DNA of 47,108 nt. It comes from Rhodospirillaceae bacterium. GTDB taxonomy: Bacteria; Pseudomonadota; Alphaproteobacteria; Azospirillales; Azospirillaceae. A program made the translations under genes and the position numbers. The stretch is taken from positions 1 to 47,108 of the forward strand of contig JAJUIU010000023.1 in the NCBI GenBank assembly GCA_029267445.1, in the 5' to 3' direction. Each line of letters begins with the position of its first letter. Position 1 is the stretch's first letter. The notes under the pieces are model-generated. The model was not told the origin of the DNA, did not search any database, and was given only the letters and a program-made list of their open reading frames with translations. Shown here piece after piece: positions 1 to 47,108 of this stretch.

Positions 1-286
1 CCGTCCAGCGGAAAGCGAACACGATGCCGAAATTGTCCGCGAGGAACGCGCCGAGCGGCCCGCGCCGCCCGAGCAGCAGCAGCAGCAGATAGCCCGTCAC
101 CACCGGCGGCAGGACCAGCGGCAGATGCACCAGCCCGTCCAGCAGCATGCGGCCCGGAAAGCGCCTGCGGGCCAGCAGCCAGGCCGTCAGGACGCCCAGC
201 GGCAGGGCCACCAGGGTGGCCCAGAAGGCCACCCGCAGGCTGAGGCGGATGGCCGTCCATTCGTCGGGCGTGAACCAGTCGCTCAA
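1..286 (-). CDS. modB: Molybdate ABC transporter permease ModB (partial, 3' end outside window)
   Basis: Inner-membrane permease of the ModABC molybdate importer. The 95 residues visible carry an amphipathic start (WFTPDEWTAIRLSL), a first membrane helix around residues 18-38 and a second around 55-72 (HLPLVLPPVVTGYLLLLLL), which is the typical ModB N terminus. The start is a TTG at 286-284 overlapping the modA stop by four bases (TTGA), with AGGG just upstream, so translation is probably coupled to modA. The gene runs off the left edge; a modC ATPase gene would be expected next. Identity is secure; the exact start codon is inferred from the overlap. Confidence 0.88.
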   Translation of the reverse strand, partial: MSDWFTPDEWTAIRLSLRVAFWATLVALPLGVLTAWLLARRRFPGRMLLDGLVHLPLVLPPVVTGYLLLLLLGRRGPLGAFLADNFGIVFAFRWT

Positions 287-1083
287 GAGGCCCTGGCCAG
301 GATGCTGAAGCCCTGCGCCTCGAACGCCGCCGTCGCGGCCGGGGAGGACAGGAAGCGCAGGAACTCGGCCGCCCCCGCCCCGGCGGTGCGCGTCAGGGCG
401 GCGGGATAGACGATGGGCGGGTGGCTGCCGGCCGGAAAGGTGGCGAGGACCGTCACCTTCGGCTCCGCCTTGGCGTCCGTGGCGTAGACGATGCCGAGCC
501 GAGCCTCCCCGCGCGCTACCAGCGCCAGGGCCGCGCGCACGTTCTCCGCCTCCGCCAGCCGGTCCTTCACCCCGTCCCACAGGCCGAGATGCTCGAGAGC
601 CGCCTTGGCGTACTTGCCGGCGGGCACGGCGGCGGTGAGCGCCACGGCCATGCGCCCGTCGCCCAGCAATTCGGGCAGCAGGGCGGGCAGCGGGGCGCCC
701 GGCGTCAGGTCCAGCGGCCCCGTCACCCCAGGCGCGCCGACACCTTGGGCACCGACGAGGACGAGGCTGTTGCCCAGCAGGTTGATCCGGCTGTCCGCCC
801 GGATCAGGTCCTTGCCGGCCAGATGGTCCATCCAGTCGGTGTCGGCGGAGAGGAAGAGGTCGGCCGGCGCCCCCGCCTCGATCTGCCGCGCGAGTGCGGA
901 ACTGCCCGCGTAGGAGATGGCGACCCTGGTGCCGGTCCCGGCCTCGAACGCCCTGGCGGCGGCGTCCAGCCCGTTCTTCAGGCTGGCGGCGGCGAACACG
1001 GTCACCACCTCCGCCCGCGCCAAGGCGGGCAGCGGCATCGCCACCGCGAGGATGGCGGACAGCAGAAGGCGGCGCGTCGGCAT
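283..1083 (-). CDS. modA: Molybdate-binding periplasmic protein ModA
   Basis: Periplasmic substrate-binding protein that captures molybdate (and tungstate) for ModBC. The 266-residue product has a signal peptide (about residues 1-24, ending ALARA), then the family start VTVFAAASLKNGLDAAARAF and the oxyanion-pocket segments around YAGSSALARQIEAGAPADLFLSAD. Length matches ModA (about 250-270). It is the first gene of the modAB operon and lies about 50 bp downstream of a ModE-type palindrome, so it is probably repressed when molybdate is plentiful. No anomaly in the reading frame. Confidence 0.95.
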   Translation of the reverse strand: MPTRRLLLSAILAVAMPLPALARAEVVTVFAAASLKNGLDAAARAFEAGTGTRVAISYAGSSALARQIEAGAPADLFLSADTDWMDHLAGKDLIRADSRINLLGNSLVLVGAQGVGAPGVTGPLDLTPGAPLPALLPELLGDGRMAVALTAAVPAGKYAKAALEHLGLWDGVKDRLAEAENVRAALALVARGEARLGIVYATDAKAEPKVTVLATFPAGSHPPIVYPAALTRTAGAGAAEFLRFLSSPAATAAFEAQGFSILARAS

Positions 1084-1133
1084 GGCGGCTCCGCAGGATC
1101 GACCGGAGCCATCCTTACACCGGATCGGCCCGG

Positions 1134-1161
1134 CGCGCTATATCCGCCGGAATATAGCGCG
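1134..1161. promoter_or_regulatory. Mo-box: ModE-type operator upstream of modA
   Basis: Perfect 10-bp inverted repeat: arm 1134-1143 (CGCGCTATAT), 8-bp spacer, arm 1152-1161 (ATATAGCGCG). Its core matches the CGCTATAT...ATATAGCG architecture and spacing (9+6+9) of the ModE/MopA Mo-boxes known from Rhodobacter and E. coli. It ends about 50 bp before the modA ATG, where a repressor would block the promoter. No modE gene is in the window. Confidence 0.82.
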
Positions 1162-1170
1162 GGCGTCCGT

Positions 1171-1806
1171 TCAGGTCCGTCGATAGACGACGGACAGGTT
1201 GTTGGCCGGCATCCCGATCACGCGGTCCAGGCGGAAGCCGGATCGGGCGGCGAGGTCGGTCACCGCCTCCAGGTCGCGCACGCCCCAGGCGGGGTTCTCC
1301 GCCCTGAGCCCCTCGTCGAAGGCGGCGTTGCTTGGGGCCGTGTGGGCACCGCCCCGCTTGAACGGGCCGTAGAGGTAGAGCGCCGCCGCCGCCGGCAGCA
1401 CACGCGCGGCCCCGGCGAAGAGCCCCTCCGCCGCCGCCCAGGGGGCGATGTGGATCATGTTCACGCAGAGGACCGCATCGGCCCGCGCGACCGGCCAGTC
1501 ACTGGCGGCGGCGTCCAGGTCGAGGGGGTCGCAGACATTCTGGATGCCCAGCGCGGCCGTCCAGGCGCGGATGCTGGCGCGGTTGGCCGGGTCGGGATCG
1601 GAGGGCTGGAACGTCAGCGCGGGCAGCGCCTGGGCGAAGAAGACGGCATGCTCGCCGGAGCCGCTGGCGACCTCCAGCACCGTGCCGGCGGCGGGCAGCA
1701 CGTCGCGCAGCACGGCCAGGATCGGCTCGCGGTTGCGCAGCGTGGCGGGGGCGAAGCGCCGCGCGTCCTTCAGGGTGCCGTCCTTGGATGGGGCGTCGTT
1801 CGGCAT
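1171..1806 (-). CDS. DUF938 family SAM-dependent methyltransferase
   Basis: Putative class I methyltransferase, 211 aa, substrate unknown. Residues 20-57 show the DUF938 signature: ATLRNREPI followed by the SAM-binding motif I VLEVASGSGEHAVFFA; motif II-like FQPSDPD and CVNMIHIAPW (motif IV region, 'NMIHI') follow. C-terminal YLYGPFKRGG and NNLSVVYRRT are also family-typical. The ATG at 1806 was chosen because no in-frame start upstream extends the conserved region. The frame stays open further upstream, but that part is low-complexity and antisense to the TerB gene. The gene is convergent with nothing and only its end lies beside the Mo-box of modA. Confidence 0.88.
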   Translation of the reverse strand: MPNDAPSKDGTLKDARRFAPATLRNREPILAVLRDVLPAAGTVLEVASGSGEHAVFFAQALPALTFQPSDPDPANRASIRAWTAALGIQNVCDPLDLDAAASDWPVARADAVLCVNMIHIAPWAAAEGLFAGAARVLPAAAALYLYGPFKRGGAHTAPSNAAFDEGLRAENPAWGVRDLEAVTDLAARSGFRLDRVIGMPANNLSVVYRRT

Positions 1807-1915
1807 GGGTGCCGAAGCTAAGCGCAGGGGAACGGGGGGACAAGCGCGGCGTTGGCAACGGGTATGAATAAGGCGGCGCTTGCCGCGCGCCATCGCGAGC
1901 CCCACCTGGATCACC

Positions 1916-2395
1916 ATGCTGAACCGAATCCGACGCCTGTTCGAACAGCCCGACCGCGCCCTGGCCAGCCTGCCGAAGCCGGACCGGCTCCACCTCGCCG
2001 CGGCCTGCCTGCTGGTGGAGGCGGCCCGCACCGACGACGCCATCACGACCGAGGAGCGGGGCCGCATCCGGGCGCTGGTGCGGGGCAAGTTCGACCTGTC
2101 CCCGGATGAGGCCGAGGAGCTGGTGCGGTCGGCCGAGCAGGTCACCGAGGGGCCGGCCCAATGGTACGCCTTCACCAGCAAGCTGAAGGACGCGTTCGAC
2201 GCCGATGAGCGGATCGAGCTGATCGAGATGCTCTGGGAGGTGGTGTACGCGGATGGCGAACTCCACCATCTCGAATCAAGCCTGTTGCGCCGGGTGGGCG
2301 GTTTGCTTTACGTCTCCGACCGTGACCGTGGAGAGGCGCGACGCCGCGTGCTGGCGCGCCTGGGACTGCCCCACGGCCCCGGCATACCGGACTGA
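1916..2395 (+). CDS. TerB-like (tellurite resistance TerB family) cytoplasmic protein
   Basis: 159-residue, all-helical, acidic protein. LHLAAACLLVEAARTDDAITTEERGRI (residues about 25-51) and the second repeat FDADERIELIEMLWEVVYADGELHHLESSLLRRVGGLL are the two metal-binding-like helical repeats of the TerB/DjlA N-terminal fold (A-x-x-D-G-x-hxxxE). Exact function unknown; TerB domains bind divalent cations and associate with membrane stress complexes. The start is placed at the ATG in front of LNRIRRLF, which begins the amphipathic first helix. Followed 36 bp later by fdxA on the same strand, so possibly cotranscribed. Confidence 0.75.
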   Translation: MLNRIRRLFEQPDRALASLPKPDRLHLAAACLLVEAARTDDAITTEERGRIRALVRGKFDLSPDEAEELVRSAEQVTEGPAQWYAFTSKLKDAFDADERIELIEMLWEVVYADGELHHLESSLLRRVGGLLYVSDRDRGEARRRVLARLGLPHGPGIPD

Positions 2396-2431
2396 GGAGG
2401 TCGCGGCGGCCGGTCAGCGGAGAGGACTGGT

Positions 2432-2764
2432 ATGCCGTACGTCGTCACCGAGCTGTGCATCAAGTGCAAGTACATGGACTGCGTCGAGGTCTGCCCCGTG
2501 GACTGCTTCTACGAGGGCGAGAACATGCTGGTGATCCACCCCGACGAGTGCATCGACTGCGGCGTGTGCGAGCCGGAATGCCCGGCGGAGGCGATCGTCC
2601 CGGACACCGATCCGAAGTCGGAATCCTGGCTGGAACTGAACCGCGAATACTCCGTCCAGTGGCCGAACATCACCCGGAAGAAGCCCGCGCCGGACGACGC
2701 GGACGCTTACAAGGGCATGCCGGGCAAGTTCGAGAAGTTCTTCAGCAAGAACCCCGGCGGCTGA
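2432..2764 (+). CDS. fdxA: Seven-iron ferredoxin FdxA ([3Fe-4S][4Fe-4S])
   Basis: Small soluble electron carrier, 110 aa, closely following the Azotobacter FdI/FdxA layout. Cysteines 9, 17 and 50 should bind the [3Fe-4S] cluster and 21, 40, 43 and 46 the [4Fe-4S] cluster; C12 and C25 are the usual extra cysteines. The C-terminal tail ([26 protein letters not shown]) is typical of alphaproteobacterial FdxA. A good ribosome site (GAGAGGA) precedes the ATG. The electron partner is not identifiable from the neighbourhood. Confidence 0.96.
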
Positions 2765-3102
2765 GCCCGGCGGATTCGCACGGACTCCCTGGACTTCGCG
2801 TTTTGTTCCCACTATCGGCATGCGGGAATCGCATGGCGGGCATCCACAGGCTTGGCGCGGCGATGGGGTGCGGCCGCGACTCTAGGCCTGTCATACGGCC
2901 GTAATATCCATTATATTCCCTTAGCGAGGATCGGAGCGCCCTCCCCTGCGGAAATCGTGCGCCCGGTCCGGTTTCGCCTGAGCCTGTTGTCGTGGATCGC
3001 GGACGCCCCTGGCGGCCGGTCGATCCGAACGTGTCCTTTGCCCTGCCGCCGGCCGTCCCCAGGGACGCCTCGGCCCGCGCGGAAAGTGAGAGCCGACAGA
3101 AC
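2765..3102. other. Gene-free leader between fdxA and carD
   Basis: 338 bp without a credible ORF. An AT-rich patch around 2889-2920 contains a 10-bp palindrome TACGGCCGTA (2894-2903) and a -10-like TATATT (2912-2917) with a weak -35 (TGTCAT, 2889-2894) at 17-bp spacing; this is the best candidate for the carD promoter and would give a leader of about 180 nt. No clear terminator for fdxA was found. Confidence 0.45.
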
Positions 3103-3603
3103 ATGTCCGAGAACCTCGAATTCGCAGCCGGTGATTTCGTGGTCTACCCCGCCCATGGCGTGGGCAAGATCATCGGGATCGAGACGCACGCCATCGCGGA
3201 GCAGACCGTCACGCTTTATGCCATCCAGTTCGAGAAGGAGCGGATGACGCTGAAGGTGCCGGTGACCAAGACGAAGGCCGCCGGCCTGCGCCGCCTGTCC
3301 TCCAAGGACCGCATCAAGGTGGCGCTGGAGACGCTGCAGGGCCCGTCGCGCATCAAGCGCATCATGTGGAGCCGGCGCGCCCAGGAATACGAGGCCAAGA
3401 TCAATTCCGGCGATCCGGTGTCGATCGCCGAGGTGGTGCGCGACCTGCACCGCGGGTCCGACCAGTCGGACCAGTCCTACAGCGAGCGGCAGATCTACCA
3501 CGCCGCGCTGGAGCGGCTGGCCCGCGAGCTGGCCGCCGTCGAGAAGATCGACGAGCGCAAGGCGACCGAGCGGCTGGAAGCCGTGCTGACCAAGGCGGCC
3601 TGA
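3103..3603 (+). CDS. CarD family transcriptional regulator
   Basis: 166-residue RNA-polymerase-interacting regulator. The N-terminal RID (Tudor-like) domain is clear: FAAGDFVVYPAHGVGKIIGIE (residues 7-27) and ERMTLKVPVTKTKAAGLRRLSS. The C-terminal helical DNA-binding domain follows (IMWSRRAQEYEAKINSGDPVSIAEVVRDLHR ... SYSERQIYHAALERLARELA). CarD proteins bind the beta subunit and stabilise open promoter complexes. The ATG at 3103 was chosen because MSENLEF directly precedes the RID domain; the frame extends further upstream but without conserved sequence. An intrinsic terminator follows within 35 bp. Confidence 0.93.
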   Translation: MSENLEFAAGDFVVYPAHGVGKIIGIETHAIAEQTVTLYAIQFEKERMTLKVPVTKTKAAGLRRLSSKDRIKVALETLQGPSRIKRIMWSRRAQEYEAKINSGDPVSIAEVVRDLHRGSDQSDQSYSERQIYHAALERLARELAAVEKIDERKATERLEAVLTKAA

Positions 3604-3637
3604 CCCGCCGGCGGTGCGACCGACGCATGCGGATTAG

Positions 3638-3667
3638 AGGGGCGGCCCGTGACGGTCGCCCCTTTTT
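3638..3667 (+). terminator. Intrinsic terminator after carD
   Basis: Seven-bp stem AGGGGCG (3638-3644) / CGCCCCT (3657-3663) with a 12-nt loop, running directly into five T residues (3663-3667). It separates carD from the downstream phosphatase-like gene. Confidence 0.8.
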
Positions 3668-3742
3668 CCATGGCGCGGCGCACACTAAACTCCGCCCCGC
3701 AGGCCGGGCCCGGCCACCCGCTTCGAAGTCCCCCGCCAAGCG

Positions 3743-4558
3743 ATGTCCGATCACCAGAAATTCGCCCAGCTCGGCCGTCCACGGCGCATCTGGGCCGTGG
3801 GCGCGGTGCATGGCGAGGCCGACCGGCTTGCCGCACTGCATGACGACATCGGGACGCGGTTCCTGCCGGGCGACCGGCTGATCTATCTGGGCAACATGCT
3901 GGGCCACGGGCCGGCCGTGCGCGCCGCCGTGGACGAGCTGCTGGCCTTCCGCCGCGCCGTGCTGGCCATCCGGGGCGTGATCGCCGAGGACGTGGTCTAT
4001 CTGCGCGGCGGGCAGGAGGAGATGTGGCAGAAGCTGCTGCAGCTCCAGTTCGCGCCGAACCCGGCGCAGGTGCTGCAATGGATGCTGGGCCAGGGCATCG
4101 CGGCCACGCTGGCGGCCTATGGCGGCGATCCCGACCAGGGGCTGGCCGCCGCCCGCGACGGTGCCGTCAGCCTGACCCGCTGGACCAACGCCCTGCGGGC
4201 GGCCCAGCGCGCCGCCCCCGGCCACGACGCCCTGTTCAGCGCACTGAAGCGGGCGGCGTTCACCAACCCTGCGGCCGACGTGGCGGCGGGCCTGCTGTTC
4301 GTCGCCAGCGGCGTGGACGTCTCCCGCCCCCTGGGCGCCCAGGGCGACAGCTTCTGGTGGGGGGGCGCGGCATTCGGCCGCATCGAGGCGCCGTATGGCG
4401 ATTTCGTGCGGGTGATCCGGGGCTTCGACCCCGCCCATGGCGGCCAGTCGATCCAGCCGCACGCCGTGACGCTGGACGGCGGAGCGGGCTTCGGCGGGCG
4501 GATTCTCTGCGCCTGCTTCGCGCCGGACGGCCAGATCCTGGAGCTGGTCGAGGTCTGA
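3743..4558 (+). CDS. Metallophosphatase-fold protein with degenerate active site (putative pseudophosphatase)
   Basis: 271 aa. The layout is that of bacterial PPP-type serine/threonine or ApaH-like phosphatases: strand-motif 1 at residues 20-24, motif 2 at 50-56, motif 3 at 88-92. All metal ligands are altered: GDxHG reads GAVHG, GDxxDRG reads GNMLGHG, and RGNHE reads RGGQEE. The flanking text (RIWAVG, PGDRLIYLG, VVYLRGG, MWQKLLQLQF) remains intact, so the fold is probably kept while catalysis is lost. The frame is uninterrupted and codon use is like its neighbours, which argues for a selected non-catalytic role rather than decay. Function unknown; it sits between carD and rpoH. Confidence 0.72.
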   Translation: MSDHQKFAQLGRPRRIWAVGAVHGEADRLAALHDDIGTRFLPGDRLIYLGNMLGHGPAVRAAVDELLAFRRAVLAIRGVIAEDVVYLRGGQEEMWQKLLQLQFAPNPAQVLQWMLGQGIAATLAAYGGDPDQGLAAARDGAVSLTRWTNALRAAQRAAPGHDALFSALKRAAFTNPAADVAAGLLFVASGVDVSRPLGAQGDSFWWGGAAFGRIEAPYGDFVRVIRGFDPAHGGQSIQPHAVTLDGGAGFGGRILCACFAPDGQILELVEV

Positions 4559-4679
4559 GCCGGCCCCGGCGAAGGCGGCACGTCCGCAACGCGGACCCGT
4601 CCCGGAAATATTATGATTTTCGCATAGGCCGGTGATCCGGCCCGAGAGCGCCTTCGTATCCCGTCATGAAAACAGCGAG

Positions 4680-4714
4680 GGTCGGCCCGATGGGAGGCCG
4701 ATCCCGAACGGGAT
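4680..4714 (+). promoter_or_regulatory. Candidate structured leader of rpoH (overlapping alternative helices)
   Basis: Within 50 nt of the rpoH ATG two helices compete for bases 4701-4703: an 8-bp helix 4680-4687/4696-4703 (one G-U pair) and a 5-bp helix 4701-4705/4710-4714 with a GAAC tetraloop. The Shine-Dalgarno-like GGGG (4716-4719) starts two bases after the second helix. This resembles a translational switch, but there is no covariation evidence. Confidence 0.35.
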
Positions 4715-4728
4715 AGGGGATTAGGGCG

Positions 4729-5616
4729 ATGGCGCATATCGACGATCCGGAAACCCAGCGGGCCAACCTGACCTTCATCAAGGCCACGATGAAGGAGCCG
4801 CTTCTCTCCCGCGACCATGAGTTCGACCTCGCCAAACGCTGGCGCGAGAACGGGGACGAGGCGGCACTGCACGAGCTGGTGCGCAGCTACACCCGCCTGG
4901 TCGTCGCGACCGCCGCCCGTTTCCGCAATTACGGCCTGCCGATGGGCGACCTGGTGCAGGAGGGCAATGTCGGCCTGATGCAGGCCGCCGCCCGGTTCGA
5001 GCCGGACCGCGAGGTGCGCTTCTCCACCTATGCCGCCTGGTGGATCCGGTCCGCCATGCAGGACTACATCCTGCGCAACTGGTCGATCGTCCGCACCGGC
5101 ACCACCGCCGCGCAGAAGAGCCTGTTCTTCAATCTGCGCCGCCTGCGCGCCAAGATCGAGGACAGCCCCTCCAACACCAGCCTGTCCGTGGACGGCCGGC
5201 GCAAGATCGCGGCCGAGCTGAACGTGGACGAGAGCGAGGTGGAGAGCATGGAGATGCGGCTGGCGGCGGCCGACCAGTCGCTGAACAGCCCCATCGCCGA
5301 GGGCGGCGAGGACGAGTGGCAGGACTTCATCTCCGACCAGCGCCCCTCGCCCGAGGACGTGGTCATCGGCATGCGCGACAGCCGCATGCGGTCCAAGTGG
5401 CTGGCGGAGGCGCTGGGCGAGCTGAGCCCGCGCGAGCGCACCATCATCGCCCAGCGCCGCCTGCGCGACGACGGCGCCACGCTGGAGGAGCTGGGCAAGG
5501 CCCTGGGTGTGAGCAAGGAGCGCGTGCGCCAGCTGGAACACCGCGCCCTGATGAAGCTGCGCGCCTCCATGCTGAAGCGGGTGCAGGTGGCGGGCGACCT
5601 TCTCCTGGAGGCGTGA
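4729..5616 (+). CDS. rpoH: RNA polymerase sigma-32 (heat-shock) factor RpoH
   Basis: 295-residue group 3-type sigma factor. Region 2 is complete (LVVATAARFRNYGLPMGDLVQEGNVGLM ... RFSTYAAWWIRSAMQDYILRNWS), followed at residues 129-137 by the RpoH box QKSLFFNLR that distinguishes heat-shock sigmas from RpoD. Region 4 ends with LGVSKERVRQLEHRALMKLR, the -35 reading helix. Alphaproteobacteria usually have two or more rpoH genes; I cannot tell from one copy which paralogue this is, though the short N terminus suggests the RpoHII type. The gene is convergent with the cyclase gene, nine bp away, with no obvious terminator between them. Confidence 0.94.
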   Translation: MAHIDDPETQRANLTFIKATMKEPLLSRDHEFDLAKRWRENGDEAALHELVRSYTRLVVATAARFRNYGLPMGDLVQEGNVGLMQAAARFEPDREVRFSTYAAWWIRSAMQDYILRNWSIVRTGTTAAQKSLFFNLRRLRAKIEDSPSNTSLSVDGRRKIAAELNVDESEVESMEMRLAAADQSLNSPIAEGGEDEWQDFISDQRPSPEDVVIGMRDSRMRSKWLAEALGELSPRERTIIAQRRLRDDGATLEELGKALGVSKERVRQLEHRALMKLRASMLKRVQVAGDLLLEA

Positions 5617-5625
5617 GCCGCCGGA

Positions 5626-7641
5626 TCAGTCGGCATCCTCTCTCGCGGACCTCACGGCCGTCCCGGACCCCGGGGCGGCCGTTTCGCGTTCAGGCCCTCC
5701 CGTCCGCAACGGGCCGGCATAGTCCGCCAGCAGGCGCCAGACCAGCACGGCGCCGGACCGCCCGCGCAGGCTGTAGCGCCCGACCTCCCGCATCGGCACG
5801 TCCACGGCGCAGGCGGCCCGCACCGTGTCGTCGCTGGCGAGGACCACAGCGCAGCTGTCCTCCATCAGCTCGTTGCCGAGCGCCTCGAGCCGGGCGGCCG
5901 TGTTCACCGTGTCGCCGACGATCGTGTAGTTGATGCGGCTGGCCGCCCCGATGTTGCCGACGACGACCGGCCCGGAATGCACGCCGATGCGCAGGCAGAC
6001 CGGCGGCAGACCGGCGGCGGCCAGCTCGCGAGCCTCCTCCCGCACGGTCTCCACGATGGCGCGGGCGGCCCGCAGCGCGCGGGCGGCATGGTCCGGCTGC
6101 TCCTCCGGCGCGCCCCAGAAGGCCATGATGGCGTCGCCGATATACTTGTCGACGGTGCCGCCCTCCGCCTCGATGCAGGCGGCGAGCCGGGTGAAGTGGG
6201 CGTTCAGCATCGCCGCCGTCTCGGCCGGCGACATGGTCTCGGCGATGGTGGAGAAGCCCTTGATGTCGGTGAACATCACGGTCACCTCCCGCTCCTCCGA
6301 CACGACGCCGGAGGCCGCCTGCCCGTCGCGGCGGATCAGGCGCAGCACCAGCGCCTTGGGCACGTAGGTCTCGAACCAGCGCAGGCCCGACACCATGGTG
6401 TTGAAGGCCTGGGCGGCGTTGGAGATCTCGCGGAAGCGGCTGTCGGGAAGCGCCGGCACGCTGCGGAAGTCGAGCTCGCGCAGGGCCGTCGCGGCGCGGG
6501 CGAGGCGCGCGATCTGCCGGGCGATGGCGCGGCCCAGCAGCAGCGACAGCACGACCGAGATGACCAGGATGATGAAGCCGAGGCCGGCCGTGCGCACCAG
6601 CCGCTCGATCTCCTCCCCCACCGTGTCCTCCGGGAAGGCGATCACCAGCGTCCAGGGGCGCGCACCGTAATCGGTGATGCGGCGGAGCAGGTAGACATAG
6701 TCGACCCCGTCCACCTCCGCCTCGCGGAACTCGATCTGGCGGTCGATCACGCGGGGGTTGATGCGGACCTCGACCCGCGTGCCGCGCGCGGCGTCCCCCT
6801 CGCCGGTGGCCACGCCGGCGGCGTCGACCTCCTGCCAGACGGCGGCGGCCACCGGATCGCCGATGTCCTGGAGACGGGGCAGCGGCGGCAGGCCCTGCGC
6901 GGCGGCGGCGGCGAAGCTGGTGGTGAGCCTGGTCATCGCCGGATGGGCGATGACGTACTGGTCGTCATAGAGGATGAAGGCGGTGCCTTCCGGACCGGAC
7001 GTCATCTCCGCCAGGAAGCGGGACAGGTCCTGGAAGCTGACGCCGGTGACCACGGCCCCCAGGAACCGTCCGTCGCGGCGGACGGGTGCCCGGACCGTGA
7101 GGATGCTGGTCCTGAAGTCGTCCACCCACTCCGGATCGACCCAGACGGCCGAGCCCGTCTCGCGCGCGGCCTGCAGATCGTCGGCGGCACCCACCGGATC
7201 GGGATAGGCGCCGATCTCCAGGACGCCCGGCCCCTTGCGCGAGGCCGAGAACCAGACGCCGCGCGTGTCGAGGAACGCCACGCCGGTGATCTGGGGCACC
7301 GGCGCCAGGGAGCCGCGCAGCAGGTCCGACATGCGCTGGCGTTCGCCCGGCTCAACCTCTCCGGCGGCGATCTGTCGGGCGAGATACTCGGCCTGGGCGC
7401 GGGCGGGCTCCAGCTGCGCGCGCACGCGGGATTCCAGTCCGGCGATCAGCAGTTCCGCCTTGTCGGAGAGGAGCTGGAAGGTGTTCCGGCCCGATGTGTT
7501 GAGCCCGAGGATCAGGACGCTCGCCACCGCCAGCAGGGTGAGCCCGCCGAACCCCGCCGTCATCACGGCGGCGATCGGCAGGCGCAGGCGCTTACGCCTC
7601 CACTCCCCGGGATCGGTGTCGGTGTCTGGCACGGTGGACAT
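5626..7641 (-). CDS. Membrane-bound class III adenylate cyclase with Cache sensor and HAMP
   Basis: 671 aa. An N-terminal membrane helix (about 22-48) is followed by a periplasmic Cache-type sensor (about 50-345; PVPQITGVAFLDTRGVWFSASRKG, GRFLGAVVTGVSF), a second membrane helix (about 350-372), a HAMP linker and the cyclase domain (about 440-620). Catalytic features are intact: metal aspartates in MFTDIKGFS and GDAIMAFWG, the adenine-specifying lysine in VDKYIGD and aspartate in NYTIVGDTVNTAARLE, with the transition-state N and R in the same segment. Should make cAMP in response to an extracellular ligand. No effector gene lies nearby. Proline-rich C-terminal tail. Confidence 0.93.
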   Translation of the reverse strand: MSTVPDTDTDPGEWRRKRLRLPIAAVMTAGFGGLTLLAVASVLILGLNTSGRNTFQLLSDKAELLIAGLESRVRAQLEPARAQAEYLARQIAAGEVEPGERQRMSDLLRGSLAPVPQITGVAFLDTRGVWFSASRKGPGVLEIGAYPDPVGAADDLQAARETGSAVWVDPEWVDDFRTSILTVRAPVRRDGRFLGAVVTGVSFQDLSRFLAEMTSGPEGTAFILYDDQYVIAHPAMTRLTTSFAAAAAQGLPPLPRLQDIGDPVAAAVWQEVDAAGVATGEGDAARGTRVEVRINPRVIDRQIEFREAEVDGVDYVYLLRRITDYGARPWTLVIAFPEDTVGEEIERLVRTAGLGFIILVISVVLSLLLGRAIARQIARLARAATALRELDFRSVPALPDSRFREISNAAQAFNTMVSGLRWFETYVPKALVLRLIRRDGQAASGVVSEEREVTVMFTDIKGFSTIAETMSPAETAAMLNAHFTRLAACIEAEGGTVDKYIGDAIMAFWGAPEEQPDHAARALRAARAIVETVREEARELAAAGLPPVCLRIGVHSGPVVVGNIGAASRINYTIVGDTVNTAARLEALGNELMEDSCAVVLASDDTVRAACAVDVPMREVGRYSLRGRSGAVLVWRLLADYAGPLRTGGPERETAAPGSGTAVRSAREDAD

Positions 7642-7687
7642 GGCCGGACGGTAGTCCGGGCCTTGCCGCGCCGCAACAGGCGAAGCG

Positions 7688-8368
7688 TCACCCCTCCGTG
7701 ATGATCTTCACCAGCTGCCCGGGCCGCAGCTCCGTGCCGGGCGGGATGTCGTTCAGCACGCGGAACCGTTCCTCCGGGTAGTCGTCGAACGGCATGCGGC
7801 GGACGAGATCGGCCACGCTCTCGCCGGGGCGGACCGACACCACCTGGATGCGGTAGGGCCTGAGTGCGGCGCGTTCCGCGTCGGTCAGCCGGCGGAAGCT
7901 GTAAGTCGTCTCCTGCAAGGGCGGGGCGAGGCCGCGCGTCAGATCCTGCGCCGTGACGAACAGGAAGCGGTAGTAGGTGTCCTGGTTCCAGCGGATGGCC
8001 ACCATGCGCACATCCACGGGGCCGCCCCGCGTCTGCGCCTGGGTGACGGCGGTCGCCGCCGGCATCCCGTTGACGTCGAACCGTTGCAGACCCGTGAGCT
8101 GGGCCTTGGGCGCCCAGGCCGTGGCGATGAACTGCGACGGGTCGCCCACACCCTGGGCCGGGGCCCCGTCGAAGATGATCATGGCGCGCCGGTCGGGCGA
8201 CAAGGCGGTGACCTGCCGCTGCCCGTTCAGAAGACGGAAACCGGTCGGAACCTCGAACCGGAAGCCCAGCTTGGGATGGGCGAAGACGCGATCGCGGACG
8301 AAGCCGTTCTCCGCACTGTCGCCATAGGTCACGCCGTCCAGCAGGCGCAGATAGGGTTCCCGGTCCAC
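7688..8368 (-). pseudogene. C-terminal half of the M48 metalloprotease (LysM-like tail), separated by an in-frame TGA
   Basis: 226 residues from a GTG at 8368. It starts abruptly with DREPYLRLLDGVTYGDSAENGF, the junction that in related M48 proteins follows directly after the peptidase domain, continues with a beta-rich region (HPKLGFRFEVPTGFRLLNG) and ends in a LysM-like segment (YRIQVVSVRPGESVADLVRRM ... RVLNDIPPGTELRPGQLVKII). It is in exactly the same frame as the upstream peptidase half, only one sense codon after that ORF's TGA. It has no signal peptide of its own, so as a separate protein it would be stranded in the cytoplasm. Either a recent nonsense mutation, a sequencing error, or a re-initiated second product. 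Confidence 0.75.
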
Positions 8369-8371
8369 CTC

Positions 8372-9172
8372 TCAGCGCGCGCCCTCGCGGGCGGCGGCGG
8401 CGGCCGACGCCTTCTCCACCCGCTCGGTCGTCGGCGGGTGGGTCTGGAGGTAGGAGAAGCTGTCGGCGGCACCCGGCTGGCCCGCCAGCAGGGCCTGGAG
8501 CTGCGCGTGCCGGCCCATGGTGTCGAGGAAGGACGACATCTCGCGCGGGTCGAACCCGCTGTCGGCCATGTAGCGGATGCCCAGCGTGTCGGCCTCCAGC
8601 TCCTGGCCCCGACTCCAGCCCGCCAGCACGAGCTGGGCGCCCTGGGCCGCCACCTGCCCGATCTGCTGGCCGCCGAACACCCCGGCCAGCACGGCACCCA
8701 CCTGGGCCAGCGTGCCCTGGCTGTAGCGCTCCGCCGTGTGGCGGGCGGTGATGTGGGCGATCTCGTGCCCGATCACGCCGGCAAGCTGCGCTTCGTTGTT
8801 GGCCAGCGCCATCAGCCCGCGCGTGATGTAGACGTAGCCGCCGGGGAGCGCGAAGGCGTTCACGATCTCGCTGTCGAGCACCGTGAAGGTGTATTTGAGG
8901 TCCGGGATCTCGGTCTTCGCCGCCAGCCGCTGGCCCAGCCGGTCCACATAGGCCTGCACCTGCGCGTTCTCGTAGGGACCGCCGAACTCGGCCATGACCT
9001 TGGGGTGCTCCTGGGCGCCCAGCGCCTGCTCCTTCTCCGGCGACAGCAGGGCCGTGAACTGGCGCTCGCCGGTGGCAGGATTGGTGGAACAGCTGGCGCC
9101 GGCCAGCGCCGCGGCCAGCAGAAGCGCCGTCCGTGACGGCCGTTTCAGGCGCTTTCGGTGATCAAGGGTCAT
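8372..9172 (-). CDS. M48 family zinc metalloprotease, lipoprotein (peptidase half, truncated by TGA)
   Basis: 266 residues. N terminus is basic, then a hydrophobic stretch and lipobox LAGASC with the lipidated cysteine at about residue 28; mature protein begins STNPATGERQ. Peptidase core: HEIAH zinc motif at 136-140 inside LAGVIGHEIAHITARHTAE, third ligand in ELEADTLGIRYM, and THPPTTERVEKA near the end. BepA/YfgC-like proteases act in the periplasm on outer-membrane protein assembly. The ATG at 9172 has an ideal GGGGAGG six bases upstream; an ATG six bases earlier directly abuts that site. The family is usually about 480-500 aa; this ORF stops at a TGA that is followed in frame by the remaining half. 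Confidence 0.85.
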   Translation of the reverse strand: MTLDHRKRLKRPSRTALLLAAALAGASCSTNPATGERQFTALLSPEKEQALGAQEHPKVMAEFGGPYENAQVQAYVDRLGQRLAAKTEIPDLKYTFTVLDSEIVNAFALPGGYVYITRGLMALANNEAQLAGVIGHEIAHITARHTAERYSQGTLAQVGAVLAGVFGGQQIGQVAAQGAQLVLAGWSRGQELEADTLGIRYMADSGFDPREMSSFLDTMGRHAQLQALLAGQPGAADSFSYLQTHPPTTERVEKASAAAAAREGAR

Positions 9173-9487
9173 GCGCATCCTCCCCGATCAGCAAACGGAA
9201 GCGGCTCCGGCCGGTTCCACGCGGCGGCGGCCCGATGCGCGCGATCGGCATCTTGCATTTCGCAAGTATTGCTAAGTGCAAAAGCAATCTCGCGACCATT
9301 GCAAAAGTCAAATCTTTGCACTCTGCAATACCCTCTTTCCGCCACAGCGGGCTCGCCCGCACTACGCCAACCCATTGCAACTGTTAGACTTTCACAAGGC
9401 GGCGATGGCTGGCCCCGCGATTGCTTTTGGTTCGGCGAGACCGAAACGAGCCCCCGAACGGGGCGAACCGAACCGAAGGAGATCATC
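9173..9487. promoter_or_regulatory. AT-richer divergent promoter region with three TTGC-N5-GCAA palindromes
   Basis: This 315-bp gap between the M48 and SCPU genes is visibly less GC-rich than its surroundings from about 9245 to 9400. It contains three exact TTGC-N5-GCAA palindromes at 9253-9265, 9269-9281 and 9316-9328, plus isolated TTGCAA half-sites at 9299-9304 and 9375-9380. The pattern suits a dimeric repressor or activator controlling one or both divergent genes. Close to the SCPU start, GGTTCGG (9429-9435) can pair with CCGAACC (9468-9474) immediately before the GAAGGAG ribosome site. Confidence 0.6.
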
Positions 9488-9964
9488 ATGGCCCGCATCG
9501 CTTCCCTCGCCGCCGCCGCCCTCGCCGTCGCCACCGTCGCCGGCTTCGCCGCCTCCGCCAACGCCCAGGCCGCTTCCGGCACCATCCGCCTGCAGGGTTC
9601 CGTCGCCGTCAACTGCACCGTCGCGGTGACCGACCTGAACCAGTCGCTGAACCTCGTGCAGGGCGAGACGGCCCGCCAGGTCGGCACCGTGGTCGAGAAC
9701 TGCAACTCCGGCACCGGCTACACCATCAGCGTCAGCTCCGCCAACAACGGCCAGCTGACCTCCACCGGCACCGGCACCGTTCCGATCGCCTTCACGCTGG
9801 GCTACGACGGGCAGTCGAGCAACCTCAGCAGCACGCTGGAACTGAACCGCAGCGGCGCCCAGTTCGGCAAGAACGTTCCGGTCACGGTCACCATCCCGGC
9901 CGCCTCCGACCGGATCGCCGGCACCTACAACGACACCATCACCGTCACGATCGCCGCCCGCTGA
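9488..9964 (+). CDS. Secreted spore-coat-U (SCPU) domain-like protein
   Basis: 158 aa with a long Ala-rich signal peptide (cleavage likely near residue 26-28, ANAQA). The mature part is a single beta-sandwich: GTIRLQGSVAVNCTVAV, a repeated Thr/Ser-rich strand pattern and the closing strand AGTYNDTITVTIAAR; two cysteines (43 and 72) would form the usual disulfide. This matches SCPU/fimbrial-like domains exported through chaperone-usher systems, but no chaperone or usher gene is nearby. Strong ribosome site GAAGGAG. It is monocistronic with a GC-rich hairpin right after the stop. Confidence 0.75.
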   Translation: MARIASLAAAALAVATVAGFAASANAQAASGTIRLQGSVAVNCTVAVTDLNQSLNLVQGETARQVGTVVENCNSGTGYTISVSSANNGQLTSTGTGTVPIAFTLGYDGQSSNLSSTLELNRSGAQFGKNVPVTVTIPAASDRIAGTYNDTITVTIAAR

Positions 9965-9978
9965 TCCGGAGCGCGGTC

Positions 9979-10003
9979 CGGCCGGGGCAGAAGGCCCCGG
10001 CCG
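9979..10003 (+). terminator. GC-rich hairpin after the SCPU gene (probable terminator)
   Basis: Nine-bp perfect stem CGGCCGGGG (9979-9987) / CCCCGGCCG (9995-10003) with a 7-nt loop, beginning about 15 bp after the stop codon. The T-tract is poor (CAAGCCTTTCC), so termination may be Rho-assisted. Confidence 0.55.
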
Positions 10004-10268
10004 CAAGCCTTTCCGGGTCGCGCGGCCCCAGGGTCGCCGGACCGGAATCGCGGCCAGCGCGGCCGCGCCCCTTTCGGTTCGGGGCGAACGCGTGGACTTC
10101 AGCGGCGTGGGTGGGTCTGATGCTCCCCGCGCCGCCTTTTTAGGCGGATCGGTGAATCCGTCTCATGCATCCAGCGAGAAACCCGCGTTTGCGACCGACC
10201 CTTCGCAGGGTCTAGTTGAATGGCTCCACCCGCCGCGTGCGGGTCATGACCCAGAGAGGTCCCGAGCC
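10004..10268. other. Intergenic region with small hairpins upstream of a 77-aa ORF
   Basis: 265 bp with no convincing gene. A 6-bp hairpin CCGCCT-TTTT-AGGCGG lies at 10132-10147, and GACCC-TTCGCA-GGGTC follows near 10197-10212. A GAGAGGT ribosome site precedes the next ORF. No promoter could be assigned with confidence. Confidence 0.35.
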
Positions 10269-10502
10269 ATGGACAGCGATTTCAGCGTCCCCTTCGCCAG
10301 CCCCGCCCGTGTGGAGCCGGAGTTCATCCGCCGCCCGGACGGCAGCCTCGCCACCGAACGCTATGTGGAGGCCGCCCGCCAGATCCGCGCCGACGCCATG
10401 CGGCAGTGGCTGGACGGGCTTGCCGCCTGGACCCGCGCCCGCAACGTCAGGGTCGAGCCGCCGCTGGCGCCCGGCCGCTGCCCCGATCCGACCGGGGCCT
10501 GA
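10269..10502 (+). CDS. Small conserved-type hypothetical protein (77 aa)
   Basis: Short soluble protein without signal peptide or membrane helix. The middle (ATERYVEAARQIRADAMRQWLDGLAAWTRAR, residues about 28-58) is one long basic amphipathic helix; it recalls the small alphaproteobacterial RSP_7527-type proteins whose core is R-A-x-A-M/L repeated on a helix. The ends are proline-rich. A plausible GAGAGGT ribosome site sits 8-14 bases before the ATG. Function unknown. It is 63 bp upstream of the LysR gene on the same strand. Confidence 0.6.
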   Translation: MDSDFSVPFASPARVEPEFIRRPDGSLATERYVEAARQIRADAMRQWLDGLAAWTRARNVRVEPPLAPGRCPDPTGA

Positions 10503-10565
10503 CTTGCCGGAGGGACGGGCGGGCCGTAAGCTTCCGCCCGTCCGCAGCGTCCGGAACCCGGCCCC

Positions 10566-11474
10566 ATGAAGCTCCCGCCCCTGAACGCGTTGCGCGCCTT
10601 CGAGGCCGCCGCCCGGCACGAGAGCTTCGCCAAGGCGGCGGCGGAGCTGCACCTGACCCCCTCGGCCATCAGCCACCAGATCCGCAAGCTGGAGGACCTG
10701 CTGGGCGCCGCCCTTTTCGACCGCAAGGCGCGGGGCCTGACCCTGTCGGACACGGGGCGGCGCTATTACGCGGTGGTGCGGGACGCATTCCTGCGCCTGC
10801 AGGAGGGGACCACGGCCGTGTTCGGCGCCCCCGCCCGCGCCCGGCTGCGGGTCAGCGCCATGCCCGCCTTCGCCACATACTGGCTGATCCCGCGCCTGGG
10901 CAGGTTCCAGGCGGCCCATCCCGAGATCGATGTGGAGCTGGACACCACCGACCGGTTCGCCGTGATCGGTCCGGGCGGGGTCGATGTCGGCCTGCGCTTC
11001 GGCCAGGGGCCGCAGCAGGGGCTGCAGGCCGACCTGCTGTTCGTGGACCGCATGACGCCGGTGTGCAGCCCGCGCCTGCTGACCGACGCCGGGCCGCTGG
11101 CCCCGGCGGACGTGGTGCGGTTCACCCTGCTGCAGGAGCGGCGGGCGGAGAGTGAATGGCGCACATGGCTGGGTGCCGTGGGCGTGCCTGAGGACCGGAT
11201 CGGCCAGCGGCTGCGCTTCGACACCACGGCCGCCGCCTACCACGCGGCGGAGGCGGGGTTGGGCTTCGCCATGGGTTGGCTGGGCCTGCTGGGGGAATCC
11301 CTGGCCGCCGGGACCCTGACCGCCCCGTTTCCGGAGATCGCCCCGCCCCGCGCCCAGGGCTACTACGCCGTCTGCGCGGCCGAGCATGAGCAGGACGGTC
11401 CGATCGCCGCCTTCCGGTCCTGGCTGCGGCGGGAGGTGGAGCGGGACCGTGCACCGGTGCCGGAAGTGGCGTGA
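10566..11474 (+). CDS. LysR family transcriptional regulator, GcvA type
   Basis: 302 aa. N-terminal winged helix-turn-helix (residues 3-62: LPPLNALRAFEAAARHESFAKAAAELHLTPSAISHQIRKLEDLLG) is the GcvA-type variant, 'SAISHQIRxLE' and 'LFxRxxRxxxLTxxG'. The effector domain follows (LRVSAMPAFATYWLIPRLGRF ... DVGLRFGQG ... CSPRLL). GcvA-type regulators often control adjacent amino-acid, metabolic or resistance genes; here the neighbour is a convergent nuclease-like gene three bases away, so no target is evident. Complete and undisturbed. Confidence 0.92.
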   Translation: MKLPPLNALRAFEAAARHESFAKAAAELHLTPSAISHQIRKLEDLLGAALFDRKARGLTLSDTGRRYYAVVRDAFLRLQEGTTAVFGAPARARLRVSAMPAFATYWLIPRLGRFQAAHPEIDVELDTTDRFAVIGPGGVDVGLRFGQGPQQGLQADLLFVDRMTPVCSPRLLTDAGPLAPADVVRFTLLQERRAESEWRTWLGAVGVPEDRIGQRLRFDTTAAAYHAAEAGLGFAMGWLGLLGESLAAGTLTAPFPEIAPPRAQGYYAVCAAEHEQDGPIAAFRSWLRREVERDRAPVPEVA

Positions 11475-11477
11475 GGG

Positions 11478-12206
11478 TCAGTCGAGCAGGCGCAGCCGCA
11501 CCGGCAGGCTGACGGCGATGGCGGGGCCGTTGCGGTCCTCCACCAGGCCGCGCGCCTCGATTGTCCGGCCGCCAAGGGACAGCGGGTCCATGCCGGCGAC
11601 GGCGAAGGCCTTGCGGTCCCGGCCGTCGATCTCCACCGTGAAGTCGCGGCGGTAGTCGCCGCCGAAATTCAGATAGATGCGGTCGCCGACGCGGGCCGCC
11701 TTGCGCACCTTGCCGCGCACGATACGCCAGCTTCCGGCGGTCCCGTCCGCGGCGGCGGCCGCGCGGAGCGGCGGGTCGGACCCACCCCAAAGGCCGCGAC
11801 CGGCCAGTTCCGCCTCCCGCTCGGCCGCGCGAAGGGCGTCCAGGACCGGCGCGTCCTCCGGCTCCGGCATCAGAAGGGCGGCCCCCAGGCGCAGGAGCTC
11901 CGCCTGAACCCACAGCCCGTCGTCGCGGACGAGATGCGCCACGATCCGGCCATGCCGATCGGGCTCCGCCGGTCCGCGCGGGACCACCGGCCGTCCCGCC
12001 ACCAGGGGCTCCAGGATGGCGTGGGCCCCCTCCGCCAGACGCACGGCCGCAAGCCGGACCCGCCGCCCGTCGGCGAGCGTGACCGTGCCGTCCGCCGCCA
12101 CCGCCGTGACGCCCGCACCGTCCAGCGCCGGCAGGGCCCCGATCCCCTCCGCCCGGGCGGCGGGGGTCAACGCGAGCAGGAGCAGCAGCATGAGTTGTCG
12201 AACCAT
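11478..12206 (-). CDS. Secreted thermonuclease (SNase)-like protein
   Basis: 242 aa with a signal peptide (MVRQLMLLLLLALTPAARA). Residues about 30-145 follow the staphylococcal nuclease OB fold: VRLAAVRLAE, EPDRHGRIVAHL and WVQAELLRLGAAL. Equivalents of the catalytic R35, E43 and R87 are R51, E59 and R87, but the D40 calcium ligand position holds R56 and the DGDT loop is AADGT, so activity is doubtful. A C-terminal beta domain (WRIVRGKVRKAARVGDRIYLNFGGDYRRDFTVEIDGRD) is typical of the longer Azospirillum/Rhodospirillum homologues. Start chosen at the ATG that opens the signal peptide. Confidence 0.82.
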   Translation of the reverse strand: MVRQLMLLLLLALTPAARAEGIGALPALDGAGVTAVAADGTVTLADGRRVRLAAVRLAEGAHAILEPLVAGRPVVPRGPAEPDRHGRIVAHLVRDDGLWVQAELLRLGAALLMPEPEDAPVLDALRAAEREAELAGRGLWGGSDPPLRAAAAADGTAGSWRIVRGKVRKAARVGDRIYLNFGGDYRRDFTVEIDGRDRKAFAVAGMDPLSLGGRTIEARGLVEDRNGPAIAVSLPVRLRLLD

Positions 12207-12338
12207 GCCGCCATGATCGACCGGTGGTTGCCCAACGGCAAGTCCGGAGGGCGGGCGCGGCCGGCCGGATGGAAAGACGGCCGGCGGGGGTGCCGCCGGC
12301 CGCAAGTCGAAGTCAGGGGAAAGGGATACCGGACCGGC

Positions 12339-12497
12339 TCAGCCGATCCGGTGGTCCGCCGTGCTGACGAACACGCCGTGGATGAACCAGGTGATCAGGG
12401 TCAGCAGCAGCAGGAAGCCCGCGAGCTTCGGCGCCAGGAGGAACAGGACGCCGGAGAGGCAGAGCAGGCAGAGATAGACGATGGTCATGGGTTTCAT
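12339..12497 (-). CDS. 52-aa two-helix membrane protein, YqaE/Pmp3-like
   Basis: Product begins MKPMTIVYLCLLCLSGV and ends TADHRIG. Two hydrophobic segments (residues 5-22 and 27-45) are separated by a short APKL turn. The total length (52) and the second half, LLLLTLITWFIHGVFV, resemble the LLTLLGYIPGxIHAxxV end of YqaE/Pmp3 stress-induced membrane proteins, but the PPLGV signature of the first helix is absent, so family membership is tentative. AGGA lies ten bases before the ATG. Downstream there is a GC-rich inverted repeat (12260-12267/12278-12285) that may end transcription. Confidence 0.6.
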   Translation of the reverse strand: MKPMTIVYLCLLCLSGVLFLLAPKLAGFLLLLTLITWFIHGVFVSTADHRIG

Positions 12498-12587
12498 CGG
12501 TCATGATCCTATGCACGGGACGGCCGGGCGCGCGCGCGCGGCGCGGGCCCATCGAAGCGGTCCGGATTTCTGGGAAGACTGGTCGGA

Positions 12588-13007
12588 TCAGACCGGGACT
12601 GGTGGGCCCGTCGGCTGGCGCGGGCCCGTGCGGACGGACCGGCGTGGCAGGTCGGCCACCGAAGCCGGCATGGCCGGGCGGGCGACCGGCGTCGTGCCGG
12701 TCAGATGGCGGGCGGGAAGGACGACGCCGGGATCGTCACCGCCATCATGGCGGGCGGGAACCGCCGCCTGTTCCGACCGCTCGGCCGGAAGGATCGCGGC
12801 GCGGGCGGGGGCCACCACCTCCGCCTGCCGGGCGTCGCTGCGCAGGCCGGCCAGGGCCGACCCCGCCGTGCCGGCCGGCAGGGCAGCACCCAGGATGGCC
12901 AGCACCAGGGCGACAAGCCCCGCGAACCAGCGCTCGGGCTGGCGCGGTGCCATCTCGCCGATGGGCTCGGCCAGGGACTCGGCGGTTGGCTGGTCGGTCG
13001 GGGTCAC
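12588..13007 (-). CDS. Proline/alanine-rich single-helix membrane protein (hypothetical)
   Basis: Uncertain gene. From a GTG at 13007 it gives 139 aa; an ATG at 13094 would add 29 aa and overlap the hemoglobin gene by about 30 bp, suggesting coupling. The only clear feature is one hydrophobic helix (ERWFAGLVALVLAILGAALPAG) followed by a long Pro/Arg/Ala-rich tail without cysteines. Composition is compatible with either a periplasm-facing tail or a spurious GC-rich frame. It fills an otherwise empty stretch on the same strand as the hemoglobin gene. Confidence 0.35.
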   Translation of the reverse strand: MTPTDQPTAESLAEPIGEMAPRQPERWFAGLVALVLAILGAALPAGTAGSALAGLRSDARQAEVVAPARAAILPAERSEQAAVPARHDGGDDPGVVLPARHLTGTTPVARPAMPASVADLPRRSVRTGPRQPTGPPVPV

Positions 13008-13062
13008 GGGCGGCCGTCGGGGCGGGCGGCGGAAACCGCCGGTTTCCAGGATATGGGAATGG

Positions 13063-13518
13063 TCATGCCGGTCCGCCAGGATCGTCGGCGACACGGCCGT
13101 CCAGCCCGCCGATCCCCCCGGCCCGCGACAGGGCGATGCCGGCCTGGAAGGCGTTGGCCATCCGCCGCGCCTTCTCCATCAGCTCGTCGGCGATATGGGG
13201 CGGGTAAAGCTCGTTGCAGGTGCTGGCGAACAGCTCGAGCCAGCGGCGGAAATGCACCGATTCCAACCCCGGCAGGAAGACATGCGCCTGCATCGGCCGG
13301 CCCTGGTAGCGCCCGCCGCCCAGCGTGACGGAGCACCAGAAGGCGTGCACACGGTCCAGATGCTCCTGCCATTCGGCGTCGCTTCCGCCGACCGCCGCCG
13401 TGAAGACGGGTCCCAGCAGGGCGTCCCGCCGGGCCGCCGCGTAGAAGGCGCCGACCAGGGCGGCGAGGCTTTCCGGATCGAGGCGGGTGAAGCGGATCTT
13501 GCGGGCGGAGCTGGACAT
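13063..13518 (-). CDS. Group III truncated hemoglobin
   Basis: 151-aa heme protein. Family marks are the B-helix LVGAFYAAARRDALLGPVF with Tyr26, the segment AFWCSVTLGGGRYQGRPMQAH (His79, expected proximal ligand) and VHFRRWLELFAST (His89, Trp93). Group III truncated globins bind O2/NO and have been linked to nitrosative or oxygen stress. The ATG at 13518 was picked since MSSSARKIRFTRLD leads straight into the A helix; the frame extends upstream without similarity to globins. Cytoplasmic, no signal peptide. Confidence 0.9.
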   Translation of the reverse strand: MSSSARKIRFTRLDPESLAALVGAFYAAARRDALLGPVFTAAVGGSDAEWQEHLDRVHAFWCSVTLGGGRYQGRPMQAHVFLPGLESVHFRRWLELFASTCNELYPPHIADELMEKARRMANAFQAGIALSRAGGIGGLDGRVADDPGGPA

Positions 13519-13638
13519 GCGGGTGCCGCGGTTGCCGGGTCGCGAGACATAGCACGCCCCGCCCCGCCGACGCGAGCGGGAGCGTACGGCCGCCCGACAA
13601 GGTCCCGGCACCCGCATGCCCGGTCTCACGCCCCGGCC

Positions 13639-14376
13639 TCAGGCGTTGAAGCCGCCATCCACGGTGATGGCCGCGCCGGTGATGTAGGAGGCGGCGGGGC
13701 TGGCCAGGAAGGCGACGGCGGCGGCCACCTCCTCCGCCTTGCCGTAGCGGCCGACGGCGGTGGGGGCGATCATGTAGGGCGCCCAGGGGGCGGTCGCCGG
13801 GTTCATGCCGGTGTCGATGGGGCCGGGCTGCACGGTGTTGACGGTGATGCCCTTCGGCGCCAGATCGCGCGCCCAGCCCTGGGCGAACAGGGCGACCGCC
13901 GCCTTGGTGGCGCCGTAGACGCCGGTGCCGGGGAACGGCACGCGCTCGCCCACCACGCTGCCGATGTTGATGATCCGGCCGCCCTCCTCCATCAGGCGCG
14001 CGGCCTCGCGGGACGCGAAGAAGACGGCGTGGACGTTCACCGCGAAGGAGGTGGCGTAGTCCTCGTCAGACATCTCCGCCAGCGGTGCGGTCAGGTAGAC
14101 GCCCGCATTGTTGACGAGGATGTCCAGCCGCCCGAACTGCGCGTGCACCCGGCGCACCAGCTCGCCCGCGTTCTCCGGCCGGGTGAGGTCCGCTTGGAAC
14201 GGCGCGGCGCGGACGCCGCCCGCGACCAGCTCGGCCACCAGGGCGTCGGCCTTGTCGCGGGAGCCGGCGTAGTGGACGGCCACATGGGCGCCTTGGGCGG
14301 CCAGCGCCCGCGCCGTGGCGGAGCCGATTCCACCCGCCCCGCCCGTGACCAGGGCGACCTTGCCTTTCAACTGCAT
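13639..14376 (-). CDS. SDR family oxidoreductase
   Basis: 245-aa classical short-chain dehydrogenase. Cofactor loop TGGAGGIG at 11-18, structural NNAG at 89-92 and catalytic S140-Y154-K158. HYAGS after the second strand, instead of an acidic residue, suggests NADP(H). Best resemblance is to FabG-like reductases in TetR-SDR pairs; substrate unknown. The ATG at 14376 has GGAG seven bases upstream and is preferred over in-frame ATGs at 14388 and 14409. It is divergent from the tetR-type gene and likely under its control through the paired operators between them. Confidence 0.9.
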   Translation of the reverse strand: MQLKGKVALVTGGAGGIGSATARALAAQGAHVAVHYAGSRDKADALVAELVAGGVRAAPFQADLTRPENAGELVRRVHAQFGRLDILVNNAGVYLTAPLAEMSDEDYATSFAVNVHAVFFASREAARLMEEGGRIINIGSVVGERVPFPGTGVYGATKAAVALFAQGWARDLAPKGITVNTVQPGPIDTGMNPATAPWAPYMIAPTAVGRYGKAEEVAAAVAFLASPAASYITGAAITVDGGFNA

Positions 14377-14424
14377 GTCGATCTCCATCCGAGCGGCCGA
14401 CCCGAACACGGCCGACCCTTTATT

Positions 14425-14491
14425 TACTGATCGGTATGGAAATCGTGCGCTTGCCTAGCCGTGTCAAGGAACATATGTACTGGCGAGTATG
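14425..14491. promoter_or_regulatory. Twin TetR-type operators in the SDR/tetR divergent promoter
   Basis: Two near-palindromic sites share TACTG-N4-GTATG: 14425-14438 (N4 = ATCG) and 14478-14491 (N4 = GCGA). Their start-to-start spacing is 53 bp, about five helical turns, and they lie between the two divergent start codons (14376 and 14515). Each core (TACTG....GTA) is an imperfect dyad, as expected for a TetR dimer. Confidence 0.65.
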
Positions 14492-14514
14492 AAATTTCCG
14501 CATGGGGGTGGCGG

Positions 14515-15105
14515 ATGGCGCGTGGCCGACCCCGCGGGTTCGACGCCGACGCCGCGTTGGACAAGGCGGTCCGGGTGTTCTGGCAGAAGGGGTACGAGGG
14601 TGCATCGCTGTCGGACCTGACCGAGGCGATGGGCATCAACCGGCCAAGCCTTTATGCCGCCTTCGGCGACAAGGAGACGCTGTTCCGCAAGGCGCTGGAC
14701 CGGTATCTCGCCGGCGCCATGACGGCCCCCATGGAAGCGCTGGAGGAGATCGCCGACACGCGGATGGCGGTGTGCGCCTGGCTGCGCCTGCTGGCGCACA
14801 GCCTGACCGACCCGGCACATCCGCCCGGCTGCCTTGTCGTGCATGGCGCCCTGTCCTGTTCGGCGGAGGCGGCACCGGCGGCGGGCGCCCTGCTGGAATG
14901 CCGGCAGTCGGGGGAGGCGCGGGTGCGCGCCCGGCTTGAGCGCGGGCTGGCCGCCGGCGACCTGCCGGCCGGGACCGATGTGGCGGCGCTGGCCTGCTTC
15001 TTCGCGACCGTCATGCAGGGCATGGCCGTCCAGGCCAAGAGCGGTGCCGGCCGCGACGCGCTGCTGGCCGTGGTCGACAGGGCGATGGCTGCCTGGCCCG
15101 CCTAG
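14515..15105 (+). CDS. TetR/AcrR family transcriptional repressor
   Basis: 196 aa. HTH in residues about 8-52: GRPRGFDADAALDKAVRVFWQKGYEGASLSDLTEAMGINRPSLYAAFGDKETLFRKAL. The C-terminal ligand domain contains GCLVVHGALSCS, characteristic of the TetR subfamily (YxaF/LmrA-like, TetR_C_16-type) that controls neighbouring oxidoreductases. The ATG at 14515 directly before ARGRPRGFD was chosen over an upstream in-frame ATG because GGGGGTG precedes it and the upstream part overlaps the operator. Probably autoregulated and a regulator of the divergent SDR. Confidence 0.92.
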   Translation: MARGRPRGFDADAALDKAVRVFWQKGYEGASLSDLTEAMGINRPSLYAAFGDKETLFRKALDRYLAGAMTAPMEALEEIADTRMAVCAWLRLLAHSLTDPAHPPGCLVVHGALSCSAEAAPAAGALLECRQSGEARVRARLERGLAAGDLPAGTDVAALACFFATVMQGMAVQAKSGAGRDALLAVVDRAMAAWPA

Positions 15106-15208
15106 CGGTCGGGATGCAGCGTCACCGGAAATTCGCCCATTAATCTTTGCCTTGCCCGGACCCGCGCCCTAAATTCATTTTTCCTCACATGTCCGGTGCC
15201 AGTGCCAG

Positions 15209-16159
15209 ATGCCGCGCGGCGAACTTTTCCCCCCTGTCGATCCCTTCCAGTCCGGGCGCCTGCGCGTCAGCGACATCCATACGCTTTACTGGGAGCAGAG
15301 CGGGAATCCCGCCGGCCTGCCGGTCGTCTTCCTGCATGGCGGGCCGGGCGCCGGCGCCTCCCCCACCCATCGGCGCTTCTTCGATCCGGCACACTTCCGG
15401 ATCGTGATCCTGGACCAGCGCGGCTCCGGCCGGTCCACGCCACTGGGCGAGACGCGGGAGAACGACATCCCCGATCTGGTGGCCGACCTGGAACAGCTGC
15501 GCCAGCATCTGGGCATCCGCCGCTGGCTGGTGTTCGGCGGCTCCTGGGGTTCCACGCTGGCGCTGGCCTATGCGCAGGCCCATCCGGACCGGGTGGTGGG
15601 GCTGGTCCTGCGCGGCATCTTCCTGATGCGCAAGCGGGAGATCGACTGGTTCCTGTACGAGATGCGCAACATCTTCCCGGAGGCCTGGGCGAACTTCGCC
15701 GGCTACATCCCGGAGGTGGAGCGGGACGACCTGCTGGAGGCCTACTGGCGCAGGCTGAACGATCCGACGCCCCATGTGCGGATGCACGCGGCCCGGGTCT
15801 GGAGCGTGTACGAGGGCGCCTGTTCAACCCTGCTGCCCAGCCCGGAGCTGGTGTCCGCCAGCGGCGAGGACAACCACGCCCTCGGCCTCGCCCGGATCGA
15901 GGCGCATTACTTCCGCAACAACCGGCTGACGCCGGAGGACAAGCTGCTGCGTGACGTGCAGAAGATCCGGCACATCCCGGCGGTGATCGTGCAGGGCCGT
16001 TACGACGTGGTCTGCCCGATCCGCACGGCGGACGAGCTGCACCGGGCATGGCCGGAGGCGGACTACGTGGTGGTGCCCGACGCCGGGCACAGCGCCATGG
16101 AGCCGGGCGTGCGCGTCGCCCTGGTCCAGGCGATGGAGCGGTTCAAGGGCCTGAGCTGA
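15209..16159 (+). CDS. pip: Prolyl aminopeptidase
   Basis: 316-aa alpha/beta hydrolase of peptidase family S33 that releases N-terminal proline from peptides. Oxyanion motif HGGPGAG (43-49), nucleophile S112 in GGSWGS, catalytic D266 in GRYDVVCP and H294 in DAGHS. The family-specific DQRGSGRSTP and cap region (WFLYEMRNIFPEAW ... NDPTPHVRMHAARVWSVYEG) are all present. Cytoplasmic, no signal peptide. Upstream gap of 103 bp contains no recognisable promoter. Convergent with the oxygenase gene. Confidence 0.95.
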   Translation: MPRGELFPPVDPFQSGRLRVSDIHTLYWEQSGNPAGLPVVFLHGGPGAGASPTHRRFFDPAHFRIVILDQRGSGRSTPLGETRENDIPDLVADLEQLRQHLGIRRWLVFGGSWGSTLALAYAQAHPDRVVGLVLRGIFLMRKREIDWFLYEMRNIFPEAWANFAGYIPEVERDDLLEAYWRRLNDPTPHVRMHAARVWSVYEGACSTLLPSPELVSASGEDNHALGLARIEAHYFRNNRLTPEDKLLRDVQKIRHIPAVIVQGRYDVVCPIRTADELHRAWPEADYVVVPDAGHSAMEPGVRVALVQAMERFKGLS

Positions 16160-16181
16160 ACCGGCCCCGAGGGCGCCGCCC

Positions 16182-16913
16182 TCACGCCGCGTCGTGGAAG
16201 ATCAGCCCCAGGGTCATGCGGCGTCCGGCCGTGACGGTGGAGACACCGTGACGCAGGACCGTGCGGTAGGTGCCCCGGGCACCCTTCACCGGCCGGTTCC
16301 GCGTGGCGAAGACGATCCCCTGCCCTTGGGCGAGGCGGAAGCTTTCCCCCCGGCTCTGCATCCGGGGCCGCTGTTCCACCAGCAGGAAGTCGCCGCCCGT
16401 GAAGTCCCGTTCCGGGTCGGACAGCAGGAACGCCACCTGGAAGGGGAAGACCACCCCGCCATAAATGTCCTGGTGCAGCGCGTTCCAGCCGCCGGCCCCG
16501 TAGCGCAGCAGCAGCGGTGTGGGCCGCGTCTGCCCGGCGGCGGCGCAGACGGAGCGGAACGCCTCCAGCGTGTCCGGGATGGGATGGTCGATCCCGATGG
16601 CGGGCGCCCAGGCCCTGGCCAGCGGGGCGAGGCCGGCATAGGCGGCGGCACGCAACGCCGCAACGGACTCCGGCACCGGGTCGGCGAAGTAGCGATACTC
16701 CCCCTCCCCATAGCCGTGCCGGGCCATCACCACCGTGGTCCGGAACAGGGCGTCCCGGTCGTAGAGGGCGGCGAGGCCCGTGCACTCCTCCGGGGTCAGC
16801 AGCACCGGGGTCGGGGCCGCGCCGCGCCGGTCCAGCTCGTCCCGGATCGCCGCCCAGTCCCAGGCGGCCATGCGGTCGGCCGGTGCGGTGGCGAGTGTCG
16901 TGGCCGGGGACAT
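16182..16913 (-). CDS. 2-oxoglutarate/Fe(II)-dependent dioxygenase family protein
   Basis: 243 aa. Double-stranded beta-helix with iron ligands H147 and D149 in ALHQDIYGG and H222 in VLRHGVS, and 2OG-binding arginine in AGRRMTLGLIFHDA. The N-terminal part (RTTVVMARHGYGEGEYRYF) fits the COG3826-type hydroxylases of proteobacteria. Substrate not known. Its ATG overlaps the stop of the DUF488 gene by one base (TGATG), a strong sign of translational coupling, so the two products probably work in one process. Confidence 0.88.
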   Translation of the reverse strand: MSPATTLATAPADRMAAWDWAAIRDELDRRGAAPTPVLLTPEECTGLAALYDRDALFRTTVVMARHGYGEGEYRYFADPVPESVAALRAAAYAGLAPLARAWAPAIGIDHPIPDTLEAFRSVCAAAGQTRPTPLLLRYGAGGWNALHQDIYGGVVFPFQVAFLLSDPERDFTGGDFLLVEQRPRMQSRGESFRLAQGQGIVFATRNRPVKGARGTYRTVLRHGVSTVTAGRRMTLGLIFHDAA

Positions 16914-17371
16914 CAGAAACCAGGGTCCGGGGCAAGGTGGGTGACGGCGAAACCGTGCAGGTCGGCCAGCATCTCCGCCACCCGTTTCCTGTGGCAGGTC
17001 TCGTGCGAGGCCTCGAAGCAGAGCAGGCATGCGGGCCCCTCCCCGGCCAGGGCGGCGGCGCGCGCGAGGTCATGCTCCGCCTCCGGCGTGGCGAGCTTGG
17101 CCTCCACGATCTCCCAGAACTCCGCCATCCGGCCGGCATGGTTCGCCAGCCGCCCCTCCTTCGGCGTGCCCAGACCCTTCAGGTGGACATAGCCGATCCC
17201 GACCTCACCCAGGCCGGCCGACAGCGGCTTCTTGGAGAAGCCGGCCCGGCGCGACAGCGGCAGGTCGCGCACGTCGATCAGGGTGCGCACGCCCGCATTC
17301 CGGAGTGCCGCCAGCACGGCCGGCTGCCCCGCCCCCTCGTAGCCGATGGTGAACAGGGTTGGCGGGGTCAT
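16913..17371 (-). CDS. DUF488 family protein
   Basis: 152-aa cytosolic protein. Signature pieces: TIGYEG (8-13), RTLIDVRDLPLSRRAGFSK (29-47), the GLGTPKEGR turn and the C-terminal cysteine cluster PACLLCFEASHETCHR (C115, C118, C126). DUF488 has a rhodanese-like or nucleic-acid-binding appearance in the literature, but its activity is undetermined. Precedes and is coupled to the dioxygenase gene. Only six bp separate its start from the downstream end of the peptide-binding protein gene, so the four genes from 20580 to 16182 may be one transcript. Confidence 0.88.
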   Translation of the reverse strand: MTPPTLFTIGYEGAGQPAVLAALRNAGVRTLIDVRDLPLSRRAGFSKKPLSAGLGEVGIGYVHLKGLGTPKEGRLANHAGRMAEFWEIVEAKLATPEAEHDLARAAALAGEGPACLLCFEASHETCHRKRVAEMLADLHGFAVTHLAPDPGF

Positions 17372-17377
17372 CGCGGG

Positions 17378-18967
17378 TCACTTCTCCAGGCGCCAGTATT
17401 TCGGATTGTGCACGTCGATGTAGTTCATCTCGAACCCCTTCAGCCGGGGCGAGACGAGGCGGCGGAAGGTGTCGTGGAACACCGGGATGATCGGCATGTC
17501 ACGCAGGGCCAGCGCCTCCGCCTCGCGCAGCTTGGCGCGGTATGCCTTGGGGTCGGCGATGGTGTTCGCCTCGTCCATCAGGCGTTCGAACTCCCCGTTC
17601 GCGTAGCCCACGCCGACCCGGGGCTGCGCCTCGCGCCGCAGCAGCTTCAGGTGATCGACCGGGATGCTGGCGATCCAGGTCCGGCGCAGCAGGCCGGGGA
17701 AATCCTTCTGCGCCATCCGCTCCAGCACGACCTTCCATTCCTGGTTATCCAGCGTCACGTCGATGCCGAGGGTCTGCTTCCACATGGCCCCGGCGGCGAT
17801 GGCGATCTGCCGGTGGCGCTCCTGCGTGTTGTAGAGTATCTCGATACGCAGCGGCTTGCCGCCGGGGCCGTAGCCGGCCTCAGCCAGCAGGCGCCGCGCC
17901 TCCGCCACCCGTTGCTCCTGGGTCCATGAGGCGTATTCGGGCACCGGGACGTCGTAGCCCTCCAGGTTGGGTGGGGAGATGGTCCAGGCCGGCAGTTCCC
18001 CGCCACGGGTCACCTTCTCCACCATCGCCTGCCGGTCCAGCGCCAGGGCCAGGGCAAGGCGCAGGTTCAGACCGCTTTTCCACGGCTCCCGCGTCCAATT
18101 GGGCATGTAGCTGTATGTGGATGCCTGGGCCGTGATGCGCAGGCTGTCGGGCATGTTCTGGCGCAGCCAGTCGAGCTGGGCCGGCGGCACCGTGTTGGTG
18201 GCGTGCAGCTCGCCCGCCCGGAACCGCTTCAGCTCCGTGTTCACGTCGGCGGTGGACATGAAGTAGATCGTCTCCGCCTGGACGGCACCCGCGTCCCAGT
18301 AGTGCGGGTTGCGCTCCACCTTGATGTGGCTCTGCGGCACCATCTCGGTCAGCGTGAAAGGGCCCGTGCAGTGGAAGTTGCCGGGCCGCACCCACTCCAT
18401 GCCGTGCCGCTCGATCATGTCCCGGCGGAGCGGGAAGGCGACGCGCTCCACCACGGTATAGGCGAGGAAGTCCGGAAACGGCTGGTGCAGCGTCACCACC
18501 AGCGTGCGGTCGTCGGGCGCCGTCACGCCCAGCGCCTCCGGCGGCATCTCGCCCTTGAACACCGCCTCCGCGTTCGCGACCGGATAGAGCAGGTCCGGCA
18601 GGGCGGCACCCAGCGTGGGCGAGAGCAGACGACGCCAGGACCAGACGAAGGCCTCCGCCTTGAGCGGCGTGCCGTCGGACCATTTCAGGCCGGGGCGCAG
18701 GGTGAAGGTCCAGGTCAGCCCGTCCGGGCTGACGGTCCAGCTCTCGGCGAGGCCGGGCACCACCTTGGCGAAGGGGTCGTAGCTGACCAGCCCTTCGCAG
18801 ATGGCGCGGGAGATCGCCACGTCCGTGGTCGCCGACTGGAGGTGCGGGTCCAGGGTCTGGATGTCCGGCCCGTTGCCGATGCGGATCACCTCCGCCAACA
18901 CGGGCGCCGGGGACGCGGCCGCCACGGCCAGGACGGCGGCGAGGATGAGGCGGCGCATGGCGATCAC
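17378..18967 (-). CDS. Oligopeptide ABC transporter substrate-binding protein (OppA/DppA type), downstream copy
   Basis: 529-aa periplasmic binding protein of the SBP_bac_5 family. Signal peptide about 1-25 (LAAVLAVAAASPAPVLA). Family text: RIGNGPDIQTLDPHLQSATTD, AICEGLVSYDP, VPGLAESWTVSPDGLTWTFTLRPGLKWSDGTP and the OppA-like PLLYPVANAEAVFKGE region. Ends NPKYWRLEK. The GTG at 18967 overlaps the stop of the upstream paralogue (GTGA); an ATG nine bases later is the alternative. No permease or ATPase gene follows. Closely related to the next gene, so a tandem duplication. Confidence 0.92.
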   Translation of the reverse strand: MIAMRRLILAAVLAVAAASPAPVLAEVIRIGNGPDIQTLDPHLQSATTDVAISRAICEGLVSYDPFAKVVPGLAESWTVSPDGLTWTFTLRPGLKWSDGTPLKAEAFVWSWRRLLSPTLGAALPDLLYPVANAEAVFKGEMPPEALGVTAPDDRTLVVTLHQPFPDFLAYTVVERVAFPLRRDMIERHGMEWVRPGNFHCTGPFTLTEMVPQSHIKVERNPHYWDAGAVQAETIYFMSTADVNTELKRFRAGELHATNTVPPAQLDWLRQNMPDSLRITAQASTYSYMPNWTREPWKSGLNLRLALALALDRQAMVEKVTRGGELPAWTISPPNLEGYDVPVPEYASWTQEQRVAEARRLLAEAGYGPGGKPLRIEILYNTQERHRQIAIAAGAMWKQTLGIDVTLDNQEWKVVLERMAQKDFPGLLRRTWIASIPVDHLKLLRREAQPRVGVGYANGEFERLMDEANTIADPKAYRAKLREAEALALRDMPIIPVFHDTFRRLVSPRLKGFEMNYIDVHNPKYWRLEK

Positions 18968-20580
18968 TTCTCAAGCCAGAGGTACTTGGCGGGCCGGACG
19001 TCGATGTTGTTCTCCTCCCACCCGCGCAGCTTGGGCGAGACCATGCGCAGATTGCTGTAATGGTAGAGCGGGATGAGTGGCATCTCCGCCATCGCCAGCG
19101 CCTCAGCCTCCGCCAGCTTCCTCCGGTAGGCGACCGGGTCGGCGATGGTATCCGCCTCGGCCATCAGCCGGTCGAATTCGGGATTGTCGAAGCCGAATCC
19201 CGCCTGGGGCGAGGCGGTGGAGCGCAGCAGGTCCAGGTGGCTGAACGGGAAGCGGGCGATCCAGCCGCGCCGGATAAGGTCCGGCCAGTCCTTGCGGGCC
19301 TGCCGCTCCAGCAGCACCTTCCACTCGGTGTTGTTCAGCGTCACGTCCACGCCCAGCGTCTGCTTCCACATGGCCGCCACGGCGATGGCGATCTGCCGGT
19401 GGCTTTCCAGCGTGTTGAAGAATATCTCCAGCTTCAGCGGCTTGCCGCCCGGCCCGAAACCTTCTGCGGCCAGCAGCCGCCGGGCTTCCGCCTCCCGCTG
19501 GGCCTGGGTCCAGGTGGCCCATTCCGGCTTCGGCTGGGGATAGTTCGGCAGGTCGGGCGGCACCAGCGTGTAGGCGGGCTGCTGCCCGCCCTTCAGCACC
19601 CGCTCCACCAGCGCCTGCCGGTCGACGGCGAGCGCCAGCGCCCAGCGCAGGTTCCGGTTGCTCTTCCACGGTTCGCGGGTGAGGTTCGGCAGGTAGAAGT
19701 AGGTGCCGGCATAGGGCTCGATCCGCAGGCTTTCGGGCATGTTCGCCCGCAACCAGTCGAGCTGCGGCAGGGGCACGGTGCTTGTCGCGTGCAGTTCGCC
19801 CGCGCGGAAGGCCTTCAGCTCCGTGCCGGAATTCTCGATCGGCAGATAGTAGACCGCGTCCGGCTTGACGTTGGCGGCGTCCCAGTAATGCGGGTTTCGG
19901 ACCAGCTTGATGTGGCTCTGCGGCACGGATTCCGCGAGGTTGAAGGGACCGGAGCAGAAGTAGTTGCCGGGCTTCACGAAATCGTCGCCGTGCTTCTCGA
20001 TCGCCGTGCGCTGGACCGGGTAGCCGTGCCGGCTGACGGCGGCGAAATCCAGGAAGTCCGGGAACGGCCGGTTCAGCCGTATCACCACCGTGCGCGGATC
20101 GGGCGAGGTGACGCCCATGCTCTCCGGCGGCAGCTCCCCGCGCACGATCCTCTCGGCGTTCTCGATGGAATAGAGCAGTTCGGGGAAGCCCGGGCGGGTC
20201 TTCGGGCTGACGGAGCGTTGGAAGGACCACACGATGTCGTCGGCCGTAAGCGGCGTGCCGTCGCCCCACTTCAGGTTCGGGCGCAGGGTGAAGGTATAGG
20301 TCCGCCCGTCCTCGCTGACGGTCCAGCTTTCGGCGAGCCCGGGCACCACCTCGGCCCGGGCGTTGTAGGCGACCAGCCCCTCGCAGATGTCGCGCACCAG
20401 GGTGACGTCGGTGCTGGCGGTGATCCGGTGCGGGTCCAGCGTCTCCGGGTCGGCCCCGTTGCCGATGCGGAGCACCATCTCCGCCCGCGCGGGCACCGCC
20501 AGGGCCATGCTTCCGGCCAGCAACGCCATGACCACCCCGACCCGCCGGAGGCCGGCCCCCATCCCACCCGAACGCAGCAT
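18964..20580 (-). CDS. Oligopeptide ABC transporter substrate-binding protein (OppA/DppA type), upstream copy
   Basis: 538 aa, SBP_bac_5 family. Signal peptide about 1-33 (MALLAGSMALAVPARA). Shared with its neighbour throughout: RIGNGADPETLDPHRITASTD, VPGLAESWTVSEDGRTYTFTLRP, VPQSHIKLVRNPHYWDAANV, LNLRWALALAVDRQALVE-like segment and PAKYLWLEK end. The two copies differ enough (many conservative changes, different ligand-loop residues) to suggest old duplication with ligand divergence. Would need a Dpp/Opp membrane complex encoded elsewhere. Start is the ATG at 20580; another in-frame ATG (MGAGLRR) is six codons later. Confidence 0.93.
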   Translation of the reverse strand: MLRSGGMGAGLRRVGVVMALLAGSMALAVPARAEMVLRIGNGADPETLDPHRITASTDVTLVRDICEGLVAYNARAEVVPGLAESWTVSEDGRTYTFTLRPNLKWGDGTPLTADDIVWSFQRSVSPKTRPGFPELLYSIENAERIVRGELPPESMGVTSPDPRTVVIRLNRPFPDFLDFAAVSRHGYPVQRTAIEKHGDDFVKPGNYFCSGPFNLAESVPQSHIKLVRNPHYWDAANVKPDAVYYLPIENSGTELKAFRAGELHATSTVPLPQLDWLRANMPESLRIEPYAGTYFYLPNLTREPWKSNRNLRWALALAVDRQALVERVLKGGQQPAYTLVPPDLPNYPQPKPEWATWTQAQREAEARRLLAAEGFGPGGKPLKLEIFFNTLESHRQIAIAVAAMWKQTLGVDVTLNNTEWKVLLERQARKDWPDLIRRGWIARFPFSHLDLLRSTASPQAGFGFDNPEFDRLMAEADTIADPVAYRRKLAEAEALAMAEMPLIPLYHYSNLRMVSPKLRGWEENNIDVRPAKYLWLEK

Positions 20581-20798
20581 CGCATCCCCCTTAATCGCGC
20601 GCGGCGCAATCCTGCCATACGCATGTCACATGGCCGAGTCGTTTCGCTATCGATATTGCGGGCGGCAGCGGCGCCCCCCACATCCCTTCGTGCCGCCGAT
20701 CCACCGCCGCCCCGGGCCCGTGTGGCGCCATATCCACAACGCGTCGCCGGAACGGCCGCTTACGCCGCCCGGACGCGCAGCCGTTCGGGGGGTGCACG
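20581..20798. other. Divergent promoter region, peptide-binding proteins / DUF5694 gene
   Basis: 218 bp without a gene. The segment 20630-20670 is the least GC-rich part and probably carries the promoters, but no -35/-10 pair could be assigned with confidence on either strand. No repeats seen. Confidence 0.35.
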
Positions 20799-21629
20799 AT
20801 GTTCCGATCCATCCTGGCGATCCTCGCCGTCCTGGTGGCGACCCTGCCCGGTCGCGCCATGGCGGCGGAGGTGTTCACCGATTTCCGCGCCGCGGCCGAC
20901 AAGCCGCGTGTCACCGTGCTGGGCACCTGGCACTGGGGCGACACGCCCGACACCTTCAGGGCGGCCCCCGTGGACTACCGGTCGCCGGAACGCCGGGCGC
21001 AGACGGCGGACCTGCTGGACCGGCTGGCCGCCTTCGCCCCCACCAAGGTGCTGCTGGAGTACGAGCCGGAGCGGGACGACGAGATGAACGGCATCCTCGC
21101 CGGGCTGAAGGCCGGAAACTGGCCCGAGCGGGTGACGGAGCGGATCGATGTGGGCATGGCGCTGGCCGCCAGGCTGGGGCACCCGCGCGTCTGGGGCATC
21201 GACCACCAGCTCAGCAACTGGGACATGGGCCGGCTGATGAAGGCGGCGGAGGAGAACGGCCAGGGCGCCGTGCTCAAAGGCGTGCTAACCGGCGTGCAGG
21301 CGGAGCTGGCGGAGAAGGACGCGCTGCTTGCCAAGGGCACGATCCTGGACGGGTACCGCTGGGTGAACGATCCGCGCCGGGTGGCGGCCCGAGACGCCAT
21401 CGACCTGCTGGCGGCACGGCTGGGGTCGCGCGCGGACCCGGTGGGGCTGGACATCCAGGGCACCTGGTATGTGCGCAACCTGCACATCTATGTGAACATC
21501 ATGCGCGTGCTGCGGCCGGGCGACAGGGCCCTGGTGCTTGTCGGGGCCGCGCACAAGCCGTCGGTCGAGCGCTACCTGGCCGCCAGCGGACAGGTGGATC
21601 TGGTGGACGTCCGCGCCCTGCTGGACTGA
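20799..21629 (+). CDS. DUF5694 family secreted protein (TraB/ChaN-like fold)
   Basis: 276 aa with a signal peptide (MFRSILAILAVLVATLPGRAMA). After it comes the diagnostic VTVLGTWHWGDTPDTF (GTWHWGD at 42-48), then LLEYEPERDDEMN, GIDHQ and near the C terminus LVLVGAAHKPSVERYL. This GxxH / E-x-E / GxxHxxxxE arrangement is shared with TraB/TIKI and ChaN-like putative metal-dependent hydrolases, so an exported hydrolase is plausible, but no substrate is known. Single gene, followed 161 bp later by rpmI. Confidence 0.82.
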   Translation: MFRSILAILAVLVATLPGRAMAAEVFTDFRAAADKPRVTVLGTWHWGDTPDTFRAAPVDYRSPERRAQTADLLDRLAAFAPTKVLLEYEPERDDEMNGILAGLKAGNWPERVTERIDVGMALAARLGHPRVWGIDHQLSNWDMGRLMKAAEENGQGAVLKGVLTGVQAELAEKDALLAKGTILDGYRWVNDPRRVAARDAIDLLAARLGSRADPVGLDIQGTWYVRNLHIYVNIMRVLRPGDRALVLVGAAHKPSVERYLAASGQVDLVDVRALLD

Positions 21630-21684
21630 CGGTCCAAGGCCGGGGCGGGGGCAGGGGCGAGGCCGGTATCGCGGGACAATTCCC

Positions 21685-21713
21685 TTGCCATCCACCCGTC
21701 CCGACCGTATAAG
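21685..21713 (+). promoter_or_regulatory. Sigma-70-type promoter of rpmI-rplT
   Basis: TTGCCA (21685-21690) and TATAAG (21708-21713) with exactly 17 bp between. The transcript would start near 21720 and carry a short leader with a small hairpin CCGGGC-GAGAC-GCCCGG before the rpmI ribosome site AGAGGA. Confidence 0.7.
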
Positions 21714-21790
21714 GCGCGCTTCATTCGAGCGGCGAGGCCGGGCGAGACGCCCGGGGCATGCCCAACCGCTCCGTACCAAGAGGACCCGAA

Positions 21791-21991
21791 ATGCCCAAGC
21801 TGAAGAACCATTCCGGTGCCAAGAAGCGGTTCAAGTTTACCGCTTCCGGCAAGGTGAAGGCCCAGGCCGCCGGCAAGCGCCACGGCATGAGCAAGCGGCC
21901 CCAGCAGATGAAGCGTACCGCGCGCGGCACCTTCGTCATGTTCAAGGCCGATGGCGAGAAGATCGCCGATTATTTCCTGCGGGTGAAGTGA
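21791..21991 (+). CDS. rpmI: Large ribosomal subunit protein bL35
   Basis: 66-aa basic ribosomal protein. [39 protein letters not shown] is the standard bL35 N terminus, and the end ([22 protein letters not shown]) is alphaproteobacterial in type. Ribosome site AGAGGA precedes the ATG. Followed 11 bp later by rplT; infC, which precedes rpmI in many bacteria, is absent here. Confidence 0.98.
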
Positions 21992-22002
21992 GGAGCTGAC
22001 CC

Positions 22003-22362
22003 ATGGCACGCGTCAAGCGGGGCGTCACGACTCACGCCCGTCACAAGAAGATCCTGAAGCTGGCCAAGGGCTACCGCGGCCGCGCCTCCAAATGCTACAC
22101 GGTGGCGATCGAGAAGGTCGAGAAGGCCCTCCGCTACGCCTACCGCGACCGGCGCAACAAGAAGCGCGACTTCCGCGGCCTGTGGATCCAGCGCATCAAC
22201 GCCGGCGCGCGCCTGCACGGCCTGACCTACAGCAAGTTCATGCACGGCCTGAAGCGGGCCGGCATCGACCTGGACCGCAAGGTGCTGTCGGACATCGCCG
22301 CGCGCGAGCCGGACAGCTTCAAGGCCCTGGTCGATCAGGCCCAGAAGGCCCTGACGGCCTGA
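22003..22362 (+). CDS. rplT: Large ribosomal subunit protein bL20
   Basis: 119 aa. Early-assembly 23S rRNA-binding protein; [70 protein letters not shown] is nearly the family consensus, with the C-terminal helical domain ([24 protein letters not shown]) complete. GAGGAGCTG ribosome site between the two genes. In the typical order pheS-pheT would follow directly; here an intrinsic terminator and an antisense Uma2 gene intervene. Confidence 0.98.
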
Positions 22363-22388
22363 TCCGGGCTTCGCCTGAAAGCAACGAA

Positions 22389-22416
22389 GGGCGCGACCGC
22401 GAGGCCGCGCCCTTTT
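22389..22416 (+). terminator. Intrinsic terminator after rplT
   Basis: Stem GGGCGCG (22389-22395) / CGCGCCC (22406-22412) with a 10-nt loop and TTTT (22413-22416), 27 bp after the rplT stop. It ends the rpmI-rplT transcript before the antisense Uma2 gene, so pheS must use its own promoter. Confidence 0.85.
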
Positions 22417-22435
22417 CATTTCCGGGGCTTCGGTC

Positions 22436-22981
22436 TCAATCCCCGTAAATCTCCTCCAGCGTCAGGCCGCCGGGCACCGTTTCCAGCGGCACGGCACCCT
22501 CGCCGATGATGTCCCGCGTCAGCCAGCCCTCCGGCACGCGGGAGATCAGGATCGCGTGCCGGCGTTCGCTGTCGATCAGCAGGATTTCGCGGACGCTGGG
22601 AATGGTCATGTAGTCCGGCACCTTCTGGCCCCGGTCGTGGGACCGGGTGGACGGGGACAGGATTTCGATCACCAGCACGGGATCGATCACTGGCCGCGAT
22701 CCCTTGGACCGGGGCGAGCATGAGATGGCGATGTCCGCCTCGTACCAGACGTCGTTACGGGCCGGCAGGACGATGCCGGCCTGGGCGATCGGTTCGCAGG
22801 GCGGGCGGAGACGCTCCAGCAGTCGCCGGCCGACCCGGAGCATGATCCGGCCATGCTCGCTGGACGGAGGCGCCATGGCGACGATCCGTCCGTCCACCAG
22901 CTCGTAGCGGACGTCCGGCTCGCCCTCGTGGGCGAGGAATTCATCGACCGTGTGGAAACGCTCCGCCGCGTGTCCCGGCAT
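22436..22981 (-). CDS. Uma2 family endonuclease-like protein
   Basis: 181-aa member of the Uma2 (DUF820) PD-(D/E)XK-fold family. Visible pieces: FHTVDEFLAHEGEPDVRYELVDGRIVAMAPPSSEHG, YEADIAIS (D83, catalytic-type aspartate; the usual preceding Pro is Ala), PVLVIEILSPSTRSHDRGQK (E106, K120) and DYMTIPSVREILLIDSERR. Function is unresolved; the family is expanded in cyanobacteria and scattered in other phyla, and behaves as an accessory gene. It is transcribed against rplT and pheS and lies between them, splitting the usual translation operon. The ATG at 22981 begins the conserved region. Confidence 0.88.
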   Translation of the reverse strand: MPGHAAERFHTVDEFLAHEGEPDVRYELVDGRIVAMAPPSSEHGRIMLRVGRRLLERLRPPCEPIAQAGIVLPARNDVWYEADIAISCSPRSKGSRPVIDPVLVIEILSPSTRSHDRGQKVPDYMTIPSVREILLIDSERRHAILISRVPEGWLTRDIIGEGAVPLETVPGGLTLEEIYGD

Positions 22982-23119
22982 GGCGCCCTCCAGGCTGCCC
23001 GAAAGCCGACCAAGAATGCGGCACGACGCACAGCCTTGCAAGGGACGGGCTGGCGCGCCCGGCGCCGCTTGGGGTAAACACAGCCCCTCCCCGCGACACT
23101 CCCTGCGCCGGACCGATCG

Positions 23120-24199
23120 ATGGACACGCTGGACAGTCTGAAGACCGAACTGCTCGCCGCCGTTGAGGGGGCCGCCGACATGGCGGGCCTGGAGGATGTG
23201 CGTGTGTCGGCGCTGGGCAAGAAGGGCCGCATCACGGCGCTGATGGGCGACATGCGGACCCTGTCGCCCGAGGAGCGCCGGGAGCGGGGCCAGCAGCTGA
23301 ACGCGCTGAAGGACGCGGTGGCGGACGCCATCGAAGGCCGGCGCGCGGTGCTGAAGCGCGCCGAACTGTCGGCCCGGCTGGCGGCTGAACGGATCGACGT
23401 CACCCTGCCCGCCCGGCCGGAGACGGAGGGGCGCGTCCACCCGATCAGCCAGACGGTGGACGAGATCGTGGCGATCTTCGCCGAGATGGGCTTCACCGTT
23501 GCGGAAGGCCCGGACATCGAGACCGACTTCCACAACTTCACCGCCCTGAACATGCCGGAGGAGCATCCCGCCCGGCAGATGCACGACACCTTCTACCTGC
23601 CGCCGGGGCCGGAGGGCGGGAACCCGCGCGTGCTGCGCACCCACACCAGCCCGGTGCAGATCCGCACCATGCTGAGCCAGAAGCCGCCGATCCGCATCAT
23701 CAGCCCGGGCCGCACCTACCGGTCCGACTACGACCAGACCCACACGCCGATGTTCCATCAGGTGGAGGCGCTGGTCATCGGCGAGGACATCCACATGGGG
23801 CACCTGAAGGGCTGCCTGCTGGAGTTCGTGCGCGCCTTCTTCCAGGTGGACGACCTGCCCGTCCGCTTCCGCCCCAGCTTCTTCCCCTTCACCGAGCCGT
23901 CGGCGGAGATCGACATCGGCTGTTCACGCAAGGGTGGCGAACTGAAGATCGGCAATTTCGGCGACTGGCTGGAGATCGGCGGCAGCGGGATGGTGCATCC
24001 CAAGGTGCTGGAGAACTGCGGCATCGATCCCGCCCGCTACCAGGGCTTCGCCTTCGGCATGGGGATCGAGCGCATGGCCATGCTGAAATACGGCATCCCC
24101 GACCTGCGCACCTTCTTCGAGGCCGACCTGCGCTGGCTGAAGCATTACGGCTTCGTGCCGCTGGACCAGCCGAACGTGGCCCAGGGGCTGACCCGTTGA
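23120..24199 (+). CDS. pheS: Phenylalanyl-tRNA synthetase alpha subunit
   Basis: 359-aa catalytic subunit of the alpha2-beta2 enzyme that charges tRNA-Phe. The N-terminal coiled coil (1-90; [20 protein letters not shown]) is followed by the class II core: [29 protein letters not shown], motif 2 [35 protein letters not shown], and motif 3 [21 protein letters not shown]. All expected residues present. ATG at 23120. Because of the antisense Uma2 gene it needs its own promoter in 22982-23119, where I could not assign one. Confidence 0.98.
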
Positions 24200-24202
24200 G
24201 CC

Positions 24203-24451
24203 ATGCCGACCATTGCCGAATTCGACGGGATCAGGGTGCTGATGTACTATCGGGACCACGACCCGGCGCATTTCCACATCGAGTACGGGGAGACGGAGGC
24301 CTTGGTGCGGATCGCTGACCTGTCCGTGATCGAGGGCGATGTGCCGGCCCGCATCCTGCGCCGGGCGCTTGAGTGGGCGAAGCCGCGCCAAGCCGCACTG
24401 GCCCTGAACTGGGTCAAGTGCCGCAACCATGCGGCTCCGGACCGTTTGTGA
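24203..24451 (+). CDS. DUF4160 domain protein
   Basis: 82 aa. MPTIAEFDGIRVLMYYRDHDPAHFHIEYGETEALVRI is the DUF4160 signature (HDPAHFH at 19-25), followed by ILRRALEWAKPRQAALALNW. It starts three bases after the pheS stop and its stop is seven bases before the DUF2442 ATG, so it is embedded in the pheST operon. DUF4160 and DUF2442 genes are often neighbours and have been suggested as a toxin-antitoxin-like pair; no activity is established. Confidence 0.85.
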   Translation: MPTIAEFDGIRVLMYYRDHDPAHFHIEYGETEALVRIADLSVIEGDVPARILRRALEWAKPRQAALALNWVKCRNHAAPDRL

Positions 24452-24458
24452 GGACGCC

Positions 24459-24752
24459 ATGCCGGGCCTGCTTCAGAACAGGATCGAGACCGCCGTCCCC
24501 GACGAGGGCAGCCACACGGTCGCCATCGGCTGGCGCAATGGTGCGCGCACGACTTTCGACATGAAGCCGGCCATCGCGCAGGGCGGCGTGTTCTCCGCCC
24601 TTGCGGATGCGGCCGTCTTCGGCGGCGTCCGTGTCGGCCCCCGTGGCCGGAGCCTGCAGTGGCCTGGCGACATCGATATCGACGCGGACGCCATCTGGTT
24701 CGACGCCCATCCCGAAGACAATCCCCTCGGCAAGCCCGCCGCGGCCGAGTGA
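24459..24752 (+). CDS. DUF2442 domain protein
   Basis: 97 aa from the ATG at 24459, which has GAGGA four bases upstream; an in-frame ATG at 24429 overlaps the DUF4160 gene. The second half shows the DUF2442 pattern: TFDMKPAIAQGGVFSALADAAVFGGVRVGPRGRSLQWPGDIDIDADAIWFDA. Partner of the preceding DUF4160 gene. The pheT ATG lies 28 bp downstream, so pheT translation is likely from the same transcript. Confidence 0.85.
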   Translation: MPGLLQNRIETAVPDEGSHTVAIGWRNGARTTFDMKPAIAQGGVFSALADAAVFGGVRVGPRGRSLQWPGDIDIDADAIWFDAHPEDNPLGKPAAAE

Positions 24753-24779
24753 CACTTTCCCAATTCCCCGGATAGATCG

Positions 24780-27170
24780 ATGAAGTTCACCCTCTCCTGG
24801 CTGAAGGCGCACCTGGACACGGACGCCTCGCTCGACACCATCACGGACACGCTGACGGCGCTCGGCCTGGAGGTCGAGGGGGTGGAGGACCGGGGGCGCG
24901 AGCTGGCGGCCTTCCGCATCGCCCATGTGGTCTCGGCGGAGAAGCACCCGAACGCCGACAAGCTGAAGCTCTGCATGGTGGATGCGGGCACCGGCGAGCT
25001 GGTGCAGGTGGTCTGCGGCGCGCCCAACGCCCGCACCGGCATGAAGAGCGTGTTCGCCCTGCCCGGCACGGTCATCCCGGTGACGGGGGAGACGCTGAAG
25101 GTCGGCGCCATCCGCGGCGTGGAGAGCCGGGGCATGCTCTGCTCCGAGCGCGAGCTCAAGCTGTCGGAGGAGCATGAGGGCATCATCGACCTGCCGGCCG
25201 ACGCGCCGGTGGGCGCCAGCTTCGCCGACTGGCGCGGCCTGTCCGACCCGGTGATCGAGATCGCGCTGACGCCCGACCGGGTGGACTGCGCCGGCGTGCG
25301 CGGCGTGGCGCGCGACCTTGCCGCCGCCGGCCTCGGCACCCTGAAGCCGGTGGACACGAGCCCCGTCCCCGGCCGCTTCCCGGCCCCCGTGACGGTGCGG
25401 CTGGAGCATCCCGGCTGCCCGCAGTTCGCGGCCCGCGTGATCCGCGGCGTGCGCAACGGACCCAGCCCCAAGTGGCTTCAGGACGCGCTGACCGCCGTCG
25501 GCCTGCGCCCGATCAGCGCGCTGGTGGACATCACCAACTTCTTCTCCCTCGACCGCTGCCGCCCGCTGCACGTGTTCGACGCGGGCAAGCTGACGGGCAA
25601 CATCGTGCTGCGTCCGACGGCGGCCGGGGACGGCTTCAAAGCCCTGAACGACAAGGATTACACGACCCCCGCCGGCCTGGTCGGCATTTATGACGACAGC
25701 GGGCTGATCAGCCTTGCCGGCGTGATGGGTGGCGAGAGCACGGGCGTGACCGAGGGGACGACCGACGTGGTGCTGGAGGTGGCGACCTTCGATCCGGTGC
25801 GGATCGCCGAGGCGGGCCGCGCGCTGGGCATCGACAGCGACGCCCGCTACCGCTTCGAGCGCGGCGTCGACCCGGCCAGCGTGCTGCCGGCCGTGGAGGC
25901 CGCCACGCGCATGATCCTGGAGCTCTGCGGCGGAGAACCGGGCGAGACCTTCGTCGCCGGCGCCGAGCCCCAGTGGCGCCGCGCCCTGCATCTGCGCCCG
26001 CACCGCGTCGCCCATCTGGGCGGTGTGGACGTGCCGGAGTCGGAGCAGGTCCGCATCCTGACGGCGCTGGGTGTGGAGGTACGGCAGGACGACGGGCGGC
26101 TGGCCTGCGTGCCGCCGTCCTGGCGCGCCGACATCCACGGCGAGGCCGACCTGGTGGAGGAGGTGCTGCGCGTGCACGGCTTCCACCACATCCCGGCCAC
26201 CCCCCTGCCGCGCGAGCCCGGCACGCCGAAGCCGGCCCTGTCCCCGGCCCAGCGCCGCACCGCCTTCGCCCGCCGCACCCTGGCCGCGCGCGGCCTGATG
26301 GAGGCGGTGACCTGGTCATTCGTGCCGCCGACGCAGGCCGGCCTGTTCGGGCAGGTGCCGGACGAATTGAAGCTGCTGAACCCGATCAGCGCCGACCTCG
26401 CCGTGATGCGCCCCAGCGCGCTGATCGGCCTGATCGCCGCCGTCGGTCGCAACGCCGCGCGGGGATTCCCCGACGTGGGCCTGTTCGAGATCGGGCCCGC
26501 CTTCCGCGATGGTGGGGAGAAGGGCCAGGACCTGATCGCCGCCGGCGTGCGCGCCGGGGCCGCCGTGCCGCGCAACTGGGCCAAGGGCGAGCGCGCGGTT
26601 GACGCCTTCGACGCCAAGGCCGACGCCCTGGCGATGCTGGAGGCGGCGGGTGCCCCGACCGCGAACCTGCAGGTCACCCGCGACGCGCCGGACTGGTACC
26701 ACCCCGGCCGTTCCGGCTGCCTGCGCCTGGGCCCGACCGTGCTGGCCCGCTTCGGCGAGCTGCACCCGGCCGTTCTTGAGGCGATGGAGGTGGAGGGCCG
26801 CGTCGCCGCCTTCGAGGTGTTCCTGGAGGCCATCCCCCAGCCCAAACGCAAGGGCGGCACGGCCAAGCCGCTGCTGAAGCTGTCGCCGTTCCAGCCGATC
26901 GCCCGCGACTTCGCCTTCGTCGTCGCCGCCGACGTGGAGGCCGACAGGCTGGTCCGCGCCGCCAAGGGTGCGGACAAGGAGCTGATCACCGCCGTGGACG
27001 TGTTCGACGTCTACCAGGGCGAACGGATGGAGCCGGGTCGCAAGTCCGTCGCCATCACCGTCACGCTGCAGCCGACGGAACGCACCCTGACGGACCCGGA
27101 GATCGAGGCGGTGGGCACCAAGGTCATTGCCGCCGTCGCCAAGGCGACGGGGGCCACGTTGCGCGCCTGA
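24780..27170 (+). CDS. pheT: Phenylalanyl-tRNA synthetase beta subunit
   Basis: 796 aa. Domain order is standard: N-terminal MKFTLSWLKAHLDTDASLDTI, a tRNA-binding OB domain (about 40-150; KHPNADKLKLCMVDAG, VVCGAPNAR), B3/B4 editing domain (about 210-380; RFERGVDP), B5 (about 400-470), catalytic-like core and C-terminal ferredoxin-fold anticodon-binding domain (SPFQPIARDFAFVVAADV ... ITVTLQPTERTLTDPEIE). No break in the frame. It is the last gene of the pheS-DUF4160-DUF2442-pheT unit. Confidence 0.98.
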   Translation: MKFTLSWLKAHLDTDASLDTITDTLTALGLEVEGVEDRGRELAAFRIAHVVSAEKHPNADKLKLCMVDAGTGELVQVVCGAPNARTGMKSVFALPGTVIPVTGETLKVGAIRGVESRGMLCSERELKLSEEHEGIIDLPADAPVGASFADWRGLSDPVIEIALTPDRVDCAGVRGVARDLAAAGLGTLKPVDTSPVPGRFPAPVTVRLEHPGCPQFAARVIRGVRNGPSPKWLQDALTAVGLRPISALVDITNFFSLDRCRPLHVFDAGKLTGNIVLRPTAAGDGFKALNDKDYTTPAGLVGIYDDSGLISLAGVMGGESTGVTEGTTDVVLEVATFDPVRIAEAGRALGIDSDARYRFERGVDPASVLPAVEAATRMILELCGGEPGETFVAGAEPQWRRALHLRPHRVAHLGGVDVPESEQVRILTALGVEVRQDDGRLACVPPSWRADIHGEADLVEEVLRVHGFHHIPATPLPREPGTPKPALSPAQRRTAFARRTLAARGLMEAVTWSFVPPTQAGLFGQVPDELKLLNPISADLAVMRPSALIGLIAAVGRNAARGFPDVGLFEIGPAFRDGGEKGQDLIAAGVRAGAAVPRNWAKGERAVDAFDAKADALAMLEAAGAPTANLQVTRDAPDWYHPGRSGCLRLGPTVLARFGELHPAVLEAMEVEGRVAAFEVFLEAIPQPKRKGGTAKPLLKLSPFQPIARDFAFVVAADVEADRLVRAAKGADKELITAVDVFDVYQGERMEPGRKSVAITVTLQPTERTLTDPEIEAVGTKVIAAVAKATGATLRA

Positions 27171-27268
27171 CCGGTTTGCGCATACACGAAGTTTTCACGC
27201 ACATGGCCACAAGAACGGGCTAGGCGGAGCCATCGCGACGCCTGTCGCCCGCAATCCGGACGAAGCCC

Positions 27269-28960
27269 ATGCTGAAGGCCTTCCAGAACCTGCCCATCGT
27301 CCAGAAGCTTCTGCTTCCATTGCTTCTGATGGGGGCGCTGACCTTCGGCACGTCACTTTACGCCCTGTCGCAGATGCGCGCCGTCGGCGCCGAGTACCAG
27401 CGTCTGATCGATGCGGAGGTCGCGGCGACGGAGGCGATCCTGCGGGCGAACGGCACGGTGGCGCAGATCGGCCGCACCGCCTTCATCATGCTTGCCGAGA
27501 CCGACGGCTTCATCCTGGACGGGCTGAAGGACGAGATCGCGCTGGCGGCGGACGAGCTGGAGGGGCATCTGGCGGGCGTGCAGAAGGCCTTTCCCGAGTT
27601 CGCCGGCGAATTGGACGGAGCCCGGGCCGACTTCGCGGAGTTACTGAAGATCATCGAGACGTCGCGCCAGGCCATCCTCGCCGGGAATGCCGAGGCGGGT
27701 GCGCGCAACCTCGTCGACTATGGCGACCCCCGGCTGATCGACGGGCTGGACAAGCTCGCCGGCGTCACGCGCGGCCTGGAAGCGCGCCGCGCCTCGGCCG
27801 AAGCCGTGGCGCAGACCCGATACGCCGACGCCCTGTCCGTCACGCTCGCCTGGGCGGTGGGCGGCACGCTGCTGTTCATGGCGCTGGCCCTCTGGCTGAC
27901 GATCTCCGGCGTGTCGCGACCGCTGCGCCGCGTGGTGGAGATCACCTCCCGTCTGGCCGAGGGCGATACGAGTGTCACCGTCACCGGCGCCGACCGGAAG
28001 GACGAGATCGGCGCCGCGGCGCGCGCCGTCGCCGTGTTCCAGCGGAACATGTTGGAGACGGAGCGGATGCGGACCGGGCAGGAGGCGATGAAGGCCGCCG
28101 CGGAGGCAGAGAAGCGCGCCGCCCTGGCCCGCCTCGCCGAGGAGTTCGAGGCGGCGATGGCGGCCGTCGTCCGCAGCGTGGAGGGCTCGGCCCGCCGGAT
28201 GCGCGAAACAGCCCAGGGCATGCACGCCGTGGCCGACCGGTCGAGCCGGCAGACGGCGGAGGTGGCGGAATCCGCCGAGCGTGCCGCCGCCAGCATCGAC
28301 ACCGTCGCGGCGGCGGCGGAGGAGCTGAGCGCCTCCATCCAGGAAATCTCCGCACAGGTTGCGGAAAGCGCGCGCATCGCGGGCGAAGCGGTGGACGAGG
28401 CCGAGCGCTCCAACACGACCGTGACGGGCCTGGTGGAGGCCGCCAGCCGCATCGGCGACGTCGTCCGGTTGATCAGCGACATCGCCGGACAGACGAACCT
28501 GCTGGCGCTGAACGCCACGATCGAGGCGGCCCGCGCGGGCGAGGCCGGCAAGGGCTTCGCCGTGGTGGCCAGCGAAGTGAAGAACCTCGCCAGCCAGACG
28601 GCGAAGGCGACGGAGGAGATCGGCCAACAGATCGCCGCCATCCAGTCGGTCGCCGGCAGCGCCGCAGACGCGATCAAGGGCGTGGGCGGCACCATCGGCC
28701 GGATCAGCGAGATCGTCACCACCATCGCCGCCGCCGTGGAGGAGCAGGGCGCGGCCACCGGCGAGATCGCCCGGTCGGTGGCGGAGGTCGCGGGCAACAC
28801 CAAGGCCGTCAGCGCCACCATCGGCGAGGTGTCCGCCGCGGGCGCCGAGACCGGCGGCATGGCCGGCGACGTGCTGTCGAGTGCGGAGGAGCTGGTCGGC
28901 GAGTCCGAAGCCCTGCGCCAGCAGGTGGCCGGGTTCGTCGCCAGGGTCCGGGCGGGCTAG
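27269..28960 (+). CDS. Methyl-accepting chemotaxis protein
   Basis: 563-aa chemoreceptor. First membrane helix about 13-35, periplasmic helical sensor to about 190 (no Cache/PAS features; four-helix-bundle-like), second membrane helix about 194-214 (VTLAWAVGGTLLFMALALWLTI), HAMP (about 215-268) and signalling domain with the hairpin tip IAGQTNLLALNATIEAARAGEAGKGFAVVASEVKNLA. No C-terminal pentapeptide tether. Senses an unknown periplasmic signal and controls CheA. No che genes are near. Confidence 0.95.
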   Translation: MLKAFQNLPIVQKLLLPLLLMGALTFGTSLYALSQMRAVGAEYQRLIDAEVAATEAILRANGTVAQIGRTAFIMLAETDGFILDGLKDEIALAADELEGHLAGVQKAFPEFAGELDGARADFAELLKIIETSRQAILAGNAEAGARNLVDYGDPRLIDGLDKLAGVTRGLEARRASAEAVAQTRYADALSVTLAWAVGGTLLFMALALWLTISGVSRPLRRVVEITSRLAEGDTSVTVTGADRKDEIGAAARAVAVFQRNMLETERMRTGQEAMKAAAEAEKRAALARLAEEFEAAMAAVVRSVEGSARRMRETAQGMHAVADRSSRQTAEVAESAERAAASIDTVAAAAEELSASIQEISAQVAESARIAGEAVDEAERSNTTVTGLVEAASRIGDVVRLISDIAGQTNLLALNATIEAARAGEAGKGFAVVASEVKNLASQTAKATEEIGQQIAAIQSVAGSAADAIKGVGGTIGRISEIVTTIAAAVEEQGAATGEIARSVAEVAGNTKAVSATIGEVSAAGAETGGMAGDVLSSAEELVGESEALRQQVAGFVARVRAG

Positions 28961-28978
28961 GGGGCTACGCGACCGGAC

Positions 28979-29011
28979 GTCCGATTCCGGACAGACAGTT
29001 CGGAATCGGAC
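28979..29011. promoter_or_regulatory. Tandem upstream activator sites (GTYCG-N4-CGGAC) before the FtsX-type permease
   Basis: Two 14-bp palindromes: GTCCG-ATTC-CGGAC (28979-28992) and GTTCG-GAAT-CGGAC (28998-29011), 19 bp apart centre to centre (about two helical turns, same face). Together they also form an 11-bp inverted repeat. They lie about 70 bp upstream of the predicted -12 element of the sigma-54 promoter, a normal place for enhancer-binding activator dimers. Confidence 0.7.
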
Positions 29012-29055
29012 ATTGCACCGCGTGTGTTTCTCCGCCGAATCAAAGGCTTGGCGTG

Positions 29056-29071
29056 TGGCAAGAGGGTTGCA
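29056..29071 (+). promoter_or_regulatory. Sigma-54 (-24/-12) promoter of the FtsX-type permease gene
   Basis: TGGCAAGAGGGTTGCA matches TGGCACG-N4-TTGCW at all conserved positions except one (C to A), with the required 10 bp between GG and GC. Predicted start of transcription near 29082, about 22 bp before the ATG. Confidence 0.78.
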
Positions 29072-29103
29072 CGGACCTCCCGCCACCCTGACGACGAGGT
29101 CCC

Positions 29104-31542
29104 ATGCAGCAGGTCCTTCGCCCGTTCCGCCGCCACAGGCTGTTCGCCGCGATCAATCTTCTGGGCCTCGCGATCGGGCTGGCGGGTTTTCTCCTGGTCG
29201 CACTCTACGTGCTGGGAGAGGCCAAGGTTGACCGCTTCTTCTCCGAACCCGACCGTCTATATCGCGTCGCCAATACCCTGAACCTGCCTGGGAGGCCGCC
29301 CTTTGTCTTGCGGGACAGCGGGGCCAACATGGCGCCCATTCTGGAGCGGGAGTTCCCCGATGTGGAGCGCGCCGCGCGCCTGCAGCCCCAAACCGCGACC
29401 TTCCTCAAAGGCTCCGAAACGCTCCGTGTGGAGATCGCCTGGGCGGATCCCGACCTGCTGAAAGTGCTCGACCTGCCGCTGGCGATGGGAGATCGGGACA
29501 CGGCACTTGCCAAGCCGGACGGCTTAGTTCTGGACCCGGAACTGGCCCGCAGGTTGTTCGGCGACGCCAACCCGCTTGGCCGGACTGTCGAACTCGAAGG
29601 CGGAATCCTTATGACGGTCACCGGCCTCATGGAGGAGCTGCCGGCGGCCAGCCATCTCACGATCGAGGCGCTGGCCGCCGATGCCGCCCGGGGGCCCGCG
29701 TCCTTTGACCGGCAGACGGCACCGTCCTGGAGCCAGGGTGGCGCCATGACATACCTGCGGCTTGCGCCCGGCGCCGATCCGGAGGCGCTTCGGGCGAGGC
29801 TGCCCGATTTCGCGAAACGGCATGCCACGGGCCTGCCGCCGCCGGACATGATGCCGAACTTCCTGGTCCTGCGGCTCGACCGTGTCAGCGACATCTACCT
29901 GCACGCGCCGGCCGTCAACGACATGGCTTCGGGCGACGCGCACATCCTCAGCATTCTGGTCGGCGTCGCCCTGCTGATCCTCGCCATCGCCATCGTCAAC
30001 TACACGAACCTTGCGACGGCGCTGGCGATGCAGCGGGCGAAGGAGGTCGGCGTGCGGAAGGTGTCGGGCGCGCTCCGGCGGCAGCTGATCGCGCTGTTCC
30101 TGGGTGAATCCATCGGTATGGCCCTGGCCGCGACGCTCCTCGCGCTGGGACTGGTTGAGCTGCTGATGCCCGCCTTTAACGCCCTGGTGGAACGCTCCCT
30201 CTCCCTCCGGGCCGTGTTGATGCCGGAGTTCCTGGTCCTGCTGATGGCGACGCCGCTGATCGTTGGTTTCCTGGGAGGTCTCTATCCCGCCGTCATCCTG
30301 TCCAGCCACCGGCCAGCCGACGTGCTGAAGGGCCGTGGCGCGTCGCCCGGGGCGGGCCGGCTCGCGGCGGTGCTCGTCGTGGCGCAGTTCGCCGTCTCCA
30401 TCGCGCTTGTGATCGCCACACTGACCATCCAGCGCCAGGTGGACCACGCCCGCACCGCGAACCTGGGGTACGCCACCGACCAGCTTGTCTTCATCGGCAA
30501 CCTCCCGCACGAGGATGACCGGGTCCTGACGCTTCGGCGGCAGCTGGAGGAGTATCCCGGCTTCACCGCTGTTACGCTCTCCACCATCGTGCCGTCCCAA
30601 CGGAACGAGAGCATCAGCTCGGTCAACGTGATCGGCCGGGACGTTCCGCCAGGACAGGAGCCGATGGTGTCCCAATGGTCGATCGATCTGAACTTCCTTG
30701 AGACCTATCGCATACCGCTCATCGCCGGTTCCGGCCCACCGCCGGACTGGTCACCGGCGGAGAGCCGGATCGATCCGGAGGACGGCCAGCCGGTCGAAGC
30801 CGCGAACCGCTACCTGCTGCTCACCGAGGAGGCGGTGCGCCGGATCGGACTTGGCACGCCGGAGCAGGCGCTGGGCACCCAGCTCGCCATCGGCCCGGAC
30901 GGGCCCCGGTTCCCCTCGACCGTCGTCGGCGTGACCTCGGATCTGCGCTTCCGGACGGCCCGCCACGCGCCGGAGCCCATGGTTCTGACATTCTCTGAGA
31001 CCGGGCATTTCGTGACGGTGCGGCTTGGCCCCGGCGACCCCCGCCCGCACCTGGAGTTCCTGGACCGCGCCGTCTCCGCTGTCTTTCCCGAGGTCAAGGA
31101 CGTCCGCCGCCTGTTCGTCGACGCGCAGATCGAGAACCTTTATCGGGCGGAGGCGAAGCAGGCCCAGATCTTCGCCACCTTCGCGTTGTTGGCGATCCTG
31201 CTGGCGAGCATGGGCCTGTTCGGGCTGTCGGCGCTGGCGGCGGCGCGCCGGACGAAGGAGATCGGCATCCGCCGCGTCGTCGGTGCCGGCGTTTTGGACA
31301 TCGTCCGGCTGCTGGCTTGGCAGTTCACCCGGCCGGTCCTGCTGGCGAACCTGCTGGCCTGGCCCGTCGCCTGGTGGCTGCTGTCGCGCTGGCTGGAGCA
31401 GTTCGCCGTGCGGATCGAACTCGGACCGACGCCCTTCGTCCTGGCGATGAGCGCCGCCCTGGTCGCCGCAGTCGCGACCGTGACCGTGCACGCGGTGCGG
31501 GTGGCGCTGGCGCCACCAATCCAGGCGCTGCGCTACGAGTAG
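29104..31542 (+). CDS. ABC transporter permease, FtsX/MacB superfamily (duplicated, 812 aa)
   Basis: Inner-membrane permease with two MacB-core/FtsX units. Unit 1: helix 17-38, extracytoplasmic MacB-like core (about 45-275), three helices (about 280-405). Unit 2: helix about 425-443, second core (about 450-680), three helices (about 685-800). Conserved cytoplasmic loops read RAKEVGVRKVSGALRRQLIALFLGES and RRTKEIGIRRVVGAGVLDIVRLLAWQF. Such 800-aa permeases usually partner with an ATPase, a HlyD-type adaptor and a sigma-54 response regulator; none is present here, so it is an orphan gene. Regulated from the sigma-54 promoter just upstream. Confidence 0.9.
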   Translation: MQQVLRPFRRHRLFAAINLLGLAIGLAGFLLVALYVLGEAKVDRFFSEPDRLYRVANTLNLPGRPPFVLRDSGANMAPILEREFPDVERAARLQPQTATFLKGSETLRVEIAWADPDLLKVLDLPLAMGDRDTALAKPDGLVLDPELARRLFGDANPLGRTVELEGGILMTVTGLMEELPAASHLTIEALAADAARGPASFDRQTAPSWSQGGAMTYLRLAPGADPEALRARLPDFAKRHATGLPPPDMMPNFLVLRLDRVSDIYLHAPAVNDMASGDAHILSILVGVALLILAIAIVNYTNLATALAMQRAKEVGVRKVSGALRRQLIALFLGESIGMALAATLLALGLVELLMPAFNALVERSLSLRAVLMPEFLVLLMATPLIVGFLGGLYPAVILSSHRPADVLKGRGASPGAGRLAAVLVVAQFAVSIALVIATLTIQRQVDHARTANLGYATDQLVFIGNLPHEDDRVLTLRRQLEEYPGFTAVTLSTIVPSQRNESISSVNVIGRDVPPGQEPMVSQWSIDLNFLETYRIPLIAGSGPPPDWSPAESRIDPEDGQPVEAANRYLLLTEEAVRRIGLGTPEQALGTQLAIGPDGPRFPSTVVGVTSDLRFRTARHAPEPMVLTFSETGHFVTVRLGPGDPRPHLEFLDRAVSAVFPEVKDVRRLFVDAQIENLYRAEAKQAQIFATFALLAILLASMGLFGLSALAAARRTKEIGIRRVVGAGVLDIVRLLAWQFTRPVLLANLLAWPVAWWLLSRWLEQFAVRIELGPTPFVLAMSAALVAAVATVTVHAVRVALAPPIQALRYE

Positions 31543-31552
31543 TGAGAAGCCC

Positions 31553-32005
31553 TCACACCTCCACCAGCTCCAATCCTGCCTCGCGGAAGGACTGGAGCAG
31601 GCGGAAGGCCTGGTGGGGGGCCGCGAGCCAGGTGGACGGGCTGAAATCCTGTTCCAGGAAGGGGCTGTAGCCGGGGCGGTCGGCCTCCGGGATGCGGTCC
31701 ACGTTGGCGAAGCCCATCGACCAGCCGTCGAACGCCCGATCCTGCGCCTTGAACTTGATCAAGGTGGTCACGTCGGCGTGGCGGGGGTCACGCATGACCC
31801 GGGCGTACAGGTCCATGACGGCGGGGCGCGGCCCCTCCAACGCCTGCATGAAGCGGCCATCCCGGTAAAGCAGCAGCCCGGAGACGCCGGTCGCGATGTT
31901 GTTGGCGCGGCACTGGCGCAGCAGGTCGAGGAGGTCCCCGTCCCCCATGGGCCGGACGGCGCGGCTGATATAGACGAGGCAGAGCAGGCCTGGATCGTCG
32001 GTCAT
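31553..32005 (-). CDS. BLUF-domain blue-light photoreceptor
   Basis: 150-aa stand-alone BLUF protein binding FAD. Photochemical residues are all present: Y12 (LVYISRA), N36 (NNIATGVSGLLLY), Q54 (RFMQALEGP), with W95 and M97 in DGWSMGF. No output domain is fused; the C-terminal 45 residues form the usual capping helices. Short BLUF proteins act by binding partner proteins. The permease gene ends 10 bp from its stop, convergent. No obvious partner gene nearby. Confidence 0.93.
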   Translation of the reverse strand: MTDDPGLLCLVYISRAVRPMGDGDLLDLLRQCRANNIATGVSGLLLYRDGRFMQALEGPRPAVMDLYARVMRDPRHADVTTLIKFKAQDRAFDGWSMGFANVDRIPEADRPGYSPFLEQDFSPSTWLAAPHQAFRLLQSFREAGLELVEV

Positions 32006-32146
32006 CGCGTGGTCCCGGAATTCGCGCGAACGAAGGCGCCTTCCATCGCAGCCTACCGGCGGCGACCATCAGGCGCCAGTGATACACGTCACCCCTTCCG
32101 CACTGCGGGTGGGGTCTTTCGGCATATGGGGATGGACCGCGCGCCG

Positions 32147-32184
32147 AAAAAGAAGGGCCCCGCGCCGGAGGTCCGGGCGGGGCC
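32147..32184 (-). terminator. Intrinsic terminator of the 48-aa gene
   Basis: On the minus strand: stem GGCCCCGC (32184-32177) / GCGGGGCC (32163-32156), followed by CTTCTTTTT (32155-32147). A second weaker base pairing continues inside the loop. It lies about 75 bp after the stop of the small ORF at 32259-32405. Confidence 0.75.
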
Positions 32185-32258
32185 AGGTGTGTCGCCGCAG
32201 GGCAGACGCGGCGATCAGGGGAGGCAGAGAACGCGTCACGCGGAGGCCGGTGGCGGCC

Positions 32259-32405
32259 TCAGAAGATCTGGCCCAGGCTGAGCACCATCACGAGGCCGGC
32301 GGCCAGGGCCGGGATGATCTCGGCACCCGGAACGAAGTCCATGATGCGGGCGCCGAAGGTGGTGGAAGCGGCGTTGGCGGCGATGGTGGCGGCGGTGGTG
32401 GTCAT
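32259..32405 (-). CDS. 48-aa small membrane-associated protein (unrecognised)
   Basis: Not a family I recognise. The product starts MTTTAATIAANAASTTFGAR and contains one hydrophobic helix (about 28-47, EIIPALAAGLVMVLSLGQIF). A good ribosome site (GGAG, seven bases before the ATG), a clean stop and its own strong terminator argue that it is a real, independently transcribed gene. The N-terminal half is rich in Thr and Ala. No signal-peptidase site is evident, so a single-helix membrane protein is likely. Confidence 0.62.
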   Translation of the reverse strand: MTTTAATIAANAASTTFGARIMDFVPGAEIIPALAAGLVMVLSLGQIF

Positions 32406-32603
32406 GGTCGTCTCCGGTCGTCCAGGGGTCGAATTCGTCTTCGTCCCTACCTTTGCAGACCGCGTGCCAAGTCCGGACCATGGCGGAAATCCTCAGGTTC
32501 GCACGACGCCGCCGCGATTCCGGCGGCTGGCCGCACCACGCGGTGGCGAAATTCGCCATCCGGTGGCGTTGGCCGCCAACCGTGGTCCGGGTAGAGTGGC
32601 TGG

Positions 32604-33443
32604 ATGCCCACGCACCCGCCCCTGCCGCCGCTGGTCGACGGTTCCGCCATTCGCGGCAGCCGCCCCATGGGCGCCGGCCATGCCGGACCCATCCTGCTGC
32701 TGGACCTGGCGGACGGGCGGCGCGCCGTGGCGAAGACGGGGCCGGGCCTGGAGCTCGAGGCCGCGATGCTGCGCGACCTTGCCGACGCGGGCTGGCCTGT
32801 GCCGCCGGTCTGGCATGCCGAACCCGGCCTGCTGGTGATGGCCCATGTCGAGGGCGGCGGACGGCTGGACGCGCGCGCGCAGGAACACGCGGCCGAACTG
32901 CTGGGCCGGCTGCACGGTGTCGCCGCCCCCGCCTATGGCTACGGCTATGACACCAGCATCGGCCCGCTGGCCCAGCCGAACCCGCGTACGGACAATTGGT
33001 ACACGTTCTTCGCGGAGCACCGGCTTTTGCACCTGGCGCGCGTCGCGCGGGACGAGGGGGCCGTGGACGCGCCGTTCGTGAGGGGCGTGGAGCGGCTGGC
33101 CGGGCGACTGCCGGAGCTGCTGGGGCCGCCCGCCCCGCCGGCGCTGATCCATGGCGATCTCTGGACCGGGAACGTGCTGGCGCGGGACGGGCGCATCGCC
33201 GCCTTCATCGACCCGGCGATCCATTGGGCGGACCCGGAGGTGGAACTGGCCTTCACCACCCTGTTCGGCACCTTCGGCGAGCCGTTCTTCCGCCGCTATG
33301 GGGAGATCAGGCCGCTGCGGCCGGGGTTCCAGGATGTGCGGCGGCCCGTCTACAACCTGTACCCGCTGCTGGTGCATGTCCGTATCTATGGCGGCGGCTA
33401 TGTCGCCCAGGCCGCCGCCGTGCTGCGCCGCTTCGCCGGCTGA
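32604..33443 (+). CDS. Fructosamine kinase family protein
   Basis: 279-aa kinase of the fructosamine-3-kinase/aminoglycoside phosphotransferase fold; bacterial members phosphorylate ribulosamines or fructosamines on glycated proteins (deglycation). Catalytic loop HGDLWTGN (183-190), metal-binding FIDPAIHWADPEVELAF (201-217), and the C-terminal NLYPLLVHVRIYGGGYV are family hallmarks. ATG at 32604 follows a short gap after the 48-aa gene's promoter. Its C terminus lies three bases from the end of the convergent DUF6491 gene. Confidence 0.92.
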   Translation: MPTHPPLPPLVDGSAIRGSRPMGAGHAGPILLLDLADGRRAVAKTGPGLELEAAMLRDLADAGWPVPPVWHAEPGLLVMAHVEGGGRLDARAQEHAAELLGRLHGVAAPAYGYGYDTSIGPLAQPNPRTDNWYTFFAEHRLLHLARVARDEGAVDAPFVRGVERLAGRLPELLGPPAPPALIHGDLWTGNVLARDGRIAAFIDPAIHWADPEVELAFTTLFGTFGEPFFRRYGEIRPLRPGFQDVRRPVYNLYPLLVHVRIYGGGYVAQAAAVLRRFAG

Positions 33444-33446
33444 ACC

Positions 33447-33842
33447 TCAGCCCCGCTTTTCGGCGAGCGCGTCCGCCTCGGCCTTGGTGATGGGGGTGAT
33501 CGCCTCGATCGCGCAGACGGCCCCGACACCCTGCCGTTCGATCACCCGGAGCGTGTCGGAGCGGCACAGGCGGTTGATCGAGGTCTCGTGCGCGAAGCCG
33601 TTGAAGCGGATGCCGGGGCAGCTGTTGATCAGCGTGATCTTCCGGTCCTCCTGCCCGCCCTTCATGCGGACCAGGATGGTGCGGCTGTCGATCACCTCGG
33701 TCCGGTCGATCTGGGTCAGCGGGATGCAGAATTCGCCCTTGTCGGCCGGAGTGGCCGGGGTGTCCCGGGCCAGCGCCCCGGCGGGCGGCAGGCAGGCGGC
33801 GAACGCGATGGCGGCGATCAGGCGGGCGGGCGGGATCCTCAT
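33447..33842 (-). CDS. DUF6491 family exported protein
   Basis: 131 aa with a signal peptide (about 1-26). Mature region has four cysteines (39, 75, 93, 110) set as in DUF6491: GEFCIPLTQIDRTEVIDSRTILVRMKGGQEDRKITLINSCPG and ETSINRLCRSDTLRVIE, with a closing cysteine in AVCAIEAITPITKAEADAL. Two disulfides are expected in the periplasm. No function is known. It is 39 bp from the SDR gene on the same strand and probably cotranscribed. Confidence 0.82.
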   Translation of the reverse strand: MRIPPARLIAAIAFAACLPPAGALARDTPATPADKGEFCIPLTQIDRTEVIDSRTILVRMKGGQEDRKITLINSCPGIRFNGFAHETSINRLCRSDTLRVIERQGVGAVCAIEAITPITKAEADALAEKRG

Positions 33843-33880
33843 GCTCGGTCCTCCGATGGCAGTGCCCCTTGCCGGCGACT

Positions 33881-34852
33881 CTAGTGCCGCCGGGCCCGGC
33901 CCGCAACGGCAAGCGCCGCGAGGCCGGCCGCCCCCGCCACGGCCCAGCTGGGCACGGAGCCCAGGCCGCGCCGCGCCCCGCCCCCGGCCTTCAGCCGGTC
34001 TGGCGGCGGGCCGAACAGGTTGCCGGGATCGTTCCGCCCCGGCTCCGCCCGCGACAGGGCGAAACGCACCCCCTGGAACATGGCGCCACCCAACAGGTCC
34101 GGCGCCAGGGCGTAGGCGATGCGGCCGAGGACCGGCATCAGACCGACGGACGCCGTTCCGCGCGGTCGCAGTGCCACGTCCACCATCACCCCAGCCACGG
34201 TTTCCGGCCGCTGCATGGGCCCGGCGACGTTCAGGCTGCGACGGGTGTAGTTCCCGAAATGGGCCAGCCCCGGCGTGTCGACGAAGTAGGGATAGACCGC
34301 GGCGACATGGATGTCCGGGAAGCGGCGCATGTCCTGGCGCAGCGCCTCCGTCAGCCCGCGCAGGCCGAACTTGGCGGCGGTGTAGGAGGCGGCCAGGGGC
34401 GGTGCGGTCCAGGACCCCACGGACGCCGTGTTGATCAGCACGCCCCGCCCCCGGTCGATGAAGTGCGGGATCACCGCATGGGCGCCGTGCAGCGCGCCCA
34501 TGAGGTTCGTCTCCAGCACCCGCCGGTGGGCGGCCAGCGGCACCTCCTCGAACCAGCCCACGGCGCCGATGCCGGCATTGTTGATCCAGACGTCGATGCC
34601 GCCGAAGGCGTCGATGGCGGCATCCACGAGATGGCGGATCGAGCCGGGATCGGTCACGTCGGCCGGTACTGCCAGCCCGTCGCCCCCGGCTTCGCGGCAT
34701 TCGCGGACGACATCCTCCAGCATGTCCCCCCGGCGGGCCGCGACCACCACGTTCGCCCCCCGCCGCGCGAAGGCGCGGGCGGTGGCCCGGCCGATGCCGC
34801 TGGAGGCGCCGCAGATGACGACGGTGGCGTCCTGGAGGGTGCGGAGGGACAT
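33881..34852 (-). CDS. SDR family oxidoreductase with C-terminal membrane-anchor-like extension
   Basis: 323 aa. Classical SDR core with cofactor loop GASSGIG (15-21), NNAG (91-94) and S144-Y157-K161. Arg40-Arg41 after the second strand suggests NADP(H). Beyond the core (about residue 260 onward) is an extension ending in the hydrophobic stretch WAVAGAAGLAALAVAG and RARRH, probably a tail anchor. Similar long SDRs occur in Azospirillum-like genomes, with unknown substrate. Divergent from udgX with 54 bp between the ATGs. Confidence 0.9.
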   Translation of the reverse strand: MSLRTLQDATVVICGASSGIGRATARAFARRGANVVVAARRGDMLEDVVRECREAGGDGLAVPADVTDPGSIRHLVDAAIDAFGGIDVWINNAGIGAVGWFEEVPLAAHRRVLETNLMGALHGAHAVIPHFIDRGRGVLINTASVGSWTAPPLAASYTAAKFGLRGLTEALRQDMRRFPDIHVAAVYPYFVDTPGLAHFGNYTRRSLNVAGPMQRPETVAGVMVDVALRPRGTASVGLMPVLGRIAYALAPDLLGGAMFQGVRFALSRAEPGRNDPGNLFGPPPDRLKAGGGARRGLGSVPSWAVAGAAGLAALAVAGRARRH

Positions 34853-34906
34853 CGAAGCTTCTCCCCGGTTGCTGATCGGCAGGACCAACAGACGGGGACC
34901 CGATCC

Positions 34907-35584
34907 ATGCCGCCGCGCCAGCCGCCGGACAGCGCCGCCCGCCACCTTCCGGCCGACCCGGCGGAGCGGACCATCCCCACGCTGCGCCGCCTCGCCGCCG
35001 GCTGCACCGCCTGCCCACTGCATCTGACGGGCACGCAGACCGTGTTCGGCGAAGGGCCGGAGCGGGCGCCGGTGATGTTCGTGGGTGAGCAGCCGGGCGA
35101 CATGGAGGACGAGAAGGGCCGGCCGTTCGTGGGGCCGGCGGGCCAGCTGCTGGACCGCGCGCTGGCGGATGCCGGTGTGGACCGGTCCAAGGTCTACGTC
35201 ACCAACACGGTGAAGCACTTCAAATGGGTCCGGAAGGGGCGGCGGCGCGTGCATGAGAAGCCGGGGCGGCTGGAGATCCTGGCCTGCGTGCCCTGGCTGG
35301 AGGCGGAGATCGCGGCCGTGGCGCCCGCCGGGATCGTCTGTCTGGGCGCCACCGCCGCGCAGGCCCTGATCAACAAGGAGTTCAAGGTGACGGAAGGACG
35401 GGGGGAGTTCCTGCGCACCCCGCTGGCGGGCTGGATCATGGCGACGGTGCACCCGTCCTCCCTGCTGCGGATCGAGGATCAGGCCATGCGGGAGGCGGCG
35501 TTCCTCCGCTTCGTCGGCGACCTCGCCCGCGTGGCCGAGCATGTCGCGGGGGAGGGGCGGCCCGCGGTCGGGGAAGCGGGCTGA
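34907..35584 (+). CDS. udgX: UdgX-type uracil-DNA glycosylase (Fe-S, covalent uracil-binding)
   Basis: 225 aa. Motif A GEQPGDMEDEKGRPFVGPAGQ (60-80); iron-sulfur cysteines 33, 36, 127 and 145; and, before HEKP, the R-loop KGRRRVH (110-116), which carries the catalytic H116 that in UdgX of Mycobacterium smegmatis forms a covalent bond to the abasic sugar. C-terminal motif VHPSSLLR. UdgX therefore binds uracil-DNA irreversibly instead of turning over. Start chosen at 34907 (MPPRQPPDS); no strong ribosome site. Confidence 0.9.
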   Translation: MPPRQPPDSAARHLPADPAERTIPTLRRLAAGCTACPLHLTGTQTVFGEGPERAPVMFVGEQPGDMEDEKGRPFVGPAGQLLDRALADAGVDRSKVYVTNTVKHFKWVRKGRRRVHEKPGRLEILACVPWLEAEIAAVAPAGIVCLGATAAQALINKEFKVTEGRGEFLRTPLAGWIMATVHPSSLLRIEDQAMREAAFLRFVGDLARVAEHVAGEGRPAVGEAG

Positions 35585-35872
35585 AACCGTTCGGCGGCCG
35601 ACAGGTTCGGTTGGCACACTGGCGTGTTGTTGCAGAATTGTGACGTTATGGGGCGAAGAAGCGGAACGCTTTACTGCGCACTGGCGCCCGGAAACGTAAC
35701 GATTATTCTCGCGCCGTTAACAGCTGGCGGTTCGGGGCGGGCGCCCTCGGGGCCCGAGACGGCCACGCCGCTATTCTTGGAACCTGAACCCGGACCCGAT
35801 CCGGGACGGTCCCCTGGGCCGGCGGTCATCCGCCGGCTTTTTTCTTTCCGGGTGACCGTGTCCGGCACCGCC
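35585..35872 (+). other. Intergenic region ending in a strong terminator; possible small RNA
   Basis: 288 bp without a credible ORF. A perfect GCCGGCGG (35818-35825) / CCGCCGGC (35830-35837) hairpin followed by TTTTTT (35838-35843) terminates transcription on the plus strand, 230 bp after udgX. The intervening DNA is less GC-rich (35630-35720) and carries a CCCGG-ACCCGAT-CCGGG hairpin before the terminator. Either a long udgX 3' UTR or an independent small RNA; no promoter was identified with confidence. Confidence 0.4.
35818..35843 (+). terminator. Strong intrinsic terminator
   Basis: Eight-bp perfect stem GCCGGCGG / CCGCCGGC with a TCAT tetraloop and six T residues. Transcription stops just before the end of the convergent radical SAM gene (stop at 35873). 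Confidence 0.9.
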
Positions 35873-36829
35873 TCACTTGGCGCTGCAGCTCGCCCCACCC
35901 AGGACGCAGAACTTGGCGCAGTGCGGATGGTTCAGCTGAACCCCGCCGGACGCGTCGGCCAGGGTGGCGCCCAGTTCGAACCGCGGCTCGTAGGGCAACA
36001 GCGTGCAGGCGACGACGGCCGGCCTTTCCGCCCCCTTGCGCTTCACCACCATGCGGCTGGTGGCGCACATCATCTCGTCCGGGCGCTTGTCCAGGATGCC
36101 CCAGCAGGCCTCCGTGATCTCCGGCACGTCCACCCGCGCGTCCATCTCGGGGAACAGCACCAGTCGGGCCGGGTCCTCCACATCGACGGCGATGCCATGC
36201 TCGGCGAACAGGCGGGCGTAGCCGGCGCGCATCTGCGCCAGGCTTTCGCCGGACAGGCCACGGCCGGCGACGGCGAGGTCGAAGCCGTTGCGCGACAGCC
36301 AGGAGAGGCCCTTCAGCATCGGCTCCCACGTGCGCGGGCCCCGTTCCGCCTCGTGCACGGCCTTGCCGTAATGGTCGACGGACACCCGCAGCGCGAGCCG
36401 CGCGCCGTAGCGGGCCTTGAGGTCCAGCAGGGCGGCCTGGTGCCGCTGCATCGGCCGCATGGCGTTGGTCAGCACCAGCGCCCGGAAGCCGCCGGCCAGG
36501 ATGTCCTCCAGGATGCCCAGGATGTCCGGGTTCATGAAGGGCTCGCCCCCGGTGAGCCCGATCTCCGTCGTGCCGAGGCCGTCGCGCGCGATCTCGTCCA
36601 GGTAATCCCGGACCTCCGCCCGACGGATATAGGCCAGCGCGTCGTTCCGGGGGCTGGATTCGATGTAGCAGTTGACGCAGGCGATGTTGCAGAGGGTGCC
36701 GGTGTTGATCCAGAGCGTCTCCAGGACCTTCAGCGCGACGGAGGCGCGTTTCTCGCCTTTGGCGGTGATGAAGGGATCGCGGAACTTGGCGGGATCGAGC
36801 GGCTTCGGCAGCGGTGCGGCGAGTGTCAT
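35873..36829 (-). CDS. Radical SAM protein with C-terminal cysteine cluster (SPASM/Twitch-like)
   Basis: 318 aa. Radical SAM motif CNIACVNC (C47, C51, C54), GGEPFMNPD (ligand loop), and LTNAMRP. A C-terminal HPHCAKFCVLGGASC (C304, C308, C315) plus an upstream VVACT (C near 272) suggests an additional iron-sulfur cluster as in SPASM/Twitch enzymes. Substrate not inferable; the divergent methyltransferase-type gene (174 bp away) may act in the same pathway. The ATG at 36829 starts MTLAAPLP; an in-frame ATG 16 codons earlier (36877) is the alternative. Confidence 0.85.
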   Translation of the reverse strand: MTLAAPLPKPLDPAKFRDPFITAKGEKRASVALKVLETLWINTGTLCNIACVNCYIESSPRNDALAYIRRAEVRDYLDEIARDGLGTTEIGLTGGEPFMNPDILGILEDILAGGFRALVLTNAMRPMQRHQAALLDLKARYGARLALRVSVDHYGKAVHEAERGPRTWEPMLKGLSWLSRNGFDLAVAGRGLSGESLAQMRAGYARLFAEHGIAVDVEDPARLVLFPEMDARVDVPEITEACWGILDKRPDEMMCATSRMVVKRKGAERPAVVACTLLPYEPRFELGATLADASGGVQLNHPHCAKFCVLGGASCSAK

Positions 36830-37002
36830 CGGGGTCCGGGCGTTGCGGCGTCGGCTTTGCGGCGTCGACAACGACATTACCGCAAACGGTGGCGTTTCAA
36901 TGCCTCTTCCGGTGCCGCTCACCACGACGTGAACGGCGTCGGTCGTCCGTGATCGCCCGCCGGATTTTGCCGAGCGGCACCGGGGCGTGTTAGCGTCCCG
37001 GC

Positions 37003-37752
37003 ATGTACAGCGACGTCGTCGACCTCCGCCATTTCTACGATGGCAGCCTGGGACAGGTGGTGCGCCGCCTGATCCGGCGCCGCATGCGCGAGCTGTGGCC
37101 GGACGTGACCGGGCAGCGCGTGCTGGGCCTGGGCTACGCCACACCCTTTCTGCGCCCCTTCCGGGACGAGGCGGAGCGGGTGATGGCGGTGATGCCGGCG
37201 AGCCAGGGTGTCGTCTTCTGGCCGCAGGAGGGGCCGGGACTGGTGGCCCTGTCGGACGAGGCGGAACTGCCGTTGCCGGACATGTGCGTCGACCGGGTGC
37301 TGCTGGTCCATGGGCTGGAATACACCGAGCATCTGAAGCCAATGATGCGGGAGATCTGGCGCGTCATGGCGGGCGGCGGGCGCCTGATCGCCGTGGTGCC
37401 GAACCGTCGCGGCATCTGGGCGCGGACCGACCGGACGCCGTTCGGGCACGGCGTGCCCTATTCCTCCTCCCAGCTGCGGCACCTGTTGCGGGCCAACATG
37501 TTCGTGCCGGAGCGGGAGACCTGCGCCCTGTTCATGCCGCCGGTCCAGTCGCGCTTCCTGCTGACCGGTGCGGGCGCCTGGGAGACGGTGGGGGAGCGCT
37601 GGTTCCGGGCCTTCGCCGGGGTGCACATGATCGAGGCGTCCAAGCAGATCTACGCCAACGCCGCGCGCGAGAAGCGCAAGGCGCGGCGCGGCCTGCTGGC
37701 CCCGGCGGCCCAGCCGGCCTTCAGCCGGGCGGCGGAGCGGCGGGAGGCTTAG
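37003..37752 (+). CDS. Class I SAM-dependent methyltransferase
   Basis: 249 aa. N-terminal YSDVVDLRHFYDGSLGQVVRRLIRRRMRELW helix pair, then motif I-like VLGLGYATPFL, and motif IV region LPLPDMCVDRVLLVHGLEYTEHLKPMMREIWRVMAGGGRLIAVVPNRRGIWAR, which is characteristic of a proteobacterial methyltransferase family often found beside glyoxalase II or other housekeeping genes. Substrate unknown. The C terminus is a basic helix without membrane segment. Convergent overlap of four bases with the end of the EamA gene. Confidence 0.85.
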   Translation: MYSDVVDLRHFYDGSLGQVVRRLIRRRMRELWPDVTGQRVLGLGYATPFLRPFRDEAERVMAVMPASQGVVFWPQEGPGLVALSDEAELPLPDMCVDRVLLVHGLEYTEHLKPMMREIWRVMAGGGRLIAVVPNRRGIWARTDRTPFGHGVPYSSSQLRHLLRANMFVPERETCALFMPPVQSRFLLTGAGAWETVGERWFRAFAGVHMIEASKQIYANAAREKRKARRGLLAPAAQPAFSRAAERREA

Positions 37753-38645
37753 CGCTTGGCCAGCCCGCGCCCGGCGACCACCGCACCGCCGACGATGAGC
37801 AGCCCCGCCGCCAGCACCGGCCAGGTCAGGGCGGCGTCGCCCGCGACGATCAGCAGGGCCGTGGACAACAGCGGTGTCGCGTAGCTGAGGGCGCCCAGGG
37901 TCTGGATGTCGCCGCGCTTCACCCCGTGGTCCCAGACGAAGAAGGCGGCCCCCACGGGGCCCAGCCCCATGGCCAGCACCACCGCCCAGCCCCAGCCCTT
38001 CGGCCAGACCGTCGTCTCGAAGGCGAGATGGCAGAGGGCCGCCAGCGCCGACGTGGCGAGGCAGAAGCCGATGACGCTCTCCGTCGGCACCGCGCCGAAC
38101 CGGCGGGACAGCACGGAATAGGCGGCCCAGGTGACGGCGCAGCCGAGGGCCGCAAGGTATCCCGTCAGGTACTCCGCCCGCACGCTCAGGCCCGCACCGC
38201 CCGTGACCAGCAGCAGGGTCCCGGCCAGCCCCGCCACCGCGCCCAGAAGCTGCGGCCGGCCCAGGCGCTCGCCCGGCAGCAGGCCCGCGAACAGAACGAT
38301 CAGCAGCGGCCAGAGATAGTTGATCAGGTTCGCCTCGACCGCCGGGGCGGTCTGGAGGGCGAGGAAGTAGAGGAAATGGTACCCGAACAGGCCGCCGATC
38401 CCGAGCGCCCAGACCGCCGGCGGCTGGCGCAGCGCCGCCCAGGGCGACCGCCCCCGCGCCGCCTGCACGGCGAGCCCGGTCAATCCGCCGACGCCGAACG
38501 CCATGGCGACGAGCTGGAACGGCGGGATCGGTCCCGCCAGCCGCGTCAGCAGCGCCAGCGTCGCCCACATCAGGATGGCGCTGCCGCCGATCAGGGTGGC
38601 GCGGCGGATGCCGGCGGCATCGGAAAGGACGGGTGCTGTGCTCAT
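37749..38645 (-). CDS. DMT superfamily (EamA) transporter, YddG-like exporter
   Basis: 298 aa with ten predicted membrane helices arranged as two EamA repeats (about 15-140 and 155-293). Conserved text: GLFGYHFLYFLALQTAPAVEANLINYLWPLLIVLFAGLL in repeat one and SRRFGAVPTESVIGF, GPVGAAFFVWDHGVKRGDIQTLGALSYATPLLSTALLI in repeat two. 'NYLWP' and 'WDHGVKRGDIQTLG' are typical of the YddG aromatic amino-acid exporter branch, but substrate is a guess. Transcribed toward the methyltransferase end. Confidence 0.92.
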   Translation of the reverse strand: MSTAPVLSDAAGIRRATLIGGSAILMWATLALLTRLAGPIPPFQLVAMAFGVGGLTGLAVQAARGRSPWAALRQPPAVWALGIGGLFGYHFLYFLALQTAPAVEANLINYLWPLLIVLFAGLLPGERLGRPQLLGAVAGLAGTLLLVTGGAGLSVRAEYLTGYLAALGCAVTWAAYSVLSRRFGAVPTESVIGFCLATSALAALCHLAFETTVWPKGWGWAVVLAMGLGPVGAAFFVWDHGVKRGDIQTLGALSYATPLLSTALLIVAGDAALTWPVLAAGLLIVGGAVVAGRGLAKR

Positions 38646-38735
38646 GGCCCGGCTTGGTAGCGCCGGCGGAGAGGACGCTCAAGTGCCGGCCGTCACATGG
38701 CTGGCCCGCCCAGGCACCGGACCCAGGCGGGGAAT

Positions 38736-39188
38736 TCAGGCGCCGAACCGCCGCCCCCAGGCGAGGCGGAGCACCTCCAGCATGGGCGCCCAGTCGACCA
38801 GCGCCTCCCACGCGTCACGCGTCGCCCAGCGGGCCGCCAGCGCGTCGTCGCCGGCGACCGGCTCGCCCTCGACCCACTCCGCCACCACCTCCACGATCGT
38901 GTAGTGGAAGGCCACGCGGCCGTCGGCGTCGCGCTCGATATTGTCCACGGCGGTGAGCACGCCCGTCGGGCGGCAGACCACCCCCGCCTCCTCCCGCACC
39001 TCGCGGAAGGCGGTGTCGAACAGGGTTTCGCCCAGCTCCTGCCGCCCGCCGGGCAAGCTCCACCGCCCCTCGCCCGGCGGCTTGGCCCGGCGGATCAGCA
39101 ACAGCGCGTCGCCCTTCCAGACGACGACGCCCACGCCGACGCGGGGGTGGCCGGGATGGCCCTGCTGTGCTGGGGTGGAGGTGGACAT
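38736..39188 (-). CDS. Nudix hydrolase
   Basis: 150 aa. Perfect Nudix box G48-x5-E54-x7-R62-E-V-x-E-E-x-G-V70 inside PGGRQELGETLFDTAFREVREEAGVV, preceded by the typical VGVGVVVWKGDALLLIRRAKPPGEGRWSLPGG. Family members sanitise ADP-ribose or oxidised nucleotides; the substrate cannot be read from the sequence (ADP-ribose pyrophosphatase-like features such as R-x-x-K-x-P-G-x-G-x-W are present). ATG at 39188. Lies downstream of phaB on the same strand, 109 bp apart. Confidence 0.92.
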   Translation of the reverse strand: MSTSTPAQQGHPGHPRVGVGVVVWKGDALLLIRRAKPPGEGRWSLPGGRQELGETLFDTAFREVREEAGVVCRPTGVLTAVDNIERDADGRVAFHYTIVEVVAEWVEGEPVAGDDALAARWATRDAWEALVDWAPMLEVLRLAWGRRFGA

Positions 39189-39243
39189 TCGGGAATTGGT
39201 AGCGGTGCGCGCCACCGCCCCGCAAGGGTGGGCACGAACGCCA

Positions 39244-39271
39244 ACGGCCCCCGGGTCGCCCCGGAGGCCGT
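39244..39271 (-). terminator. Hairpin downstream of phaB (probable terminator)
   Basis: ACGGCC (39244-39249) / GGCCGT (39266-39271) with further GC pairs inside, between phaB (stop at 39298) and the Nudix gene. No proper T-tract follows on the minus strand. Confidence 0.4.
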
Positions 39272-39297
39272 CGCGGCGTCCACCGGGGCGGACGGGA

Positions 39298-40020
39298 TCA
39301 GTACATGTGCTGGCCACCGTTGATGGACAGGGTGGAGCCGGTGATGAAGCCGGCGTCGTCCGCCACCAGGAACAGCACGCCGCGCGCGATCTCGTCGGCC
39401 TTGCCCAGCCGACCGACCGGCACCTTGGCGACGATCTTCTCCAGCACGTTCGGCGGCACGGCGCGGACCATGTCCGTGTCGATGTAGCCGGGCGCGATGG
39501 CGTTCACGGTGATCCCCTTGGCCGCACCTTCCTGGGCCAGCGCCTTGGTGAAGCCATGGATGCCGGACTTGGCCGCGGCGTAATTGACCTGCCCGTACTG
39601 GCCGGCCTGCCCGTTGATGGAGCCGATATTGACGATGCGGCCGAAGCTGCGCTCCCGCATGCCCTCGATCACCGCCCGGCACATATTGAAGCAGGAGGTG
39701 AGGTTGGTCTGGATCACCTCGTTCCACTGCTCGTAGGTCATGCGGTGGATGGTGGTGTCACGGGTGATGCCGGCGTTGTTGACCAGCACGTCCACGGGGC
39801 CCAGGTCGGCCTCGATCTGTTTGATGCCGTTGGCGCAGGCCGCGAAGTCGGAGACGTCGAACTTGTAGACGCCGATCCCGGTGCGCTGGCTGAACTCCCG
39901 CGCCCTTTCGTCGTTGCCGGCATAATTCGCCGCCACCTTGTATCCGGCGTTCTTCAGCCCGACGGAGATCGCCTCGCCGATGCCGCGGGTGCCGCCGGTG
40001 ACCACTGCTACGCGTGCCAT
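39298..40020 (-). CDS. phaB: Acetoacetyl-CoA reductase
   Basis: 240-aa SDR that reduces acetoacetyl-CoA to (R)-3-hydroxybutyryl-CoA with NADPH for polyhydroxybutyrate synthesis. Cofactor loop TGGTRGIG (8-15), NNAG (81-84), S134-Y147-K151, and the PhaB-specific MTYEQWNEVIQTNLTSCFNMCRAVIEGMRERSFGRIVNIGSINGQAGQYGQVNYAAAKSG. Downstream of phaA with a 92-bp gap holding a large hairpin. PHA synthase (phaC) is not in the window. Confidence 0.96.
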   Translation of the reverse strand: MARVAVVTGGTRGIGEAISVGLKNAGYKVAANYAGNDERAREFSQRTGIGVYKFDVSDFAACANGIKQIEADLGPVDVLVNNAGITRDTTIHRMTYEQWNEVIQTNLTSCFNMCRAVIEGMRERSFGRIVNIGSINGQAGQYGQVNYAAAKSGIHGFTKALAQEGAAKGITVNAIAPGYIDTDMVRAVPPNVLEKIVAKVPVGRLGKADEIARGVLFLVADDAGFITGSTLSINGGQHMY

Positions 40021-40067
40021 GTTGTTTCCCCCCAGTTTTGATTCTCAAGGTTGCGCTGGCTGAAACA

Positions 40068-40106
40068 GATCGCCCCGGCCCTCTTTCCGGGGGGGCCGGG
40101 GCGATC
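40068..40106 (-). promoter_or_regulatory. Large hairpin in the phaA-phaB gap
   Basis: Perfect 13-bp inverted repeat GATCGCCCCGGCC (40068-40080) / GGCCGGGGCGATC (40094-40106) with a 13-nt loop, six bp after the phaA stop codon. The minus strand has no U-tract behind it, so it may stabilise or attenuate the bicistronic mRNA. Confidence 0.6.
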
Positions 40107-40112
40107 CGAAGG

Positions 40113-41288
40113 TCAGTCGCGGGCGACGCAGAGCGCGACACCCATGCCGCCGCCGATGCACAGGGTGGCCAGACCCTTCTTGGCGTTCCGCTTCTGCATC
40201 TCATGCAGCAGCGTGACCAGGACGCGGGCACCCGACGCGCCGATCGGGTGGCCCAGAGCGATGGCGCCGCCGTTCACGTTCACGATGTCCGGGTTCCAGC
40301 CCAGGTCCTTGTTCACGGCGCAGGCCTGGGCGGCGAAGGCCTCGTTCGCCTCCACGAGGTCGAGGTCGTCGGCCTTCCAGCCGGCCTTGCGCAGGGCCTC
40401 GCGGCTGGCCGGGATCGGGCCCGAGCCCATGATCGCCGGATCGACGCCGACAGTGGCCCAGGAGACACTGCGGGCGAGCGGCGTGACACCCCGCTTCTCG
40501 GCGTTGGCGGCACTCATCAGCACGGCGATGGCCGCCCCGTCATTGATGCCCGACGCGTTGCCGGCGGTGACGGAGCCGTCCTTCTTGAAGGCGGGCCGCA
40601 GCTTCTGAAGCGCCTCGACGGTGGTGCCGTGCTTGGGATGCTCGTCGGTGTCCACCACCACGTCGCCCTTGCGGGTCTGGATGGTGACCGGAACGATCTC
40701 GTCCTTGAACTTGCCGGCCTTCATGGCGGCCTCCGCCTTCTGCTGGCTGGCCGCCGCGAAGGCGTCCTGCTGCTCGCGGGTGATCTGCCACTTCTCGGCG
40801 ACGTTCTCGGCCGTGTTGCCCATGTGGTAGCCGTTGAAGGCGTCCCACAGCCCGTCCTTGATCATGGTGTCGATCATGGCGGCGTCGCCCATCTTGGTGC
40901 CGCCGCGAAGATGCATGCAGTGCGGCGCCTGGGACATGCTTTCCTGCCCGCCGGCGACGACGATCTCGGCGTCGCCCATCGCGATCGCCTGATAGCCCAG
41001 CGCCACGGTGCGCAGACCGGAGCCGCAGAGCTGGTTGATGGCATAGGCGGTGCGCTCGACCGGAACGCCGGCGGCGATGGCGGCCTGACGGGCCGGGTTC
41101 TGGCCCGTGCCGGCGGTCAGAACCTGCCCAAGCACGACCTCGGACACCTCGGCCGGGTCGACATGGGCGCGCTTCAAGGCCTCCCGGATCGCCGCCTCGC
41201 CGAGGACATGCGCCGGCACGCTGCTGAGGCCGCCGTTGAAGGCGCCGATCGGCGTCCGCGCCGCTCCCGCGATCACGACATCGACCAT
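40113..41288 (-). CDS. phaA: Acetyl-CoA C-acetyltransferase (beta-ketothiolase)
   Basis: 391-aa biosynthetic thiolase condensing two acetyl-CoA. Acyl-enzyme C88 ([11 protein letters not shown]), H347 in [16 protein letters not shown] and C377 in LCIGGGMG, with the PhaA-type start [22 protein letters not shown] and [18 protein letters not shown]. Preceded by an excellent ribosome site (AGGAGGAG, seven bases before the ATG). First gene of the phaA-phaB unit; its promoter should lie in 41289-41422. Confidence 0.97.
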
Positions 41289-41422
41289 GGTGTGCTCCTC
41301 CTGGAGAATTGTTCGTGGATACAGGCTTTTGGCCGAAGATTAGAGGGACTCGGGCAAAGGGCGCAAGCGCACCACCCGCTGCAACCGGGTTACCCCCTCT
41401 CGAATTGATGCAGGTCAGGCCG

Positions 41423-41932
41423 TCAGCCGGTGGGCCGGTCGACCAGGACGGTGACGCCGATTGTCATGTCCACGTTCCGCCCGTCGCGGGCGAGCGGCAG
41501 CAGCAGGCGTTCCAGCCACTTGTATTCCGGCAGGTGCGGCAGCAGCGGCTGGCCCCGGCGCCAGCTCATGGCCCGGTGGTCGACCACATGGTTGGCGGAG
41601 CGGTGGGCGGCGTCCACGCCGCCCTTGTATTCGTCCATGTAGGTGCCGGTGATGTCGCGGCCGATCTGGGTCACCAGACGCGTGCCGACCAGACGGTAGC
41701 GGAAGCGACGGGGCGACCCGGGCACCACGTCCATCATGTGCAGCACCGGCAAGACCGCCGTCAGATCGGCCGGGTCGATATCCTGACGGCCGGGAATGCG
41801 GCCGTCGGGGCCACAGAGCGCCTTGTACCGCTCCACGAGCAGACGGACGCGGGAATCCATCTCGGCCAGCGGAAGGCTGTCCAGCGGCACCGTGCCGATC
41901 TCGTCCCAGAACCGCTCGAACTCCGCCGTCAT
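41423..41932 (-). CDS. PAS_5 (DUF1457) domain protein
   Basis: 169 aa. FWDEIGTVPLDSLPLAEMDSRVRLLVERYKAL leads into the PAS_5 core: GRIPGRQDIDPADLTAVLPVLHMMDVVPGSPRRFRYRLVGTRLVTQIGRDITGTYMDEYKGG (about residues 44-106), and a trailing HRAMSWRRGQ. Such stand-alone PAS_5 proteins are numerous in Rhodospirillales and serve as sensors of unknown ligand; no output domain is attached. The ATG at 41932 (TAEFERFW) fits the domain start; an ATG at 41947 is possible. Confidence 0.8.
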   Translation of the reverse strand: MTAEFERFWDEIGTVPLDSLPLAEMDSRVRLLVERYKALCGPDGRIPGRQDIDPADLTAVLPVLHMMDVVPGSPRRFRYRLVGTRLVTQIGRDITGTYMDEYKGGVDAAHRSANHVVDHRAMSWRRGQPLLPHLPEYKWLERLLLPLARDGRNVDMTIGVTVLVDRPTG

Positions 41933-41973
41933 CCCCGTCCGGCCCATTCCGGCCCCGCCGCATCCTTCTCTGC

Positions 41974-42002
41974 ACAAATGATATGACCTAACGATATGTC
42001 AA
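41974..42002 (-). promoter_or_regulatory. Candidate promoter of the PAS_5 gene with CATATC direct repeats
   Basis: Minus strand: consensus -35 TTGACA (42002-41997), 17-bp spacer, weak -10 ATTTGT (41979-41974). Two direct repeats CATATC (41998-41993 and 41985-41980) with 13-bp period lie in and after the -35. This is an island of low GC next to a 70%-type genome. Confidence 0.42.
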
Positions 42003-42009
42003 TAAGGCA

Positions 42010-42038
42010 AGACCCCCGCCGGGGGCCGGCGGGGGTCT
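42010..42038 (-). terminator. Intrinsic terminator of typA
   Basis: Perfect 11-bp stem AGACCCCCGCC (42010-42020) / GGCGGGGGTCT (42028-42038), 7-nt loop, followed on the minus strand by TTGCCTTATT. Located 35-63 bp past the typA stop. Confidence 0.75.
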
Positions 42039-42072
42039 TCGGAACGCTTGCGGTCGGCGAAGGTGGCGGGGA

Positions 42073-43899
42073 TCAGCCCGCCTCGGCCTGCTTCTCGGCG
42101 CGCTTGCGGTCGTTCGGGTCCAGCAGCTTCTTGCGCAGGCGGATGGACTTGGGCGTGACCTCCACCAGCTCGTCGTCCTGGATGTAGGACAGCGCCTTCT
42201 CCAGCGTCATCCGGATCGGGGTGGTCAGGCGGATCGCCTCGTCCTTGGAGGTGGTGCGGATGTTGGTCAGCTGCTTGGCCTTCATCACGTTCACCTCCAG
42301 GTCGTTGTCGCGGGTGTGCTCGCCCACGATCATGCCCTGGTACACCTTCCAGCCCGGCTCGATCATCATCGGGCCTCGATCCTCCAGGTTCCACAGGGCG
42401 TAGGCCACGGCCTCGCCCTCGGAATTGGAGATCAGCACGCCGTTGCGGCGGCCCGGGATCGGGCCCTTGTACGGCGCGTAGTCATGGAACAGGCGGTTCA
42501 TCACGCCGGTGCCGCGCGTGTCGGTCAGGAACTCAGACTGGTAGCCGATCAGGCCGCGGCTCGGCACGTGGAAGACGAGGCGGAGCTTGCCCGCACCGGA
42601 CGGCTTCATCTCCAGCATGTCGCCCTTCCGCTCGTTCAGCTTCTGGACGACGATGCCCGAGAACTCCTCGTCCACGTCGATCACGACCTCCTCGATCGGC
42701 TCCTGGCGCTGGCCGGTCGCCGCGTCGGTCTTCATCACCACGCGCGGACGGCTGATCGACAGCTCGAAACCCTCGCGGCGCATGGTCTCGATCAGGATGC
42801 CGAGCTGCAGCTCGCCCCGGCCCGCCACCTCGTAGGCGTCCGCGTTCTCCGTCTCGCGGATGCGCAGGGCCACGTTGCCCTCCGCCTCGCGGAACAGACG
42901 GTCGCGGATCATGCGGCTGGTGACCTTGTCGCCCTCGCGGCCCGCCAGCGGGCTGTCGTTGACGCTGAAGGTCATGGCGAGCGTCGGCGGGTCGATCGGC
43001 TGGGCCGGCAGAGCCGTCTCCACCGCCATGTCGCAGATGGTGTCGGCCACGGTCGCCTTGGTCAGGCCGGCGATGGCGATGATGTCGCCCGCCTCCGCCT
43101 CCTCCACCGGCACGCGCTCCAGGCCCCGGAAGGCCAGCACCTTGGAAGCACGGCCCTGCTCGATCAGCTTGCCGTCGCGGGACAGCGCCTTGATCGCCAT
43201 GTTGGTCTTGATCCGCCCAGACTGGATGCGGCCCGTCAGGATGCGGCCGAGATAAGGGTTCGCCTCCAGCGTGGTCGCCAGCATGCGGAACGGCTCGTCC
43301 ACCCCACCCACCTTCGGGGCCGGGACATGGTCCACGACCAGCTGGAACAGCGGCGTCAGGTCCTTGCGCTCGTCGTTCAGGTCCCACACGGCCCAGCCGT
43401 TGCGGCCCGAGGCGAACAGGGTGGGGAAGTCGAGCTGCTCGTCGCTGGCGTCGAGTGCCGCGAACAGGTCGAAGATCTCGTTGTGGACCTCGTCGGGCCG
43501 GGCGTCCTGGCGGTCGATCTTGTTGATGACCACCATGGGCCGCATGCCGAGCTTGAGCGCCTTGCCCAGCACGAACTTGGTCTGCGGCAGCGGCCCCTCG
43601 GCGCTGTCCACCAGCAGGCACACACCGTCCACCATGTTGAGGATGCGCTCGACCTCGCCGCCGAAGTCGGCGTGGCCCGGCGTGTCGACGATGTTGATGC
43701 GAGTGCCGTTCCAGACGACGCTGGTGCACTTGGCCAGGATGGTGATCCCGCGCTCGCGCTCCAGGTCGTTGCTGTCCATCGCCCGCTCGGCGACCTGCTG
43801 GTTCTCGCGGAACGTGCCCGACTGCTTCAGCAGCATGTCCACCAGGGTCGTCTTGCCATGGTCGACGTGCGCGATGATGGCGATGTTGCGCAATTCCAT
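42073..43899 (-). CDS. typA: Translational GTPase TypA/BipA
   Basis: 608 aa. GTPase G1 HVDHGKTT (11-18), switch I RGIT, G3 [11 protein letters not shown] (72-82), G4 NKID (126-129), then domain II ([21 protein letters not shown]), EF-G domain V-like region and the TypA-specific C-terminal domain ([32 protein letters not shown] ... [46 protein letters not shown]). Ribosome-associated factor for assembly and stress growth. The ATG at 43899 ([11 protein letters not shown]) was preferred; the open frame upstream is not conserved. Confidence 0.97.
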
Positions 43900-44314
43900 G
43901 AGTTCACCGTCCGGGTCGCTTGGGCGGGGGCGGCCCCCGTCGGCCCCGCCCGCGCATGTGAAACGCCCGGCACCGTCCGGGAACGCCTGTCGGAGGCGGC
44001 GGGGACGGGCCGGGCTGTTTCGATTGCGCCGCAATATAGTGCGGACGGCCTAGTTCGGGAAGGCCCAGCCCCCGCGCCCAGGCGGAAGCAGGGTTGCGGA
44101 ACCGGCCGATGTCACATATTCCGGCCTTGATCCTGGCGCGGGCGCGGCCCCTTCCGGATGGCCTCACCCGTTCGGTCCGGTTTTCCCGACGGGTTTCAGG
44201 GTCATATCGTTGCAAGCCGTGTTGACCCTCCGTCATGCCCCCGCGCGTGGAACAGGGGGTCCCTCCCGCCACGCCCGCCTTCCCGTGCCGCCCTCACCCG
44301 TGTCGCCGAGCAAG
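43900..44314. other. Divergent regulatory region typA / tamA
   Basis: 415 bp with no convincing gene. A less GC-rich spot at 44020-44050 contains an inverted repeat CCGCA-ATATAG-TGCGG and on the minus strand a -10-like TATATT, the best candidate for the typA promoter; no matching -35 is seen. The tamA side has no clear promoter. A frame starting at 44210 merges with tamA but adds only a non-conserved N terminus. Confidence 0.4.
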
Positions 44315-46168
44315 ATGCGCCGCCCGCCCCTTCCCGCCCCCACGCCCCGCCATCTGATCCCGTCGCTGCTGGCCATGGCACTGCTGTGGGCGGCGGCGTG
44401 GGCGGCACCGGCGTTCGCCCAGAACGGGGGCGTTCCCTATGAGGCGGAGATCACGGGCGTTGAGGACGACGACCTGCGCGACCTCCTGACCGATGTCTCC
44501 CGCCTGGTCGGCCTGAGAGAGGACCCGCCGCCCTCCACCCTGGGACTGCGCCGGCGCGCCGACGCCGACCGCGACAGGCTGAACGCGGCCCTGCGGTCGG
44601 AGGGCTATTATCTGGCGAGCCTGGACATCGCGGTGGACGCCGATGCCCGTCCGGCCAGGGTCCGGATCGCGGTCGACCCCGGCCCGCGGTACGAAATCGC
44701 CGAGGTGGAGGTGCGGGCGGCCGACGGCGGAGCGATTCCCGGAGGGCCGATCACCGCGAAGGAGCTGGGCCTCGCCATCGGCGCCCCGGCGCGGGGCCCG
44801 GACGTGCAGAGTGCCGGCGACGCCATCTCCGGCATCCTGGCCCGGCGCGCCCATCCCTATGCCAGGGTGGTCGATCTGCAGGCGCAGGTGAATCACGCAC
44901 AGCGGACCATGCGGGTGGTCTATGTGGTCGATCCCGGCCCCGCCGTCCGGCTGGGCGAGGCGCGCGTGTCCGGCCTGGAGCAGGTGGAGGAGGAGGCGGT
45001 CCTGCGCCGCCTGCGCTACAACAGCGGCGACGCCTACGATCCCGAACGGCTGGAGGAGACGCGGCAGGCGCTGGTCGATCTGGGTGTGTTCAGCGGCGTG
45101 CGGGTGCGGCTGTCGGAGGAACGGGCCGGACCAGACGGGCTGACGCCCGTGACCATCACCGTGACCGAGCGGCCGATGCGGTTCGTCGGTTTCGGCGTCA
45201 GCTACGGGACGGAGGACGGCGCCGCCGCCAACGTCTACTGGGGACACCGCAACCTGCTGGGCGGGGCGGAGCGGTTCCGCGTCGGCGCCACCATCGCCGG
45301 GGTGGGTCGCAGCGAGTTCACCGACCCCGGCGAGTTCGACTACACGGTCGGCGCCACCTTCACCGAGCGGGACTTCCTGACCCGGCGCCAGACGCTGGAC
45401 CTCTCGGTCCAGGCGATCTCCGAGCGTCCGGACGCGTTCCGCCGCAACGCGCTGGTGCTGTCCGGCATCGTCAGCCGGCCAATCGCCAAGGGCCTGACCG
45501 GCAGCCTGGGCCTGACGCTGGAGCAGTCGCGCATCGACGAGGGGGAGCAGTCGACCACGAACACCCTGCTGGGCGTTCCGGGCGCCCTCACCTTCGACCG
45601 CACGGACGACCCGCTGGACCCCAGCCGGGGCTTCCGGCTGAACGCGGCGGCCACCCCATACGCGTCGCTTCTCGGCGACAGCGGCAGCTTCGTCATCGGC
45701 CGCCTTGGCGGCTCCACCTATTTCAACCTCGCGGGCGACGGAGAGCTGGTGGCGGCGGTGCGCGGCAGCTACGGCGCAATCATCGGGCTTGGCGGACTGT
45801 TCGACGTGCCCGCCGACAAGCGCTTCTACGCGGGCGGCGGCGGTTCCATCAGAGGGTTCGGGTTCCAGGAGGTCGGTCCCATCGGCCCCGACGGCGACCC
45901 GCTGGGCGGCCTGTCGCTGCTGGAGGTGAGCGGCGAGCTGCGCTACCGGTTCAGCGAGAGCATCGGCGTGGTTGGATTCATCGACGGCGGCAACGTCTAC
46001 CGCAGCGAGTACCCGCAGCTGAACGAGGAGCTGCGGTGGGGTGCGGGCATCGGCGCCCGCTATTACACGGCCATCGGGCCGATCCGGGTGGATTTCGCGG
46101 TGCCGATCAACCGCCGCGCGGGCGACAGCGCCTGGGCGTTCTACGTCAGCATCGGACAGGCGTTCTGA
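44315..46168 (+). CDS. tamA: Outer-membrane translocation and assembly module subunit TamA
   Basis: 617-aa Omp85 protein. Signal peptide about 1-35 (LIPSLLAMALLWAAAWAAPAFA). Three POTRA domains in about 40-280 (PYEAEITGVEDDDLRDLLTDVSRLVGL; ITAKELGLAIGAP; VRLGEARVSGLEQVEEEAVLRRLRYNSGDAYDPERLEETRQALVDLGVFSGV), then the 16-strand barrel with the Omp85 motif SIRGFG in GGGGSIRGFGFQEVGP and a terminal Phe (SIGQAF). TamA works with TamB in outer-membrane protein and lipid transport. The ATG at 44315 begins the signal peptide. tamB follows after 14 bp. Confidence 0.93.
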   Translation: MRRPPLPAPTPRHLIPSLLAMALLWAAAWAAPAFAQNGGVPYEAEITGVEDDDLRDLLTDVSRLVGLREDPPPSTLGLRRRADADRDRLNAALRSEGYYLASLDIAVDADARPARVRIAVDPGPRYEIAEVEVRAADGGAIPGGPITAKELGLAIGAPARGPDVQSAGDAISGILARRAHPYARVVDLQAQVNHAQRTMRVVYVVDPGPAVRLGEARVSGLEQVEEEAVLRRLRYNSGDAYDPERLEETRQALVDLGVFSGVRVRLSEERAGPDGLTPVTITVTERPMRFVGFGVSYGTEDGAAANVYWGHRNLLGGAERFRVGATIAGVGRSEFTDPGEFDYTVGATFTERDFLTRRQTLDLSVQAISERPDAFRRNALVLSGIVSRPIAKGLTGSLGLTLEQSRIDEGEQSTTNTLLGVPGALTFDRTDDPLDPSRGFRLNAAATPYASLLGDSGSFVIGRLGGSTYFNLAGDGELVAAVRGSYGAIIGLGGLFDVPADKRFYAGGGGSIRGFGFQEVGPIGPDGDPLGGLSLLEVSGELRYRFSESIGVVGFIDGGNVYRSEYPQLNEELRWGAGIGARYYTAIGPIRVDFAVPINRRAGDSAWAFYVSIGQAF

Positions 46169-46182
46169 GGGGCCGCGCGCGC

Positions 46183-47058
46183 ATGCATCCCGTGGTGAAA
46201 TGGACCCTGTGGATCGTCGGCGGACTGCTGCTGGCGCTGGCGCTGATCGTGGGCGGGGCGCTCGCATGGCTGTCGACGGGGTCGGGCCGCGCCTTCGTGC
46301 TGACCCGGGCGGAGCAGGCGGTACCCGGCCTCTCCATCCGGGACGCGGAGGGCGGGATTTTCGACCTCAGGGCCGGGACGGTCACGCTGGCGGACGCGGA
46401 GGGTGTCTGGTTGACGCTGGAGGGGGTGCGGCTCGACTGGTCGCCGCTGGCGCTGCTGACCCGCACCGTCCAGGTCGATCTGCTGGCGGCGCGCAACGTC
46501 ATCGTCGCCCGCGCCCCCGCAAGCCCTGAGGAGCCGGAGCCGACGGCCGAGGAGGGCGGACCCTTCCAGCTTCCGGTCTCGGTCGAACTCGACCGGCTGG
46601 AGATCGCGCGGGCGGAGCTTGGCCCCGCCCTGCTGGGCGGCCAGGGCGCCGTCATCGCGGCGGAGGTATCGGCCGTCGTGCCGGCGGGCGATCCCGGCGG
46701 AGAGGTGGCGCTGACGGTGCGCCGGATCGACGACAGTCCCGGCGAGGCCGCGCTGAAGGCGGCCTATGTGCCGGGCCGGCGCCTCACGCTCGACCTGCGG
46801 GTGGAGGAGCCGGCGAACGGCGTCATGGCCGGACTGCTGGAGATTCCGGGCCGCCCGCCGGTGACGGTCACGCTGGAGGGCGACGGCCCGCCGACCGACT
46901 GGACCGGCGCCCTGGTCGCCCGCGCGGGCGATGTCGTCGCGGCGGAGGCGGAGGCGCGCATCCGGCCCGTGGAGGGCGGCTTCACCTTCGGCGGCACGGC
47001 GGCGGGCGACATCGCGGCCCTGTGTAAAGGACGATTGTGCCAAGCAATGACCAAATGA
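46183..47058 (+). pseudogene. tamB: TamB, N-terminal fragment interrupted by foreign DNA at about 47,023
   Basis: Starts with the usual membrane anchor (MHPVVKWTLWIVGGLLLALALIVGGALAWL) and the DUF490-family N-terminal repeats (TGSGRAFVLTRAEQAVPGLSIRDAEGGIFDLRAGTVTLADAEGVWLTLEGVRLDWSPLALL). The frame then reads CKGRLCQAMTK and stops after 291 residues. TamB is normally over 1,000 aa and ends in a conserved DUF490 domain, which is absent. Codons after about 47,022 are AT-rich and unlike the rest, so the ORF end is foreign sequence. Function is presumably lost unless the remainder lies beyond the window. Confidence 0.85.
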
Positions 47059-47108
47059 GAGCCTTATGCCCGTATTTGAATATTTTTAAAGCAATTGGCA
47101 TAACAACC
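47023..47108. mobile_element. Probable end of an insertion element (86 bp visible)
   Basis: From TGTAAAGG (47023) to the window end the DNA is about 38% GC by hand count (33/86) against the very GC-rich tamB. It begins TGT, as many transposon ends do, holds the inverted pair TTATGCC (47064-47070) / GGCATAA (47097-47103) and the direct repeat AAGCAAT (47042-47048, 47089-47095). No transposase is visible; the family is undetermined. Confidence 0.6.

Follow-up and report, generated by a model that had tools for sequence, protein, structure and literature searches.

Many FtsX/MacB-type permeases have neither a linked ATPase nor a known trigger, and little is understood about them. One such permease is encoded in the window analyzed here, positions 1 to 47,108 of contig JAJUIU010000023.1 of a Rhodospirillaceae bacterium. 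The initial annotation had proposed a sigma-54 promoter and two palindromic activator sites upstream of this 812-aa permease, and all three elements were found where it had placed them:

27269..28960, + strand: gene for a methyl-accepting chemotaxis protein, stop codon 18 bp 5' of the first operator
28978..28993, + strand: predicted distal operator CGTCCG-ATTC-CGGACA, core GTCCG-ATTC-CGGAC at 28979-28992 (matrix score 18.9, top in the window)
28997..29012, + strand: predicted proximal operator AGTTCG-GAAT-CGGACA, core GTTCG-GAAT-CGGAC at 28998-29011, starting 59 bp 5' of the sigma-54 box
29056..29071, + strand: predicted sigma-54 (-24/-12) promoter box TGGCAAGAGGGTTGCA, GG-N10-GC spacing, one mismatch
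29104..31542, + strand: gene for the 812-aa FtsX/MacB-type ABC permease (Pfam MacB_PCD and FtsX)
31553..32005, - strand: BLUF-domain (blue-light sensor) gene, convergent with the permease gene

The box shows the annotated GG-N10-GC spacing and single mismatch (TGGCAA in place of TGGCAC) and lies just 5' of the permease ATG at 29104, from which it is separated by 32 bases. With the predicted +1 of the permease transcript at ~29082, the operator centers fall at about -97 and -78, where conserved paired dyads provide, as judged from sequence, the upstream enhancer sites expected of a sigma-54 promoter. Both operators had been described as 14-bp palindromes, which is accurate for the distal core, a perfect dyad that matches on both strands; the proximal core, GTTCG..CGGAC, is a dyad with one altered arm. 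Because the chemotaxis gene ends at 28960 and the BLUF gene is convergent downstream, the permease gene forms a single-gene unit, as annotated, and the chemotaxis gene is outside the regulon unit.

The permease itself consists of two MacB_PCD-FtsX halves with eight transmembrane (TM) helices and no ATPase domain; Pfam recognized one MacB_PCD domain and two FtsX stretches. An AlphaFold2 model (mean pLDDT 85) displayed two repeats, in each of which a periplasmic domain is preceded by one TM helix and followed by three, and its best fold match in the PDB was E. coli YbbP (of YbbAP), followed by MacB, with LolCDE and BceAB-S lower. By its domains and the matching fold of the model, the protein is a MacB/FtsX (type VII) ABC permease.

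The sigma-54 box alone was not significant, as the window holds 12 matches at two mismatches or fewer versus 17.4 expected. The operators, in turn, were far more discriminating: single GTYCG-N4-CGGAC sites occur about 38 times in the 4.23-Mb genome, pairs no more than 25 bp apart only twice, in the window and at positions 1840-1870 of contig C22, with ~0.003 pairs expected by chance. Both pairs stand 5' of FtsX-type permease genes, and the second adjoins a gene for a sigma-54 response regulator, the very combination for which the initial annotation had suggested scanning the genome. In a scan of the window with a weight matrix trained on related genomes only, the two sites took ranks 1 and 3, and the pair-plus-box arrangement appeared in none of 40 randomized windows. 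Scans of the same genome for half-sites with a sigma-54 box remained at background (7/3 versus control 4/3; 6/3 versus 3/4), so we limit the regulon members claimed in this genome to C18, C22 and C119. Across 385 genomes of the class, the strict pair GTCCG-N4-CGGAC was found in this genome and one other only, as the pattern is too strict for variants; a pattern with GG-N11-GC in place of GG-N10-GC gave two matches in 84,980 genomes, a figure that only shows its chance rarity. Separately, perfect sigma-54 boxes, both without an operator, occur at G000:C13:18722-18789 and C135:2800-2875 (L184, L193), preceding a 300-aa ORF that begins MVAFALSARPPESQ and a 362-aa ORF, respectively, and perhaps belong to other sigma-54 regulons.

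We then compared operator and permease across a family sample of 82 genomes, 18 of which carried the permease family (called at E below 1e-30). The composite operator, defined as TGTCCG-N4-CGGACA-N-TGTCCG-N4-CGGACA with up to three mismatches, was present in 18/18 permease-bearing versus 2/64 other genomes (Fisher 3e-16, uncorrected for phylogeny), and the same operator read backwards, as a control, in 0/82. The two matches without a permease (G006:C1:25508-25540 and G044:C76:99564-99596, genus g3) are a direct repeat of TGTCAGGGCACGGACA, occurring twice, 17 bp apart, and are probably unrelated to the permease system. An ortholog of the regulator encoded on C22 was found once each in 16/16 permease-bearing and in 0/5 permease-lacking genomes tested, counts that are likewise uncorrected for shared descent. 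Occurrence is patchy even within genus g11, where permease, operator and regulator are all missing from G071 and G075.

In a phylogeny, the orphan permeases formed one clade (15 rows, support 100/98), apart from the cluster permeases. The initial annotation had stated that absence of the palindromes from all homologous promoters would refute it; all ten orphan-clade promoters, that is, the window and 9/9 orthologous ones, carry the operator pair and a GG-N10-GC box. Genes upstream differ among the orthologous loci, so this conservation is not synteny drag. Taken together, the sequence evidence indicates that the switch 5' of the window permease, a predicted operator pair with a sigma-54 promoter, is almost certainly real. 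Another FtsX-type permease, the nearest paralog outside the orphan clade, lies at a contig edge (G000:C79:285-2786, L033), with no operator or box in its 278 bp up to that edge; a sigma-54 activator different from the C22 regulator is encoded ~13 kb away (C79:16252-16749).

The spacing of these elements is informative in its own right. Of 22 permease promoters, 21 have a proximal operator that starts 59-62 bp 5' of the box, and in the remaining one it starts 72 bp 5' of it; within the ten orphan-clade promoters, the distance is 59-61 bp, with a single case of 72 bp, 11 bp or about one helical turn further. In promoters of small ORFs belonging to the regulon, described below, it is about 133 bp. 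Operators thus look phased against the promoter, with distances of 59-62 bp, 72 bp (plus one turn) and ~133 bp (plus seven turns). The two operators, in turn, are indeed 19 bp apart in the window, although their placement on one helix face, as annotated, was not supported, since 19 bp corresponds to ~1.8 turns and almost all relatives have 17 bp. With 18 and 23 bp also occurring, and ~21 bp outside the family, a common helix face for the two operators does not appear to be required.

The window sites carry one and two mismatches, versus mostly none or one in relatives, and together with the unusual 19-bp spacing this means that activation could be weaker here or partly lost. The window promoter might even be a former regulon member now in decay, its permease no longer strongly controlled, and TGGCAA in place of TGGCAC would fit such a history. 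We consider this unlikely, as the proximal site is placed exactly (59 bp), the box keeps GG-N10-GC and matches at 9/11 positions, spacing varies elsewhere too and the permease reading frame is intact.

The initial annotation had placed a dedicated response regulator, the ATPase and the adaptor outside the neighborhood. All three are encoded on C22, together with the same paired operators and a predicted sigma-54 promoter. The "missing" partners are thereby found, and the kinase lies on a further contig:

C22 (L032), 164-1606, - strand: gene for an NtrC-type sigma-54 response regulator (receiver, sigma-54 AAA+, Fis HTH)
L032:1622-1637: single TGTACG/TGTCCG-type dyad (equivalents in L083, L085, L101 and L157-L162)
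L032:1997-2164: 55-aa ORF with one TM helix, between the promoter and the adaptor gene
C161, 112-1452, at the contig edge: kinase gene, own-genome copy, product 79% identical to the kinase of G054

The regulator matched Pfam Response_reg, Sigma54_activat and HTH_8, all above cut-off; its best NCBIfam match, the PEP-CTERM response regulator (TIGR02915), was rejected at 363.3 bits, below the cut-off of 502.6. Divergently from it and beyond an intergenic region that carries TGTCCGAAATCGGACA, CGTCCGGGAACGGACA and TGGCACGGCGCTTGCG follow the 55-aa ORF, an HlyD-type adaptor, an ABC ATPase and three permeases. Operator centers at -96/-79 from the predicted start of this operon reproduce the -97/-78 geometry of the window. 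The window permease, labeled "orphan" in the initial annotation, is better described as an unlinked member of a regulon. Directly 5' of the regulator gene, every locus checked carries the single dyad, which suggests autoregulation. Of nine related loci, eight have the kinase gene directly next to the regulator gene, and the ninth is cut short by the end of its contig. In this genome, the regulator gene lies at the edge of C22 and the kinase gene at that of C161, which probably reflects an assembly gap between the two. In the G054 kinase, hydropathy placed TM helices at residues 16-34 and 38-56, joined by ~3 residues and thus leaving almost no extracytoplasmic sensor loop; a weak PAS match and then a HATPase domain follow. 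The genome encodes seven strong sigma-54 activators (the C22 regulator and six others), from which we infer that rpoN is present.

Homologs of the regulator (59-66% identity) were found in six other genomes of the class-wide 385-genome sample. Wherever sequence suffices, a permease-ATPase-adaptor set is encoded there divergently from regulator and kinase, and most of the intergenic regions hold TGTACG/TGTCCG-type dyads and a sigma-54 box. The composite operator, at up to three mismatches, was absent from these genomes, which carry single dyads or variants spaced ~21 bp. In a replicon of the gammaproteobacterium Pseudoalteromonas piscicida, a single case, the genes are arranged in this order too, and one dyad, TGTACGATATCGTACA, is present. 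As far as sequence can tell, the regulator-operator-exporter module thus probably predates the family; systematic searches for unlinked permeases and small ORFs covered the family only, and it is there that both were observed.

With seven sigma-54 activators in the genome, another enhancer-binding protein or a regulator acting as repressor might use the dyads, leaving the C22 regulator a bystander. Yet the C22 regulator alone adjoins the operators and co-occurs with both permeases and operators, a TGTACG/TGTCCG-type single site lies just 5' of its gene in all loci checked, and the same regulator lineage flanks this dyad outside the family too, which makes a bystander role very improbable. Finally, we reject as barely credible that the inverted pair is an intrinsic terminator hairpin of the chemotaxis gene accompanied by a chance sigma-54 match: a hairpin with 14 bp in its stem and 5 nt in its loop (-26.5 kcal/mol, z -4.8) can form 18 bp past the chemotaxis stop, and the box alone is not significant, but there is no T-run, a terminator scan found none, the N4 cores of relatives are mostly non-complementary between sites while the dyad of each site is kept, and the distance to GG-N10-GC is fixed in relatives even though upstream genes differ. 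The sequence at 28978-29071 is thus very probably a sigma-54 promoter with a two-dyad enhancer that places the permease under a two-component system encoded elsewhere (C22:164-1606 and C161:112-1452).

Further predicted members of the regulon encode small membrane proteins. In seven genomes of genus g10, paired operators and near-perfect boxes (TGGCACNNCCCTTGCT) stand 5' of 45-aa ORFs, which are often arranged in tandem (L122-L129) with a promoter for each repeat and in some cases followed by a second ORF of 48-53 aa. Versions of 47 aa occur in G054 (L131) and in the genome studied here, the latter combining TGTCCGGAAACGGACA with TGGCACGGCGGTTGCT:

C119 (L034), - strand: 47-aa single-helix ORF, preceded by an operator dyad and by a sigma-54 box that matches at 11/11 positions (L034:6058)

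Common to the 45-47-aa ORFs is a hydrophobic helix at the C terminus in which E, A and N are conserved, and the small membrane ORFs tested had no Pfam match. Across 21 copies of the small ORFs, lengths and ends are strictly kept and silent changes are not dominant; they are likely translated. The 55-aa type, distinct from these, precedes the adaptor gene in most family clusters, and the C22 copy had no match in Pfam or NCBIfam.

Architecture, conservation, co-occurrence and fold can be read from the sequences themselves; regulator binding, sigma-54 dependence, kinase input and sharing of the C22 ATPase we infer. The two-TM kinase, without a sensor loop of its own, would take its input within the membrane, the transporter or membrane-active compounds being the likeliest sources, and would phosphorylate the NtrC-type regulator, its gene neighbor in relatives. 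Regulator dimers could then occupy both TGTCCG-N4-CGGACA dyads, centered at about -78 and -97, oligomerize and, with ATP hydrolysis, open the closed complex of E-sigma-54 at the predicted promoter. One signal would thereby induce the C22 adaptor-ATPase-permease operon, the window permease and the C119 47-aa peptide gene, all of which share operators. The unlinked permease may draw on the C22 ATPase induced alongside it, perhaps together with the C22 adaptor, for mechanical work in the periplasm by which an envelope-active compound is extracted, exported or sensed. For signal, substrate and ATPase sharing, this proposal draws on relatives and on Bce-type modules.

Operator, activator, kinase, ATPase, adaptor, unlinked permeases and small proteins are here connected by sequence alone. 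Linking these parts makes the inducing signal and ATPase sharing directly testable, and the operator serves as a searchable regulon marker. In NCBIfam, permease, adaptor and ATPase came closest to ADOP (TIGR03434) and DarBCD (NF038008/038010/038007), all below curated cut-offs; the window permease was rejected both as ADOP (264.9 bits, cut-off 622.3) and as the DarB exporter permease (NF038008; 106.9 bits, cut-off 700).

We know of no sigma-54 control of ybbAP. YbbAP (PDB 9ge6) resembles the present system in having a single-chain, double-repeat FtsX/MacB permease of ~800 aa and a separate ATPase; the window permease differs in that it lacks a linked ATPase, and it shares 14% identity with YbbP at a TM-score of 0.48. 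Predicted -24/-12 promoters 5' of COG0577/FtsX-like permeases have been described in Gammaproteobacteria, Opitutia and Bacteroidia (PMC12316311, PLoS One 2025), in a promoter scan whose main text calls this link the first evidence of its kind and lists no alphaproteobacterial enrichment for COG0577. A keyword search of that main text turned up no named regulator, operator or kinase, nor any unlinked permease or small ORFs, and literature searches for the combination of these elements matched this study alone. The sigma-54/FtsX-like permease link is thus already reported, and the regulator, operator, kinase and peptides found here did not appear in the literature searched.

In the Bce model, a two-TM kinase, unable to sense alone, reads its transporter (PMC5985334, PMC10314905), and the small membrane protein VraH, which modulates one Bce-type transporter (PMC5985334), provides a precedent for the small ORFs. 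BceRS-BceAB (PMC10314905, PMC3023708) shares with the present system a loop-less two-TM kinase, an FtsX/MacB-fold permease and a separate ATPase. The G054 kinase follows this pattern, its two TM helices, as placed by hydropathy, leaving no room for a sizeable extracytoplasmic loop; the window permease, with eight TM helices and two periplasmic domains, does not match BceB, which has ten TM helices and a large extracellular domain between TM7 and TM8. Unlike Bce, the system described here has an NtrC/sigma-54 regulator, an HlyD adaptor and a Gram-negative host, and the likeness does not amount to established membership by sequence. We tentatively suggest, as a possibility that still falls short of the probable, a Gram-negative counterpart of Bce: a kinase and sigma-54 regulator that would read a multi-permease YbbP/MacB-type transporter and induce it along with unlinked, ATPase-sharing permeases and arrays of small tuning proteins, forming an undescribed alphaproteobacterial envelope-defense regulon.
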